From: Novosphingobium kunmingense
GTDB lineage: Bacteria; Pseudomonadota; Alphaproteobacteria; Sphingomonadales; Sphingomonadaceae
Direction of reading: 5' to 3'
NCBI RefSeq assembly: GCF_002813245.1
Contig: NZ_PHUF01000002.1
Coordinates: forward strand, 620,001 to 684,000
DNA: 64,000 nucleotides
Shown: positions 1 to 64,000 of the stretch, in pieces
Layout of the letters: each line of letters starts with the position of its first letter
Numbering within the stretch: the first letter of the stretch is position 1
The notes under the pieces: model-generated
The model's input: only the letters and a program-made list of their open reading frames with translations
Databases searched by the model: none
Told to the model about the DNA's origin: nothing
Translations under genes and position numbers: made by a program

Positions 1-26
1 GATGACGGTCAAGCCATCGGTCGCAG

Positions 27-899
27 CTAGCCTGCCTTCGCCTCTTCGCGCACTGCGTCGATCTTTTCCTTGGCCGCCCCGGCCTTGTCCTTCGCTTCCT
101 CGACCACGTCGATCTTGGGCACGATCCGCCAGCGCGCTTGCATCAGGCTGAAGGCGCCGAACAGCATCAGCCCGAACGCGATGGCGTTGTAGAGCAGCGC
201 CTGGCTGCGGATTCCCTCGATCGCGCCGCCCATGCCGACGGCTTGCCGGCTCGATTCGAACCACGCCGCGCGCAGCATCGACCACCCGATCATTCCGGCG
301 ATTGCGGCCTGGGTAAACATGCCGAAACGGCCGGCCTGGGCCACGAAGCCTGGCGCGTTCGCCGCGCAATGCTTCATGTGCTTGCCGAGCAGTGCGTTCT
401 TCACGTTGAGCACCAGCGATACCAGAAAGCCGATCCCGACCAAGCCGAGCAGGATCGGGCCAAGCGGCATGTCGAGCAACTGTTCAGCCAGCATTCGACT
501 GGTTCCGTCCTCTGATTCCTGTCCGACATGGCGCAGGCCCATCGCGATTTCGGCCGCAAGATAGGACAGGACGAAATAGGTCAGGGCGACACCGGCATGG
601 CCGATCCGGTTGATGATCCCCATGGCGTCCGTGCCGTTCCGGTCGGCATCGAACAGGGCCGTGGCCAGGCGATAGACTGCGTAGGCGAACAGTCCGGCGG
701 CCACCAAGACGAGCAGGATCCAGCCCATCGGCACCTCGGCAAGGGCAGCAAAGGCCCCGGTCTGGCCCTCGTCGGCATGACGCCCCGAGTCGAACACCAG
801 ATAGCCGATGATGACATAGACGATGCCCCGCGCCGCCATGCCGACGCGGGCAATCACGTCGAGCCGCGTCAACTCGTGGATTGCCGCTTCCGCCGTCAC
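27..899 (-). CDS. DUF1206 family membrane protein
   Basis: Integral inner-membrane protein of 290 residues built from about six hydrophobic segments arranged as repeated pairs, which is the DUF1206 pattern; the repeat opening with MAARGIVYVIIGY (about residues 21-33) is typical of the family. The biochemical role of the family is unknown. The C-terminal 35 residues are charged and rich in Lys, Glu and Ala, probably a short cytoplasmic helix. The start is a GTG at 899; no good ribosome site is visible, so the N-terminus is uncertain by a few residues. It lies downstream of ychF on the same strand with a 101-base gap, so co-transcription is possible but not shown. Confidence 0.8.
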   Translation of the reverse strand: MTAEAAIHELTRLDVIARVGMAARGIVYVIIGYLVFDSGRHADEGQTGAFAALAEVPMGWILLVLVAAGLFAYAVYRLATALFDADRNGTDAMGIINRIGHAGVALTYFVLSYLAAEIAMGLRHVGQESEDGTSRMLAEQLLDMPLGPILLGLVGIGFLVSLVLNVKNALLGKHMKHCAANAPGFVAQAGRFGMFTQAAIAGMIGWSMLRAAWFESSRQAVGMGGAIEGIRSQALLYNAIAFGLMLFGAFSLMQARWRIVPKIDVVEEAKDKAGAAKEKIDAVREEAKAG

Positions 900-1000
900 G
901 CGTGCGCACCGCTGCCGGCTGTGCGGACGTGGTTCGAGTACCGGGACAAATCGCTCATGGCCGACTAGCGCGCCGGCACGGCGTTGGTTCCCGGCAGCGG

Positions 1001-2101
1001 TCAGACGTTGAACTTGAAGTGCATTACGTCGCCATCGGCCACGAGGTATTCCTTGCCCTCCTGGCGAAGCTTGCCGGCATCCTTGGCCGCGGTTTCGCCG
1101 CCCAGCGCGACGTAGTCTTCATAGGCGATCGTTTCGGCCCGGATGAAGCCGCGCTGCATGTCGGAATGGATCTCGCCGGCTGCTTCGGGCGCCTTGGCGC
1201 CCTTGTGGACGGTCCAGGCGCGAGCCTCTTTGGGGCCGACGGTGAAGAAGGTGATCAGGTGCAGCAGGTCGTATCCCGAGCGGATCACCCGCGCGAGCCC
1301 GGTCTCCGACAGGCCCATCTCCTCAAGGAATACTATCCGCTCGTCCGGCTCCATGCCGACCAGCTCGCTTTCGATCGCCGCCGAAACGATCACCGCGTTG
1401 GCGCCTTCCGCCTTGGCCTTGGCAAAGACCGCTTCGGTGAAGGCGTTGCCGCTTGCCGCGCTTTCCTCCTCGACGTTGCAGACGTACAGCACGGGCTTGG
1501 CGGTGAGGAGCTGGGCCTGGTCGAACACCCGCAGCTCTTCCTCGTCGTCCGGACGGGCAAGGCGGGCCGGCTTCCCGTCGCGCAGCAGATCGAGCGCGCG
1601 GCCGAGAACGCCAGCCATCAGCTTGGCTTCCTTGTCGCCCTGCGCGGCCTTCTTCTGCGCGGCGGGAACGCGCTTCTCCAGACTTTCGAGATCGGACAGC
1701 ATCAATTCGGTTTCGACTGTTTCGGCATCGGAAACGGGGTCGATCTTGTTGTCGACATGCTGGATGTCGTCGTTGACGAAGCAGCGCAGCACGTGGACGA
1801 TCGCGTCGACCTCGCGGATGTTGCCGAGGAACTGGTTGCCGAGGCCTTCACCCTTGCTCGCGCCGCGCACGAGACCTGCGATGTCGACGAAGCTCAATTG
1901 GGTCGGGATGATCTTGGCCGAACCGGCGATCGCCGCCAGCTTGTCGAGCCGCGGGTCGGGCACGCCGACCTGCCCGACATTGGGCTCGATCGTGCAGAAC
2001 GGGTAATTCGCCGCCTGTGCCGCCTGCGTTTCAGTCAGCGCGTTGAACAGCGTCGACTTCCCGACATTGGGCAGCCCGACGATCCCGCAACGAAAACCCA
2101 T
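1001..2101 (-). CDS. ychF: Redox-regulated ATPase YchF (Obg-like)
   Basis: Cytosolic P-loop NTPase of 366 residues, full length for YchF/OLA1. The P-loop GLPNVGKST is at residues 9-17, and the canonical NKxD base-specificity motif is replaced by NVEE, the feature associated with ATP preference in this family. A TGS-like C-terminal domain ends the protein (about residues 280-366). Known members bind ribosomes and act in stress responses. GGAG lies 6 bases upstream of the ATG and supports the start. In many alphaproteobacteria ychF follows pth directly; here a two-gene block separates them. Confidence 0.97.
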   Translation of the reverse strand: MGFRCGIVGLPNVGKSTLFNALTETQAAQAANYPFCTIEPNVGQVGVPDPRLDKLAAIAGSAKIIPTQLSFVDIAGLVRGASKGEGLGNQFLGNIREVDAIVHVLRCFVNDDIQHVDNKIDPVSDAETVETELMLSDLESLEKRVPAAQKKAAQGDKEAKLMAGVLGRALDLLRDGKPARLARPDDEEELRVFDQAQLLTAKPVLYVCNVEEESAASGNAFTEAVFAKAKAEGANAVIVSAAIESELVGMEPDERIVFLEEMGLSETGLARVIRSGYDLLHLITFFTVGPKEARAWTVHKGAKAPEAAGEIHSDMQRGFIRAETIAYEDYVALGGETAAKDAGKLRQEGKEYLVADGDVMHFKFNV

Positions 2102-2220
2102 GATTCACTCCGTACCTCTGCAAGCGGCGGCCCATAGCGGGGGCGGGGCGCTTTGGCCAGTTTCGAGACGGTGCAATTGCCTTCACTCTAATTTCAGCGC
2201 TTTGACGTATAGGACCCGCG

Positions 2221-3738
2221 ATGAAGAAGCTGATCCTCCTTGCCGCACTGCTTGCTCTGGCATCCTGCGCCGACAGCCCGGAGGACCGGCTGACCAAGGC
2301 GCAGGAGGCATTCGCCGCCAACGACTATCCGGCCGCGCGGATCCATCTTGCTGCAGCTCTGGCCAAGAAGCCGGGCGACCAGGCCATGCTCGCGCTTCAG
2401 GCGCGAACCTTGCTTGCGCTTGGCGACGGCGAAGGGGCACGAGTTGCGATAGAGCAGCTCGCCGGGAGCAAGGCGCCCACAGGCGAGCTTGCGGAAATGG
2501 CGGGGGAGGCCGCCTTGCTGCGCGCCAAGCCCGACCTCGCCGTTGCCGCGCTGGCCGGACTGGACAGCGTCGAGGCCGAACGCATCCGCGCGCTCGCTGC
2601 GATCCAGCAGGAAGACAACCGCACCGCTATCATTCATTTCGAGCGCGGTCTGGCAGAGGGTGGGAACGCACGGCTGCTGGCGGACTATGCCCGCTTCAAA
2701 CTTATCGCAGGCGACGTGGCCGGCGCGACCGAGCTTGCCGCCAAGGCGGCCAGTATCGCGCCCCACAGCATCGATACGCTGCTGATCGCGGGTCAGCTGG
2801 CGGTTCGCCGCGGCGACCTCAAGTCCGCGCTCGATCTCTACGAAGACGCCGCCAGGCGTTATCCCTCGAGCCTCGCGGCCTTGATCGGCAAGGCCGCCGT
2901 GCTGGGCGACCTGGGGCGACGGGACGAAATGAAAGCGGTGCTCGATCGCGCTGCCGCTTTCGCCCCGCGCGCCGGCGGCATCCTGTTCCTGCGCGCCAAG
3001 GCCGCGGCGCAGGGCAAGGACTGGGCCGGGGTCAGGGCCATCGTGCAGCCGGTCGAAACCGGCCTCGATCAGATCGACCCGGTCCGCCTGATCTATGGCG
3101 AGGCGCTGCTGCGTCTCGGGCAGGTGGAGCTGGCGACCGCGCAGTTCGAACCGATCGTACGATCCGTTCCGGGCAACCGCGACGCGCGGCGACTATTGGG
3201 CGAGGCCCGCCTCGCCAGCGGCGACGCCAAGGGGGCAATGGAAGTGCTGAGGCCGGTGGCCGACCTGCCCTTTGCCGTGAAGGACGAGCTGGCGCTAATG
3301 GCCAAGGCGGCCAGGGCCGCCGGAGATCCCGCCGCAGCACGGTACGAGGCTCGATCGCGGCAACCCGAGCCCCAAGCACTGGGCCGTGACCTGGCAACCG
3401 GCGACGCGGCCATGAAGGCCGGGAACTGGGCCGGCGCCAGCGCGGCCTACCAGCGCCTGCTCGACAATACCGATGGCACCAGCGTGGTCGTGCTCAACAA
3501 CATGGCCTATGCCCAGGCCATGCTTGGCAACTTCAATCGTGCGCGCACTCTCGCCGACCGGGCTTTAAAGCTCGCGCCGGACAATGCGTCGGTGCTCGAC
3601 ACGGCGGGTTGGGTGCGGATCAAGTCGGGCCAGGACGTCGAAAACGGAAAGCGCCTGCTGCGCAAGGGAGCACAGCAGGCGCCGGGGAACATGACGATCC
3701 GCGCGCACCTGGCCGAGGCCGAGCGCGCGAAGCCCTGA
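2221..3738 (+). CDS. TPR-repeat lipoprotein
   Basis: Protein of 505 residues with a lipoprotein signal (LALASC, Cys16 as lipidated residue), followed almost entirely by tetratricopeptide-like helical pairs rich in alternating Ala, Leu and Gly. It is probably an envelope scaffold facing the periplasm. AGGA lies 7 bases before the ATG. It converges on the PEP-CTERM gene with only two bases between the stops. Large TPR lipoproteins (PrsT) belong to exosortase loci, but this one is much shorter, and no exosortase or Prs kinase is in the window, so assigning it to that system is inference from proximity. The exact number of repeats was not counted. Confidence 0.8.
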   Translation: MKKLILLAALLALASCADSPEDRLTKAQEAFAANDYPAARIHLAAALAKKPGDQAMLALQARTLLALGDGEGARVAIEQLAGSKAPTGELAEMAGEAALLRAKPDLAVAALAGLDSVEAERIRALAAIQQEDNRTAIIHFERGLAEGGNARLLADYARFKLIAGDVAGATELAAKAASIAPHSIDTLLIAGQLAVRRGDLKSALDLYEDAARRYPSSLAALIGKAAVLGDLGRRDEMKAVLDRAAAFAPRAGGILFLRAKAAAQGKDWAGVRAIVQPVETGLDQIDPVRLIYGEALLRLGQVELATAQFEPIVRSVPGNRDARRLLGEARLASGDAKGAMEVLRPVADLPFAVKDELALMAKAARAAGDPAAARYEARSRQPEPQALGRDLATGDAAMKAGNWAGASAAYQRLLDNTDGTSVVVLNNMAYAQAMLGNFNRARTLADRALKLAPDNASVLDTAGWVRIKSGQDVENGKRLLRKGAQQAPGNMTIRAHLAEAERAKP

Positions 3739-3740
3739 AG

Positions 3741-4457
3741 TCAGGCGAAGGCCGCGTCCGCAGCGACCTTGCGGCGGCGGCGAAGGAACGCGGTTGCCAA
3801 AAGCGCACCGCCGATCAGTCCGACCATGCCGGGTTCGGGGACCTGGTTGCCCGACGACCCGCCCGACGTGTTGGTGAGCGAGCCGGCACCGCTGGCCGAG
3901 GTCACTCCGCGCACGCCTTCGACCGACTGGTAGCGGACGTAGAAATCGCTGAGAGTCAGCGCCGTTATCGGCTGCAAGAAGCTGAGCGTGAAAGTGCCCG
4001 TTCCGGTTTGGCCGTTGTCGATGCCACCCCCGCCGCCGCCGGCGCAGGATCCGGTGTCGTAACCCTTGAAGCACACATCGATATCGCCAATCCCGTTGGG
4101 GTAGGACGAGTCGAGGGTTGCGAAGTTGAACGTCCCGGTCGACGAAGCGCCGTCGGCGTCAGGATTGGTGTTGAATCCGAAAGACGATACGCGCGACGAA
4201 ACAGGCGCGGTCGATGTGTTGGTGATCGAGTAGTTGAACACGTAGGCGTTGGTGCTGATGCTGGCGAGCGTGAAGGTGGTCGAGGCGGTCAGGCCAGCGA
4301 TGGTCGCGCCGCCATTTCCCGAGAAGCCGTTGTAGTTCAGCGTATAGCTGTTGCCGACATTGGCAGGGGTCAGCGGGATGGTGTCTGCGTGGGCAGCGCT
4401 GGCGAACGCCAGGCTGGCGATGGCGGCAAGAGGTGCAATGGCTTTGAACACGGTCAT
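3741..4457 (-). CDS. PEP-CTERM sorting-domain secreted protein
   Basis: Secreted protein of 238 residues. A Sec signal peptide ends near SAAHA (about residue 23). The body is rich in Ser, Thr, Asn and Gly, with two cysteines (in DVCFKG and GSCAGG) that could form a disulfide. The C-terminus carries the tripartite sorting signal: VPEPG at 206-210, a hydrophobic helix, then RRRR at 226-229. In known systems an exosortase cleaves at this tail and delivers the protein to the surface or extracellular matrix. The first ATG giving a clean signal peptide is at 4457, with a GGGGG ribosome site. The open frame extends far upstream but that part overlaps pth and is not coding. A sigma-54 promoter lies just upstream. 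Confidence 0.93.
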   Translation of the reverse strand: MTVFKAIAPLAAIASLAFASAAHADTIPLTPANVGNSYTLNYNGFSGNGGATIAGLTASTTFTLASISTNAYVFNYSITNTSTAPVSSRVSSFGFNTNPDADGASSTGTFNFATLDSSYPNGIGDIDVCFKGYDTGSCAGGGGGGIDNGQTGTGTFTLSFLQPITALTLSDFYVRYQSVEGVRGVTSASGAGSLTNTSGGSSGNQVPEPGMVGLIGGALLATAFLRRRRKVAADAAFA

Positions 4458-4491
4458 GGGAGCCCCCAGGTAATTGGTTAACTCCAAACTA

Positions 4492-4507
4492 AGCAATGCC
4501 CGTGCCA
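4492..4507 (-). promoter_or_regulatory. Sigma-54 (RpoN) promoter of the PEP-CTERM gene
   Basis: Read on the minus strand the element is TGGCACG-N4-TTGCT, a near-perfect -24/-12 sequence with GG and GC in the right phase (10 bases between them). The predicted start site is about 4481, giving a 24-base leader before the ATG at 4457. A direct repeat GACAG-TCT-GACAG at 4575-4587 and a palindrome GGTTAACC at 4595-4602 lie about 95-120 bases upstream, where an enhancer-binding protein would sit. RpoN and the PrsK/PrsR pair control PEP-CTERM genes in some bacteria (family knowledge, from memory). Confidence 0.8.
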
Positions 4508-4609
4508 AGCGCGGACTTGTGCGGGAAACGTTGATTAACGCGCTATTGGCGCAAGCGCTGATGTAAGGAATTTCGACAGTCTGACAGCTAATCCGGTTAA
4601 CCAGGCCGA

Positions 4610-5179
4610 TCAGTCGTGCAGACGCAGGGCGACCTCGTTCATGAAGCGCGTGTCGTCGCCGTCGGCAAGCCAGCCGGCTTCGGCGCTGATCGCCCCGAGC
4701 ATGTCGGCGAGGGCATCCATCTCGCTTTTGGCATAGTTGCCCAGAACGTGGCCCGTCACGCGGTCCTTGTGGCCGGGATGGCCGATGCCGATCCGCACCC
4801 GGCGAAATTCCGGACCAAGATGCCTGTCGATCGAGCGCAGCCCGTTGTGTCCGGCAAGTCCGCCGCCGGTGCGCACCTTGATCTTGAAGGGCGCAAGGTC
4901 GAGCTCGTCGTGGAAGACGGTCAGCGCCTCTACGGCCAGCTTGTAGAAGCGCAGCGCCTCGCCGACCGAACGGCCGCTTTCGTTCATGTAGGTCGCGGGC
5001 TTGAGCAGCAGGATCCGGTGCCGTCCGATACGTCCTTCCTGGACCCAACCCTGGAACTTCTTCTGGACCGGGCCGAAGCCGTGCACCTCGGCCAGGGCGT
5101 CTATCGCCATGAAGCCGACATTATGCCGGTGCAGCGCATATTGCTGGCCCGGATTGCCGAGACCGACCCAGACCTGCAT
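4610..5179 (-). CDS. pth: Peptidyl-tRNA hydrolase
   Basis: Cytosolic enzyme of 189 residues that releases tRNA from peptidyl-tRNAs dropped by the ribosome. It has the N-terminal GLGNPG motif, the catalytic His in RHNVGF (His19), the MNESG and FHDELDL segments, and GGGLAGHNGL with the substrate-binding Asn. Length is normal for the family. It is preceded by a small secreted-protein gene with a 6-base gap and is probably co-transcribed with it. The pairing of rplY with pth is widely conserved in bacteria. Confidence 0.98.
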   Translation of the reverse strand: MQVWVGLGNPGQQYALHRHNVGFMAIDALAEVHGFGPVQKKFQGWVQEGRIGRHRILLLKPATYMNESGRSVGEALRFYKLAVEALTVFHDELDLAPFKIKVRTGGGLAGHNGLRSIDRHLGPEFRRVRIGIGHPGHKDRVTGHVLGNYAKSEMDALADMLGAISAEAGWLADGDDTRFMNEVALRLHD

Positions 5180-5185
5180 GCGCGA

Positions 5186-5677
5186 TCAGCGTCCCGCTTC
5201 GGCAGGGGCTGCCGACGAGCCGCGGAGGCCAGTGCCAAGATCGGCAATTGCCGTTTCCGCGACGCGCAGGCATTTCATCGCCTCGGCTCCCTGCCGCTCG
5301 CGCGGTAAGGCGGCGAAGGCCTTGAACGCGGCTTCCGCGGCTTCCGGCGTGCGCGCATCGGCCGGCCCGGACAAGAGGTTTGCAGCATAGAAATAGACGC
5401 CGCGGTGGGCACGCTCGTTCATCGCCGAGGCTTGCTGCTTGGCCGAAGCGTCGGTGGACTTCTGCGCTGTCGCGGCGGTGGCAGCCTGGGCGAAGCGCAG
5501 ACGGATCACGCAGCCCAGCGGATCGGTATTGTAGGCCGATTCGACGCTGACTGCGGGGGTCTTCGGCTTGGCCTTCCCTGCGGTCTGCGCCGGCAGGGCC
5601 GTTGCCGCCACGGCGAGGGCCAGGGCTGCGACGGCACGAACGGCGCACAGGGCGGGAAGGGAAGGGGTTGCGACCAC
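5186..5677 (-). CDS. Small secreted protein of unknown function
   Basis: Protein of 163 residues, not recognised as a named family. The N-terminus is a signal peptide (hydrophobic Ala/Leu/Val stretch ending near LPAQT, about residue 31), so it is probably periplasmic. The mature part has two cysteines (LGCVIRL and MKCLRV) and an Ala/Gln/Lys-rich helical middle. The start is a GTG at 5677 with GGAG about 8 bases upstream; an ATG nearby is in another frame. It sits between rplY and pth, only about 15 bases downstream of an intrinsic terminator, so its transcription depends on read-through or a promoter inside rplY. Confidence 0.75.
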   Translation of the reverse strand: MVATPSLPALCAVRAVAALALAVAATALPAQTAGKAKPKTPAVSVESAYNTDPLGCVIRLRFAQAATAATAQKSTDASAKQQASAMNERAHRGVYFYAANLLSGPADARTPEAAEAAFKAFAALPRERQGAEAMKCLRVAETAIADLGTGLRGSSAAPAEAGR

Positions 5678-5692
5678 GGTTCATCTCCAGAC

Positions 5693-5722
5693 AAAAGCCG
5701 GGCCGCATCGCTGCGGCCCGGC
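5693..5722 (-). terminator. Intrinsic terminator after rplY
   Basis: A perfect 11-bp stem (5697-5707 with 5712-5722) and a 4-base TCGC loop are followed on the minus strand by TTTT. It lies 56 bases downstream of the rplY stop and just ahead of the next gene of the cluster, so it could act as an attenuator between rplY and the secreted-protein/pth pair. Confidence 0.85.
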
Positions 5723-5778
5723 CTTGTGATGGGGTAGCCATGCCACCCCGGTCAACCGGTTGTCGGCCAGCCGAAGGA

Positions 5779-6399
5779 TTACTCCTCGCCGGCTGCCTCG
5801 GTCTTGCTGTTGTCGCCTTCTTCGCTGCGCAGGCCCGAAGGAGCAACGATGGTGGCGATGGTGAAGTCACGGTCGGTGATGCCCGAGCTGGCGCCCTTGG
5901 GCAGCTTCACGTGGCTGATGTGGATCGAATCGCCCACATCGAATCCGGTCACGTCGATTTCGATCTGGTCGGGGATCTTGTCGGCTTCGCAGACCAGGTC
6001 GAGTTCGTGGCGCACGATGTTCAGCACGCCGCCGCGCTTCAGGCCCGGGCTGGCGTCTTCATTGGCGAAGACCACCGGCACGTTGACGTGGACGGTCGCG
6101 TTCTTCGACACGCGCAGGAAGTCGACGTGCAGCGGACGGTCGCTGACCGGGTGGAAGGCCACGTCCTTGGGGAGCGTACGCAGGGTCTTGCCGTCAACTT
6201 CGACCTCGACGATCGAGTTGAAGAAGTGGCCGGTGCCGAGCTGCTTGACCAGCAGCTTTTCCTCGACGTGAACGGCGAGAGGCTCTTCATTGCCACCATA
6301 GACAACGGCGGGGACACGGCCATCGCGACGCAGGGCACGGGAGGCTCCCTTGCCTGCCCGATCGCGCGTCTCGGCCGGCAGAGTAAGCGTATCGCTCAT
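5779..6399 (-). CDS. rplY: 50S ribosomal protein L25/Ctc-type
   Basis: Ribosomal protein of 206 residues of the long, two-domain CTC type: an L25 5S-rRNA-binding domain (about 1-95, with [25 protein letters not shown]-like residues near the N-terminus) and a TL5-like C-terminal beta domain. The C-terminal tail is acidic. The start chosen is the ATG at 6399, giving [18 protein letters not shown]; an upstream in-frame ATG would add 33 residues unlike the family. It heads the rplY-pth cluster and is followed by a strong terminator. Confidence 0.96.
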
Positions 6400-6521
6400 A
6401 GGACTTGCCTTTCGAAAAACGGTTTTTGCACAATTCCGCCGCCACGCCTCCAGGGATGACCATGACGGGGAAGCGCGGGCCGTTAGCGGCAATGGCACGG
6501 AAATGCAAGGCTTGAGGCGTG

Positions 6522-7397
6522 CTACTGGATCCGCGTGACACGGTATCCTTGCGAGGTCAGCATGGCAGGCAGTCCGTCCGGCCCGGCGAGATGAGCCGCG
6601 CCCACCGCCACGAAGGGCCGTTGCCCCTGGGTCAGCATGGCGACCAGCCGTGCGGTCCAGGCGCGATTGCGATCCAGCAGCAGCGCTGTGCGCAATTCGC
6701 GATCGGCCATCATTCCGGTGCGGGTTTCTGCTTCGATCGCGGCAAGATCGCCGGTCATCCAGGCCTGTTCGAGCCGCCGCGTTTCGCTGCCAACCGCTGC
6801 GGGATCGGCGACAACCGCGGCGAGCAGGTCGCGCTGGTCGGCTTCGGGCAAAGCGTCGAAGGTGCGGAACTGGCCGTCGGCGCCTTCGAACTCGTCAATC
6901 GGCCGGCTGCCGGCAAGCTTGGCGACCGCGCGGTCGACGCCGTTGCCGCTGTCGCTCCCGCTCGCAGCCTGTGCGGCCTGGGCGAGGACGATGGCCGCCG
7001 CCCACGTGTCGAGCCGATCGAGTGGAGCGGCATCGACATCATAGTGATCGACATAGCGGTCGAAGGCCGCCCGCGCGCCAGGCGCGATGCGACTGCGCAG
7101 CGGCTGCGATCGAGGCGCCGCACCGAGGCGGGCGAAGATTTGCTCGAGCGCCGTCTGATCGTCGATCCGCGCAACTTCGAGCACGACGCGGTCGGACTTG
7201 TTGAGCGCCGCGTCGATGGCCGGCGAACGCCAAGCGACTGGGCGGGACAAGGCGTGGATCGTCCCGAACAGCCAAGCCCTCTGGCCCCCTGGTCCTTCGA
7301 CCTGCCACAGCGCGGGTCGGGCCGGTTCGGCCTGTCGACAAGCAGCGAGCGCAAACAGCGCGAGCAGCGCTGCCAGCAGGCCGTGCTTACTGGACAC
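6522..7397 (-). CDS. TraB/GumN (Tiki-like) family lipoprotein
   Basis: Protein of 291 residues with a lipoprotein signal (ALAAC, Cys20). It carries the two hallmarks of the TraB/GumN (COG3735) family: FGTIH near the N-terminus and VGAAHLAG near the C-terminus. These correspond to the paired GxxH motifs of Tiki-type metal-dependent proteases, so an envelope protease is plausible but unproven. The GTG start at 7397 overlaps the 3' end of the preceding paralogue by 11 bases, so the two are almost certainly translated from one mRNA. Weak similarity to its neighbour shows an old tandem duplication. Confidence 0.85.
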
Positions 7398-8301
7398 GGG
7401 TGGTGGCGGTGCCAGCCTTGGTCAGTGCGTCCTGGACCGACGCCTTGCCGCCGAGGTGACCCGCGCCGACCGCGACGAAGACCGTGCCCGGACGGTCGAG
7501 CCGCGCCCTGATCCAGCGCGCCCAAGCCGCATTCCGATCGTACAGCAGCGCCTTCATCATCGCCGGATCGTTCTGGTCGTCGTTCAGCAGTTCGGCAAGG
7601 ACCAGCGCATCGCCCTTGGCCCAGCTATCGACCATCTTCCCGATCTCGCTTTCGATCGTCGGCATCGACTTGATCGTGTCGAACAGATAGCGCTTCTGCA
7701 CCTTGGCGCTGAACGCGCCGAACAGTCCAAGCTGCATGTCGAGCGTTTCGAGGCCGGAGCGCGGCTTGCCCGCCTCCTTGGCCAGTGCGGACAGGTGCGT
7801 CTCGACGCCATGATCCATGGCATAACCCTTGCGCTGGAGGGGCAGGGTGGCGAGCATGACCGCCGCATACCACGGACGGAAGCGGTCGAAGGCCTCCACC
7901 GGAACACCAAGGCCCTTCAGCGCCGCTTCGTAGCGGATCTTTTCCTTCTTCGACATGCCGGCGCGCAGCGACTGGCCCGGCGGCATCATGCCGTACTTCA
8001 TGACCGCGGCGGCGGTTTCGGTATCGCCGTATTCCGGGATTTCCGTCACCAGTTCGCTGCTATCGCTGAAGGCCTGGGCAACCGGGCCGGTGTACCATTC
8101 GATCCCTTGGGGCAGCAGATGGATGGTGCCGAACAGGTAGATCGTCGTGTCGGCATCGGCGACCTTCCACAGCGCTGGCCGCGCGGTCTGCGCTGCAGGT
8201 GCGGCGGGAGCGGGTGCGGCGGTCTGGGCAGCGAGCTGCGCCGGAGCCAGGAAGGCAAGCATCAGGGCAAGCAGGCGGGACAGCGTCTTGATCGGGTTCA
8301 T
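7387..8301 (-). CDS. TraB/GumN (Tiki-like) family secreted protein
   Basis: Protein of 304 residues with a Sec signal peptide (about residues 1-26, ending in LAAQT) followed by a Pro/Ala-rich linker. The family motifs are FGTIHLLP and VGAGHLGG. Unlike the downstream copy it lacks a lipobox, so the tandem pair probably occupies different places in the envelope: one soluble in the periplasm, one anchored. The ATG at 8301 was chosen because it gives the signal peptide; the frame is open much further upstream across glyQ antisense, which is not coding. Confidence 0.85.
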   Translation of the reverse strand: MNPIKTLSRLLALMLAFLAPAQLAAQTAAPAPAAPAAQTARPALWKVADADTTIYLFGTIHLLPQGIEWYTGPVAQAFSDSSELVTEIPEYGDTETAAAVMKYGMMPPGQSLRAGMSKKEKIRYEAALKGLGVPVEAFDRFRPWYAAVMLATLPLQRKGYAMDHGVETHLSALAKEAGKPRSGLETLDMQLGLFGAFSAKVQKRYLFDTIKSMPTIESEIGKMVDSWAKGDALVLAELLNDDQNDPAMMKALLYDRNAAWARWIRARLDRPGTVFVAVGAGHLGGKASVQDALTKAGTATTRVQ

Positions 8302-8406
8302 GGCGCCCGCTTCTAGCCGCGCACACCCCGCCCGTCGATGAACGAATGGGCCGCTTTCCCCTGCAAACCTTGACCGCCCGCAGCGGCCAAGGCAAAGGCG
8401 CGGGCC

Positions 8407-9309
8407 ATGAGCGAAGCCAAGCAGCCCCTCAGTTTCCAGGACATGATCCTGCGTCTCCACAGCTTCTGGAGCGCGCAGGGCTGCCTGATCCTGCAGCCCT
8501 ATGACATGCGCGTGGGTGCGGGCACGTTCCACCCGGCAACCACCCTGCGCAGCCTTGGCCCGACGCCGTGGAACGCCGCCTATGTCCAGCCGAGCCGCCG
8601 CCCGACCGACGGCCGTTATGGCGAGAACCCGAACCGGCTGCAGCACTATTACCAGTACCAGGTGATCATGAAGCCCAGCCCGGAAAACCTGCAGGAGCTC
8701 TACCTGCAGTCGCTGGGCGAAATCGGGGTCGATCCGCTCGCCCACGACATCCGCTTCGTCGAAGATGACTGGGAAAGCCCGACGCTGGGCGCCTGGGGGC
8801 TGGGCTGGGAGGTCTGGTGCGACGGAATGGAGGTCACCCAGTTCACCTATTTCCAGCAGATGGGCGGGTTCGATTGCAAGCCGGTGGCGGGCGAGCTGAC
8901 CTACGGTCTCGAACGCCTCGCGATGTACATCCAGGGCGTCGACAACGTCTATGACCTTGCTTTCAACAGCGCCGGCGTCACTTATGGCGAGGTGTTCCTG
9001 AAAAACGAGCAGGAGTTCTCGAAATACAACTTCGAGGTCGCCAACACCGAGCAGCTGTTCGAAGGCTTCAGGAACGCCGAGCGCGAATGCCAGGCCTGCA
9101 TCGAAGCCGACGTGCCGCTGGCCGCCTATGACCAGGCGATCGAGGCCAGCCACCTGTTCAACCTGCTTCAGGCGCGCGGCGTCATCTCGGTCCAGGAACG
9201 CGCCAGTTACATGGGCCGCGTGCGCGATCTCGCCAAGGGCAGCTGCCAGGCGTGGATCGAGAAGAACAAGGACCAGTGGGCCAAGGACTATCCGGAGTGG
9301 AGCCTGTGA
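8407..9309 (+). CDS. glyQ: Glycine--tRNA ligase alpha subunit
   Basis: Class II aminoacyl-tRNA synthetase catalytic subunit of 300 residues, acting in the cytosol as an alpha2beta2 tetramer with GlyS. It shows the conserved start [17 protein letters not shown] and the family blocks GAGTFHPAT and [18 protein letters not shown]-like residues. Length is normal. Its stop overlaps the glyS start in a GTGA quartet, so the two subunits are translationally coupled. Confidence 0.98.
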
Positions 9310-11603
9310 GCGATTTCCTGCTTGAGCTTCGTTCCGAGGAAATCCCCGCGCGTATGCAGGCCGGCGCGCGCGCCGATCTGGAAAAGCTGTTTCGCAAGGA
9401 AATGGACGCCGCCGGCATCGCGTTGGGCGAGCTTAAGGTCTGGTCGACCCCGCGCCGCCTGGCGCTGATCGCGCGCGACCTGCCGCAGGCGACCGCCGCC
9501 GTCAGCGAAGAGATCAAGGGCCCGCGCGTTGGCGCACCGCCGCAAGCGCTCGAAGGGTTTCTGCGCAAGACCGGCCTTACCGAAGACCAGCTGATCGAAC
9601 GCGATGGCGTATTGTTCGCGATCAGCGAGAAGCCGGGCCGCGCCACGAACGAGGTCCTGGCCGAGGCGATCCCCGCCATCGTCCGCGCCTTTCCCTGGCC
9701 CAAGAGCCAGCGCTGGGGCGCCGCCTCCATCGCCAGCGAGAGCCTGCGCTGGGTGCGCCCGCTGTCGGGGATCGTCGCGATCCTCGGTGAAGACCTGGTC
9801 GAATGCGAAGTCGGCACGATCCGCTCGGGCTACGTCACCCGCGGCCACCGCTTCCACTGCCCGGGTGAAATCACGATCGGCGGAGCAGGCGACTACGCGG
9901 AGAAGCTTCGCGCCTGCCATGTCATCGTCGATCACGCCGAGCGCCAGAACCTGATCCGCGCCGGTGCCGCCAGGGTCGCGGCCGAGGCCGGCCTGACCCT
10001 GGTCGAGGACGAGGGCCTCGTCATCGAAAACGCCGGGCTTACCGAATGGCCGGTGCCGCTGCTCGGCCGCTTCGATGAAGCGTTCCTCGACGTGCCGCCC
10101 GAAGTGATCCAGCTTACCGCGCGGACCAACCAGAAGTATTTCGTGTGCAACGATGCGGCAGGCAGGCTCGCCAACGCCTTCGTCTGCACTGCCAACATCG
10201 TCGCCACCGATGGCGGCGCTGAAATCGTCGCCGGCAACCGCAAGGTCCTCGCCGCGCGGCTTTCCGACGCGCGCTTCTTCTGGGAACAGGACCGCAAGGT
10301 TGCTCTGGCCGAGCAGGCCAAAAAGCTTGAGCGGATCACCTTCCACGAAAAGCTCGGCACCGTGGCCGACAAGGTCGAGCGCGTGGCGAAGCTCGCCCGC
10401 TGGCTGGTCGAAGAAGGCGTGGTCAGGGGCGCCGACGCCGATCAGGCCGAACAGGCCGCGCGCCTGTGCAAGGCCGATCTCGTCACCGAAATGGTCGGCG
10501 AGTTTCCTGAGCTGCAAGGCCTGATGGGCGGCTACTACGCCCGCGCAGAAGGCCTGCCCGATGCTGTGGCCGACGCAATCCGCGATCACTACAAGCCGGT
10601 CGGGCAGGGCGATGACGTGCCGACCGCGCCGGTGACGGTGGCTGTGGCATTGGCCGACAAGCTTGACACTCTGGCTGGTTTCTATTTTGAACAAATGCCC
10701 CCTACTGGTTCCAAGGATCCGTTTGCACTGCGGCGCGCTGCATTAAGCGTCATTTCCTTGGTCCAAGAAAACAAACTTCGTTTGCCGCTGGCCGATGTCC
10801 TCACGGTATCTCTTTGGATATTGGCGTTTGAGGATCAGATTGATGTGACCTCAATCAACTCTCGCATTGGTAAGATTAATGCGTCTGATCTCGAGCAAGA
10901 AACACCGTGGGGTATCAAGGGATTGCGAGCTGAAGTGGCTGATCTGCAAACCGTAACTCAAATCAATGCAGATAAAGCCCAGCGTTTTGTACCGACGCGC
11001 GAAGAATTGCTGAGCTTTTTCGCCGACCGCCTCAAAGTCCAGCAGCGCGAAGCCGGTGTCCGTCACGACCTGATCGACGCGGTGTTCGCGCTCGGCGGGG
11101 AGGACGATCTCGTCCGCCTGCTCGCCCGCGTCCACGCGCTCCAGGCCTTCGTCGGCACCGCGGACGGAACCAATCTCCTCGCCGGATACAAGCGCGCCGC
11201 CAACATCCTCAAAAAGGAAGGCGTCGATACCGCGGAGGGCACGATCCCGCGCGACGGGGAGGAAGATCCCTTCGCGCTCGTCGACGATCCCGACGTCGCC
11301 TTTGCCGCGCGCGAACGCGCCAAGCTTGGCCCGGCGCTTTCTTACACGCCCGAAAAGGCGGAGAAGGCGCTGATCGATGCGCTCGATGCGGCGGGACCGA
11401 AGGCGTCGGCGGCAGTGACTGCGGAGGACTTTACCGGGGCCATGGCCGCTCTTGCCATGCTGCGCTCGGCCGTGGATGCCTTTTTCGACGAGGTGACGGT
11501 GAACGATGCCGATCCGGTCAAGCGGCAGTACCGCCTGTGGCTTCTGGCGCGGTTCCGCGACGCGGTGCACCAGGTCGCGGATTTCTCGCGCATCGAGGGG
11601 TGA
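9306..11603 (+). CDS. glyS: Glycine--tRNA ligase beta subunit
   Basis: Beta subunit of 765 residues that contributes tRNA binding (B3/B4-like, HD and anticodon-binding parts). The GTG at 9306 overlaps the glyQ stop by four bases and gives the expected [15 protein letters not shown] start. The frame is intact. Bases about 10681-11010 (residues about 459-568) are strikingly AT-richer (hand count 46% GC over 10741-10980) and use codons rare in the neighbours. The protein is roughly 75 residues longer than the 689-residue E. coli GlyS, which fits an extra segment here. The flanking sequences, including the [14 protein letters not shown] block just after the patch, look like ordinary alphaproteobacterial GlyS. 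Confidence 0.96.
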
Positions 11604-11771
11604 CGCAACGTTACCAAAGGTGACCGGGGGCGCGGCGACATATTTTTCCGCCTGCAACCCTGTCAGGATTGTGAACTTCCGCAGTGTCATCTTGCTGCAA
11701 TGCACAACCATGGCTAGGGGCCGAGGGGCACCGGCCATCGATTCGCCGGTTCATGGAACTGGCGGAAAACC

Positions 11772-14431
<2,660 letters not shown>

Positions 14432-14435
<4 letters not shown>

Positions 14436-15175
14436 AGCCGCCAGCCAGTCAGGGTCAGGATTTCGAAAGTCTCGATCGTGCCCTGACCGAAGGAATCGGC
14501 CGCCAGCGCGGCCTGGGATCGCGTAAGCGGCGGGCCGGGGCGGGCAAGGCAGTTGCCGAGCGCCTGGGCGCGTAGGTCCGCGACCAGGCTCGAGAGGCTG
14601 GAATAGCGCACCGAGAGCGCGCGGGTGTCCACCACCGGGTTGCCCCAGCCGGCCCGCTGGAGAAGCTGCGCGCCGGCGCGCACGTCGATCATCGGGTGCA
14701 GGCGCGGAGCCGGGCGATCGCCGTCTGCAACCAGCATGGCACTGCGCAGCGCGTCGAGGCTGCCGGCACCGACCAGGCAGGCCAGCGCCAGTCCGCCGGG
14801 TGCGAGGGCCCGGCGCAAATGGATCAGCGCTCCGACCGGGTCGTTTAGCGTGTCGAGGCTCGACAGGCTGGCGACCAGATCGAACCCCTGGACCGGGAGA
14901 GGCTGCTCTTCGTCCAGGCCCTGGGCGGCATCGGCTTGGGTTACGGCGCAGCCCAGCGCCCGGAGTTCAGCGGCGAGCGCGCCGAAGCGGTCGCCGATGA
15001 GGAACGCCGTGCCTGGCTCATGACGCAGAAAGGCGAGCCGCTCGACCACGTCCTCGACCATGTCGTCGAGCACGTAGCGCGCGGCATCGGATTGAACCGC
15101 ACGGCGATCCGCGCGACGGCGAGCGGCACGGCGCCGGGCGGGGGCAAAGATCTGGGGCGGGGCCTGTCCTTCCAT
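14432..15175 (-). CDS. SAM-dependent methyltransferase (BioC/NDUFAF5-like)
   Basis: Protein of 247 residues with a class I methyltransferase fold. The glycine motif I is degenerate (LIGDRFGAL), while the post-motif LRRALAPGGLALAC is clear. The N-terminal FAPARRRAARRRAD segment resembles alphaproteobacterial BioC/NDUFAF5-like proteins, which are commonly encoded next to comF, as here. The substrate is unknown; arginine or carboxyl methylation or hydroxylation are options from the relatives. The ATG at 15175 was chosen because longer in-frame extensions run antisense through comF. Transcribed divergently from comF. Confidence 0.85.
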
Positions 15176-15227
15176 CGCCGGGCCGATGCCTTGCGCGGGC
15201 GGCCCATGCAAGCGATACGAGCAGGCG

Positions 15228-15971
15228 ATGCAGGTCCACCCGCTACTTGCCCCGGTCGTCGACCTCGTCTTTCCGCCACGCTGCCCCTTGTGCGGCGAGG
15301 GCTTGGCGGCACAATCGGGCCTGTGCGGCTCCTGCTGGGGCGAGCTTGCCATCCCCGGCGCCCCCTGCTGCACAGCCTGCCAGCGCCCCTTCGGCGAGGG
15401 CGTTCCCGATGGCGCCTTATGCGCGGTATGTCTGGCCGACCCGCCCCGGCACGACGGCATAGCCGCCGGAACGCTCTACAATGAGGCTTCGCGCCGTCTG
15501 GTGCTGGCCTTCAAGCACGGGCACCGGATTGCACTGGCCCCGATGCTGGCCCGTCTTGTGGCGGCGCGCCTGCCCGAACAGGTTGGCAAAGGATGGCTGG
15601 CCGTTCCCGTGCCGCTGCACCGTTGGCGCCTGTGGAGTCGCGGTTTCAACCAGTCAGCCTTGCTGGCGCGCGAACTCGCGCGGTTGCGCGACCTCGGTAT
15701 GGTCGTTGACGGACTGGTGCGCACCAAGCGTACGCCGCCGCTGGGTGGACTCGGCCGGAAGGCGCGGTCGCGCATGCTGTCCGGGGCGATCGCGGTCGAC
15801 GCCCGCCGCGCCGGACTTTTGAAAGGCGCGCGGATCGTGCTGGTCGACGATGTGCTGACGAGCGGAGCGACGAGCGACGCATGCGTTCGGGCCTTGAAGC
15901 GGGCCGGGGCGGAAACGGTCGTTATCGCGTGTTTCGCACGGGTCCTCGACGAGGCGCTGGACGTGACCTGA
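15228..15971 (+). CDS. comF: ComF family phosphoribosyltransferase-like protein
   Basis: Protein of 247 residues with an N-terminal double zinc ribbon (CPLC, CGSC, CTAC and CAVC pairs within the first 85 residues) and a C-terminal PRTase domain with VLVDDVLTSGATSDAC as the PRPP-binding loop. Family members act in natural transformation or DNA uptake and perhaps in replication restart; the catalytic activity is unknown. I prefer the ATG at 15228, which gives the usual short lead into LVFPPRCPLCG, over one 42 bases upstream. A hairpin terminator follows 12 bases after the stop. Confidence 0.92.
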   Translation: MQVHPLLAPVVDLVFPPRCPLCGEGLAAQSGLCGSCWGELAIPGAPCCTACQRPFGEGVPDGALCAVCLADPPRHDGIAAGTLYNEASRRLVLAFKHGHRIALAPMLARLVAARLPEQVGKGWLAVPVPLHRWRLWSRGFNQSALLARELARLRDLGMVVDGLVRTKRTPPLGGLGRKARSRMLSGAIAVDARRAGLLKGARIVLVDDVLTSGATSDACVRALKRAGAETVVIACFARVLDEALDVT

Positions 15972-15983
15972 CGCGCAAACGAA

Positions 15984-16010
15984 AACGCCCGGGTACAAGC
16001 CCCGGGCGTT
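15984..16010 (+). terminator. Hairpin terminator after comF
   Basis: A perfect 10-bp stem (AACGCCCGGG at 15984-15993 with CCCGGGCGTT at 16001-16010) and a 7-base loop. The plus-strand tail is only TTCTC, while on the minus strand the stem is followed by TTTTC, so it could work in both directions. The 256 bases from here to hisI contain no gene that I can support. Confidence 0.7.
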
Positions 16011-16266
16011 CTCGTGACGAAACTCGTGAGCGCCTTGCGGTTCAGCGGCGCCCCCTTGCACCGCTTCGCTCAATCCCTCATGCGGTGGCCCTTTTCGGAC
16101 CTTTCCCTGAACCTGGGCCGCTGCGCTTCAGGAACGCTGCCGCTTTGGCGGGCGGATCATCACCGCAGAGCCTCAATCCCCGAAACAGGGCTCGATTGGA
16201 AGTACCATGTGGCGCGCCTGCAATTTTTGATCGACAGATGTGGCTCCTATGCAACAAAGGAGCGCG

Positions 16267-16638
16267 ATGGCCGATATCTCCACCGATCGCGAGCAGGGCA
16301 GCGTGTTCCTGCCCAAATTCGACGCTCAAGGGCTGCTTACCGCCGTTGCCGTCGATCATGAGAGCCGTGCCGTCCTGATGGTCGCCTTCATGGACGTCGA
16401 GGCGCTCGAGGCCACGCGCCGGACTGGCTTTGCCCATTTTCATTCCCGGTCACGAAACCGCTTGTGGATGAAGGGGGAAACGTCGGGTCATGTGTTGGCA
16501 GTTCGCGAGATCCTGGTGGACTGCGACCAGGACGCCCTTGTGCTGGTTTGCGATCCTGCCGGACCCGCCTGCCACACCGGGGCGCCAAGCTGCTTTTACC
16601 GGCGACTCGTCGGCGAGGATCTCGTCGCACGGAGTTGA
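16267..16638 (+). CDS. hisI: Phosphoribosyl-AMP cyclohydrolase
   Basis: Enzyme of 123 residues for the third step of histidine biosynthesis, opening the purine ring of phosphoribosyl-AMP. It has the metal-binding DCDQDALVL and the zinc-binding CHTGAPSCFYRR; it is the monofunctional form with no HisE pyrophosphohydrolase domain. The ATG at 16267 was chosen because a consensus AAAGGAG lies 4 bases upstream; two in-frame ATGs further up lack one. No other his gene is nearby. Its stop codon is embedded in the -35 region of the next gene. Confidence 0.95.
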   Translation: MADISTDREQGSVFLPKFDAQGLLTAVAVDHESRAVLMVAFMDVEALEATRRTGFAHFHSRSRNRLWMKGETSGHVLAVREILVDCDQDALVLVCDPAGPACHTGAPSCFYRRLVGEDLVARS

Positions 16639-16663
16639 CGCTTACGTAAAGGTAAGCTAATGG
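16635..16663 (+). promoter_or_regulatory. Promoter and MerR-type operator of the acyl-CoA dehydrogenase operon
   Basis: TTGACG (16635-16640) and a weak -10 TAATGG (16658-16663) are separated by 17 bases. The spacer holds the inverted repeat GCTTAC-GTAAAG-GTAAGC (16640-16657), positioned between -35 and -10 as expected for a MerR-family operator. From memory it resembles the TTACGTAA-type sites of LiuR-like regulators of acyl-CoA catabolism. The predicted start site falls at or next to the ATG at 16671, suggesting a leaderless mRNA. Confidence 0.6.
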
Positions 16664-16670
16664 CGCGGGC

Positions 16671-17117
16671 ATGGATAGCCTAGGCAAACCGTCGAACCAG
16701 TACGAAGGGGCACACCTCGATCGCCCCGACGCTCTCCAGCGCGAGCAGTTCTCGATCTCGGACCTCACGGCCGAATTCGACGTTACGGCCCGCGCGTTGC
16801 GCTTCTACGAGGACGAGGGTCTGATCTCGCCCGCGCGGGTCGGCCTGACGCGGGTATATTCGAAGCGCGACCGCGCCCGCCTCGCCTGGATCATGCGCGC
16901 CAAGAACGTCGGCTTCAGCCTGACCGAGATCAAGGAGATGATCGATCTCTACGATCTGGGTGACGGCCGGGTCGAGCAGCGCCGCGTAACCATCACCCGC
17001 TGCCGCGAACGGATCGCCCGGATGCGCCAGCAGCGCGACGATATCGATGCGGCGATCGCCGAACTGACCGACTTCATTGCCGTGATCGAGAATCTCGACC
17101 TGTCCGGCAAATCCTGA
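16671..17117 (+). CDS. MerR family transcriptional regulator
   Basis: DNA-binding regulator of 148 residues. A winged helix-turn-helix of MerR type occupies about residues 27-97 (FSISDLTAEFDVTARALRFY is the recognition part), followed by a long dimerisation helix with many Arg and Gln residues. It has only one cysteine, so metal sensing is unlikely. The downstream acyl-CoA dehydrogenase, 31 bases away, suggests that it responds to an acyl-CoA or related metabolite, as LiuR-type MerR proteins do (inference). No ribosome site precedes the ATG. Confidence 0.92.
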   Translation: MDSLGKPSNQYEGAHLDRPDALQREQFSISDLTAEFDVTARALRFYEDEGLISPARVGLTRVYSKRDRARLAWIMRAKNVGFSLTEIKEMIDLYDLGDGRVEQRRVTITRCRERIARMRQQRDDIDAAIAELTDFIAVIENLDLSGKS

Positions 17118-17148
17118 CCTCGACATCGCTTTTACAGGACCGAACCCC

Positions 17149-18951
17149 ATGCCCGTCTACAAGGCTCCGACCCGCGACGCCCGCTTCGTCATCAACGAAG
17201 TGCTCAAGCTCGAAAGCTACTCGAATCTGCCCGGCTTCGAACAGGCTACCGCCGACATGATCGATGCGGTCATCGAAGAGGGCGGCCGCTTCACCGCCGA
17301 GGTTCTGGCGCCGCTCAACCTGTCGGGCGATCAGCAGGGTTGCACCCGCAATGCCGACGGCAGCGTCACCACGCCGAGCGGCTTCAAGGAAGCCCACGCG
17401 CAGTTCCGCGAAGCGGGATGGGGCACGCTGTCCGCTCCCGAACAGTTCGGCGGGCAGGGGCTGCCCCATGTGCTCGGTTTCGCCATGGAAGAGTTCGTCT
17501 CGAGCGCCAATCAGGCCTGGGGCATGTATCCCGGCCTGACAAACGGGGCGGTGTCCGCCATCCTCGCCAAGGGATCGGCCGAACAGCAGGCCAAATATCT
17601 GCCGAAGATGATCTCCAACGAATGGCTTGGCACGATGAACCTGACCGAACCGCATTGCGGGACGGACCTCGGCCTTATCCGCACCCGGGCCGTTCCCAAC
17701 GCCGACGGGTCCTATGCCATCACCGGCACCAAGATCTTCATTTCGGCCGGCGAGAACGACTTTACCGCCAATATCATCCACCTGGTCCTGGCCAAGACGC
17801 CCGACGCGCCGGACAGCACGAAAGGCATCTCGCTCTTCATCGTGCCAAAGGTCCTCGTCAACGACGACGGCTCGCTCGGTGCGCGCAACGCGGTGTCGTG
17901 CGGCAGCCTGGAACACAAGATGGGCATCCACGGTAACGCGACCTGCGTCATGAACTATGACGGCGCAACCGGCTGGATGGTCGGCGAGGAGAACAAGGGC
18001 CTCGCCGCCATGTTCATCATGATGAACGCTGCGCGCCTCGGCGTGGGCGTGCAGGGCCTGTCGCAGGCCGAAGCCGCCTACCAGAACGCGGTGCAGTATG
18101 CGCAAGACCGCCGCCAGGGTCGCGCCCTGACCGGCCCAGCCGAACCCGACCAGAAAGCCGATACGCTGTTCGTCCACCCTGACGTGCGCCGCATGCTGAT
18201 GGACGCCAAGGCCTTTACCGAAGGGATGCGCGCGCTGTGCCTGTGGGGCGCCCTGCAGGTTGACCTGACGCACAAGGCGGCCACCGAGGAGGAGCGCCAG
18301 ATGGCTGACGACCTCATCAGCCTGCTGACACCGGTCATCAAGGGCTATGGCACCGACAAGGGCTTCGATACCGCCGTCAACATGCAGCAGGTGTTCGGCG
18401 GCCACGGCTACATCGAGGAATGGGGCATGAGCCAGTTCGTCCGCGATGCCCGCATCACCCAGATCTACGAAGGCGCCAACGGCGTGCAGGCAATGGACCT
18501 CGTCGGCCGCAAGCTCGCTCAGAACGGCGGCCGTGCGGTGCAGGCGTTCTTCGCGCTGGTCGATGCCGAAGCTGCTGCTGCCAAGGCCAAGCCCGAGCTG
18601 GCCGGTCTCGCCGAAAGGGTCGAGAAAGCGAACGGCGAACTGAAGGCCGCGACGATGTGGTTCATGCAGAACGGCATGACCAATCCCAACAACGTCGGCG
18701 CAGGCGCCCACCACTACATGCACATGATGGGCATCGTCGCGCTGGGGCTGATGTGGCTGCGGATGGGTGAGGTTGCGGCCGAGGCGCTGGCTGCGGGCAC
18801 CGGGGATGCGGCCTTCTACAAGGCGAAGCTGGTGACGGCGCGCTATTTCGGTGAACGCTTCACCCCCGACGCCGGGGCGCTGCGCCGCAAGATCGAGGGC
18901 GGAGCCGAAGCTATCATGGAACTGCCGGTGGAAGCCTTCGCCCGCGCCTAG
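17149..18951 (+). CDS. Acyl-CoA dehydrogenase (long, DmdC/FadE-like)
   Basis: FAD enzyme of 600 residues that introduces an alpha-beta double bond into an acyl-CoA. It contains the acyl-CoA dehydrogenase N, middle and C domains (FAD/substrate segment LTEPHCGTDLGLIRTRA at about 164-180), the probable catalytic Glu in QIYEGANGVQAMDL (about 440-453), and the extra C-terminal domain of the 590-600 residue subfamily that includes 3-methylmercaptopropionyl-CoA dehydrogenase. The real substrate is not predictable from sequence. It is in an operon with the upstream MerR gene and is probably controlled by it. Confidence 0.93.
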   Translation: MPVYKAPTRDARFVINEVLKLESYSNLPGFEQATADMIDAVIEEGGRFTAEVLAPLNLSGDQQGCTRNADGSVTTPSGFKEAHAQFREAGWGTLSAPEQFGGQGLPHVLGFAMEEFVSSANQAWGMYPGLTNGAVSAILAKGSAEQQAKYLPKMISNEWLGTMNLTEPHCGTDLGLIRTRAVPNADGSYAITGTKIFISAGENDFTANIIHLVLAKTPDAPDSTKGISLFIVPKVLVNDDGSLGARNAVSCGSLEHKMGIHGNATCVMNYDGATGWMVGEENKGLAAMFIMMNAARLGVGVQGLSQAEAAYQNAVQYAQDRRQGRALTGPAEPDQKADTLFVHPDVRRMLMDAKAFTEGMRALCLWGALQVDLTHKAATEEERQMADDLISLLTPVIKGYGTDKGFDTAVNMQQVFGGHGYIEEWGMSQFVRDARITQIYEGANGVQAMDLVGRKLAQNGGRAVQAFFALVDAEAAAAKAKPELAGLAERVEKANGELKAATMWFMQNGMTNPNNVGAGAHHYMHMMGIVALGLMWLRMGEVAAEALAAGTGDAAFYKAKLVTARYFGERFTPDAGALRRKIEGGAEAIMELPVEAFARA

Positions 18952-18957
18952 AAGGTC

Positions 18958-19662
18958 TCAGGCGCCGCTCAGCACCTCGTCGAACAGGCTGTGCATGGCC
19001 GCCCAGCTCTGCCGGTCGGCGCTGGCGTCGTAGGCGGGGTTGGGCGAACCATCGAGCATTCGCTGGTTGGTGAAGCCGTGGTCGACCCCGGCGTAGCTGT
19101 GGAAATGCCAGTCGGCTTTCACCGCGTCCATCTCTTCCCAGAACCGGGTTACGTCGATGCGCGGCACCAGCGCGTCGGCGTCGCCGTGGCAGACGAGAAT
19201 GCGCGGTTTAATCGGTTCCTTCGCGGGCAGCGCCGTGGCCAGCAAGCCATGGAAGCTGGCGACCGCGAGAAGATCGGCGCCGTCGCGGGCTAGTTCGAGA
19301 ACGGCGTGACCACCGAGGCAGAAGCCGATCGCCAGATGCGGCAACCCGGGATCGAGCGCGGCGTGCTGAGCAATCGCAGCCTGCAGTCTTAGCCGCATCA
19401 CACGCGGATCGGAGCGCAGCTTGTCCATGGCGGCTCGCGCTTCGTCGAAGTTCGACGGATCATCCGGCCCGTAGAAATCGGCGATGAACGCCGCATAGCC
19501 CGCTTCGGCCAGAGCACGAGCCTTCGCTTCGACCCCCGGCGTGGTGTTCATGAAGGTCGGGAAAACCGTGACGGCAGCCCGCGCGTTGCCGACCGGGCGC
19601 AAGTGCAGCCCGGCCAGCGCGGTGTCGCCATCGTCATAGGCGACCTGAGCGAAGCCGCTCAT
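18958..19662 (-). CDS. Dienelactone hydrolase family protein
   Basis: Alpha/beta hydrolase of 234 residues. The nucleophile elbow is GFCLGG (Cys instead of Ser, as in dienelactone hydrolases), with Asp in HGDADALVP and His in VDHGFT completing the triad. No signal peptide, so it is cytosolic. The substrate is unknown: no aromatic-degradation genes are nearby, so true dienelactone hydrolysis is unlikely to be its role here. Its ATG overlaps the cysK stop in an ATGA quartet, so it is translationally coupled as the third gene of an operon. Confidence 0.9.
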
Positions 19663-20576
19663 TCGGGCAGGAAGTCCGGCACCGAGAGATAGCGTTCGCC
19701 GGTATCGTAGTTGAAGCCCAGAACGCGGCTGCCAGCGGGCAGATCGGGCAGTTTCTGGGCGATGGCTGCCAGCGTCGCGCCCGAGCTGATGCCGACCAGC
19801 ATGCCTTCCTCGCGGGCGCAGCGGCGGGCCATCTCCTTGGCATCGCCGGCATCGACCTGGATAGCGCCGTCGATCGCCTGGGTGTGCAGGTTGCCGGGAA
19901 TGAACCCTGCGCCGATCCCCTGGATCGGGTGCGGGGCTGGCTGACCTCCCGAGATTACCGGCGACAGCGCCGGTTCCACTGCAAAGGCCTTCATCGATGG
20001 CCAGTGGCGTTTCAACTCTTCGGCACAGCCGGTCAGGTGGCCACCGGTGCCGACTCCGGTGATCAGCACATCGATCGGGCTGTCGGCGAAATCGGTTAGG
20101 ATTTCCTGCGCCGTGGTGCGGACATGGACCGCCACGTTGGCGGCGTTTTCGAACTGCTGCGGCATCCAGGCCCCCTGGGTCGTCTGGACCAACTCGTGCG
20201 CGCGTTCCAGCGCTCCCTTCATGCCCTTTTCGCGCGGGGTCAGGTCGAAGGTCGCGCCGTAAGCGAGCATCAGGCGGCGGCGCTCGATCGACATCGATTC
20301 GGGCATGACGAGAACCAGCTTGTAGCCCTTGACCGCAGCCGCCATCGCCAGGCCGATGCCGGTGTTGCCGCTGGTCGGTTCGATGATCGTGCCGCCAGGC
20401 TTGAGGCTGCCGTCAGCCTCGGCCGCCTCGATCATGGCGAGACCGATCCGGTCCTTGATCGATCCGCCGGGATTCGCCCGCTCGGACTTCACCCAGACCT
20501 CGTGGTCGGGGAACATCCGAGCCAAGCGGACGTGGGGGGTGTTGCCGATGGTGGCAAGGATGCTGTCAGCCTTCAT
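19659..20576 (-). CDS. cysK: Cysteine synthase A
   Basis: PLP enzyme of 305 residues making cysteine from O-acetylserine and sulfide. The PLP lysine is Lys41 in NPGGSIKDR; the phosphate loop is GTGGHLTG and the substrate loop [11 protein letters not shown]. The start at 20576 overlaps the stop of the upstream MFS gene (ATGA), and the frame continues open well upstream inside that gene, so this ATG is chosen from family length. The middle position between a transporter and a hydrolase is unusual for cysK. Confidence 0.96.
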
Positions 20577-21844
20577 GATACAGGCTCCTTCAATGATTGA
20601 CGGTATTGCGGCGCAAAGGTTCTGGCACGGCGCAATTCGGGGAAGATGACGGTCCAGATCGCTGTCACGACGATAGCTCCGGCACCGCCAAGAGCAACAG
20701 CCCCGACAGGCCCCAGCAACGCAGCGGCGAGGCCCGACTGCATTTCGCCGAGTTCGTTCGATGCCGAAATCGCGAGACCCGAGATCGAGGATACCCGCCC
20801 GCGCTTGTCGTCTGGCGTGTTGAGCTGGATAAGCGTGTTGCGGATGAACACCGATATGCCATCGGCGGCGCCAAGCAGGGCCAGCATGCCAAGCGACAGC
20901 GGGAAATTCTTCGACAGGCCGAACACCAGCGTGGCAAGGCCATAGAGCGCGACCGACCACAGCATCTTCGATCCGACTTGGCGCTTGATCGGGGCGATCG
21001 ACAGCCACAACGCGACGAGACTGGCGCCGAGCGCGGGGGCTGCGCGCAACAGCCCCAGGCCTTCGTCGCCGACGTGGAGGACGTCATAGGCGAAGGCGGG
21101 CAGCATGGCAGTCGCCCCGCCAAGGAGGACGGCAAACAGATCGAGTGAGACGCAGCCGAGCAGGAACCGCTCGTGCCAGACATAACGTGCGCCTTCGGCA
21201 ATGAGCGTCAGCGGCGGGTCCTTGGCGACGACCGGACGCGGGATGGGCCGGATCAACAGGATACAGCCGATGCTGAGCACAAGAAAGACCGTTCCGTACC
21301 AGTACGGCAGCGAGGGATCGCGGGCGAGCAGCAGACCGCCCAGCGCCGGACCGATGATCGAGGCGCTCTGCCAGGCGATCGAGCTGAAGGCGATTGCCCG
21401 CGGCAATTGTTCAGCCGATACCACGTTGGGGACGATCGCGCTGAGCGATGGACCGATGAACACACGCGCCGCCCCGTGCGCCGCCGCCAGGATGAACAAC
21501 AGGGGAAGGGTAACCGCGCCAACCGAATTGGCCCAGCCGAGGATGATCGCGATGCATAGGTCGATCGATGTCGCCGCGGCAACCACGTAGCGGCGGTCAA
21601 GCTTGTCGGCCAGCAGACCCGCAACCGGGGTCAGCAGGGCGAAGGGCACGAACTGGACGAGGCCGAGGATCCCCAGGAGGAAGGCCGCCTCACTAGGCGC
21701 CATGCCTTCGGCGGTCCTGGCGACGCGATAGACCTGTGCGCCAAGCACCACGACCAGGGCGCTTGTCGCGCTGACGGACAGGAACCGCGCCAGCCAGACC
21801 AGGCGGTAATCGCGCAAAAGAAGGGGGTGGGTCGGTTCGCTCAC
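20573..21844 (-). CDS. MFS transporter (EntS-like)
   Basis: Inner-membrane protein of 423 residues with about 12 hydrophobic segments and the MFS loop motif [12 protein letters not shown] (about residues 81-92). It resembles the MFS_3/EntS group of exporters. The substrate is unknown; coupling to cysK invites the idea of exporting cysteine or a thiol compound, which is inference only. It begins with GTG at 21844; a short hairpin, CTGCC-ATGC-GGCAG, sits immediately upstream over the expected ribosome site. First gene of the MFS-cysK-hydrolase operon. Confidence 0.88.
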
Positions 21845-21932
21845 CTCTGCCGCATGGCAGGGCGCGAATGCCTTGCCAAGCGGTCAGAAAATTGAAGGTC
21901 TGAAATCGCGGCTTTACCGTCCGGCGATGTGC

Positions 21933-22271
21933 TCAGCGCGAGCGACGCAGGCGCGGATTAGGCTGCAGCGTGTCGATCATCTTCATGAAGTCGTCGAGAC
22001 GGATGATCCGTTCGAACTGGAAACCGGCGCGGTTTTCGGTCGCCCAGATCAGATGGGCCTCGATCCGGCCGATCTCGGGAAGGCGGATGCTAACGCGTTC
22101 GCCGCGTTCGACACCGGTTAGGCCGTCGGCCATGAAGCCGTGCGCGGAAATGTTGATGACGTGCAGGTGCACATCGCCCAGGCGGCGATGCTCGGCTATC
22201 ACCCTGTGATCGACAGGGTGGCGCGCGGCGCGGCGCATATCCGTGACGGTCAGTTGAGCTCCGACGCCCAT
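21933..22271 (-). CDS. PilZ domain protein (c-di-GMP binding)
   Basis: Stand-alone PilZ domain of 112 residues. Both c-di-GMP signatures are present: RRAARHPVDHR (the RxxxR part, about residues 13-23) and NISAHG (the [D/N]xSxxG part, about 40-45). It probably acts as a small cytosolic receptor adapter for motility, exopolysaccharide or cell-cycle outputs; the partner cannot be told. It lies between tyrS and the MFS operon on the same strand, with gaps of 92 and 88 bases, so it may be its own transcription unit. Confidence 0.9.
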   Translation of the reverse strand: MGVGAQLTVTDMRRAARHPVDHRVIAEHRRLGDVHLHVINISAHGFMADGLTGVERGERVSIRLPEIGRIEAHLIWATENRAGFQFERIIRLDDFMKMIDTLQPNPRLRRSR

Positions 22272-22284
22272 GTTCCCGGTCCTT

Positions 22285-22312
22285 CCTTCGAATTCAAACC
22301 TGCGTTCGAAGG
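22285..22312 (-). promoter_or_regulatory. Leader hairpin next to the PilZ ribosome site
   Basis: Perfect inverted repeat CCTTCGAA (22285-22292) / TTCGAAGG (22305-22312) with a 12-base loop. In the minus-strand mRNA the second arm ends in GAAGG and runs straight into AAGGA, the likely ribosome site about 9 bases before the ATG at 22271. The hairpin could therefore mask or expose that site. Alternatively it is a dyad operator for a repressor. Confidence 0.45.
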
Positions 22313-22363
22313 GCGTAACCCGCGATTGGCTTATATTCGGTTAAGCCGGGTTAGGAATCTGTC

Positions 22364-23590
22364 TCAGGCCGGTCGCAGAACGCCGTGCTTCTTCTTTCCC
22401 GAGGAGATCCTTACATCGGCCGCCGACGCCGCGATCATGTGCGCTTCGTCGGTGATTGCTTCGCCGTCGACTCGCGCGCCGCCACCGGCGATCAGCCGCT
22501 TGGCCTCGCCCCGGCTTGCGGCAAAGCCGATTCCGACCAGGGCGTCGATCAAAGTGATCCCGTCAGGAGGCAGGACGATGACCGGCAGATCCGCACCGAG
22601 GCCGCCGCCGGCAAAGGTTTGCGCGGCAGTTGCTTCGGCTGTGCGGGCAGCCTCCTCGCCGCGGCACAGACGCGTGACTTCGTTGGCGAGCGTAACCTTT
22701 GCGGCGTTGATCTCGCTGCCCTCGAGCGATTCGAGGCGGGCGATCTCTTCGAGCGGCAGGTCGGTGAAAAGGCGCAGGAACTTGCCCACGTCGCGGTCGT
22801 CGGCGTTGCGCCAGTATTGCCAGAAATCGTAGGCGGGCAGGGCATCCTCATTGAGCCAGACGGCGCCGGCCGCGGTCTTGCCCATCTTGCCGCCATCGGC
22901 AGTGGTCAGCAGCGGCGTCGTTACACCGAACACCTCGATCCCGTCCTTGCGGCGTGAAAGCTCGATCCCGTTGACGATGTTGCCCCACTGGTCCGATCCG
23001 CCCATTTGCAGGCGCACCCCGCCGGTCTTGGCCAGGTGCCAGAAATCGTAGCCCTGGAGGATCATGTAGTTGAACTCGAGGAAGGTCATCGGCTGCTCGC
23101 GCTCAAGCCGCAGCTTGACCGAATCGAAAGTCAGCATGCGGTTGACCGTGAAATTGGTGCCGACTTCCTGGAGCAGTTCGATGTAGCCGAGCTTGCCCAG
23201 CCAGTCGTGGTTGTTGACCATCACCGCGTCGGTTGGCCCATCGCCAAAGGTCAGGAACCGTTCGAAGACCGTGCGGATCGAGGCGATGTTGGCGTCGATC
23301 GTTTCGGCCGTCAGCATCTTGCGGCTTTCGTCGCGCCCCGTCGGGTCGCCGATCCGCGTCGTACCGCCGCCCATCAGGACCACCGGCTTGTGCCCGGCTT
23401 GCTGCAGGCGGCGCAGCAGCATTATCTGGACCAGCGAACCGACATGAAGCGATGGCGCGGTTGCGTCGAACCCGATGTAGCCCGGGACGACCTGCGTCGC
23501 TGCCAGCTTGTCGAGCCCTTCGGCATCGGTCATCTGGTGGATGTAACCACGCTCGTCGAGCAGGCGGAGCAGGGCAGAGGTATAGGTCAT
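22364..23590 (-). CDS. tyrS: Tyrosine--tRNA ligase
   Basis: Class I synthetase of 408 residues: Rossmann catalytic domain with HVGSL as the HIGH motif (in [14 protein letters not shown]) and KMGKT as the KMSKS motif, then an S4 RNA-binding domain at the C-terminus ([19 protein letters not shown]). The start at 23590 gives [16 protein letters not shown], typical for the bacterial TyrS; a longer in-frame reading runs antisense into the divergent gene. Only 48 bases separate it from the divergent DOMON-like gene. Confidence 0.98.
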
Positions 23591-23638
23591 CGCGTCTTTT
23601 CCGAATTTCGGGCGCGCGCCTAGCACGGAGAAGCGCGC

Positions 23639-24181
23639 ATGGAAACGTTCGGTCTTGTCTGTCATCCCGATCATCCGCCCGTCGCGGTGCGCAGCGTCGA
23701 CGCGCGGATCTCGGCAATCGACAACGATTGGGTGCGACTGCGCTGGCGGATCGACGGATCGGATCGTCTCGTCGTGCCGCGCTTTGCTGGCAAGGGGCGG
23801 GCCGACGGGCTGTGGCAGACGACCTGCTTCGAACTGTTACTGCGCCCTGCCGCGACCGACCATTACGTGGAGTTGAACCTGTCACCGTCAGAGCGCTGGG
23901 CAGCCTATGACTTCACCGGCTATCGTGCCGGAATGAGCCAGCGATCCGTCCCGCGCGAGCCCGATTGCACTATGCGTGCAGGCCGGACGAGCGCGATCTT
24001 CGACAGCGCCGTTCCCCGCCCAGCCCTGCCACAATTGCCCTGGACCTACGGACTGTGCGCCGTGATCGAGGAGGAGGGCGGCGTCAAAAGCTATTGGGCG
24101 ATCGAACATCCGCCCGGAAAGCCCGATTTCCACGACCCGGCTTGCTTTGCCGCCACGCTTGCGGCACCCGCCGATCAATGA
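23639..24181 (+). CDS. DOMON-like domain protein
   Basis: Protein of 180 residues resembling the DOMON-like/CBM9-type beta-sandwich family seen in sphingomonads (FWRRIDG-type strands, [29 protein letters not shown]). It has no signal peptide, so it is probably cytosolic. It may bind a sugar or other ligand; no enzymatic motif is visible. Its stop overlaps the start of the NamZ-family gene in an ATGA quartet, so the two are translationally coupled and likely work together. Confidence 0.8.
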
Positions 24182-25380
24182 CTGTCCAATTCGGTATCGA
24201 CCGGCTGCTTGCCGATCCCGCCCTAAGCGCGCCCTTGCAGGGCAAACGCGTTGCCCTGGTCGCCCATCCTGCCAGCGTGACTGCGGATCTGACCCATTCG
24301 CTCGACGCGCTGGTCGCAAGCGGGCTCAACGTCACCTCGGCCTTCGGTCCGCAACATGGTCTCAAGGGCGACAAGCAGGACAACATGGTCGAGACCGAGG
24401 ACGAACTCGATCCGACCTACAACATTCCGGTGTTCAGCCTTTACGGCCAGGTGCGCCGGCCCGGCGGCCAGATGATGAGCACGGCGGACGTGTTCCTGTT
24501 CGACCTGCAGGACCTGGGCTGCCGGATCTACACTTTCGTCACCACGCTGCTCTACCTGCTCGAGGCAGCACACGGCACTGGCAAGGCGGTCTGGGTGCTC
24601 GACCGGCCTAACCCGGCAGGCCGGCCAATCGAGGGGACGACCCTGATTGCCGGACAAGAGAGCTTCGTCGGGGCAGGGCCCATGCCGATGCGCCACGGTC
24701 TGACGCTCGGCGAAATGGGGCGCTGGTTCGTCGATCATTTCAAGCTCGACGTCGACTACCGCGTGATCGCGATGGATGGTTGGCAGCCCGAAGGCGACGG
24801 CTTCGGCTGGCCGGGCTCGCGCCTGTGGATCAATCCGAGCCCCAACGCGGCCAGCCTCAACATGGCACGCGCCTATGCCGGGACCGTCATGCTTGAGGGC
24901 GCGACGCTGTCCGAGGGACGCGGGACGACCCGGCCGCTCGAGGTGCTGTTCGGCGCGCCGGATGTCGATGCCAAGGCCGTGCTTGCCGAAATGCGCCGTG
25001 TCGCTCCCGGCTGGCTGGCAGGCTGTGCGCTGCGCGAATGCTGGTTCACGCCGACGTTCCACAAGCATGCTGGAACGCTCTGCAACGGCCTGATGATCCA
25101 CGCCGAAGGCGCGTTCTACGATCACCATGCCTTCCGCCCCTGGCGGCTTCAGGCGCTGGCGTTCAAGGCGATCCGGGCGCTCTATCCCGGCTATCCGATC
25201 TGGCGTGACTTCGCATACGAATACGAGTTCGAGCGGCTGGCAATAGACGTGATCAACGGCGGCCCGTCGCTCCGCGAATGGGTTGATGATGCGAGCGCTC
25301 AACCGGGCGATCTCGACGGCCTTGCGCGCGCTGACGAACTCGCCTGGGCCGAGACGATCCGGCCATACCTCATCTACTAA
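24178..25380 (+). CDS. DUF1343/NamZ-family exo-beta-N-acetylmuramidase-like protein
   Basis: Protein of 400 residues of the DUF1343 family, whose characterised member NamZ removes terminal N-acetylmuramic acid from peptidoglycan fragments. Recognisable segments include VALVAHPASV, FGPQHGLKGDKQDNM, FDLQDLGCRIYTFV and LDRPNPAGRPIEG. No signal peptide is visible, whereas the Bacillus enzyme is exported, so this copy probably acts on imported or recycled muropeptides in the cytosol. It is coupled to the DOMON-like gene upstream and is followed 99 bases later by an MFS gene with its own promoter. Confidence 0.88.
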   Translation: MTVQFGIDRLLADPALSAPLQGKRVALVAHPASVTADLTHSLDALVASGLNVTSAFGPQHGLKGDKQDNMVETEDELDPTYNIPVFSLYGQVRRPGGQMMSTADVFLFDLQDLGCRIYTFVTTLLYLLEAAHGTGKAVWVLDRPNPAGRPIEGTTLIAGQESFVGAGPMPMRHGLTLGEMGRWFVDHFKLDVDYRVIAMDGWQPEGDGFGWPGSRLWINPSPNAASLNMARAYAGTVMLEGATLSEGRGTTRPLEVLFGAPDVDAKAVLAEMRRVAPGWLAGCALRECWFTPTFHKHAGTLCNGLMIHAEGAFYDHHAFRPWRLQALAFKAIRALYPGYPIWRDFAYEYEFERLAIDVINGGPSLREWVDDASAQPGDLDGLARADELAWAETIRPYLIY

Positions 25381-25406
25381 ATCGACCGACCGACCGCGCA
25401 GGGCGC

Positions 25407-25435
25407 TTGACGCGTCTGGCACCTGGCGGAATGAT
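25407..25435 (+). promoter_or_regulatory. Sigma-70-type promoter of the MFS gene
   Basis: TTGACG (25407-25412), a 17-base spacer and AATGAT (25430-25435) give a reasonable housekeeping promoter. The predicted start site near 25442 leaves a leader of about 38 bases that includes AGGAGAG, a good ribosome site for the ATG at 25480. Confidence 0.55.
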
Positions 25436-25479
25436 GGCGCTCAACGATAAAGCGGCGACTTCCGCTGTCAGGAGAGTGC

Positions 25480-26760
25480 ATGGCTACCGGCGTCCAAACG
25501 GCGCATGACCCCCGCGGCGTGCGGATCATGCTGGTCACCTTGCTGGTGGTCTACGTGTTCAATTTTCTCGACCGGCAGATCGTCAACATCCTGGCCGAAC
25601 CGATCCGCAAGGACCTGGGGCTGAGCGACACCCAGATCGGTTTGATGACCGGTCTAGCCTTCGCCCTGTTCTATACGATCCTCGGGCTGCCGATCGCGCG
25701 CTATGCCGACCGGCCCAGCACCGACCGCGGCCGCCTGATCGCCGTGGCGCTGGTCATTTGGTCGGGCATGACCGTGCTGTGCGGCATGGCACAGAACTTC
25801 GTGCAGCTGCTTCTGGCCCGCATCGGCGTCGGCGTGGGCGAGGCCGGCTGCACGCCTGCCGCCCACTCTCTGATCGCCGATCGCGTTCCGGCAGAACGCC
25901 GATCCAGTGCCATGGCGTTCTATGCGCTTGGGATTCCGATCGGATCGCTGCTCGGCATGGTCATCGGTGGTTACCTCTCCGACGTGCTCGGTTGGCGGCA
26001 CGCTTTCATGTTCGTCGGTGCGCCGGGCGTTGTGATGGCTCTGTTCGTCGTCTTCCTGGTCAAGGACAAGAATCGCGCGGTGCGTCCGTTGCCCGAAGGC
26101 ATCACGGCCGAAGGCATGCTCGCAACGGTCCGAGCGCTCATGTCCAGGCCGACCTTCGTCCTCTTGCTCGCAGCGGCGTCGGCGTGTTCCTTCCTGTCCT
26201 ATGGCAAGACCACGTGGACCACGATCTTCTTCCAGCGCACCCACGGGCTGACCCCCGGCGAAGTCGGCTTCTGGTTCGGCCTGGGTGGCGGCGTGGCCGG
26301 CATATTCGGCACCTGGCTGGGCGGCTGGCTGGCCGATCGCTTCGCGCGGACCGATCGCCGCAATCTGGTGCTCGCGCCAGCGATCGGCATGGCCTTGGCC
26401 GTGCCGATGGCGATCTTCGGCTACCTGTCAGCGGACTGGCGCACGTCGCTGCTGCTGCTGCTGGTACCGACCGTGCTGAACTCGCTCTACTACGGGCCGG
26501 TCTTTTCCTCGACCCAGGGTCTGGTCGCGCCGCGCCATCGCGCCATGGCCAGCGCCTTGCTGTTGCTGTGCCAGAACCTCATCGGCCTAGGCCTCGGTCC
26601 GCTATTCTTCGGCATGCTGTCGGACTGGATCAAGCCCAGCTTCGGCGAGGAATCGGTCCGCTACGTGCTGTACGGCGCGGCGCTGCTCGGCCTGGTGCCG
26701 GCGCTCCTGTTCTGGTTGCTGCGACCGGGCCTTCCGGCCGAACTCGACCGCAACGCCTAG
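25480..26760 (+). CDS. MFS transporter (spinster-type)
   Basis: Inner-membrane transporter of 426 residues with about 12 membrane segments. The N-terminal FNFLDRQIVNILAEPI and the GVGVGEAG-x-P stretch are typical of spinster-like MFS proteins common in sphingomonads. The substrate is unknown. Its position after a muramidase gene makes an amino sugar or peptidoglycan fragment possible, but it has its own promoter, so the link is weak. Its TAG stop shares a CTAG palindrome with the stop of the convergent dioxygenase gene. Confidence 0.9.
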   Translation: MATGVQTAHDPRGVRIMLVTLLVVYVFNFLDRQIVNILAEPIRKDLGLSDTQIGLMTGLAFALFYTILGLPIARYADRPSTDRGRLIAVALVIWSGMTVLCGMAQNFVQLLLARIGVGVGEAGCTPAAHSLIADRVPAERRSSAMAFYALGIPIGSLLGMVIGGYLSDVLGWRHAFMFVGAPGVVMALFVVFLVKDKNRAVRPLPEGITAEGMLATVRALMSRPTFVLLLAAASACSFLSYGKTTWTTIFFQRTHGLTPGEVGFWFGLGGGVAGIFGTWLGGWLADRFARTDRRNLVLAPAIGMALAVPMAIFGYLSADWRTSLLLLLVPTVLNSLYYGPVFSSTQGLVAPRHRAMASALLLLCQNLIGLGLGPLFFGMLSDWIKPSFGEESVRYVLYGAALLGLVPALLFWLLRPGLPAELDRNA

Positions 26761-27557
26761 ACAGCGGACTCAAGCAGGGCCGTGTCGCCGATCAGAAAGC
26801 TGGTCATCGACAACGCGCCATCGATCGTATCGTTGAACACGCCCACCTTATCGCCTTCAAGCCGCGCGCCGACGATCGGGAGGAGCGGGAGATAATGTTC
26901 CGCGCTGTTGATTGCCGCCGACGCAGCCTGGTCTTCGCGCGCGAAACGGGTCAGCGCGCCGACGTCGCCAGCCTCGACCGCGGCATTGATCCGTGCCTGG
27001 AAGTCGACCGCCCAGTCCGGGCGAGTGCCGGCAAACTGGCGCCAGAGCCGCAGATTGTGCACGATATTACCGCTCCCGACGAGCAGAACGCCTTCGTCAC
27101 GCAAGGGAGCCAGATCGCGCCCGAGCTCAAGCAGTTGCTCGGGCGACAGGGCGCGGTCGAGGCTCATTTCGACCATGGGAATGGCGGCGTCCGGAAACAT
27201 CGGCAGGACCACGCCCCAGGCACCATGATCGAAACCCCAGCTCTCGTCAGGGACGACGCGGCCATCGCCCAGCAGGGCAGTTACGCGGTCGATCAGCCAC
27301 GTCGATCCGGGAGCGGGATACTGCACGGCATAGAGTTCATCCGGAAATCCGCTGAAATCGTGGATCGTGCGCGGTGCATCGCCGGCGGTCACGTGAACCT
27401 TGCCACTCGTTTCCCAATGGGCGCTGATCACCAGGATGGCCTTGGGGCGTGGCAGCGCCTCGCCCAGCGCAATCCAGTTGCGGCGTTCGGGGCCGTCGGT
27501 GATCGTGGTCATCGGCGAACCGTGGCCGAGGAACAGGGCAGGAAGGCGTGTAGTCAT
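26757..27557 (-). CDS. ygiD: DODA-type extradiol ring-cleavage dioxygenase
   Basis: Protein of 266 residues of the YgiD/4,5-DOPA extradiol dioxygenase (LigB) family, a metal-dependent enzyme that opens catechol rings. Metal-binding His are expected in FLGHGSPM (His12) and ISAHWE; FDHGAWG and GSGNIVHNLRLW are further family blocks. The natural substrate in bacteria is usually unknown. I chose the ATG at 27557 (MTTRLPALFLGHGSP); a start 30 bases upstream is possible. It probably stands alone, following the terminator of the VWA operon. Confidence 0.9.
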   Translation of the reverse strand: MTTRLPALFLGHGSPMTTITDGPERRNWIALGEALPRPKAILVISAHWETSGKVHVTAGDAPRTIHDFSGFPDELYAVQYPAPGSTWLIDRVTALLGDGRVVPDESWGFDHGAWGVVLPMFPDAAIPMVEMSLDRALSPEQLLELGRDLAPLRDEGVLLVGSGNIVHNLRLWRQFAGTRPDWAVDFQARINAAVEAGDVGALTRFAREDQAASAAINSAEHYLPLLPIVGARLEGDKVGVFNDTIDGALSMTSFLIGDTALLESAV

Positions 27558-27632
27558 ATCCGCGATGTGGCACGACACGTCATCCATTCAAGCCTAGAAA
27601 AGGTTGAACGGCGCATAGGTTCGATGCGGTAA

Positions 27633-27650
27633 CCCTCGGGTCACCGAGAG
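27633..27650 (-). terminator. Hairpin after the VWA gene
   Basis: On the minus strand CTCTCGG-TGAC-CCGAGGG forms a 7-bp stem (one G-U pair) two bases after the stop of the VWA gene, followed by only TT. A modest terminator or RNA-end protecting hairpin for the MoxR-VWA operon. Confidence 0.45.
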
Positions 27651-27652
27651 CC

Positions 27653-28834
27653 TTAGTGCTTCTTGCGGGTCAGCTCGCGCATCGCATCGTCAAGGCCTGC
27701 CAGTGTCAACGGATACATAGAACCACCGACCAGTTCCTTGATGATCTTCGTCGACTGTGAATAGCCCCACTGCTTCTCTGGCACCGGATTGATCCACACC
27801 GTCGCCGGATAGACATGAGCAACGCGCTTGAGCCATTCAGCGCCCGATTCCTCGTTGAAATGCTCGACCGAGCCGCCCGGATGGGTGATCTCGTAGGGGC
27901 TCATCGCCGCGTCGCCGACAAAGACGACCTTGTAGTCATGACCGTACTTGTGGAGGATGTCCCAGGTGTTGGTCCGTTCCGAAAAGCGGCGGCGATTATC
28001 CTTCCACACGCCTTCGTAGATGCAGTTGTGGAAGTAGAAGAACTCGAGGTTCTTGAACTCTGTCGTCGCCGCGCTGAACAATTCCTCGACCAGCTTGATG
28101 AACGGATCCATCGACCCGCCGACGTCGAGAAACAGCAACAGCTTGACCGCATTGTGCCGTTCCGGCCGCATCCTGATGTCAAGCCAGCCCTGACGCGCGG
28201 TGCCCTCGATCGTGCCTTCGAGGTCGAGTTCGTCCGGTGAACCCTCACGCGCGAAACGACGCAGGCGCCTGAGCGCGATCTTGATGTTGCGCGTACCCAG
28301 TTCGCGCGTATTGTCGAGGTTCTGGAACTCGCGCTTTTCCCAAACCTTAAGCGCGCGCTTGTGCTTGCTTTCTCCGCCGATGCGCACACCTTCGGGGTTG
28401 TAGCCGTTGTTGCCGAACGGACTGGTTCCGCCCGTGCCGATCCACTTGCTGCCGCCTTCATGGCGCTTCTGCTGTTCCTCAAGCCGCTTCTTGAGGGTGT
28501 CCATGATCTCGTCCCACGAACCGAGCTTCTCGATCGCGGCCATCTCCTCCGGCGTGAGGAACTTCTCCGCGACGGCCTTCAGCCACTCCTCGGGAATGTC
28601 GACCGGGTTCTGGCCGTAGTCGGTCAGCAGGCCCTTGAAGACCTTGTTGAAGACCTGGTCGAAGCGATCGAGCAGCCCTTCGTCCTTCACGAAGACCGCG
28701 CGCGACAGGTAGTAGAACTGTTCGGGCGTCTGCTCGATCACGTCCTTGTCGAGCGCCTCGAGCAGCATAAGGTGCTCCTTGAAGCTGGCCTTGATGCCGG
28801 CGCTGCGCAGTTCGTCGACGAAATTGAAGAACAT
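27653..28834 (-). CDS. VWA domain protein (CoxE-like)
   Basis: Protein of 393 residues with a C-terminal von Willebrand A-like domain. The metal (MIDAS) motif reads FLDVGGSMDPF, i.e. DxGxS rather than DxSxS, as in CoxE-like relatives. The N-terminal half (about 1-190) is helical and charged. Proteins of this class work with MoxR-type AAA ATPases as chaperones for metal-cofactor insertion or complex assembly. The partner MoxR gene heads the same operon, but two genes intervene. Cytosolic, no signal peptide. Confidence 0.9.
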   Translation of the reverse strand: MFFNFVDELRSAGIKASFKEHLMLLEALDKDVIEQTPEQFYYLSRAVFVKDEGLLDRFDQVFNKVFKGLLTDYGQNPVDIPEEWLKAVAEKFLTPEEMAAIEKLGSWDEIMDTLKKRLEEQQKRHEGGSKWIGTGGTSPFGNNGYNPEGVRIGGESKHKRALKVWEKREFQNLDNTRELGTRNIKIALRRLRRFAREGSPDELDLEGTIEGTARQGWLDIRMRPERHNAVKLLLFLDVGGSMDPFIKLVEELFSAATTEFKNLEFFYFHNCIYEGVWKDNRRRFSERTNTWDILHKYGHDYKVVFVGDAAMSPYEITHPGGSVEHFNEESGAEWLKRVAHVYPATVWINPVPEKQWGYSQSTKIIKELVGGSMYPLTLAGLDDAMRELTRKKH

Positions 28835-28838
28835 CGGA

Positions 28839-29690
28839 TCAGACCTTTTTGCGCGGACGATGGACCGCCGCGACGAGGATGAAGGAGATATACATCAGAA
28901 GATACCAGGCGCCCAGCTTGGCAGGGCTGACCATGGCCCAGCCGTCCCTTTGGCTCGGGTAGAGCCAGGCGCGGCTGAAGGTACCGATGTTTTCGGCAAA
29001 CCAGATAAACAGCGCGACCAGAAGCCAGCCCAGCAGCAAGGGCATCCAGCGGTCCTTGCGCCACACCCTGAACCATACCCGCGTCCGCCAGAACAGCACA
29101 CCAAGCGTCGCGAACAATGCAATCCGAATGTCGGGCAGCCAGTGATGCGCGAAGAAGTTGACGTAGATCGCGACGGCCACGAGCCCGGCCAGGACCTCGC
29201 TGGGATAGTGCGAAAAGCGGAAGTCGAAGATCCGGCTGACCCGCGCCAGATAGCTGCCGACGGCGGCGTACATGAAGCCCGAGAACAGCGGCACGCCGCC
29301 GATCCGCAACACGCTGGGTTCGGGGTAGAGCCATGAACCGAAATAGGTCTTGAACAGTTCCATCACCGTGCCGACGACGTGGAAGGCAAGGATGACCTTG
29401 GCTTCGTCCAGCGTCTCAAGCCGCAAGGCCAGCATCCCGGCCTGGATCGCGACGGCTCCCAAGGTGAGGAAATCGTAGCGGGCGAGAGGGGCGCCTGCCG
29501 GGTAGAACAGGTGCGTCCCCAAGAGCAGCGCCAGCATCAGGCCCCCGAACAGGCAAGCCCAGCCCTGCTTGAAGCCGAACAGGAGAAACTCGTAAATCCA
29601 TGCCTGCCAGCCCGGACGCGGCTCGTAGGCTTCGAGGCGCGCGCGAACCACGGCAAAACGCGTGTGCGATATGGACTTGGGAATATTCAC
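28839..29690 (-). CDS. DUF817 family membrane protein
   Basis: Integral membrane protein of 283 residues with about eight hydrophobic segments; the sequence (FGFKQGWACLFGG, EVLAGLVAVAIYVNFFAHHW) matches the DUF817 family, of unknown function. The frame has no ATG; the GTG at 29690 overlaps the stop of the GFA gene as GTGA and gives the plausible start MNIPKSISHTRF. Its stop lies 4 bases before the VWA start, so it is firmly inside the operon. Confidence 0.8.
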   Translation of the reverse strand: MNIPKSISHTRFAVVRARLEAYEPRPGWQAWIYEFLLFGFKQGWACLFGGLMLALLLGTHLFYPAGAPLARYDFLTLGAVAIQAGMLALRLETLDEAKVILAFHVVGTVMELFKTYFGSWLYPEPSVLRIGGVPLFSGFMYAAVGSYLARVSRIFDFRFSHYPSEVLAGLVAVAIYVNFFAHHWLPDIRIALFATLGVLFWRTRVWFRVWRKDRWMPLLLGWLLVALFIWFAENIGTFSRAWLYPSQRDGWAMVSPAKLGAWYLLMYISFILVAAVHRPRKKV

Positions 29691-30112
29691 CGGGCCGGAG
29701 GCGGTGGGGGCTGTCGCTCGAATCGCTCGAGCGCTGGATCGAATACCGCCCAGTCTGGTGCGTCGTCGGTCCAGATGATCGTCAGGGGCCGAAGGCCATG
29801 CGGCGCGTCGATCACGCCGAGCCGCACAGTCTTCAAGGTCGGGCGCGCCGAAGACTGCGCATAGATCTGCGTTCCGCAAGCCGGGCAAAAGGAATGGGTC
29901 AGCGTGTTCCCGCTGGCGGCGGTCCACGACGAGCTGGCGCGATTACCCGCAATTTCTACCGCTTCGGCCGGGAATATCGCATTGTTGGTTGGGCCGCCCG
30001 CCGCGATGGCCTGACATTGCCGGCACCAGCACTGGCGGGAGGCCAGCGGCTCGGCATCGATCCGCAGCGTGACCGCCCCGCAACCGCAGCGCCCGGAATA
30101 AGGCGCGGCCAT
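29687..30112 (-). CDS. GFA family zinc protein
   Basis: Protein of 141 residues of the glutathione-dependent formaldehyde-activating (GFA) fold. Zinc-binding cysteines are in GRCGCGAV, CWCRQC and CPACGTQ. Family members bind glutathione adducts, but most are uncharacterised, so formaldehyde detoxification is not implied. It starts 3 bases after the MoxR stop and overlaps the DUF817 start by 4 bases. The proline-rich end (QPPPPPAR) is probably a flexible tail. Confidence 0.9.
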   Translation of the reverse strand: MAAPYSGRCGCGAVTLRIDAEPLASRQCWCRQCQAIAAGGPTNNAIFPAEAVEIAGNRASSSWTAASGNTLTHSFCPACGTQIYAQSSARPTLKTVRLGVIDAPHGLRPLTIIWTDDAPDWAVFDPALERFERQPPPPPAR

Positions 30113-30115
30113 GGC

Positions 30116-30961
30116 TCAGTTCTGCCGGCGCGCCATGAAGGCGAGCCGTTCGAACAGCATGACGTCCTGCTCGTTCTTGAGCAGCGCACCGTGCAGCGGC
30201 GGGATCGCCTTGGTCGGGTCGCGGTTCTGCAGCACGTCGAGCGGCATGTCCTCGTTGAGCAGCAGCTTGAGCCAATCGAGCAGTTCGCTCGTGCTCGGCT
30301 TCTTCTTGAGGCCCGGCACTTCGCGCACTTCGTAGAAGACGTCCATCGCCTTGGTGACCAGCGCCTTCTGGATGCCGGGGAAGTGGACGTCGATGATCGC
30401 CTGCATCGTGTCTCGATCGGGGAACTTGATGTAGTGGAAGAAGCAGCGGCGCAGGAAGGCGTCGGGCAGTTCCTTCTCATTGTTCGAGGTGATCACCACA
30501 ATCGGGCGTTCCTTGGCCGCGATGCGCTCCTTCGTTTCGTAAACGTCGAAGCTCATGCGATCTAGTTCCTGGAGAAGGTCGTTGGGGAACTCGATGTCCG
30601 CCTTGTCGATCTCGTCGATCAGCAGGACGGGCAGCTGGGGCGAAGTGAAAGCGTCCCACAGCTTGCCCCGCTTGATGTAGTTGGCGATGTCGTGAACCCG
30701 CTCGTCGCCAAGCTGGCCGTCGCGCAGGCGGGCGACCGCATCGTACTCGTAGAGGCCCTGTTGCGCCTTTGTGGTCGACTTGACGTTCCACTCGATCAGC
30801 GGAGCGCCGGTCGCCTTGGCGATTTCGTGCGCCAGCACGGTCTTGCCCGTGCCTGGCTCCCCCTTGACCAGCAGCGGGCGGCGCAGCAGCACCGCGGCGT
30901 TGACGGCCACCTTCAGATCATCGGTGGCAACGTAGTTGCTGGTCCCTTCGAAACGCTGCAT
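30116..30961 (-). CDS. MoxR family AAA+ ATPase
   Basis: AAA+ ATPase of 281 residues with Walker A GEPGTGKT (34-41), Walker B LLIDEIDKAD and a sensor I Asn in ITSNNEKELPDAFLRRC. MoxR proteins act with VWA-domain partners to mature or assemble metalloenzymes or envelope complexes; the target is unknown here. It is the first gene of a four-gene operon (MoxR, GFA, DUF817, VWA) with gaps of 3, -4 and 4 bases. A palindrome upstream may be its operator. Confidence 0.94.
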   Translation of the reverse strand: MQRFEGTSNYVATDDLKVAVNAAVLLRRPLLVKGEPGTGKTVLAHEIAKATGAPLIEWNVKSTTKAQQGLYEYDAVARLRDGQLGDERVHDIANYIKRGKLWDAFTSPQLPVLLIDEIDKADIEFPNDLLQELDRMSFDVYETKERIAAKERPIVVITSNNEKELPDAFLRRCFFHYIKFPDRDTMQAIIDVHFPGIQKALVTKAMDVFYEVREVPGLKKKPSTSELLDWLKLLLNEDMPLDVLQNRDPTKAIPPLHGALLKNEQDVMLFERLAFMARRQN

Positions 30962-30982
30962 GCGCTAATTCCTGTCCCGGTT

Positions 30983-30996
30983 TAATCGTTCGATTA
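30983..30996 (-). promoter_or_regulatory. Palindromic operator candidate of the MoxR operon
   Basis: TAATCG-TT-CGATTA is a perfect 6+6 inverted repeat 22 bases upstream of the MoxR ATG. On the minus strand TAATCG can serve as the -10 of a promoter whose -35 is TTGCAA 18 bases away, so a repressor bound here would block transcription. Confidence 0.45.
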
Positions 30997-31064
30997 GTTG
31001 GCATAGGTGGCACTTTGCAACGAGGCAAGAGCGATTGCGCATCGCTGCGCAGCCGAGAAACCGA

Positions 31065-33062
31065 TCAGGCGTCGATCATTTCCGGATCGATTTCGCCGGC
31101 GCGGTTCTGGATGAACATGAAGCGCTGCGCGGGGTCGCGGCCCATCAGCTTGTCGACCAGGTCCTTGACCGCCGCACGCCCTTCGTATTCGAGGGGCAGG
31201 GTGATGCGCAGCAGGCTGCGCTTCTCGGGATCCATGGTGGTTTCGCGCAGCTGTTGCGGGTTCATTTCGCCAAGTCCCTTGAACCGGCCGACCTCGACCT
31301 TCTTGCCCTTGAACTGCGTCGCTTCGAGTTCGGCGCGGTGCGCGTCGTCGCGGGCATAGGCACTCTCCTTGCCGGCAGTCAGCCTGTAGAGCGGTGGCTG
31401 GGCAAGATAGAGGTGCCCGCGCCGAACGACCTCGGGCATTTCCTGGAAGAAGAAGGTCATCAGCAACGTGGCAATGTGCGCTCCGTCGACGTCGGCATCG
31501 GTCATGATGATGATGCGGTCGTAGCGCAGGTTGTCCGGATTGCAGTCCTTGCGGAACCCGCAGCCCAGCGCGAGGCCGAGGTCGGCAATCTCGCTGTTGG
31601 CGCGGATCTTGTCCGCCGTGGCGCTGGCAACGTTCAGAATCTTGCCGCGGATCGGCAGGATCGCCTGGCTCTTGCGGTCGCGCGCCTGCTTGGCGCTGCC
31701 ACCGGCGCTGTCGCCTTCGACAATGAACAGTTCGGTTTCGGCATCGCTTTCGCCCGAGCAGTCGGTCAGTTTGCCAGGCAGGCGCAACTTGCGGGCGTTG
31801 GTGGCGGTCTTGCGCTTGACCTCGCGCTCGGCCTTTCGCCGCAGGCGATCGTCCATCCGCTCCATGACATGACCGAGCAGTGCCTTGCCCCGCTCCATGT
31901 TGTCGGCGAGGAAATGGTCAAAGTGGTCGCGCACCGCATTTTCGACCAGGCGAGCCGCCTCGGGGCTGGTCAGGCGATCCTTGGTCTGGCTCTGGAACTG
32001 GGGATCGCGGACGAAGACCGACAGCATCACCTCGCTCCCGGTGATCACGTCTTCGGGCGCGATGTCCTTGGCCTTCTTCTGGCCGATCAGGTCGGCGAAG
32101 GCGCGGATTCCCTTGGTCAGCGCCGCGCGCAGTCCTTGTTCGTGGGTTCCGCCATCGGGCGTCGGAATCGTGTTGCAATAATAGCTGTAGGCCCCGTCCG
32201 ACCACAGCGGCCAGGCGATCGCCCATTCAACCCGACCCTGTTCCTCGCCCGGAAAATCCTGGCTGCCGGAAAAGAACTGGGTGGTCACGCATTCGCGCGA
32301 ACCGATCTGCTCCCTGAGGTGATCGGCAAGGCCGCCTGGAAACTGGAAGACCGCTTCGGCCGGAACGTCGTCGCTGACCAAGGTCGGCGAGCACTTCCAG
32401 CGGATCTCGACCCCGGCGAAGAGATACGCCTTGGACCGGACCAGCTTGAACAGGCGCGCAGGCTTGAACTTCGCGTCCTCGCCGAAAATTTCGGTGTCGG
32501 GGACGAATGACACGCTGGTGCCGCGCCGGTTGGGCGTACCGCCGAGGTGCTGCAACCGGCCCAGCGTCTCGCCGCGCGAGAATTCCTGCGCGTAAAGCTG
32601 CTTGTCGCGCGCCACTTCGACGCGGGTCAGGGTGGAGAGCGCGTTGACCACGCTGATGCCGACGCCGTGCAGGCCGCCGCTGGTGGCATAGGCCTTGCCC
32701 GAGAATTTGCCGCCCGAGTGCAGGGTCGACAGGATCACCTCAAGCGCGGACTTGCCAGGATAGCGCGGATGCTCGTCCACCGGGATCCCGCGGCCGTTGT
32801 CGACGATTGTCAGCTTGCCCGGCGTTGCCGCCTGCTCCTCAAGCTTGACCTCTATGCGGTTGGCATGGCCGGCGACCGCCTCGTCCATCGCATTGTCGAG
32901 GACCTCGGCAGCGAGGTGGTGCAGCGCGCGTTCGTCGGTGCCGCCGATATACATGCCGGGACGGCGACGGACCGGCTCAAGCCCCTCGAGCACCTCGATG
33001 GCGCTGCCGTCATAGGAATCGCCGCTGCTGGCGGGCAGCTTGTCAAACAGGTCATCGGCCAT
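31065..33062 (-). CDS. parE: DNA topoisomerase IV subunit B
   Basis: ATPase subunit (665 residues) of topoisomerase IV, which decatenates daughter chromosomes. GHKL ATPase motifs are DNAMDEA and DNGRGIPVDEH; the TOPRIM domain carries EGDSAGGSAKQARD and DADVDGAHI. The start at 33062 gives MADDLFDKLP, followed by the expected EVLEGLEPVRRRPGMYIG. ParE rather than GyrB is inferred from length (no GyrB insertion) and from the start. It follows the LpoA-like gene on the same strand by 59 bases. Confidence 0.96.
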   Translation of the reverse strand: MADDLFDKLPASSGDSYDGSAIEVLEGLEPVRRRPGMYIGGTDERALHHLAAEVLDNAMDEAVAGHANRIEVKLEEQAATPGKLTIVDNGRGIPVDEHPRYPGKSALEVILSTLHSGGKFSGKAYATSGGLHGVGISVVNALSTLTRVEVARDKQLYAQEFSRGETLGRLQHLGGTPNRRGTSVSFVPDTEIFGEDAKFKPARLFKLVRSKAYLFAGVEIRWKCSPTLVSDDVPAEAVFQFPGGLADHLREQIGSRECVTTQFFSGSQDFPGEEQGRVEWAIAWPLWSDGAYSYYCNTIPTPDGGTHEQGLRAALTKGIRAFADLIGQKKAKDIAPEDVITGSEVMLSVFVRDPQFQSQTKDRLTSPEAARLVENAVRDHFDHFLADNMERGKALLGHVMERMDDRLRRKAEREVKRKTATNARKLRLPGKLTDCSGESDAETELFIVEGDSAGGSAKQARDRKSQAILPIRGKILNVASATADKIRANSEIADLGLALGCGFRKDCNPDNLRYDRIIIMTDADVDGAHIATLLMTFFFQEMPEVVRRGHLYLAQPPLYRLTAGKESAYARDDAHRAELEATQFKGKKVEVGRFKGLGEMNPQQLRETTMDPEKRSLLRITLPLEYEGRAAVKDLVDKLMGRDPAQRFMFIQNRAGEIDPEMIDA

Positions 33063-33121
33063 AAGGGACAGTCTATAGAATGCCGCGATTCCGCCGCGCA
33101 AGGTGCGCGCGGCGGTTATCG

Positions 33122-34261
33122 TCAGTCGGCAAATTTCGCCGGAGCGGGGCTGACCACTGTGACCGATCCAGCCTTGGCCTCGCGCACTTCGAGCGCGCGA
33201 TCGATCGCACCGTCAAGGCCGAAGCGGAACGGCCCGTCGAGGCCAAGGAAGCCGTCGCGCTCGGTCAGGCGGGCGACGGGGAAGGGCGTGCCCGGTCGCC
33301 AGTCGCGCGCGACCCGCACGGTGAGGAGGACGCTGTCGTAGCCCATCGTTGCCATGCGATAGGGCGCCGCGCCGAACCGCGCCTTGTAGCTGTCCGAGAA
33401 CTGCCGGAAACGGTTGTCCGGCACGGCCGAGAACCACGATCCGCGCAGGGCCGCCGTTTTGGCAATGGCGCTTTCGCCGCTCCACAACTCGGTGCCGAGC
33501 AGGCGGGGCGTGGCTGCCCCGCGCTTGAGGTTGGGAGCGGCAAGGACGGCAAAGCGAGACCCATCGGCAATCATGATCGCGTCGAATGCGCCGCGCCCGC
33601 GCAGCCGCTGCGCCGCGCTGATCACCGAGGTGTTTGCCCGGTCGTAGGTCGAGGTAGCGACGACCGTTCCGCCGCTCGCTCGGACCGATGTGTTGAACGC
33701 GGCCGACGCACGACTGCCGTAGTCGCCGTTCGGCGCGAGCAGGCCAAACCGCAGCGCGCCGCGCCCGCGGGCCCATCGCACAGTACGGTCGATCGAATTC
33801 TCGGGCGTGGTACCCATCTGGAACACGTCGCGCGTCGCAACGCCCTGGTCGCTGCTGTAGGTGATCAGCGGCACCTTCGCGGCGCGCGCAACGCTTGCAA
33901 CAGGAGCAACCTCGTCCGCCTGCAATGGTCCGAGGATCAGTTTGGCGCCTTCGCCTACCGCCTTGCGCGCCGCCGCCGACGCGCCGGTGGCCGTGTCGTA
34001 GGTGGTGATGCGGATGTTCCTGGCGTTGGTGTCGAGCAGGGCCATGGTGGTCGCGTTGGCGATCGACTGGCCGATCCCGGCGTTCGCACCCGACAACGGC
34101 ACCAGAAGGGCGACGCGGTGGCGCGACTGGTCACCCGGCAGGTTGTCGGTCGGCGGAGCAGGGGTCTTGCCGGGTCCTCCCGGCACCATCTTGCACCCTG
34201 CCAGCAGCAGGGCCGTCGCGGCGACGATCACCCGCCGTTTGGTAATGCGACCTTCGATCAT
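33122..34261 (-). CDS. LpoA-like lipoprotein (PBP activator / periplasmic-binding fold)
   Basis: Lipoprotein of 379 residues (LLLAGC, lipidated Cys23) with a type I periplasmic-binding fold (VALLVPLSG, ILGPLQADEVAPVA, PLITYSSD). It corresponds to the C-terminal part of LpoA, the outer-membrane activator of penicillin-binding protein 1A; the TPR-like N-terminal domain of enterobacterial LpoA is absent. Placement next to rsmI and yraN, as in E. coli, supports this. An amino-acid ABC transporter binding protein is the alternative, but no transporter genes are near. Confidence 0.85.
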   Translation of the reverse strand: MIEGRITKRRVIVAATALLLAGCKMVPGGPGKTPAPPTDNLPGDQSRHRVALLVPLSGANAGIGQSIANATTMALLDTNARNIRITTYDTATGASAAARKAVGEGAKLILGPLQADEVAPVASVARAAKVPLITYSSDQGVATRDVFQMGTTPENSIDRTVRWARGRGALRFGLLAPNGDYGSRASAAFNTSVRASGGTVVATSTYDRANTSVISAAQRLRGRGAFDAIMIADGSRFAVLAAPNLKRGAATPRLLGTELWSGESAIAKTAALRGSWFSAVPDNRFRQFSDSYKARFGAAPYRMATMGYDSVLLTVRVARDWRPGTPFPVARLTERDGFLGLDGPFRFGLDGAIDRALEVREAKAGSVTVVSPAPAKFAD

Positions 34262-34300
34262 GCTTGTAGCTCTCCTCCGCGCGGTCCATTGGGCTGTGCC

Positions 34301-35128
34301 ATGGACGCGCCGCTCTTACCCGGTCTCTACATTGTCGCCACGCCGATTGGCAATCTGGGGGACATGACGCTCAGGGGGGCCGAGATACTCCGTGGCGTGT
34401 CTGCGATAGCCTGTGAGGACACCCGGGTCACCGGCAAGCTTCTGCATCACCTCGGCATCAAGACGCGGATGATCCGCTATGACGATCACGCCAGCGACAG
34501 TCAGCGCGGCGGCATTCTCTCGCTGGCGGCCGAACAGCCGGTGGCGCTGGTCAGCGATGCCGGCACGCCGCTGATTTCCGATCCCGGCTTCAAGCTGGTG
34601 CGCGAAGCTCGCGCGCTCGGCATCGCGGTGACCAGCCTCCCTGGGCCGAGTGCCGCGATCGTCGCGCTGACCCTGTCGGGCCTGCCGACCGACCGGTTTC
34701 TCTTCGCCGGCTTCCTGCCGAGCAAGGCCAAGGCCCGCGCCGATGCGCTAGCCGGCGTGGCCGCCGTCCCGGCTACGCTGGTCTTCTACGAGACCGCCCC
34801 GCGCCTTGCCGACAGCCTTGCCGCCATCGCCGATGCGCTTCCCGGGCGCGAGGTTGCCGTGGCACGCGAGTTGACCAAGAAATTCGAGGAATGCCGCAGC
34901 GGCGCTCCCGCCGAGCTCATGGCCCACTATGCCGCGCAGCCGCCCAAGGGCGAGATCGTGCTGATGATCGCCCCGCCCGGTGAAGCGCCCGCAGATGCCA
35001 TCGATCCCGACGAACTGCTGCGTGCAGCGCTCCGCACCAGCAAGGCCTCGCAAGCCGCAGCCGAGGTGGCGCGGGTGACCGGGCTCGACCGCAAGGCGCT
35101 TTACGCCCGCGCGCTGGAGCTCAAGTGA
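34301..35128 (+). CDS. rsmI: 16S rRNA 2'-O-methyltransferase RsmI
   Basis: SAM-dependent tetrapyrrole-methylase-fold enzyme of 275 residues that methylates the ribose of C1402 in 16S rRNA. Signatures: LYIVATPIGNLGDMTLR near the start, CEDTRVTGKLL, and SDAGTPLISDPG. The ATG at 34301 was chosen over a very long upstream open frame that runs antisense through the LpoA-like gene. Divergent from that gene with only 39 bases between. GTGA overlap with yraN. Confidence 0.97.
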   Translation: MDAPLLPGLYIVATPIGNLGDMTLRGAEILRGVSAIACEDTRVTGKLLHHLGIKTRMIRYDDHASDSQRGGILSLAAEQPVALVSDAGTPLISDPGFKLVREARALGIAVTSLPGPSAAIVALTLSGLPTDRFLFAGFLPSKAKARADALAGVAAVPATLVFYETAPRLADSLAAIADALPGREVAVARELTKKFEECRSGAPAELMAHYAAQPPKGEIVLMIAPPGEAPADAIDPDELLRAALRTSKASQAAAEVARVTGLDRKALYARALELK

Positions 35129-35478
35129 AGGACCGCGCTGCACGCGAACGCGACGGTCGTCGCGGCGAAAGCCTCGCGGCCTGGTATCTGCGGCTGAAGG
35201 GATGGCGAATCCTGGCGCGGCGGGTCAAGACGCCCCGCGGAGAGATCGACCTGATTGCGCGGCGCGGCAACACCATCAGCTTCGTCGAGGTCAAATGGCG
35301 CGCTACTGCGGCAGAAGCCGACCAGGCGATCGATCCCTGGCGCCTGCGCCGGGTGGTGGAGGCCGCCCACGCGGTCGGCCCGCGTTTCGCACGCAAGGGC
35401 GAAGACCTGCGCATCGACGTGCTGCTCCTTGCGCCCGGCCGCCTGCCGCGCCACATCGTCAACGCCTCGCTGGCCTGA
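35125..35478 (+). CDS. yraN: YraN family (UPF0102) nuclease-like protein
   Basis: Protein of 117 residues of UPF0102, a family with an endonuclease-like fold: GRRGESLAAWYLRLKGWRIL, then PRGEIDLIARRGN and VEVKWR with the Asp and Glu-x-Lys typical of PD-(D/E)xK folds. Activity is unproven. The GTG start overlaps the rsmI stop (GTGA), so it is translationally coupled; the rsmI-yraN pairing is widely conserved. Confidence 0.93.
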   Translation: MKDRAARERDGRRGESLAAWYLRLKGWRILARRVKTPRGEIDLIARRGNTISFVEVKWRATAAEADQAIDPWRLRRVVEAAHAVGPRFARKGEDLRIDVLLLAPGRLPRHIVNASLA

Positions 35479-35496
35479 ACCGGAGTCTCACATCCC

Positions 35497-36459
35497 ATGT
35501 CCTTGCGCGTCGCGGTCCAGATGGACCCGCTGGAAACGATCAATATCGCCGGCGATTCAAGCTTCGCCCTGATGCTCGCGGCCCAGGCGCGCGGCCACAG
35601 CGTCATGCACTACGATGTGCGGACGCTGGCCTACGAAAGCGGACGGCTGACCGCCTGGGCCACACCGGTCACCGTGCAGCGCGTGCTGGGCAGCCACTTC
35701 GATCGTGACGACCATCGTCGGATCGACCTGGTCAAGGATGTCGACGTTGTCCTGATGCGGCAGGATCCGCCCTTCGACCTGTCCTACATCACGGCGACCC
35801 ATCTGCTTGAACGGCTCGAGGGCCAGACGCTGGTGGTCAACGATCCGGCCAGTGTCCGCAACGCGCCGGAAAAGGTTTTCGTACTCGACTTTGCGCAATT
35901 CATGCCGCCCACGCTGGTCGCCCGGCGGATCGAGGACGTACGCGATTTTCACGCCCGCCACCCCGGCGATCTCGTGATGAAGCCCTTGCACGGCAACGGC
36001 GGCAAGGCGGTGGTGCGGATTCCGGCCGACGGATCGAACCTGGGCGCGCTGATCGAACTGTTCGACAACGCCTGGGTCGAGCCGCACATGTTCCAGCCCT
36101 TCCTTCCGGACATCGCGCTCGGCGACAAGCGCATCGTCCTGGTCGATGGCGCGGTGGCCGGGGCGATCAACCGCCGACCGGGCGAGGGCGAATTCCGCTC
36201 GAACCTAGCTCAGGGCGGTTATGCCGAGGCAACCACGCTGACGGCGCGCGAGGACGAAATCTGCGCGGCGCTTGGTCCCGCACTCAGGGAACGCGGCCTC
36301 GTCTTTGTCGGTATCGACGTGATCGGCGGCCAATGGCTGACCGAGATCAACGTGACATCGCCCACCGGTATCGTCGCGATCGACCGCTTCAACGGCACCG
36401 ACACGCCCGGCCTCATCTGGGAGGCGATCGAACGCCGCCACAAGGCGCTCGCGGCCTGA
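35497..36459 (+). CDS. gshB: Glutathione synthase
   Basis: ATP-grasp enzyme of 320 residues that joins glycine to gamma-glutamylcysteine. Features: N-terminal substrate domain (MDPLETINIAGDSSFALML), ATP-grasp loop MKPLHGNGGKAVVRI, metal-binding ENVTSPTG-like end (EINVTSPTGI). Length matches the family. It is 18 bases after yraN in the rsmI-yraN-gshB transcription unit. Confidence 0.97.
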   Translation: MSLRVAVQMDPLETINIAGDSSFALMLAAQARGHSVMHYDVRTLAYESGRLTAWATPVTVQRVLGSHFDRDDHRRIDLVKDVDVVLMRQDPPFDLSYITATHLLERLEGQTLVVNDPASVRNAPEKVFVLDFAQFMPPTLVARRIEDVRDFHARHPGDLVMKPLHGNGGKAVVRIPADGSNLGALIELFDNAWVEPHMFQPFLPDIALGDKRIVLVDGAVAGAINRRPGEGEFRSNLAQGGYAEATTLTAREDEICAALGPALRERGLVFVGIDVIGGQWLTEINVTSPTGIVAIDRFNGTDTPGLIWEAIERRHKALAA

Positions 36460-36497
36460 CGCCCGGAACATAAGCAAGCGCGACAGGTTGCTGGCGG

Positions 36498-37097
36498 ATG
36501 GATGTCTGGATAATTCGCTTGATCGAGCAAGGCGGCTACTGGGGCATCGCCGCGCTGATGTTCATCGAAAACGTTTTTCCGCCGATTCCCAGCGAGCTGA
36601 TAATGGGTCTTGGCGGTGTGTTCGTAGCGCGCGGAACCATGGAGTTCTGGCCGCTTATGTTCGCCGGAACCGTCGGCTCCACGCTCGGCAACTATGTGTG
36701 GTTCCTGGCCGGTGACAAGCTTGGCTACCGCCGTTTGCAGCCTCTGGTCCGCCGACATGGCCGCTGGCTGACCATTTCCTGGAGCGATGTCGAGAAGGCG
36801 ACAGCTTTCTTCCAGCGTCACGGCCAGTGGATCGTCTTCTTCCTGCGTTTCTCGCCGTTCCTGCGCACGCTTATCTCGTTGCCGGCCGGGCTGACCCACA
36901 TGAAGCACTGGAAGTTCCTGGTCTTCACCTTCGCTGGCGCGGCGGTATGGAACGCACTGCTGATCGTCGGCGGGCACTGGCTGGCCGACTACATGGCAGC
37001 GATGGATCATCTGATTGGCCCAACCATCATGGCGATGATCCTGCTGGCTGTCGCCGCCTGGCTTTACCGCGTCATCCGGTGGCAGCCCGACGCCTGA
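36498..37097 (+). CDS. DedA family membrane protein
   Basis: Inner-membrane protein of 199 residues with the DedA/VTT signature: GGYWGIAALMFIENVFPPIPSE near the start and the re-entrant-loop segment FLRFSPFLRTLISLPAGL. Relatives flip undecaprenyl phosphate or phosphatidylethanolamine and support proton-motive-force balance; which lipid this one moves is unknown. It follows gshB by 38 bases on the same strand and is adjacent to the convergent xerC stop. Confidence 0.93.
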   Translation: MDVWIIRLIEQGGYWGIAALMFIENVFPPIPSELIMGLGGVFVARGTMEFWPLMFAGTVGSTLGNYVWFLAGDKLGYRRLQPLVRRHGRWLTISWSDVEKATAFFQRHGQWIVFFLRFSPFLRTLISLPAGLTHMKHWKFLVFTFAGAAVWNALLIVGGHWLADYMAAMDHLIGPTIMAMILLAVAAWLYRVIRWQPDA

Positions 37098-37991
37098 TCA
37101 GTCGCCTCGCGGGTGTGCGTGGCGGTAAACGTCCAGCAAGGTTGCGGCATCGACCTTGGTATAGATCTGCGTCGAACCCAAGCTGGCGTGGCCCAGAAGT
37201 TCCTGCAGCGATCGCAGGTCCGCTCCCGCGCCCAGAAGATGCGTCGCGAACGAATGGCGCAGCGCATGCGGCGTGGCGCTGGCAGGGAGGCTCAGCGCTG
37301 CGCGGGCCTTTGCCATGGCCTTCTGCACCATCCCTTGCGACAAGGGGCCTCCCTTTGCGCCGCGAAACAACGGCTCGCCCTTGACCAGAGCCCACGGGCA
37401 CTTCGCCGCGTAGTCCGCCACGGCATCACGCACCAGCGGCAATATAGGCACGGCGCGCTGCTTGCTGCCCTTGCCGGTGACGACCAGCACGTCGCCCATG
37501 GGGAGGACCTCGCCGGTGAGGGACAGTGCCTCTGCAATCCGCATGCCTGCGCCATAGAGCAGCAACAGTACCGCACGGTCGCGCGCGCCGATCCATTCGG
37601 CAGACGCATCCTCCTCCACCGCGACGGCGAGGTTGACCGCTTCGTCGGGGGTCACGGGGCGGGGAATTCCCTTCTTGATGCGCGGTCCGCGCATCCGCGG
37701 CGCGGCGGCGTCGAGCAATCCGGCGCGGTCGCGGGCAAAGGCGACGAAACCCTTGAGCGCCGACAGTTCGCGCGCGGCCGAAGCGTTGGTCAATCCCTCG
37801 GCGCGGCGGCGGGCAAGCTGGGCGCGCAGGGCCGGGGCCTCCATGCGAGCCAAAGTCGTCCAGTCGGCCGCGCCCGTCGCGTCGAGCAGGCGCGCGGCCG
37901 TAGCGACATAGGCGCGCACCGTGTGCGGACTGCGACGCCGACCGAGCGCAAGGTGGTTATGCCAGGCTTCAAGCAGTTCGGCGCGGGTCAT
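37098..37991 (-). CDS. xerC: Tyrosine recombinase XerC
   Basis: Site-specific recombinase of 297 residues that resolves chromosome dimers at dif with XerD. It has the N-terminal SAM-like DNA-binding domain and the catalytic set: Arg in GAGMRIAEAL, Lys in TGKGSKQR, HALRH in HALRHSFATHLL, LGHASL and the nucleophile Tyr in IYTKVD. The ATG at 37991 overlaps the hemW stop (ATGA). Last gene of the rph-rdgB-hemW-xerC operon; housekeeping, not a mobile-element integrase. Confidence 0.94.
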   Translation of the reverse strand: MTRAELLEAWHNHLALGRRRSPHTVRAYVATAARLLDATGAADWTTLARMEAPALRAQLARRRAEGLTNASAARELSALKGFVAFARDRAGLLDAAAPRMRGPRIKKGIPRPVTPDEAVNLAVAVEEDASAEWIGARDRAVLLLLYGAGMRIAEALSLTGEVLPMGDVLVVTGKGSKQRAVPILPLVRDAVADYAAKCPWALVKGEPLFRGAKGGPLSQGMVQKAMAKARAALSLPASATPHALRHSFATHLLGAGADLRSLQELLGHASLGSTQIYTKVDAATLLDVYRHAHPRGD

Positions 37992-39139
37992 GCCGCCAGC
38001 AGCCCATCCGGCACCAGTTCGCCGAGAAGACCGTCGAGCAAAGGAATGCCTGCGTCGGTGACGCCGATCCGCTGATGATTGTGCCAGCACAGACCCTGGC
38101 CGGCGTAGAAATCGAGCTTGGCCCAATCGATCAGCGCTGACGCTGGCAGCCCGAACCGGGCGGCAAGCGCGGCGGGATCGATCCCTTCGGTCAGACGCAG
38201 TCCCATTAGCAGGGCCTCGCTCGCCTGCTCGGCAAGGCCAAGCGGGCGCGCTTCGGCAATGCCGTGGCCGTGAGCTGCGACCGCCTCAAGCCAGTTTTCG
38301 GGTTTCTTGTGCCGCACGGTGGCGACACCGCCGCTCCGGGCATGGGCTCCGGGCCCGACGCCGCCGGTATCCTGGTAGCGCCAATAGGCGAGGTTATGGC
38401 GGCTTTCCTCGCCCGGCCGAGCGTGGTTGCTCACTTCGTAGCGCGGCAGTCCGGCCGCTGCTGTCATCGCCTGGGTCAGGGCATACAGGTCGGCCGCGGC
38501 GTCATCGTCGAGGGGCTCGAACCGGTTCTGGCGAACCATGGTCGCAAAGCGGGTGCCGGGCTCGATCGTCAATTGGTACAGCGACAAATGCCCGGTGCCG
38601 AAGCCCAGCGCGCGGGCGAGTTCCGCTTCCCATTGCGCGATCGACTGGCCGGGGCGGGCATAGATCAGGTCGAAACTGACGCGGCCGAATTGGCGCTGCG
38701 CGATATCGAGCGCTTTGAGTCCCTCGTCGGCATCGTGGAGCCGGCCGAGAAAGCGCAGCGTTTCGTTGTCGAGCGCCTGCAGGCCGAGCGAGGCGCGGTT
38801 GATTCCGGCCGAGGCCAGCGCCCCGTAATTCGCCGCCTCGACCGAGGACGGGTTGCCTTCCAGCGTTATCTCGATGCCTGGCGCGAACCCCCACAGGTAC
38901 TCGGCTTCCGTCAGCAAGCGCTCGACCAGCGACGGCGGCATCAGCGACGGAGTGCCGCCACCGAAGAACACGCTGGCGAGCGGCTCTCCACCGGCGGCTT
39001 CGGCTTCGTGGCGCATGTCGGAAAGGAGCGCCGCTTCCCACTGCGCGTGATCGACCCGGTCGCGCACATGGCTGTTGAAGTCGCAATAGGGGCACTTTGC
39101 GAGGCAGAACGGCCAGTGGATGTAGAGCGCGCGGGCCAT
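37988..39139 (-). CDS. hemW: Radical SAM heme chaperone HemW
   Basis: Radical SAM protein of 383 residues, related to coproporphyrinogen dehydrogenase but lacking its activity in studied cases; it binds heme and is thought to insert it into respiratory proteins. The cluster motif is CLAKCPYCDF right after the start MARALYIHWPF, with GGTPSLM following. The longer in-frame extension overlaps rdgB and was rejected. 10 bases after rdgB in the same operon. Confidence 0.96.
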   Translation of the reverse strand: MARALYIHWPFCLAKCPYCDFNSHVRDRVDHAQWEAALLSDMRHEAEAAGGEPLASVFFGGGTPSLMPPSLVERLLTEAEYLWGFAPGIEITLEGNPSSVEAANYGALASAGINRASLGLQALDNETLRFLGRLHDADEGLKALDIAQRQFGRVSFDLIYARPGQSIAQWEAELARALGFGTGHLSLYQLTIEPGTRFATMVRQNRFEPLDDDAAADLYALTQAMTAAAGLPRYEVSNHARPGEESRHNLAYWRYQDTGGVGPGAHARSGGVATVRHKKPENWLEAVAAHGHGIAEARPLGLAEQASEALLMGLRLTEGIDPAALAARFGLPASALIDWAKLDFYAGQGLCWHNHQRIGVTDAGIPLLDGLLGELVPDGLLAA

Positions 39140-39149
39140 GGCGGCGATC

Positions 39150-39779
39150 CTAGCTGCCGAATTGCTCCGCGACCAGCTTGGCAAAGGCATCGGCGCGGTG
39201 GCTGATGCGGTGCTTCTGCGCGGGTTCGATCTCGGCAAAGGTCTGCGTCGCACCCTGCGGCACGAACACCGGGTCATAGCCGAAGCCCAGCGTGCCGCGC
39301 GGCGGCCAGGTCAGAGTGCCGAGGGCCTTGCCTTCATAAACCGCTTGCTCGCCATCAGGCCAGGCGATCGCCAGCACGCAGGCGAAATGGCCCGACCGGT
39401 CAACGTCATCGCCCTGTTCGCACAGCAGGCCCTCGACCTTGCCCATGGCCATGTACCAGTCGCGGCCCGGCGCGCCTTCGAACCATTGCCGCTCGGCCCA
39501 GTCGGCGGTGTAGACGCCGGGCCGTCCGCCAAGGGCATCGACGCACAGACCCGAATCGTCGGCCAGCGCGGGCAGGCTCGAACCCTCTGCCGCGGCCCGG
39601 GCCTTTATCAGCGCGTTCTCGACAAATGTCTTGCCGGTCTCAGCCGGTTCGGGAAGGCCAAGCGACCCAGCCGAAATGCAGTTCAGGCCATAAGGCGCGA
39701 GCAGGGCCGAAATCTCCTTCAGCTTGCCCGCGTTGTGGGTGGCGATGACCAGCGTTTCGGAACCGAGCTTGCGGGTCAT
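39150..39779 (-). CDS. rdgB: Non-canonical purine NTP pyrophosphatase (RdgB/HAM1)
   Basis: House-cleaning enzyme of 209 residues that hydrolyses dITP, XTP and similar nucleotides to keep them out of DNA. Substrate loop [13 protein letters not shown] at the N-terminus, [13 protein letters not shown] in the middle and [12 protein letters not shown] towards the end are diagnostic. ATGA overlap with rph upstream shows translational coupling. Confidence 0.97.
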
Positions 39780-40492
39780 GCCGTTACCGCGTCGCCTTGC
39801 GCAGCGAAGATCCGCTCGCAGCCGATCCGGGCGAGGCGGAGCAGGCGGAGCAAGGCTTCCTCGTCATAGGTCGCGCCTTCGGCGGTCGCCTGGACCTCGG
39901 CAATCTGGCCGCCTTCGATCAGCACGAAATTGGCGTCGGCATCCGCGCTCGAATCCTCGTCGTAGTCGAGGTCGAGCACAGGTGTGCCGCCGGCGATGCC
40001 GCAGCTGACCGCCGCCACGCGGCGAGTCAGCGGGTCCTCGGCGATCAGGCCCTGGGCCATCAGCTTGTCGACGGCGATGCGCAGCGCCACCCAAGCGCCC
40101 GAGATCGCCGCGGTGCGGGTGCCGCCGTCGGCCTGGATCACATCGCAGTCGAGCGTGATCTGCCTTTCGCCAAGCTTCTTGAGATCGCAAACGGAGCGCA
40201 GGGACCGGCCGATCAGCCGCTGGATTTCCTGGGTGCGGCCGCTTTGCTTGCCCTTGGCCGCTTCGCGCTGGCCGCGTGTGTGGGTGGCGCGGGGAAGCAT
40301 CGAATATTCCGCCGTCACCCAGCCTTCGCCCTTGCCACGCAGCCACGGCGGCAGGCGTTCCTCAACGCTGGCGGTGCAGATCACCTTGGTGTGGCCGAAG
40401 CTGACCAGCACCGACCCTTCGGCGTGCTTGGTGTAATGGGGTTCGAATCTGATAGCGCGCATCTCGTCGGGCGCGCGGCCGGAAGGTCGCAT
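39776..40492 (-). CDS. rph: Ribonuclease PH
   Basis: Phosphorolytic 3'-5' exoribonuclease of 238 residues that trims tRNA 3' ends. Recognisable parts: [14 protein letters not shown] start, [39 protein letters not shown] and the phosphate-binding [16 protein letters not shown] lies 6 bases upstream of the ATG. Divergent from hrcA with 82 bases between, a common alphaproteobacterial arrangement. It heads the operon rph-rdgB-hemW-xerC. Confidence 0.98.
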
Positions 40493-40537
40493 GGGGGTTC
40501 CTTTATGCCGTTTCGCGCCGCGTTAGGCGCATAGGGG

Positions 40538-40565
40538 TTGAGCCTGCAAGCCTGGTGGCTAAATT
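40538..40565 (+). promoter_or_regulatory. Candidate hrcA promoter
   Basis: TTGAGC (40538-40543), a 16-base spacer and TAAATT (40560-40565). The predicted start site is only about 3 bases before the ATG, implying a nearly leaderless hrcA mRNA. No CIRCE element (TTAGCACTC-N9-GAGTGCTAA) is present between rph and hrcA. Confidence 0.4.
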
Positions 40566-40574
40566 GACGGGATA

Positions 40575-41618
40575 ATGGCCGGTCCCCCCATCACAGAACT
40601 GAGCACCCGGGCGCGCGATATCTTTCGCCTCGTGGTCGAAGGCTACCTCGATACCGGGCAAGCCGTCGGATCGAAGACGCTCGCCGGGGCAGGGGGATTG
40701 AACCTGTCGCCCGCTTCGATCCGTTCGGTCCTCCACGAACTCGAAGGGCTGGGCCTATTGGCCGCACCGCACACCAGCGCAGGACGCATGCCGACCGAGC
40801 AGGGCCTGCGCCTGTTCGTCGACGGGATGATGCAGGTGGCTCAGCCCAGCGTCGAGGAACGCGCCGCGATTGAACGTCACGTGACTCAGCCCGGCCCGAT
40901 CGAGGCGGCTCTTGCGGCGGCGAGCGCGGTCCTGTCGGACCTTTCGGCCTGCGCCGGCGTTGTCATGGTGCCGCGCCGGGAACCGCGCCTGGCGCAATTG
41001 CAGCTCGTGCCGCTGTCCGCCACCCGGGCGCTGGCGGTGCTGGTCGGACTCGACGGTGGGGTCGAGAACCGCGTCATCGATCTGCCCGGCGGGGTGGCGC
41101 CAAGTGTACTGGAGCAGGCGTCGAACTACCTGACGGCGCAGTTGTCGGGCCGCACCCTCAGCGAAGCAGTGCAGGCGATCGGGGCCGAGATCGCGAGTGG
41201 CCGCACCGCGCTGGATTCGGCAAGCCGGGACCTCGTCGAACGCGGGCTGGCGGTGTGGAGCGAGGACGCCGCGCGCCGCCCGGTCCTGATCGTGCGCGGG
41301 CAAGCCAACCTGCTCGACGACGGGGCCTTGACCGACCTTGAACGCGTGCGGATGCTGCTCGACGATTTGGAAAGCAAGCAATCGGTTGCCGATCTGCTCG
41401 ACGCCGCGCGCGAGGCGGAGGCGACGCGCATTTTCATCGGAGCGGAGAACCGCCTGTTCGCCCTGTCGGGGTCTTCTGTGATCGCCTCGCCCTACCGCGA
41501 CGGCGAAGGCCGGGTGGTCGGCGTCGTGGGGGTTATCGGGCCGACTCGGTTGAATTATGCGCGCGTCGTCCCCATGGTGGACTTCACGGCCCAATCGCTG
41601 GGCAAATTGATCGGATAA
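40575..41618 (+). CDS. hrcA: Heat-inducible repressor HrcA
   Basis: Repressor of 347 residues that binds CIRCE elements, usually upstream of groESL, and is activated by GroEL. N-terminal winged helix (LSTRARDIFRLVVEGYLDTGQAVGSKTL-type, about 8-80, with SPASIRSVLHELE and TSAGRMPTEQGLR), then the GAF-like dimerisation region. Good length. Followed 16 bases later by grpE in a two-gene unit. No CIRCE is seen in this window, so its targets are elsewhere. Confidence 0.95.
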   Translation: MAGPPITELSTRARDIFRLVVEGYLDTGQAVGSKTLAGAGGLNLSPASIRSVLHELEGLGLLAAPHTSAGRMPTEQGLRLFVDGMMQVAQPSVEERAAIERHVTQPGPIEAALAAASAVLSDLSACAGVVMVPRREPRLAQLQLVPLSATRALAVLVGLDGGVENRVIDLPGGVAPSVLEQASNYLTAQLSGRTLSEAVQAIGAEIASGRTALDSASRDLVERGLAVWSEDAARRPVLIVRGQANLLDDGALTDLERVRMLLDDLESKQSVADLLDAAREAEATRIFIGAENRLFALSGSSVIASPYRDGEGRVVGVVGVIGPTRLNYARVVPMVDFTAQSLGKLIG

Positions 41619-41634
41619 CGGGTTACAAAACGAC

Positions 41635-42201
41635 ATGAGCGACGACACCAAACCGCACGGCGATCCGGCGGTCGAAGCCGAATTGGCAGGGGTTCCCGAC
41701 GAATTGCTGGACAAGGAAACCGACAAGCTGGGCGAAGCGCTCGACCGGCTTCGCGACGATCTCGAAGCGGCGCGGCAGGAAGTCCTCTACGCCAAGGCCG
41801 AAACGCAGAACGTGCGCCGACGCCTGGAAAAGGACATCGCCGACGCGCGCACCTATGCGGCGACCGGCTTTGCCCGCGACATCCTCTCGGTGTCGGACAA
41901 CCTCACGCGCGCGCTGACCGCCGTGCCGCAGGATCTGCGCGAGGACGAGCGCATGAAAAGCTTCATCGCCGGGATCGAAGCCACCGCGCGGGAGATCGAC
42001 AAGGTTTTCGGTCTTCACAGTATCAGCCGCATCGCCGCGGTTGGCCTGCCGCTCGATCCCAACCAGCACCAGGCCATGCTCGAAGTGCCCTCGGCCGACG
42101 CCGAACCCGGCACCGTGCTGCAGGAACTGCAGGCCGGCTACATGATCAAGGATCGCCTGCTGCGTCCTGCGATGGTTGCGGTGGCGAGGAAGCCGGATTG
42201 A
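41635..42201 (+). CDS. grpE: Nucleotide exchange factor GrpE
   Basis: DnaK co-chaperone of 188 residues: an acidic N-terminus, a long coiled coil (about 35-95), and the C-terminal beta domain with the GMMIKDRLLRPAMV-like segment (GYMIKDRLLRPAMVAVA). It releases ADP from DnaK. Co-transcribed with hrcA. The dnaK-dnaJ pair lies about 1.3 kb downstream, separated by two genes on the other strand. Confidence 0.97.
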   Translation: MSDDTKPHGDPAVEAELAGVPDELLDKETDKLGEALDRLRDDLEAARQEVLYAKAETQNVRRRLEKDIADARTYAATGFARDILSVSDNLTRALTAVPQDLREDERMKSFIAGIEATAREIDKVFGLHSISRIAAVGLPLDPNQHQAMLEVPSADAEPGTVLQELQAGYMIKDRLLRPAMVAVARKPD

Positions 42202-42301
42202 TCGGTTTTCGAAGGTTTCCAATCGTTTCCGTATGACGTTTCATGCGCTCGCTCAGCGATTTGATACGGGCGAGTGGGAGAATCCTTACGGGCGCGTCGG
42301 C

Positions 42302-42721
42302 TCAAGGAAAGTTTGCGAGCAACTCATAGGCAGTCTGGTCGCCTACCCCCGCAATCTTCGCCCCGTTCCGCAGCATGAAGGCGTGGCGCACGATCTCGGC
42401 CTGCTGTTCCAGCCCGTAACTTTCCAGCCTCGCGCCAGGGCGCAGCGCGTAGTCATAGCGGCAGAAAGGGTGGCGCATCAGCACGAGGTACCAGCGGCCG
42501 CGGGTCTGGGCCTGCCAGACGTGGGTCATCTCGTGAACGAAGTGGCCCTGGAGCGATAGCCCGGCTTCCGAAAAATCATCGCAATAGCTGTGCGATCCAG
42601 GGTGAAAGTGCATGTGCCCCATAGGGGCCATGGTCACGTGTCGCGGCTGGAAGGGGAACCAGCGCTTGCGTCGGATAGTCACGCGGGCGCAGTCGATCGC
42701 CGTGCCGAAGACCGAGCGCAC
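42302..42721 (-). CDS. HExxH metalloprotease-like protein (vgr-related family)
   Basis: Protein of at least 139 residues with a zinc-protease-type HFVHEMTHVWQAQ helix and a conserved PFQPRHVTMAPMG segment. It matches a sphingomonad family usually labelled vgr-related or DUF4157-like. The boundary given uses the only normal start codon, a GTG at 42721, but translation of the bases upstream gives GGSRPLTAGEIALV, which continues family-like sequence. The true start is therefore probably upstream, perhaps the CTG at 42790 overlapping the copper-chaperone stop, giving about 162 residues. No signal peptide; function unknown. Confidence 0.75.
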   Translation of the reverse strand: MRSVFGTAIDCARVTIRRKRWFPFQPRHVTMAPMGHMHFHPGSHSYCDDFSEAGLSLQGHFVHEMTHVWQAQTRGRWYLVLMRHPFCRYDYALRPGARLESYGLEQQAEIVRHAFMLRNGAKIAGVGDQTAYELLANFP

Positions 42722-42786
42722 CAGCGCGATCTCGCCCGCGGTCAGCGGGCGCGAGCCACCGACCGGACAAGCGTGCGCGGCGCTGC

Positions 42787-43308
42787 TCAGTGTTCCATCC
42801 CCGCGTGGTCCTCGCCCATGGCAGCATCGGAAACGCTCAACACCGCCATCGGCGCCGCCAGCGTGTCACCGGATGCGAAGGTGACCCTAACCGTTGTCTT
42901 GCCGCCGGATTTCAGCGCATCCGCTACGTCGAAGGCCATCACGTGCAACTCACCCGGATCGAACGACAGCGTCGATGCCGGCGGCACCTCGACCCGCTCG
43001 ACCCTGGTCATGGTCGTGCCATCGGTGCGGTGGACTTCGGTGCGCCCGACGCCCTCGATGGAAATGGCCGCGATCACGCGGCGCCCGCCTTCGGGATTGG
43101 CAATGGTCAGGTAGGCCGCGCCCGGATTGCCTTTGACCGCCGGGAGAATCAACTCCGCCTCGCGCAATTCCATCCCTTTCGCCTCGGCGTCCCTCGCTTC
43201 GGTGGCCGCCGGAGCGGCTTCGGTATCAGCCGATTGCTTGCAACCCGCCAGCAGGACAAGCCCCAGCGTCATGGGTGCGGTGGCAGCGGCGAGGCGGAGG
43301 TAAAGCAC
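42787..43308 (-). CDS. Copper chaperone PCu(A)C lipoprotein
   Basis: Periplasmic copper-binding protein of 173 residues with a lipoprotein signal (LLAGC, Cys23). The PCu(A)C metal motif is seen as EVHRTDGTTMTR followed by GELHVM (His and Met ligands). A second His/Met cluster, GEDHAGMEH, is at the C-terminus and could also bind copper. Such proteins feed copper to cytochrome oxidase. The GTG at 43308 gives the positively charged signal N-region; an internal ATG at 43272 would remove it. Divergent from dnaK. Confidence 0.92.
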   Translation of the reverse strand: MLYLRLAAATAPMTLGLVLLAGCKQSADTEAAPAATEARDAEAKGMELREAELILPAVKGNPGAAYLTIANPEGGRRVIAAISIEGVGRTEVHRTDGTTMTRVERVEVPPASTLSFDPGELHVMAFDVADALKSGGKTTVRVTFASGDTLAAPMAVLSVSDAAMGEDHAGMEH

Positions 43309-43367
43309 GGCTTTGCGTTCCTTTGCGGGTCAATGCGGGACGGGGGACTCGCTAATAGCCCGCGGCA

Positions 43368-43395
43368 CTTGTGCCAAGCAAAACCACTCTTATAT
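43368..43395 (+). promoter_or_regulatory. RpoH (sigma-32) promoter of dnaK
   Basis: CTTG (43368-43371) and CTTATAT (43389-43395) with 17 bases between fit the alphaproteobacterial heat-shock consensus CTTG-N(~17)-CYTATNT exactly at the -10. The start site near 43402 gives a leader of about 80 bases before the dnaK ATG at 43485. Confidence 0.8.
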
Positions 43396-43484
43396 CGGCG
43401 CCGATAAGGAGCTGCCCAAACGCTTTGCCGATCACGGGAAGCCAAGGATGCGGCGTCACTGCACTGACTCAAGGATGGGGTTTC

Positions 43485-45401
<1,917 letters not shown>

Positions 45402-45418
45402 AGAAGCTGTGATCTCCC

Positions 45419-45450
45419 CCCGTCATCCCGGCCACGGCCCGGGTGACGGG
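45419..45450. repeat. REP-like palindrome between dnaK and dnaJ
   Basis: CCCGTCA-T-CCCGG (45419-45431) pairs with CCGGG-TGACGGG (45439-45450): 12 base pairs with one bulged T and a short loop, no T-run after it. It resembles the dispersed CGTCATCCCGG palindromes of alphaproteobacterial genomes. It probably protects the dnaK message or lowers read-through into dnaJ. Only this copy was noticed in the window. Confidence 0.6.
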
Positions 45451-45470
45451 ATCGGGTCAGGGACGATATC

Positions 45471-46616
45471 ATGGCGGTAGAAGCCGACTATTACGAACTT
45501 CTGGAATGCGAACGCACTGCCGACGATGCGACGATCAAATCGTCCTATCGGCGCCTTGCGATGCGCTGGCACCCCGATCGAAATCCTGGGGATGCCGAGG
45601 CGGAACACCGCTTCAAGACGATCAGCGAAGCCTACGAATGCCTCAAGGACCCGCAGAAGCGCGCGGCCTATGATCGCTTCGGCCACGATGCCTACAAACA
45701 GGGCATGAACGGCGGCGGAGGCGGCCCCGGCGGCATGGGCGGCGGAGCCGGCTTTTCCGACCTTGGCGACATCTTCGAGACGATCTTCGGCAGCGCCTTT
45801 GGTGGCGGTGGCGGCCGGCAGCAACAGCGCCGCGGCGCCGATCTGCGCTATGACCTCGAGATCAGCCTCGACGATGCATTCCATGGCAAGCAGGCCGAAA
45901 TCGAAATCGAAGTCGCGGCCAAGTGCGAGCCGTGCGACGGCTCAGGCGCCGAACCCGGTACCGGTACGCGCCGCTGCAACCTGTGCGGCGGTCACGGCCA
46001 GGTTCGCGCGCAGCAGGGCTTCTTCATGGTCGAGCGGACCTGCCCGACCTGCCACGGCCGCGGCGAGGTCATCGAGAAGCCCTGCCGGTCTTGCCGCGGC
46101 GATGGCCGGGTCGACTCGCCGCAGAAGCTTGACGTAACGATTCCGCCGGGCGTCGATACCGGTACGCGGATCCGTCTGGCCGGACGCGGCGAGGCCGGGC
46201 CCTTTGGGGCGCCCTCGGGCGATCTCTACATCTTCATCCACATCCGCCGGCATTCGGTGTTCGAGCGCGACGGGACCAATATCGTCACGCGCGCGCCGAT
46301 CGCTTTCACCACGGCGGCGCTGGGCGGCACGATCGCGATCCCCGGACTCGACGGCAAGACCATCGAGGTGGAAATTCCAGCAGGCATCCAGAACGGCAAG
46401 CAGCTGCGCAAGCGGGGTGAGGGCATGCCGGTCCTGCAAGGGCGCGGCAGAGGTGACCTGGTGATCGACATCATGGTTGAGACGCCGACCAAGCTCAGCG
46501 CGAAGCAGAAGGACCTGCTGCGCGAGCTTCAGGCGACCGAGACCGGCGACGAATGCCCGCAATCGAAAGGCTTCTTCAACCGCCTCAAAGAGGCGTGGGA
46601 AGACCTGACCGATTAG
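45471..46616 (+). CDS. dnaJ: Chaperone DnaJ (Hsp40)
   Basis: DnaK co-chaperone of 381 residues: J domain (about 5-72, with the HPD triad in MRWHPDRNPG), a Gly-rich linker (GGGGGPGGMGGGAG), four zinc repeats all intact (CEPCDGSG, CNLCGGHG, CPTCHGRG, CRSCRGDG), then the C-terminal substrate domain. It follows dnaK and shares its heat-shock transcript at least in part. Confidence 0.98.
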   Translation: MAVEADYYELLECERTADDATIKSSYRRLAMRWHPDRNPGDAEAEHRFKTISEAYECLKDPQKRAAYDRFGHDAYKQGMNGGGGGPGGMGGGAGFSDLGDIFETIFGSAFGGGGGRQQQRRGADLRYDLEISLDDAFHGKQAEIEIEVAAKCEPCDGSGAEPGTGTRRCNLCGGHGQVRAQQGFFMVERTCPTCHGRGEVIEKPCRSCRGDGRVDSPQKLDVTIPPGVDTGTRIRLAGRGEAGPFGAPSGDLYIFIHIRRHSVFERDGTNIVTRAPIAFTTAALGGTIAIPGLDGKTIEVEIPAGIQNGKQLRKRGEGMPVLQGRGRGDLVIDIMVETPTKLSAKQKDLLRELQATETGDECPQSKGFFNRLKEAWEDLTD

Positions 46617-46700
46617 CTGGGTTTTCGCACGCCGCGCGATCTGTTACGCTCCTTCGCGCTAGCCAGCCCTCGGGTCGCACACTCCCGGGAGATGAATCAC

Positions 46701-47762
46701 ATGGCGCAGGCACTCGACGAAACGAGACTCAACGAATTCGTGGGCAAGATGCTGGGCGATCTGGGCGGCGCGATGAGCGTGCCGACCACCCGCATCGGCA
46801 TCCGCCTCGGGCTGTTCGATATTCTCGGCAAGGGGCCGGCAACAGCCGCGCAGCTCGCCGCCGCGGCAGGTGGCCTGCACGAGCGCTACGTGCGCGAATG
46901 GTGCCTGGCCCAGGCGGCCAACGGCTATATCGACTACGATCCGGCGTCGGAAACATTCGCCATTTCGCCCGAGCAGGCCATGGTCTTCTGCCTAGAAGAC
47001 AGTCCGGTGTTCCTGCGCGGCGCCTTCGAGATGATCGCCGCGATGCACGAGGTCGAGGCGCGGGTTGAGGAATGCTTCCGCAACGGCAGCGGGGTGCGCT
47101 GGGGCGATCACGCCGGATGCCTGTTCTGCGCGACCGGCGCCTTCTTCCGCCCGGGCTACGTCAACAACATCGTACCCAACTGGATTCCCGCCCTCGACGG
47201 CGTGGAAAGCGCCTTGCGCAAGGGGGCGAAGGTCGCGGACGTTGGCTGCGGAGTCGGCTTCTCCACCCTGTTGATGGCCGAAGCCTATCCCGCGTCGAGC
47301 TTCGTGGGATACGACTTCCACGAACCCTCGATCGAGGAAGCCCGCCGTCACGCAGCCGCGCACGGACTGGGCGACCGGGTCCGCTTCGAAGTCGCCAAGG
47401 CGAAGGAGATCGGAGAGGGGGGCTTCGACCTCATCACGATGTACGACTGCCTGCACGACATGGGCGATCCCGCCGGCTGCGCGGCCCACATGCACAAGAT
47501 CCTGGCTCCGGGCGGAACCTGGATGGTCGTCGAGCCCAATGCCGGCAACAGCCCGGCGGACAACATGAACCCGGTCGGCCGCCTGTTCTACAACGCATCG
47601 ACGATGATCTGCGTGCCGACCTCGCTCGACCAGGAAGTCGGAGCGGCCCTGGGTGCGCAGGCCGGCGAAGCCCGGCTGTCCGAAGTGATCCGCAGCGGCG
47701 GCTTCGACCGGGTTCGCCGGGCCACAGACGGGCCGTTCAACATGGTTCTCGAAGCGCGCTAG
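46701..47762 (+). CDS. SAM-dependent methyltransferase with winged-helix N-domain
   Basis: Protein of 353 residues: an N-terminal helical, winged-helix-like dimerisation domain (IGIRLGLFDILGKGPATAAQLA) and a class I methyltransferase domain with VADVGCGVGFSTLL and the acidic VGYDFHEPSIE. It resembles Rv2258c-type methyltransferases; substrate unknown. I chose the ATG at 46701 because GGGAG (46687-46691) is 9 bases upstream; the ATG at 46692 abuts that site. The ribosome site lies inside a 10-base palindrome CTCCCGGGAG. Convergent with the patatin gene, sharing a CTAG at the stops. Confidence 0.9.
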   Translation: MAQALDETRLNEFVGKMLGDLGGAMSVPTTRIGIRLGLFDILGKGPATAAQLAAAAGGLHERYVREWCLAQAANGYIDYDPASETFAISPEQAMVFCLEDSPVFLRGAFEMIAAMHEVEARVEECFRNGSGVRWGDHAGCLFCATGAFFRPGYVNNIVPNWIPALDGVESALRKGAKVADVGCGVGFSTLLMAEAYPASSFVGYDFHEPSIEEARRHAAAHGLGDRVRFEVAKAKEIGEGGFDLITMYDCLHDMGDPAGCAAHMHKILAPGGTWMVVEPNAGNSPADNMNPVGRLFYNASTMICVPTSLDQEVGAALGAQAGEARLSEVIRSGGFDRVRRATDGPFNMVLEAR

Positions 47763-50098
47763 GCTCCGGCTGCGGCCACCCTGCGGCGCTCGTCGACCTC
47801 TCGTTGCAGGCCGGTGACCAGCCCCGGATCGGCATTCAGCCGTCCGGATTCCTCGGCCAGAACGGCGGCAAACCCGTCGAACTTGTAGGTGGAGATCTCG
47901 GCAGCCGGCAATTCCATCCCGGCAGGCAGCGCCGAGACGACCAGATCGATCAGCCGCTCGACCCCGTGCAGCCGCCCCCACAAGTAATCGTTCTCGCGGT
48001 AGGCACGGCTGAAGAACGCGCCAAAGTTGTAGAATTCCGATCCTCGAAGGGTCGCGCGCGCGCCGCCGACGCGGATCGCGCTGCAATCGTCGGGCGAGAT
48101 GCGATCGACCTTGGCGCCGTCGAACTCGCTCATCCCTTCGCCGCGCAAAAGCGGCAGGGTAACAGTATCGTAGAACGGAAAGCCCAGATAGGTCAGCAGG
48201 ATTCGCCGCCGCAATTCACGCGGCAGATCGGCCATGCCAGCCACCAGCATGGCATCGACGACAAGGTCGGTCGCGGGAAGCTGGCGCCGGTCGGCGATAG
48301 TCTGCAGGACAAGCGCCGGGTTGGTCAGCGCGTGCTGCGCCACGTCCGGGAAATCGGCACCCAAGGTCTGACTGTTTTCGCGGTCGAAGTAGAGCGATAG
48401 CGCGCGGTAGACCACGTCGCGCGCGGCCTGCCGCGCTTCGGGCGCGGCCAGATCGATGTCGTCCCAGTCCTCGGAAAGGCGGCGCGCAAGAAGGCGCAGG
48501 CGGCGAATCCGAAAGCCGAGATCGTGGTTGCGAAAGAATGCGATCGAGGCCTCGCTCGCGCCTCCACGCGGGCCGCCGATATGGTCAAGGCCGCTGACTG
48601 CGAGGTGCAGGTTGAGCGCGCTCACCACATCTGCCGCCCATCCGCGGTCCCGCTCGGGCGTTGCCTTGGCCACCGCATCGGCGATGGCGAGAACGATGCT
48701 GGTCAGCTTGACCTGGCCATAGGCCTGGAACGCAAATCCGGCCTGTTCTGCCGCAGCCTGCTGGGCCTTGGCACGCCAGGCGGTCAGGCGCCCGACGGTC
48801 GGGCGGTCGAAGAACAGGGTGCGGCCGAACAGGCGCTCAACCGTCTGCTCGACCTCGGGCCGCAAAGCGTCGACGATCTGCTTGAGCCGCACGCGTTCGC
48901 GCGATTGCCGCTCGATCGCTTCGAGGTTGTCGCGAACCGGTTGCTCGCGCGGGATCGAGGACAAGGAACCGAAGATCACCGAAAAGAACCCCGGCGGGCG
49001 CGGATCGCCTCGATCGATGCCGCCGACCTGGTCGGGCTGTGGATCGATATAAACGAAGCGTCGGTCGACCTCGCGCTGCGCCGGGCGCTGCGGGATCGCG
49101 GCGATCGCCTCGGCGAAGGGCGCGTTGACCAGCACCGAGCCGTCGATCAGCGACACGCCGTCTTCGTCGCCGCGGTGGCTGTGCTCGGGCATGGTTCGTT
49201 CGACAAAGGCGGTGCGGCTGGGCCAGCCGTGGGCCTCGTCACCGGCGAGTACATCGATCTCGGCCAGCTGAAGCGCCGGAAAGGCGCCCGGAAAGCTGGC
49301 AGTCGCACGCGCGGCGAAGACCAGTTCGAGCGGTGCGGCCAGCGACTGTCCGCCGATGCTGGGCGTTGCGGCGCGAAATCCGATCGACAGGCGGTGTTCG
49401 TATTCCTCCACTTCGACCGGGCTGTTGAGCCGCAGCCGCTCGCGATGGCCCTTGAAGTCGGTCGCGGTAACGAACAAGTCGATCGGATGACCGGGCGGAA
49501 GCAGAGGCGTTTCCGCCTCGCCGCGGGACATGGCAGCCAGCGCCTCGCGAAGCAGGCGCGAAAAGCCAAGGCCGGAGAAGGGCGGCTCAAACCACCGCGA
49601 ACGGATCAACCGTGACAGCTTGGCGCGGACTTCGGAGCGGGTTTCCGGCGCGACGCTGTCGCTGACCACGTTGCCGGGACGCTTGAGCATCCAATAGACC
49701 AGGGGCATCGCCCAGAACTTGCTGATCCGCGACCACGGCCGGGCATCGGGATCAAGCAGCACGTCCACATCGGCGCGTTCGAGCCACAGGTCGGTCAGCG
49801 GCTCGAGGCTGTGGCCCGAATGAATCGCCTGGGCAAGGAACACCGCGTTGATCCCGCCAGCACTGGCTCCGGTCAGGATGTCGGGCAGAACGCGCAAACG
49901 AAGGCCGTGAAGCGCCTCGATCCGCTCGAGCAGCCGCAGATAGACCGCCTCGGTTCCGCCGCTGACCGGGCTGCCGCCATGGTAGGCGCGGCTGGCCCGG
50001 GCGAGCTTCCACAGCTCCTTGGTGACCCCGTGCATGTAGACCGCAAGGCTGACCCCGCCATAGCAGACCAGCGCAATGCGAAGCTCCTTCTGCCTCAT
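47759..50098 (-). CDS. Patatin-like phospholipase protein (large)
   Basis: Protein of 779 residues with an N-terminal patatin domain: oxyanion loop CYGGVSLAVYMHGV, nucleophile elbow GASAGG (Ser79) and the catalytic Asp in LIDGSVLVNAPF. The long C-terminal half (about 400-779) is alpha-helical and of the type found with bacterial patatin-like proteins carrying a DUF3376 region. No signal peptide or membrane segment is obvious; it is likely a cytosolic lipid acyl hydrolase of unknown substrate. Divergent from radA by 69 bases. Confidence 0.9.
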   Translation of the reverse strand: MRQKELRIALVCYGGVSLAVYMHGVTKELWKLARASRAYHGGSPVSGGTEAVYLRLLERIEALHGLRLRVLPDILTGASAGGINAVFLAQAIHSGHSLEPLTDLWLERADVDVLLDPDARPWSRISKFWAMPLVYWMLKRPGNVVSDSVAPETRSEVRAKLSRLIRSRWFEPPFSGLGFSRLLREALAAMSRGEAETPLLPPGHPIDLFVTATDFKGHRERLRLNSPVEVEEYEHRLSIGFRAATPSIGGQSLAAPLELVFAARATASFPGAFPALQLAEIDVLAGDEAHGWPSRTAFVERTMPEHSHRGDEDGVSLIDGSVLVNAPFAEAIAAIPQRPAQREVDRRFVYIDPQPDQVGGIDRGDPRPPGFFSVIFGSLSSIPREQPVRDNLEAIERQSRERVRLKQIVDALRPEVEQTVERLFGRTLFFDRPTVGRLTAWRAKAQQAAAEQAGFAFQAYGQVKLTSIVLAIADAVAKATPERDRGWAADVVSALNLHLAVSGLDHIGGPRGGASEASIAFFRNHDLGFRIRRLRLLARRLSEDWDDIDLAAPEARQAARDVVYRALSLYFDRENSQTLGADFPDVAQHALTNPALVLQTIADRRQLPATDLVVDAMLVAGMADLPRELRRRILLTYLGFPFYDTVTLPLLRGEGMSEFDGAKVDRISPDDCSAIRVGGARATLRGSEFYNFGAFFSRAYRENDYLWGRLHGVERLIDLVVSALPAGMELPAAEISTYKFDGFAAVLAEESGRLNADPGLVTGLQREVDERRRVAAAGA

Positions 50099-50167
50099 AG
50101 CGCCCTCTTTCCACGGCGCGTTCGGCTTGGCAATTGCGTTCTCATTACGTTCCGCTTAGGGAAAGGC

Positions 50168-51535
50168 ATGGCCAAGCCCAAACGCCGTTATGTCTGCGCC
50201 GCCTGCGGCTCCGTCTCGACCCGCTGGCAGGGCCAATGCGCCGACTGCGGCGAATGGAACACACTGGCCGAAGAAGCCCCGCAAACGGTCTTTTCGCTAA
50301 AGCACGACCTTTCGTTCGGGGGGCGGCCGATCCTGTTCGAACCGCTCGATGCGGCAACCCCGCTGCCGCAGCGGCGCAGTACCGGCCTGGCAGAATTCGA
50401 CCGGGCTCTCGGCGGGGGACTGGTGCCCGGTTCAGCAATCCTGATGGGCGGCGATCCGGGGATCGGCAAATCCACCCTGCTGCTTCAGGCCGCCGCACGG
50501 ATCGCAAGGACGGGGTGCTCTGCCGTCTACATCAGCGGCGAGGAGGCGGCCGGACAGGTGCGACTCCGGGCCGAGCGACTGGGTCTTGCCGCAGCGCCGA
50601 TCAGCCTGGCGGCGGCAACCTCGGTGCGCGACATCCTGACGACGCTGGGCGGCATGACGGCGCCCGACTTCCTGGTGATCGATTCGATCCAGACGATGCA
50701 TTCCGACCAGATCGAAGGCGCGCCTGGCACCGTCAGCCAGGTACGCGGCTGCGCCTTCGAACTGATCCGGTACGCCAAGGAAAACGGGGTCGCCCTGGTC
50801 CTGGTCGGTCATGTGACCAAGGACGGTTCGATAGCGGGTCCGCGCGTGCTCGAGCACATGGTCGACGTGGTGATGAGCTTCGAGGGGGAGCGCAGCCACC
50901 AGTACCGCATCCTGCGCAGCCTCAAGAACCGGTTCGGTCCGGTGGACGAGATCGGCGTCTTCGCCATGGCCGGGGCGGGATTGGAAGAAGTCGGTAATCC
51001 GTCGATGCTGTTCCTGTCGGGTCGCGATCAGCCGGTGGCCGGCAGCGCAGTGTTCCCGGCGATCGAGGGGACGCGCCCGGTCCTCGTCGAGGTGCAGGCC
51101 CTGATCGTGCGGCTGGCCAGCGGAGCGACCCCGCGTCGCGCAGTGGTCGGTTGGGACAGCGGGCGCCTCGCGATGTTGCTGGCCGTGCTCGAAGCGCGCT
51201 GCGGGCTCAATTTCTCCTCGGCCGAAGTCTATCTCAACGTCGCCGGGGGTTACCGTTTGGGAGATCCTGCCGCCGACCTGGCGGTCGCCGCCGCACTTGT
51301 ATCCGCTCTGGCCGACAAGCCGTTGGCCGCCGACAGCGTGTGGTTCGGCGAAGTGTCGCTGGCGGGCGAGATCCGTAACGTCGCCCATGCCGGCGTTCGC
51401 CTGCGCGAATCGGCAAAGCTCGGATTTCGCAGCGCCTACGGCCCGCCCGACCCGCCCGCGAAATGCGACGGAGCGCGCTTCCATCCATTAACCCTGCTGC
51501 CAAATCTCGTTGACCGCATCATGGGCGACGCATAG
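50168..51535 (+). CDS. radA: DNA repair protein RadA
   Basis: RecA-like ATPase of 455 residues aiding branch migration in recombination. A C4 zinc finger at the start (YVCAACG, GQCADCG), Walker A GDPGIGKST, the RadA signature KNRFG, and a Lon-like C-terminal domain are all present. The ATG at 50168 has GGGAAAGG just upstream; longer in-frame readings overlap the patatin gene. CvpA follows 12 bases later. Confidence 0.97.
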   Translation: MAKPKRRYVCAACGSVSTRWQGQCADCGEWNTLAEEAPQTVFSLKHDLSFGGRPILFEPLDAATPLPQRRSTGLAEFDRALGGGLVPGSAILMGGDPGIGKSTLLLQAAARIARTGCSAVYISGEEAAGQVRLRAERLGLAAAPISLAAATSVRDILTTLGGMTAPDFLVIDSIQTMHSDQIEGAPGTVSQVRGCAFELIRYAKENGVALVLVGHVTKDGSIAGPRVLEHMVDVVMSFEGERSHQYRILRSLKNRFGPVDEIGVFAMAGAGLEEVGNPSMLFLSGRDQPVAGSAVFPAIEGTRPVLVEVQALIVRLASGATPRRAVVGWDSGRLAMLLAVLEARCGLNFSSAEVYLNVAGGYRLGDPAADLAVAAALVSALADKPLAADSVWFGEVSLAGEIRNVAHAGVRLRESAKLGFRSAYGPPDPPAKCDGARFHPLTLLPNLVDRIMGDA

Positions 51536-51547
51536 TTTCCGCGCCAT

Positions 51548-52105
51548 ATGACGGGTTTCGACATCGCTGTTCTTCTGCTGGTGGGTCTTGGCGCCATTAC
51601 CGGTTTCATGCGCGGCTTCGTGCAGGAAGTGCTGACTCTTGCGGCCTGGGTGCTCTCGGTCTTCGCCATCCACGAGATGCACACCCCGCTGACCGAATGG
51701 CTGGTGCCCCGGGTCGGTACCGATAGCGGGGCCGCCGTGCTGGCCTTCGCCCTGCTGCTGCTGATCCCCTATGCCATCGTCAAGCTGCTCGCCGCCCGGC
51801 TCGGCGCGGCAAGCCGGGAATCCTCGCTCGGCCCGATCGACCGGGTCCTGGGATTCGGCTTCGGCACGATGAAGGGCGTCCTGATCGCGGTCATGGCCTT
51901 TTCGGTGCTGGTCCTCGGCTACGACACGGTCTGGGGCGCGAACGGACGTCCGGACTGGATCAGCCAGTCGCGATCCTATCCGTTCATCGACGCCGCCAGC
52001 CGCGAGATGGTCGAGATCCTCGCCCAGCGCCGGCAAGAGGCGCTCGACGCCGATGCGAAGAACCAGGCCGCTAAGAAGGCCGCCAAGAAACGCCAGCAGG
52101 ACTAG
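51548..52105 (+). CDS. CvpA family membrane protein
   Basis: Inner-membrane protein of 185 residues with four hydrophobic segments and the CvpA-type GFMRGFVQEVLTLAAW motif near the N-terminus. Family members are linked to colicin V production and envelope integrity. The C-terminal 25 residues are strongly charged and Lys/Ala/Gln-rich. Part of the tight unit radA-cvpA-scaffold. Confidence 0.93.
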   Translation: MTGFDIAVLLLVGLGAITGFMRGFVQEVLTLAAWVLSVFAIHEMHTPLTEWLVPRVGTDSGAAVLAFALLLLIPYAIVKLLAARLGAASRESSLGPIDRVLGFGFGTMKGVLIAVMAFSVLVLGYDTVWGANGRPDWISQSRSYPFIDAASREMVEILAQRRQEALDADAKNQAAKKAAKKRQQD

Positions 52106-52108
52106 GCG

Positions 52109-52537
52109 ATGGCTGCCGCAGCGGCGCTCTATTCGCCGCAGGTTCTTGCGCTGGCGACCGGCCTGGCCGCCTTTCCGCCCGACACTGCCTTGCCGCTTAA
52201 AGGCCAGGCGCGCTCCCCGGCCTGCGGCTCCACCCTGACTATGCACCTGTCCATTGACGCGGCGGGCCGTATCGACCGGATCGGCCTGCGCGCCCATGCC
52301 TGCGCGATCGGTCAGGCCTCGGCCGCGATCTTCGCCAGCGCCGCCCCCGGCCAGACCGCCAAGGACATCGCAACCGCGCTGAGCGGAATCGAGCGGTGGC
52401 TGAAGGGAGAGGGTGAGCTTCCCGACTGGCCCGGCCTCGAAGCCGTGGCCGCGGCGAGGGCCTATCCTGCCCGGCACGGCGCCATGCTTTTGCCGTGGAA
52501 GGCTGCGGTCGCGGCGCTTTCCTCCACACAAAGCTGA
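52109..52537 (+). CDS. IscU/NifU-like iron-sulfur scaffold (degenerate)
   Basis: Protein of 142 residues with the IscU/SufU-type fold. Cluster-ligand cysteines are seen at Cys39 (SPACGST, where the usual Asp after CG is Ser) and Cys65 (HACAIGQAS). The third cysteine expected near the C-terminus is absent: the matching segment reads ARAYPARHGAMLLPW. It may therefore assemble or carry clusters differently, or have another role. Starts 3 bases after cvpA. No other Isc or Suf gene is in the window. Confidence 0.8.
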   Translation: MAAAAALYSPQVLALATGLAAFPPDTALPLKGQARSPACGSTLTMHLSIDAAGRIDRIGLRAHACAIGQASAAIFASAAPGQTAKDIATALSGIERWLKGEGELPDWPGLEAVAAARAYPARHGAMLLPWKAAVAALSSTQS

Positions 52538-52578
52538 CGCTAGAGCGCTTGGCGCAATTGCTTGAGGGGAGATCGTGC

Positions 52579-54204
52579 ATGACCGAAGCGGCCGGCCACA
52601 TCGAGGTCCAGCCCAGCGCATCGGACATGCGCCTCGTGATCGGCGCGTCGTCCGCCGGGACCGTGTTCGAGTGGTACGATTTCTTCATCTACGGCACCCT
52701 CGGCGCGATCTTGTCGAAGACCTTCTTTCCGACAGGAAACGCCACGCTGGAAATGCTGCTGTTCTGGCTGGTTTTCGCCGTGGGCTTCGGGTTTCGTCCA
52801 CTGGGCGCCGTGCTGTTCGGCTATCTGGGCGACAAGTTGGGCCGCAAGTATACATTCCTTGTCACGGTGACATTGATGGGGATCGCGACGGCCGGCGTCG
52901 GCCTGATCCCGTCGGCGGCAAGCATTGGCTACTGGGCCCCGGCCATCGTCATCTTCCTGCGCATCCTCCAGGGCCTGGCGCTCGGCGGTGAATACGGCGG
53001 CGCGGCGATCTATGTCGCGGAACACGCGGCATTCAACAGGCGCGGCTACCAGACCAGCTATATCCAGGCGAGCGTGGTCGGCGGCTTCGTGCTCAGCCTG
53101 ATCGTGGTCCTTGGTTGCAAGGCCGCGATGAGTGCGGACACCTGGAACGCCTGGGGCTGGCGCGTGCCATTCCTTCTCAGCCTGGTCTTGCTCGCGATTT
53201 CGCTGTGGATGCGATTTAAGCTGTCGGAAAGTCCGGTGTTCAAGGCGATGAAGGAGCAAGGCGAACTGGCCGGCAATCCCTTCGTCGAAAGTTTCACCTA
53301 TCCGGGGAACAAGAAGCGCATCTTCGTGGCGCTGTTCGGCGTTGCCGCCGGCCTCACCGTCATTTGGTACACGGCCATGTTCAGCGGCCTGTCGTTCCTC
53401 AAGTCGGCCTTGCATATCGAGGATACGGCGGCGGAGATAATCGTCGGCATCGCCGCGGCAATCGGCATGGTGTTCTTCATCTGGGCCGGCATCCTGTCCG
53501 ACCGCTATGGCCGCAAGAAGCCGATCGTCATCGGCTATGTCCTCACCCTTCTGCTGTTGTTCCCGACTTTCTGGTTCATCGGCTCGGTCGGCAAGGATCC
53601 GACGCAGACATCGGCCATTGCCTGGACGCTGCGCGGACCGGACTGCAGCTATGCGCCTTTCGCGCCCAAGCAGGAAACCGCCTGCGGCAAGCTGATGGCC
53701 GATTTCGCCGGGGCCGGGGTGCCCTACACGCTGGAGCGCAGCGACCGGCTCGAATTGGTGGCTGACGGCACGCGCGTGATCGCGGTCGACGACCTGGCGC
53801 TCGACGATGCCAAGGCGCGCAAGGCGGCGATCGAGGAGCGAGCCGGGCAGACCGTATTCAACTTTGCCAAGCACACTCCCTCGTTCGGTCAGGCGGCGGC
53901 GATCATCGGCGGTCTATTGTTACTGATGGCCTTGTCGGGAGCGACATACGGCCCCGTTGCGGCCTTGCTGACCGAGATGTTCCCGGCGCGGGTGCGCTAT
54001 TCGTCGATGTCGATCCCTTATCATATCGGCACCGGCTACTTCGGCGGCTTCCTGCCGTTCATCGCCAGCTATATCGTCGCGCGCACCGGCGATCCCTATT
54101 CGGGCCTGTGGTACACCTGGGTGGTCGTGGTGATTGCGCTGGTCGTCGCCGTGTGGGGCTTGCCGGACGGAAAGCCACGCGATTTTGCCGATGATACCGC
54201 CTGA
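52579..54204 (+). CDS. MHS-family MFS transporter with large loop
   Basis: Proton symporter-type protein of 541 residues, about 100 longer than usual for the metabolite:H+ symporter group (which includes proline/betaine and shikimate carriers). The start GTVFEWYDFFIYGTLG and GYLGDKLGRKY identify it. Between the later membrane segments a hydrophilic insert (about residues 334-433) contains two cysteines (GPDCSYAPF and TACGKL) that could form a disulfide outside the membrane. The substrate is unknown. GGGGAGA precedes the ATG at 52579. Overlaps alr by 14 bases. Confidence 0.88.
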   Translation: MTEAAGHIEVQPSASDMRLVIGASSAGTVFEWYDFFIYGTLGAILSKTFFPTGNATLEMLLFWLVFAVGFGFRPLGAVLFGYLGDKLGRKYTFLVTVTLMGIATAGVGLIPSAASIGYWAPAIVIFLRILQGLALGGEYGGAAIYVAEHAAFNRRGYQTSYIQASVVGGFVLSLIVVLGCKAAMSADTWNAWGWRVPFLLSLVLLAISLWMRFKLSESPVFKAMKEQGELAGNPFVESFTYPGNKKRIFVALFGVAAGLTVIWYTAMFSGLSFLKSALHIEDTAAEIIVGIAAAIGMVFFIWAGILSDRYGRKKPIVIGYVLTLLLLFPTFWFIGSVGKDPTQTSAIAWTLRGPDCSYAPFAPKQETACGKLMADFAGAGVPYTLERSDRLELVADGTRVIAVDDLALDDAKARKAAIEERAGQTVFNFAKHTPSFGQAAAIIGGLLLLMALSGATYGPVAALLTEMFPARVRYSSMSIPYHIGTGYFGGFLPFIASYIVARTGDPYSGLWYTWVVVVIALVVAVWGLPDGKPRDFADDTA

Positions 54205-55228
54205 ACCCGCACTGCGGCTGGACGTCGATGCCGCGGCGCTGACGCACAACTGGATCAAGCTCGACACACTGTCGGGCCGCGCCAGGGCTGGCGCGGCGGT
54301 CAAGGCCGATGCCTATGGCCTGGGAGTGGCCACGGTCGTTCCCGCATTGTGGCAGGCAGGATGCCGCGATTTCTTCGTCGCGCACTGGAGCGAGGCAACG
54401 GCCGTTGCCGAGCTGGTTCCGGCGGGCGCCGTGTCGGTCCTTCACGGCCCGCTGACAGGGGCAGACGCCGCGTTTGCCCGTGCTCTCGGCGTCAAGCCCG
54501 TGATCAATTCGCTCGCCCAGGCACAGCGGTGGATCGCCGCAGGAGGCGGCGCGTGCGACCTCATGGTCGACACCGGGATCAACCGCCTGGGCTTGCCCAT
54601 GGTCGACCTGTCCGATCCGCTCATCAAGCAGCTTTCGATTGATCTCCTGCTGTCGCACCTCGCCTCGGCTGACGACGAATCGCCGCTCAATGGCATCCAG
54701 CTTGGCCGGTGGAATGAGGCCCGCGGCCTGATTGCGCACCGGAAGGCCAGCCTTGCCAATAGTGCCGGAATCGCGCTCGGCCCCGATTACCACGGCGATG
54801 TCACGCGTCCCGGGATCGCGCTCTATGGCGGCGTGCCCTGCGCTGCGCTTGCCGGCGAACTGCGCCAGGTCGCCCGCCCCCATGCCGCGCTTATCCAGGT
54901 TCGCGACCTTCAGGCCGGCGACAGCGTCGGCTACAACGCAACCTTCACGGCTCCGGTCACGATGCGCGTCGGGGTGATCAGCCTGGGCTATGCCGACGGC
55001 TACCTGCGCGCCTGGTCGGGTGGCGGTACGATGGTCCACCAGGGCCGGACGCTTCCCGTGCTGGGCCGGGTTTCGATGGACATGACGGTGATCGACCTTT
55101 CGGCAGCGCCCGATCTGGGCGAGGGTGACTGGATCGAGGTCGCCTACGATCTGCCGCACTCCGCGGCGTTGACCGGACTGTCCCAATACGAGTTACTGAC
55201 CGGCCTCGGTCGCCGCTTCGCGCGATGA
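54191..55228 (+). CDS. alr: Alanine racemase
   Basis: PLP enzyme of 345 residues that makes D-alanine for peptidoglycan. PLP lysine Lys38 in AAVKADAYGLG, the GVISLGYADGY and RVSMDMTVID segments, and the fold-type III length fit. The ATG at 54191 lies inside the upstream transporter gene (14-base overlap in another frame). Slightly short at both ends compared with the 356-residue E. coli Alr. Confidence 0.95.
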   Translation: MIPPEPALRLDVDAAALTHNWIKLDTLSGRARAGAAVKADAYGLGVATVVPALWQAGCRDFFVAHWSEATAVAELVPAGAVSVLHGPLTGADAAFARALGVKPVINSLAQAQRWIAAGGGACDLMVDTGINRLGLPMVDLSDPLIKQLSIDLLLSHLASADDESPLNGIQLGRWNEARGLIAHRKASLANSAGIALGPDYHGDVTRPGIALYGGVPCAALAGELRQVARPHAALIQVRDLQAGDSVGYNATFTAPVTMRVGVISLGYADGYLRAWSGGGTMVHQGRTLPVLGRVSMDMTVIDLSAAPDLGEGDWIEVAYDLPHSAALTGLSQYELLTGLGRRFAR

Positions 55229-55268
55229 TGCTGCGCAGCAAGGTTTTGTTGCAATGCAGTTGCTGCAA
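55229..55268 (+). promoter_or_regulatory. TGC-rich PhaR-type operator region
   Basis: Immediately after the alr stop is the perfect 12-base palindrome TGCTGCGCAGCA (55229-55240), followed by the inverted repeat TTGCA (55249-55253) / TGCAA (55264-55268). PhaR proteins are known to bind TGC-rich DNA and to repress their own gene, so this fits autoregulation of phaR at 55319. A weak -35 TTGTTG (55246-55251) lies inside the region. Confidence 0.5.
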
Positions 55269-55318
55269 ATGCTAACACTGCCTGGTGAAGCGGGAATCCG
55301 GCCCGCAGGGGATAGGGC

Positions 55319-55873
55319 ATGACCGAGGCGACTGGCGAAACCGTCATCATCAAGAAATACGCCAACCGGCGTCTCTACAACACCAAGTCGTCAAGCTACA
55401 TCACGCTCGACCATCTTTCGAAGATGACGCGCGAGGGCGTCGACTTCAAAGTTCTCGATGCCAAGACCGGTGCCGACATCACCCATTCGATCCTGACCCA
55501 GATCATCATGGAAGAGGAAAGCCACGGCGGCGAACAGATGCTCCCTGTCAATTTCCTGCGTCAGTTGATCAGCATGTACGGCAATTCGATGCAGAGCCTT
55601 GTGCCGCATTACCTTGAAGCATCGATGGACAATTTCCGCTCCAACCAGACCAAGCTACGCGAGGCGTTCGAGGCCAGCCTGGGCGCCAATCCGCTGGCCA
55701 AGCTGGCCCAGCAGAACCTTGCCATGTTCAAGGCGGCCGCCTCGGCCTTCGTTCCGGGCCTCCAGGAAGAAAGCAGGCCCACCCCCAGGGACGACGGCCG
55801 CGACGACGAAATCGCCGCGCTTCGCGCCCAGATGGCGGCCATGCAGGACAAGCTCGACAAACTGAGCAAGTGA
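55319..55873 (+). CDS. phaR: Polyhydroxyalkanoate synthesis repressor PhaR
   Basis: Regulator of 184 residues that binds TGC-rich DNA and poly-hydroxybutyrate granules, derepressing phasin genes when polymer accumulates. N-terminal PHB_acc_N domain (IIKKYANRRLYNTKSSSYITL, about 10-70), a PHB_acc domain after it, and a C-terminal coiled coil (DEIAALRAQMAAMQDKLDKL). No phaC or phasin gene is in the window. Likely to regulate itself. Confidence 0.95.
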   Translation: MTEATGETVIIKKYANRRLYNTKSSSYITLDHLSKMTREGVDFKVLDAKTGADITHSILTQIIMEEESHGGEQMLPVNFLRQLISMYGNSMQSLVPHYLEASMDNFRSNQTKLREAFEASLGANPLAKLAQQNLAMFKAAASAFVPGLQEESRPTPRDDGRDDEIAALRAQMAAMQDKLDKLSK

Positions 55874-55917
55874 TCGCGGGTTTGAACACCTCGCGATAAC
55901 CGTCTAACGGCGCAGGC

Positions 55918-57468
55918 ATGAGTCAGAAGCCTGCCATTCGCCACGCCCTTTCAATCACCCGTGAAGCCGATTTTGCCGCCTGGTATCAGGACGTCATTTC
56001 CGAAGCCGAAATGGCCGAGGAAAGCGGCGTGCGCGGCTGCATGGTCATCAGGCCGTGGGGCTATGGCATCTGGGAACGCATCCAGAAGCTGATGGACGCG
56101 CGGATCAAGGCCGCCGGCGTCGACAACTGCTATTTCCCGCTGTTCATCCCGCTGAGTTACTTCGCCGAAGAAGCCGAACACGTCGAAGGCTTTGCCAAGG
56201 AAATGGCCGTCGTCACCCATCACCGCCTGATCCAGGACGGGAAGGGTGGTCTCGTCCCCGATCCCGACGCGAAGCTCGAAGAGCCGTTGATCGTCCGCCC
56301 GACGTCGGAGACGGTGATCGGCAAGGCCATGGCGCGGTGGATCCAGTCGTGGCGCGACCTGCCGCTCCTGACCAACCAGTGGGCCAACGTCGTGCGCTGG
56401 GAAATGCGCACCCGCATGTTTCTGCGCACCAGCGAATTCCTCTGGCAGGAAGGCCATACCGCCCATGCCGATCGCGATGACGCGATGGCCGAAACCCTGC
56501 GCGCTCTCGAGATGTATCGCCAGGTCGCCGAGGACGATCTCGCCATTCCGGTGATGGTCGGCGAAAAGCCCGAGAATGAACGCTTCCCCGGCGCTGTCGC
56601 GACCTATTCGATCGAGGCGATGATGCAGGACGGCAAGGCGCTTCAAGCCGGCACCTCGCACTATCTCGGTACCGGCTTCGCCGAAGCGGCCGGCATCCGC
56701 TACCAGGACAAGGAAGGCCAGCAGGCGCTGTGCCACACCACCAGTTGGGGCGTTTCAACCCGCATGATCGGCGGCCTCATCATGGTCCACGGCGACGATG
56801 ACGGTCTGCGCGTGCCGCCGCGCGTCGCCCCGCAACAGATCGTCATCCTGCCGATGTTGCGCGACGACGACGGCGACGAGACGCTGCTGTCCTACTGCGA
56901 GGAGATCCGCAAGGCGCTCGCCGAGCAGAGCGCGCTTGGCGAACCGATCCGCGTCCTGCTCGACAAGCGCGCCGGAAAGGCTACGCAGAAGCGATGGTCC
57001 TGGGTGAAGAAGGGCGTTCCTGTTATCCTGGAGATCGGCGGACGCGATGCTGCCGGAGGACAGGTCTCGGTCGTGCGCCGCGACCGGCTTTGGAAGCCCG
57101 ACGGCAAGGTAAACTTCATCGCCCAGAGCAAGGACGAGTTCTTGGGACAGGCTGTTGCAGAACTGGAGGACGTGCAGCGCTCTCTCCACGCCCAGGCCAC
57201 CGAGCGCCGCGATGCACAGATCCACCGCGGCGTGACCGACCTTGCCGGGCTTGAAGCCTTTTTCGCCGAGGACAAGCGGTATCCGGGCTGGGTCGAGCTT
57301 AGCTGGTCACGCCCGACCGGCACCGCACTGGAGGGCGTCGTGCAAAAGCTGAAGGCGCTCAAGCTTACCATTCGCAACACGCCGATGGACGGAGGACCGG
57401 TCTCTGGCACCTGCCTCTTCACCGGCGAACTGGCAGTCGAACGGATCTATGTCGCCCGTGCGTACTAA
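55918..57468 (+). CDS. proS: Proline--tRNA ligase (archaeal/eukaryotic type)
   Basis: Class II synthetase of 516 residues. GVRGCMVIRPWGYGIWERIQ, motif 2 (RWEMRTRMFLRTSEFLWQEGHTAH), the anticodon-binding domain and a final Tyr are signs of the archaeal/eukaryotic-like type. It has no bacterial INS editing domain between motifs 2 and 3, and it is longer than the roughly 440-residue alphaproteobacterial short form. The ATG at 55918 lies 44 bases after phaR. Its end overlaps the peptidase gene by 20 bases. Confidence 0.96.
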   Translation: MSQKPAIRHALSITREADFAAWYQDVISEAEMAEESGVRGCMVIRPWGYGIWERIQKLMDARIKAAGVDNCYFPLFIPLSYFAEEAEHVEGFAKEMAVVTHHRLIQDGKGGLVPDPDAKLEEPLIVRPTSETVIGKAMARWIQSWRDLPLLTNQWANVVRWEMRTRMFLRTSEFLWQEGHTAHADRDDAMAETLRALEMYRQVAEDDLAIPVMVGEKPENERFPGAVATYSIEAMMQDGKALQAGTSHYLGTGFAEAAGIRYQDKEGQQALCHTTSWGVSTRMIGGLIMVHGDDDGLRVPPRVAPQQIVILPMLRDDDGDETLLSYCEEIRKALAEQSALGEPIRVLLDKRAGKATQKRWSWVKKGVPVILEIGGRDAAGGQVSVVRRDRLWKPDGKVNFIAQSKDEFLGQAVAELEDVQRSLHAQATERRDAQIHRGVTDLAGLEAFFAEDKRYPGWVELSWSRPTGTALEGVVQKLKALKLTIRNTPMDGGPVSGTCLFTGELAVERIYVARAY

Positions 57469-58774
57469 GGCCTTCGCAGCGCTTGGCGCCCTTGCACTGG
57501 CCGCCCCGGCGCAGGCCCAGCCCGATCCGGTATCACCCGCGCGCCTGCGCGCCGACGTCGAAAAGCTGGTTTCGTTCGGCACGCGGCACACCCTGTCGAG
57601 CCAGGACGATCCGGCGCGCGGGATCGGCGCCGCGCGGCGGTGGGCCGAGGCGAACCTTCGCGAAACGAGCAAGGCGTGCGGCGATTGCCTGGCAATCGTG
57701 CTGCCCGAAACAATGATCACCGGCGACCGGATCAAGGTGCCGACCCGGCTGGTCAACGTCGTTGCGATCCAGCGCGGAACCGAGCGCCCGAACGAGGTCG
57801 TCATCGTCCAGGGCCACATCGACAGCCGCGCCAGCGACGTGATGGATGCAACCTCCGATGCACCCGGGGCCAACGACGACGGATCGGGGACCGCGCTTGT
57901 CCTCGAAGCGGCCCGCATTCTCTCGAAGCACAAATATCCGACCACGATCGTCTATGCCGTCCTGTCGGGCGAGGAGCAGGGCCTGTTCGGTGGGCAGCTC
58001 CTAGCGGATTACGCGAAGCAGCAGGGCTGGACGGTCAAGGCCGTGCTCAACAACGATATCGTCGGCAACACGCGCGGTTCGGATGGCCTGGTCGAGGACA
58101 AGGTCGTGAGGGTCTTTTCTGAAGGCCCGCGCGCCGATTCCGACGATGCGACCCGCAACGCCGCGCGCCGTTTCGGCGGAGAGAACGACAGTCCGAGCCG
58201 CAGCCTGTCGCGTTATGCCTCTAGCCTTGCGAAGCCCGAGCTGCGCGTCCGTCAAGTCTGGCGCACCGACCGCATGGGCCGTGGCGGCGATCACGTGCCG
58301 TTCCTCGGCATGGGCTATCCGGCGATCCGGTTCACGGTCGGGGTCGAGAACTATGATCACCAGCACCAGGATCTGCGCACCGAAAGCGGCACGATCTATG
58401 GTGACACGATCGATTTCATGGACTTCGCCTATCTCGCCAAGGTGACGCGCCTCAACGCTGCCATGCTTGACAAGCTGGCTCGCGCGCCGATGCCGCCCGC
58501 GCCTAAGGTCGAGGCAGCCGTGCAGACCTTCACGACCCTGAGCTGGGACACCGTCGCGGGCGCCAGCAGTTACCGGATCTGGCGCCGCCGCACCGATGCG
58601 CCGGCATGGGAGGTGAGGCCGCAGGTCGTGCGCGCCGGCCAACCGACCGAAGTCACCCTCAAGGGCGTGCGCGGCGACGACTGGCTGTTCGGGGTATCGA
58701 GCGTCGCCGCCGACGGGACCGAAAGCCCGGTGGCATCGGCCGTGCCCGGCGGCGCCTTCCGGCCGCTCAGGTAA
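57449..58774 (+). CDS. M28 family zinc aminopeptidase with Fn3-like domain
   Basis: Secreted metallopeptidase of 441 residues. Signal peptide (about 1-23, ending in APAQA), then the M28 di-zinc set: VQGHIDSRASD, PGANDDGSGTA, SGEEQGLFGG, NNDIVG and the final His in NYDHQHQDL. The last 90 residues (from about 350, TFTTLSWDTVAGASSYRIWRR) form a fibronectin type III-like domain. The ATG at 57449 overlaps proS; a GTG nine bases on could also start. Stop and RNase R start share an A (TAATG). Confidence 0.92.
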   Translation: MSPVRTKAFAALGALALAAPAQAQPDPVSPARLRADVEKLVSFGTRHTLSSQDDPARGIGAARRWAEANLRETSKACGDCLAIVLPETMITGDRIKVPTRLVNVVAIQRGTERPNEVVIVQGHIDSRASDVMDATSDAPGANDDGSGTALVLEAARILSKHKYPTTIVYAVLSGEEQGLFGGQLLADYAKQQGWTVKAVLNNDIVGNTRGSDGLVEDKVVRVFSEGPRADSDDATRNAARRFGGENDSPSRSLSRYASSLAKPELRVRQVWRTDRMGRGGDHVPFLGMGYPAIRFTVGVENYDHQHQDLRTESGTIYGDTIDFMDFAYLAKVTRLNAAMLDKLARAPMPPAPKVEAAVQTFTTLSWDTVAGASSYRIWRRRTDAPAWEVRPQVVRAGQPTEVTLKGVRGDDWLFGVSSVAADGTESPVASAVPGGAFRPLR

Positions 58775-61026
58775 TGGTCCGTCCGCCCAAACCCCAACCC
58801 GGCCTGCCGAGCCGCCAGCAGGTCCTCGACTTCATCGCCTCGAGCGACGAGCCTGCCGGCAAGCGCGAGCTCGCGCGTGCCTTCGGCCTCAAGGGGCAGG
58901 AAAAGATCGCACTCAAGGCCTTGCTCAAGGACATGGCCGACGAGGGCCTGATCGACGGCAACCGCAGCGCCTTCCACCGGATGGGCGGGGTGCCCAAAGT
59001 TACCGTGCTGCGCGTGGTCGACACCGACGAGGGCGAGGCGGTGGCCGTGCCGGACAACTGGTCGCCTGATGACGCCACCCCGCCGCCGCGGCTGCGCGTG
59101 CGCGAGAAGGGCCGCTCCGCATTGCGCAAGGGCGACCGCGTGTTGGCGCGGACCGAAGAAACAGGCTCGGGCTGGATAGCCCATCCGATGAAGAAACTGC
59201 CCGCCATGGCCGATCAGGTCATGGGCGTGGTCGAGATCGACAAGAGCGGGAAGGGCTGGCTGGCCCCCGTCGACAAGCGCGAACGCAACGCCTCGCCGAT
59301 CGCCGACCTCGGCGGCGCGGAAGCCGGACAACTTGTCCTCGCGGAGCCGGCGGGCAAATCGCCCCGCTCGGGCGTCAAGGTGACCGAGGTTCTGGGCGAT
59401 CCGCTTGCACCCAAGGCGTTCAGCCTGATCGCGATTCACAAGCACGGCATTCCCTTTGCTTTCCACCCGGAAACGCTGGCCGAGGGCGAGCTTGCGGCAA
59501 AGCTTCCGGTCAGTGCCGATACGCGCGAAGACCTGCGCCATCTGCCGATCGTCGCGATCGACCCGAGCGATGCACGCGACCACGACGATGCGATCTGGGC
59601 GGAGCCCGACGGCGAGGGCGGCTTCCGCGCCGTCGTCGCGATTGCCGATGTCAGCTATTATGTCCGCCCGGGCGGCGCGCTCGACCGCGAGGCGCGCAAG
59701 CGCGGCAATTCGGTCTACTTCCCCGACCGGGTGGTGCCGATGCTGCCCGAAGTGCTCAGCGCCGACGTCTGCTCCTTGCGTGCCGGCGAGCCGCGTGCGG
59801 CCATGGCTTGCCACATGGACATCGCGGCCAGCGGCAAGGTCACGGGCTGGCGGTTCAGCCGTGCGATCGTTCAGATCGGCGAGGTCATCGCCTATGAGGA
59901 GGCGCAGCGCCGCATCGACGCAGGCGAAGCCTCCAGCCACCTGACTAACCTGTGGGACGCCTGGCGCGCGCTGGAAAAGGCACGGACCGACCGCGACCCC
60001 CTGAACCTCGAACTTCCCGAACGCCGGGTGGTGCTGAACGAGGCCGGCAAGATCGAACAGATTGCGCTGCGAGAACGGCTCGACGCGCACCGCGTGGTCG
60101 AGGACTTCATGATCGCCGCCAATGTCGCCGCAGCGAAGGCGCTGGAAAGCAAGGTCGCGCCGGTCGTCTACCGCATCCACGAGCCGCCGAGCCGCGAGAA
60201 GCTGGTTGCGCTGAAGGACTATCTCTCGACATTCGAGCGCAAGCTCGCACTCGGTCAGGTGATCACCCCAAGCCTGTTCAACCGCTTGCTCAAGGACGTC
60301 AGCGACGAAAGCGAAAAGGCGCTAATCATGGAGGCGGTGCTGCGCAGCCAGACCCAGGCCTATTACGGCCCGCGCAATGCCGGACACTTCGGCCTGTCCC
60401 TGGCGAGCTATGCTCACTTCACCTCGCCGATCCGACGCTATGCCGACCTTCTTGTCCACCGCGCGCTGGTCGATAGTTTCGGGCTGGAGCAGCCGAGGCC
60501 CAAGGCCGATCTGCCGCCTGCTTCGGGCCTGTCCGAACGCGACCGCGGCGATCTTACCCGCGTCAGCGAAGCCATCAGCGTTGCCGAACGCCGCGCGATG
60601 GAAGCCGAACGCGAAACCATAGACCGCTACGTCGCAGCCTGGCTGGCGTCGCGCGTGGGCGAGGTGTTCGAAACGCGAATTACCGGCGTCCAGCGCTTCG
60701 GCCTGTTCGCGACGATCGTCGGGCTGGGCGGCGACGGGCTGGTGCCGGTCTCGGTGCTGGGGGACGAACGCTACTTCCACGACGAGAAGGCCCAGGTCCT
60801 CGAGGGCGAGCGCAGCGGCACGCGATATGCCATGGGCCAGCGCCTGCGCCTCAAGCTGGCCGAAGCCAATCCATTGACCGGGGCGCTGAAGTTCGAACCG
60901 GAACACGGTGCTGGCTCGCGCGTCGAACCGCGCGGCCGGCCGCTACCGCTCAAGAAGAAAGGTGGACATCTCGCCGGCAAAAGGGGCCGCCCGGGGAACA
61001 TCCGACATCAGGGCAAGCGCCGCTGA
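58774..61026 (+). CDS. rnr: Ribonuclease R
   Basis: Processive 3'-5' exoribonuclease of 750 residues that degrades structured RNA. Order: N-terminal helical HTH-like part, cold-shock domain, RNB catalytic domain (IDPSDARDHDDAIWAE with its metal-binding Asp residues, about 265-280; HFTSPIRRYADLLVHR), S1 domain, and a basic tail (KKKGGHLAGKRGRPGNIRHQGKRR-type). The ATG at 58774 is coupled to the peptidase stop (TAATG). Confidence 0.97.
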   Translation: MVRPPKPQPGLPSRQQVLDFIASSDEPAGKRELARAFGLKGQEKIALKALLKDMADEGLIDGNRSAFHRMGGVPKVTVLRVVDTDEGEAVAVPDNWSPDDATPPPRLRVREKGRSALRKGDRVLARTEETGSGWIAHPMKKLPAMADQVMGVVEIDKSGKGWLAPVDKRERNASPIADLGGAEAGQLVLAEPAGKSPRSGVKVTEVLGDPLAPKAFSLIAIHKHGIPFAFHPETLAEGELAAKLPVSADTREDLRHLPIVAIDPSDARDHDDAIWAEPDGEGGFRAVVAIADVSYYVRPGGALDREARKRGNSVYFPDRVVPMLPEVLSADVCSLRAGEPRAAMACHMDIAASGKVTGWRFSRAIVQIGEVIAYEEAQRRIDAGEASSHLTNLWDAWRALEKARTDRDPLNLELPERRVVLNEAGKIEQIALRERLDAHRVVEDFMIAANVAAAKALESKVAPVVYRIHEPPSREKLVALKDYLSTFERKLALGQVITPSLFNRLLKDVSDESEKALIMEAVLRSQTQAYYGPRNAGHFGLSLASYAHFTSPIRRYADLLVHRALVDSFGLEQPRPKADLPPASGLSERDRGDLTRVSEAISVAERRAMEAERETIDRYVAAWLASRVGEVFETRITGVQRFGLFATIVGLGGDGLVPVSVLGDERYFHDEKAQVLEGERSGTRYAMGQRLRLKLAEANPLTGALKFEPEHGAGSRVEPRGRPLPLKKKGGHLAGKRGRPGNIRHQGKRR

Positions 61027-61479
61027 TCAGCTCAGCCGTTCGAGGTCCTCGTCGGTTAAGCTGCCGGGTATCACATAGACCGGACAGGCGAGCTGGCCCG
61101 CCATCCCGGTAAAGTGGCTAACCAGCGGACCGGGCCCGCCATTGGCAGCCGCACCCAGCACCAGGGCCGAAACCTCGGGATGATCGGCCAGATATTCACG
61201 CACGACCTGTTCGCCATTGCCGGTCTTGACCGCGATCGCTGGCATTTGCCCGCCTTCGCTTAGCAGACTGCCGGCAGCGGTGGTGACCAGTGCTTCGGCG
61301 CGGGCCCGCGCCTCTTCCTCGATCGTTGCCTGGATCCCGCCGAAGGCAACAAAGGGCTGGCGCGGTACCAGCGCGAGCAGATGCACCTGTCCGCCGGTTC
61401 GTGCAGCACGGCGTGCAGCAAAGCGCAGCGCGGTGGCGGCCTCGTCGGTTTCGTCCATGATAACCAGATAGACGCGCAT
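61027..61479 (-). CDS. Universal stress protein family
   Basis: Protein of 150 residues with the UspA fold: YLVIMDETDEAATALRFA at the start and the ATP-loop LVLGAAANGGPGPLVSHF (a shifted form of the usual G-x2-G-x9-G pattern), ending in PVYVIPGSLT. The ATG at 61479 was chosen; a TTG 9 bases upstream is a second candidate and stands closer to a good GAGGGG ribosome site. Converges on rnr (stops adjoin) and diverges from the PDH genes. Confidence 0.9.
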   Translation of the reverse strand: MRVYLVIMDETDEAATALRFAARRAARTGGQVHLLALVPRQPFVAFGGIQATIEEEARARAEALVTTAAGSLLSEGGQMPAIAVKTGNGEQVVREYLADHPEVSALVLGAAANGGPGPLVSHFTGMAGQLACPVYVIPGSLTDEDLERLS

Positions 61480-61611
61480 CGCTGGCAATTTCCCCTCTGG
61501 GCGGCGTATCTGCTACAAACGTATTCGACGCAAGGACCTTGCCGAACGGCACGGATTTGGCCAAGGACGCACTAGCGTCAACCCTCCCTGAACGGAGCCC
61601 GGATCCTCCCC

Positions 61612-62880
61612 ATGCCGATCGACATCAAGATGCCAGCCCTGTCTCCCACGATGGAGGAAGGGACCCTTGCCAAATGGCTGGTCAAGGTGGGCGATACGGT
61701 TTCCTCGGGCGACATCATGGCCGAGATCGAAACCGACAAGGCGACGATGGAATTCGAAGCGGTCGACGAAGGAGTCATCACCTCTATAACGGTCCCGGAA
61801 GGGAGCGAAGGGGTGAAGGTCGGCACCATCATCGCCACGATCGCGGGCGAGGACGAGGACGCCAGCGCGGTGCCGGCACAGAAGACCGGGGCGACTGCAG
61901 CAAAGACCGAACCTGCCGCCGAGGCAAAGGCTGTTTCGGCGCCTGCACCGACCGCAGCCAAAGCTGCCGCACCGGCCACCGCCGGCGAACGCGTCGTCGC
62001 CTCGCCTCTCGCCAAGCGCATCGCCGAACAGAACGGTGTAGACCTCAAGACCGTCAAGGGTTCGGGCCCGAACGGACGCATCGTCAAGGCCGACGTCGAA
62101 GGGATCACGGCTGGCAGCGCTGCGCCGGTCGCTGCGGCTGCACCTGCGGCAAGCGCCCCGGCTGCGTCCGCGCCGGTTCCCGATTTCGGCGTCCCCTACG
62201 AAGCCGAAAAGCTCAACAACGTGCGCAAGACCATTGCGCGCCGCCTGACGGAAGCCAAGCAGACCATCCCGCACATCTACCTCACGGTCGACGTGCGGCT
62301 CGACGCGCTGCTCAAGCTGCGGGGCGAACTAAACAAGGCGCTCGAACCCGATGGCGTCAAGCTGTCGGTCAACGACCTGCTGATCAAGGCGCTGGGCAAG
62401 GCTCTGCTGCGTGTGCCCAAGTGCAACGTCAGCTTCGCCGGAGACGAACTGCGCAAGTACGGCCGCGCCGACGTTTCGGTGGCCGTTGCCGCACCGTCCG
62501 GCCTGATCACGCCGATCATCGTCGATGCCGCGGGCAAGGGCGTTGCCCAGATCAGCACCGAGATGAAGACCTTGGCGGGCAAGGCCAAGGACGGCAAGCT
62601 GCAGCCGCACGAATACCAGGGCGGCACGGCCAGCCTGTCGAACCTCGGCATGTTCGGGATCAAGCAGTTCGAGGCTGTCATCAACCCGCCGCAGGCGATG
62701 ATCATGGCCGTCGGCGCGGGCGAACAGCGGCCTTTCGTAGTCGATGGCGCTCTGGCCATCGCCACGGTCATGTCGGCCACCGGCAGCTTCGATCACCGCG
62801 CCATCGACGGCGCCGATGGTGCGCAGCTGATGCAGGCGTTCAAGGATCTGGTCGAGGCGCCGCTCGGCCTGGTGGCCTGA
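61612..62880 (+). CDS. pdhC: Pyruvate dehydrogenase E2 (dihydrolipoyl acetyltransferase)
   Basis: Acetyltransferase core of the PDH complex, 422 residues. One lipoyl domain (1-78) with lipoyl Lys43 in ETDKATMEF, an Ala/Pro linker, the E1/E3-binding domain ([17 protein letters not shown] to GRIVKADV, about 127-163), a second linker, and the catalytic domain ending with [16 protein letters not shown] rather than 2-oxoglutarate specificity is inferred from the [17 protein letters not shown] lipoyl domain and from lpdA nearby. The E1 genes lie outside this window or upstream elsewhere. Confidence 0.95.
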
Positions 62881-62887
62881 TCGCGCC

Positions 62888-63259
62888 GTGGCCGAAACTC
62901 TGGTCATCCGCGCGACCGCCATGCCGACCGACCTCAACCCCTATGGCGGGGTATTTGGCGGCTGGTTGATGAGCCAGCTGGCGCTCGGTGCCGGCTCGCT
63001 CGCTTCGCGCGAGGGCAAGGGCAAGGCCGTGGTGGTGCAGGCGACCGACTTCACTTTCCCCGGCGCGATGCAGGTGGGCGACGAGCTATCGGTCTATGCA
63101 GAGATCACGGCGCGCGGACGCACGTCGCTGACCATTCTCGCGCGCGGCGAGGGCCGGGAGCGCAATGGCGAGACCGTGAGCCAGGTCGCCAAGGGGCAAT
63201 TCAAATTCGTGCTGCTGGACGCAAGCGATCGTCCGCGCGCACTCGATGATGGGAACTGA
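62888..63259 (+). CDS. YciA-like hotdog acyl-CoA thioesterase family protein
   Basis: Single hotdog domain of 123 residues with GGVFGGWLMSQL at 20-31. In YciA the matching block is GDIFGGWIMSQMD, whose last Asp (Asp44 in the H. influenzae enzyme, from memory) is catalytic; here it is Ala, and the Asp of GDI is Gly. The protein may thus be a weak or non-catalytic CoA-thioester binder. It starts with GTG at 62888, 8 bases after pdhC, and ends 2 bases before lpdA, so it is inside the PDH operon. Confidence 0.85.
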   Translation: MAETLVIRATAMPTDLNPYGGVFGGWLMSQLALGAGSLASREGKGKAVVVQATDFTFPGAMQVGDELSVYAEITARGRTSLTILARGEGRERNGETVSQVAKGQFKFVLLDASDRPRALDDGN

Positions 63260-63261
63260 CA

Positions 63262-64000
63262 ATGGCTGATCAATACGACGTTATCGTGCTCGGTTCGGGC
63301 CCTGGCGGATATGTGGCGGCGATCCGCTGCGCGCAACTCGGCCTCAAGACCGCGATCGTCGAGCGCGAGAACCTGGGTGGCATCTGCCTCAACTGGGGCT
63401 GCATTCCGACCAAGGCGCTGCTTCGCTCGGCCGAGATCTTTCATTACATGAACCACGCCAAGGATTATGGCCTGGCTGCGGAAAAGATCAGCGCCGATCT
63501 CAACGCGGTCGTGGCGCGCAGCCGCGGGGTGGCCAAGCAACTTAACCAGGGCGTCACGCACCTGATGAAGAAGAACAAGATCGCGGTTCACATGGGCACC
63601 GGCGTTCTGAAGGGGGCGGGCAAGCTTGAAGTGACCGGCGACAAGGGCACGGAATCGCTAAACGCCAAACACATCATCGTTGCCACCGGCGCGCGGGCCC
63701 GCGATCTGCCTTTCGCCAAGGCCGATGGCGAGCGGGTGTGGACCTACCGCCACGCGATGACGCCCAAGGAAATGCCAGGCAAGCTGCTGGTCATCGGATC
63801 GGGCGCGATCGGGATCGAGTTCGCCAGCTTCTACAACGATATGGGTGCCGATGTGACCGTCGTCGAAATGATGGACCGGATCGTGCCGGTGGAGGATGCC
63901 GACGTCTCGGCGTTCCTTGAAAAGGCGCTCAGGAAGCAGGGCATGACGATCCTGACCGGTGCAGGAGTCGAAAGCCTCGATGTCGGCAAGACCGGCGTGA
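63262..64000 (+). CDS. lpdA: Dihydrolipoyl dehydrogenase (E3), partial
   Basis: The first 246 residues of the FAD enzyme that reoxidises the lipoyl arm of PDH and related complexes. FAD-binding GSGPGGYVAAIRC (11-23), the redox disulfide GGICLNWGCIPTKAL with Cys42 and Cys47, and the NAD-binding LVIGSGAIGIEFASF are present. The gene runs off the right end of the window. It is 2 bases after the hotdog gene and belongs to the pdhC operon. Confidence 0.96.
   Translation, partial: MADQYDVIVLGSGPGGYVAAIRCAQLGLKTAIVERENLGGICLNWGCIPTKALLRSAEIFHYMNHAKDYGLAAEKISADLNAVVARSRGVAKQLNQGVTHLMKKNKIAVHMGTGVLKGAGKLEVTGDKGTESLNAKHIIVATGARARDLPFAKADGERVWTYRHAMTPKEMPGKLLVIGSGAIGIEFASFYNDMGADVTVVEMMDRIVPVEDADVSAFLEKALRKQGMTILTGAGVESLDVGKTGV

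Follow-up and report, generated by a model that had tools for sequence, protein, structure and literature searches.

Read on its minus strand, the stretch between positions 4457 and 4578 of the window (i.e., the whole 64,000 nt of DNA analysed here) is very probably an enhancer-dependent sigma-54 promoter of the PrsR class, serving the gene of a cistern-family PEP-CTERM protein (Table 1). The conserved sequences, their spacing pattern and the presence in the genome of every protein concerned are consistent with the following course of events. The histidine kinase PrsK would phosphorylate PrsR, which would bind a 17-bp box at 4578-4562 and from there contact RNA polymerase-sigma54 at 4508-4492, opening the promoter with the use of ATP. 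The 53-bp gap would set box and promoter on the same face of the helix, like in homologous promoters, and RpoN-dependent transcription would start near 4481. The cistern protein would then be exported and its PEP-CTERM tail processed by exosortase A (XrtA) at the inner membrane, en route to the envelope or matrix.

Table 1. Features of the promoter region, its neighbours and two related sites elsewhere in the same genome.
Feature	Position	Strand	Basis or remark
PrsT-like TPR lipoprotein gene, 505 aa	2221..3738	plus	convergent with the cistern gene; TPR domains
Cistern-family PEP-CTERM gene, 238 aa	3741..4457	minus	NF033947, TIGR02595, PF07589
Likely ribosome-binding site CTGGGGG	4463..4469	minus	precedes ATG 4457-4455; sequence
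GTTAACC across the predicted start	4476..4482	minus	sequence and alignment; similar YNAACCA in several homologues
Predicted transcription start	4481	minus	12 nt past the C of the -12 GC; sigma-54 spacing rule
Sigma-54 (-24/-12) promoter TTGGCACGGGCATTGCT	4492..4508	minus	perfect consensus, homologue conservation
GTTAAYC-type element GTTAATCA	4532..4539	minus	TTAA starts 30 nt ahead of the promoter 17-mer
Probable PrsR activator box (Haft motif 1) TGTCGAAATTCCTTACA	4562..4578	minus	homologue conservation, published motif
pth, peptidyl-tRNA hydrolase gene	4610..5179	minus	upstream neighbour; PF01195, 200.8 bits
Box and promoter, gap 42, before 80-aa membrane-type protein	G000:C1:27080-27154 (L110:7080-7154)		outside the window
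Box and -24/-12 promoter, gap 64, then hairpin RNA	G000:C7:4548-4731 (L296:151-334)		outside the window
Hairpin RNA locus	C7:4654-4731		

An earlier note on this DNA had read a sigma-54 promoter here, with correct GG/GC phase and 24 nt from start to ATG, and its letters hold throughout. The minus strand from 4508 to 4492 reads TTGGCACG-GGCA-TTGCT, a full match to YTGGCACGN4TTGCW with GG and GC in phase; since the C of the -12 GC lies at 4493, the sigma-54 spacing rule gives 4481 as the expected start, and the ATG of the cistern gene begins 24 nt further on, at 4457. This is the sole match with zero or one mismatch in the 64,000-nt window, and one of three perfect matches in the whole 3,495,912-base genome (10 contigs), the other two lying before the P-II gene glnK with amtB, and before pspA (divergent from pspF). 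Both glnK-amtB and pspA are textbook sigma-54 genes, so the pattern seems to select plausible sigma-54 promoters.

The location of the enhancer, on the other hand, had to be revised. The activator site had been placed at a GACAG direct repeat (copies at 4575-4579 and 4583-4587) or at GGTTAACC (4595-4602); these letters are real, yet neither is conserved in homologues, and both candidates were ruled out on that ground. Of the earlier interpretation, the sigma-54 promoter before a PEP-CTERM gene thus stands and the enhancer location does not. The PrsR site is likely the 17-mer TGTCGAAATTCCTTACA, which matches the published motif 1, differs by one mismatch from TGTCGN6TTTACA, lies 53 bp from the promoter 17-mer and shares four bases with one of the GACAG copies. 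Among the 11 same-genus genomes with a cistern protein above cut-off (the present one included), TGTCG-N6-TTTACA occurs upstream with at most one mismatch in all 11, even though the genes beyond the box differ in several of them, and the sigma-54 element keeps the same position before the cistern gene in 10; in the eleventh (L032/L251), the element precedes an operon of two genes, a small PEP-CTERM gene and then the cistern gene. It is hardly credible that the -24/-12 element arose by chance or is a relic, with the cistern gene transcribed from a sigma-70 or ECF promoter that escaped notice: the element holds a fixed position in homologues, the upstream box is conserved independently of it, the two are a whole number of helical turns apart, and a search for a sigma-70-like promoter in 3650-4760 returned none. 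Taken by its sequence and setting, the -24/-12 element is more than chance.

The machinery that a PrsR-class promoter calls for is encoded in the genome. RpoN, exosortase A, PrsK and PrsR are all encoded outside the window and score above cut-off in profile searches; they include rpoN and an exosortase, on whose presence the promoter reading depends. The rpoN gene lies on G000:C2 (TIGR02395, 405 bits, cut-off 277). PrsK (476 bits, cut-off 300) and PrsR (665 bits, cut-off 502.6) form a tandem, their adjacent ORFs at L065:6046-8187 and 8187-9551 both scoring above cut-off, and one cluster groups them with EpsB_2 (494 bits, cut-off 393) and a PrsT-like TPR protein. Exosortase A (315 bits, cut-off 208) carries a fused EpsI domain, and is adjoined by genes for an XrtA-system deacetylase and a chain-length protein, both above cut-off. 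The presumed substrate, the cistern protein, matches NF033947 over its full length with 219.3 bits (cut-off 60) and so belongs to that family; it has a signal-like N-terminal sequence, ends in VPEPGMVGLIGGALLATAFLRRRRK, and its PEP-CTERM domain scores 21.6 bits against TIGR02595 (cut-off 16) and 22.5 bits against PF07589 (cut-off 20.7). The convergent gene at 2221-3738, passed over in the earlier note, is a second PrsT-like TPR gene; with 161.4 bits against TIGR02917 (PrsT), under the 312.2 cut-off, its product is by sequence PrsT-like and is not assigned as PrsT. Only two PEP-CTERM proteins of the genome score above the family cut-off. Before the second of their genes (G000:C3:553787-553858, L102) a PrsR box was looked for and not found, so it was rejected as a PrsR target, and some PEP-CTERM genes here would therefore seem to be outside the regulon.

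The box also follows PrsR from genome to genome. PrsR is present in all 11 cistern-bearing genomes of the sample, and in a wider set of 61 genomes, box and promoter occur in 37 of 44 with PrsR versus 5 of 17 without (Fisher p = 9e-5, a value that is only indicative, as related genomes are not independent); four of those five PrsR-negative genomes are fragmented or incomplete assemblies. The frequency of box with promoter is far above that of the reversed-pattern control. These observations bear on whether a true sigma-54 promoter could be served here by an activator other than PrsR, be it NtrC, NtrX, PspF or an orphan. At least five further proteins of the genome match the PrsR model as sigma-54 activators, and pairing promoters with activators can be hard from sequence alone. 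However, motif 1 is absent upstream of the glnK-amtB and pspA/PspF promoters of the same genome (L002/L003), which share the core consensus and for which other activators are expected, whilst it is present at the three sites in this genome where box and promoter combine; it tracks PrsR across genomes, and published profiling, as far as this work draws on it, ties this very motif to PrsR (PMC1569441). Another activator is therefore very unlikely, and PrsR is retained as the probable activator of the cistern promoter.

The distance between box and promoter seems to obey a rule. Among the at least 79 loci listed from an independent collection scan (one Lactobacillus-type match left out as chance), gaps cluster at 41-43, 50-54 and 59-64 with almost none between, i.e., near 42, 52 and 62 bp across Proteobacteria, which correspond to whole helical turns. 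The few longer gaps found were 65, 67, 72, 73, 75, 82 and 83. When each genus-level label was counted once per spacing class (56 entries, 51 labels), the vector strength at 10.5 bp came to 0.75, and 20,000 draws from a Gaussian with equal mean and SD gave no value as high. Several classes may occur within one label, as in Massilia (51, 62) and Accumulibacter (41, 52, 62), and same-genus sites lie mainly at gaps of 42, 52-53 and 62-64. The gap of 53 in the window fits whole-turn spacing. This distribution suggests that PrsR and the polymerase would have to share one face of a short stretch of DNA.

A second element lies inside the spacer. Where sites are spaced by 42 or 53 bp, 24 of the 29 spacers that contain a TTAA have it starting precisely 30 nt ahead of the promoter 17-mer; it usually reads GTTAACC, and stays at a constant distance from the promoter rather than from the box. 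In the 63-bp spacing class, there was no enrichment of TTAA at 30 nt. We take the GTTAAYC element (4532-4539; cf. 4476-4482) to resemble a CtrA half-site, as a lead only.

In sphingomonads, the PrsK/PrsR-sigma54 regulon probably has targets of three kinds, each with a preferred whole-turn gap of its own: 42 bp for an 80-aa membrane protein, mostly 53 bp for PEP-CTERM genes (the cistern gene among them), and 62-64 bp for a structured small RNA of about 75 nt. The first is exemplified by the site on contig C1, where the membrane-type protein downstream starts with MLKKIGRLFVIKTRFEA and has no Pfam match; its homologues in Novosphingobium and Sphingopyxis have the same promoter, with a gap of mostly 42-43. 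In Thiobacillus (L117, L165, L174), box and promoter stand ahead of a conserved membrane-type protein of about 80 aa (MYLGPAF.FAAFASLF...), which is possibly a further non-PEP-CTERM target in Betaproteobacteria. At two other loci (L186, L193), they are followed by a 364-aa ORF (MTNQSGKQT...) that is near-identical in one Woeseiaceae and one Chromatiales assembly.

The site on contig C7 is directly followed by CGTACCCC and a strong hairpin, with no gene start. A GGDEF-EAL gene lies beside it, and a reading of the class-63 sites as promoters of that gene was rejected, because the gene is missing at the sites of relatives and the hairpin RNA follows directly. In an alignment of 28 same-genus copies of this RNA, about 75 nt long, seven of the 12 hairpin pairs have changed on both sides with pairing kept. 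A covariance model built from the RNA alone, promoter excluded, recovers it from 33 genomes, spread over 21 genera, in a sample of 150 genomes and 96 genera of the family, and box and promoter are found within the match limits at 27 of the 30 RNA loci fetched (L310 included), as opposed to 28 of 4940 control stretches under the same limits; the remaining three loci have a weaker box and promoter by eye. The same-genus copies that trained the model had been selected by their promoter, so the informative copies are those from other genera, which make up the great majority. This pattern suggests that the RNA, presumably transcribed and functional, shares the control of the PEP-CTERM genes. Eight of its loci gave no Rfam family at gathering score, the weak matches (SNORA76, P11 and others) falling below it and being taken as chance, and a literature search of incomplete coverage returned nothing relevant on a PEP-CTERM or sphingomonad small RNA of such kind. 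The cistern mRNA was rejected as its pairing partner, matched pairs (-15.4 kcal/mol) being no better than mismatched ones (-15.6) and shuffled ones giving -15.0.

If such interpretation is correct, the PEP-CTERM switch described in 2006 would also act after transcription, by means of a dedicated sigma-54-dependent small RNA, and the hairpin RNA would tie the sorting of the surface matrix to control at the RNA level. The spacing rule, the 80-aa protein target and the hairpin RNA target appear to be new, the rule and the small RNA being the parts of most specialist value. The genome also narrows the PrsR question to three sites with box and promoter and to single prsR and rpoN genes, alongside two PEP-CTERM genes above cut-off.

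Amongst known systems, the pepA gene of Aquincola tertiaricarbonis offers an experimental parallel, as far as the part of that study used here goes (PMC9850573). It too is a PEP-CTERM gene with a -24/-12 promoter and a predicted enhancer upstream, in a genome with PrsK/PrsR and a PrsT gene; its transcription is RpoN1-dependent and its start maps to the -24/-12 site, so that this promoter was tested experimentally, whereas that of the window is known from its sequence. PepA belongs to another PEP-CTERM family (its model gives the cistern protein 30.8 bits, under a cut-off of 80). Plasmid-borne prsK or prsKR did not restore a floc mutant of that locus, a result that counts against taking PrsR as the formally proven activator (PMC9850573).

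The closest relative is the arrangement described by Haft et al. in 2006 (PMC1569441), who reported a 17-nt motif ending in TTTACA together with a sigma-54 motif before proteobacterial PEP-CTERM genes, at a mean gap of 62.8 nt (32-92), linked both motifs to PrsK, PrsR and PrsT by phylogenetic profiling, and predicted that PrsR switches on exosortase-sorted surface proteins. The window has the same TTTACA-ending 17-nt box and the same -24/-12 motif, with a gap of 53 that is within that range and a PEP-CTERM gene downstream, in a genome that has PrsK, PrsR and XrtA. Given this match in layout, the window is an instance of the published design, which has been known since 2006 and is not new in kind. 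The sections of the 2006 paper on which this comparison draws give the gap as a mean with SD, without phasing, and do not include the GTTAAYC element or the small membrane protein and hairpin RNA targets (PMC1569441), all of which are found here.
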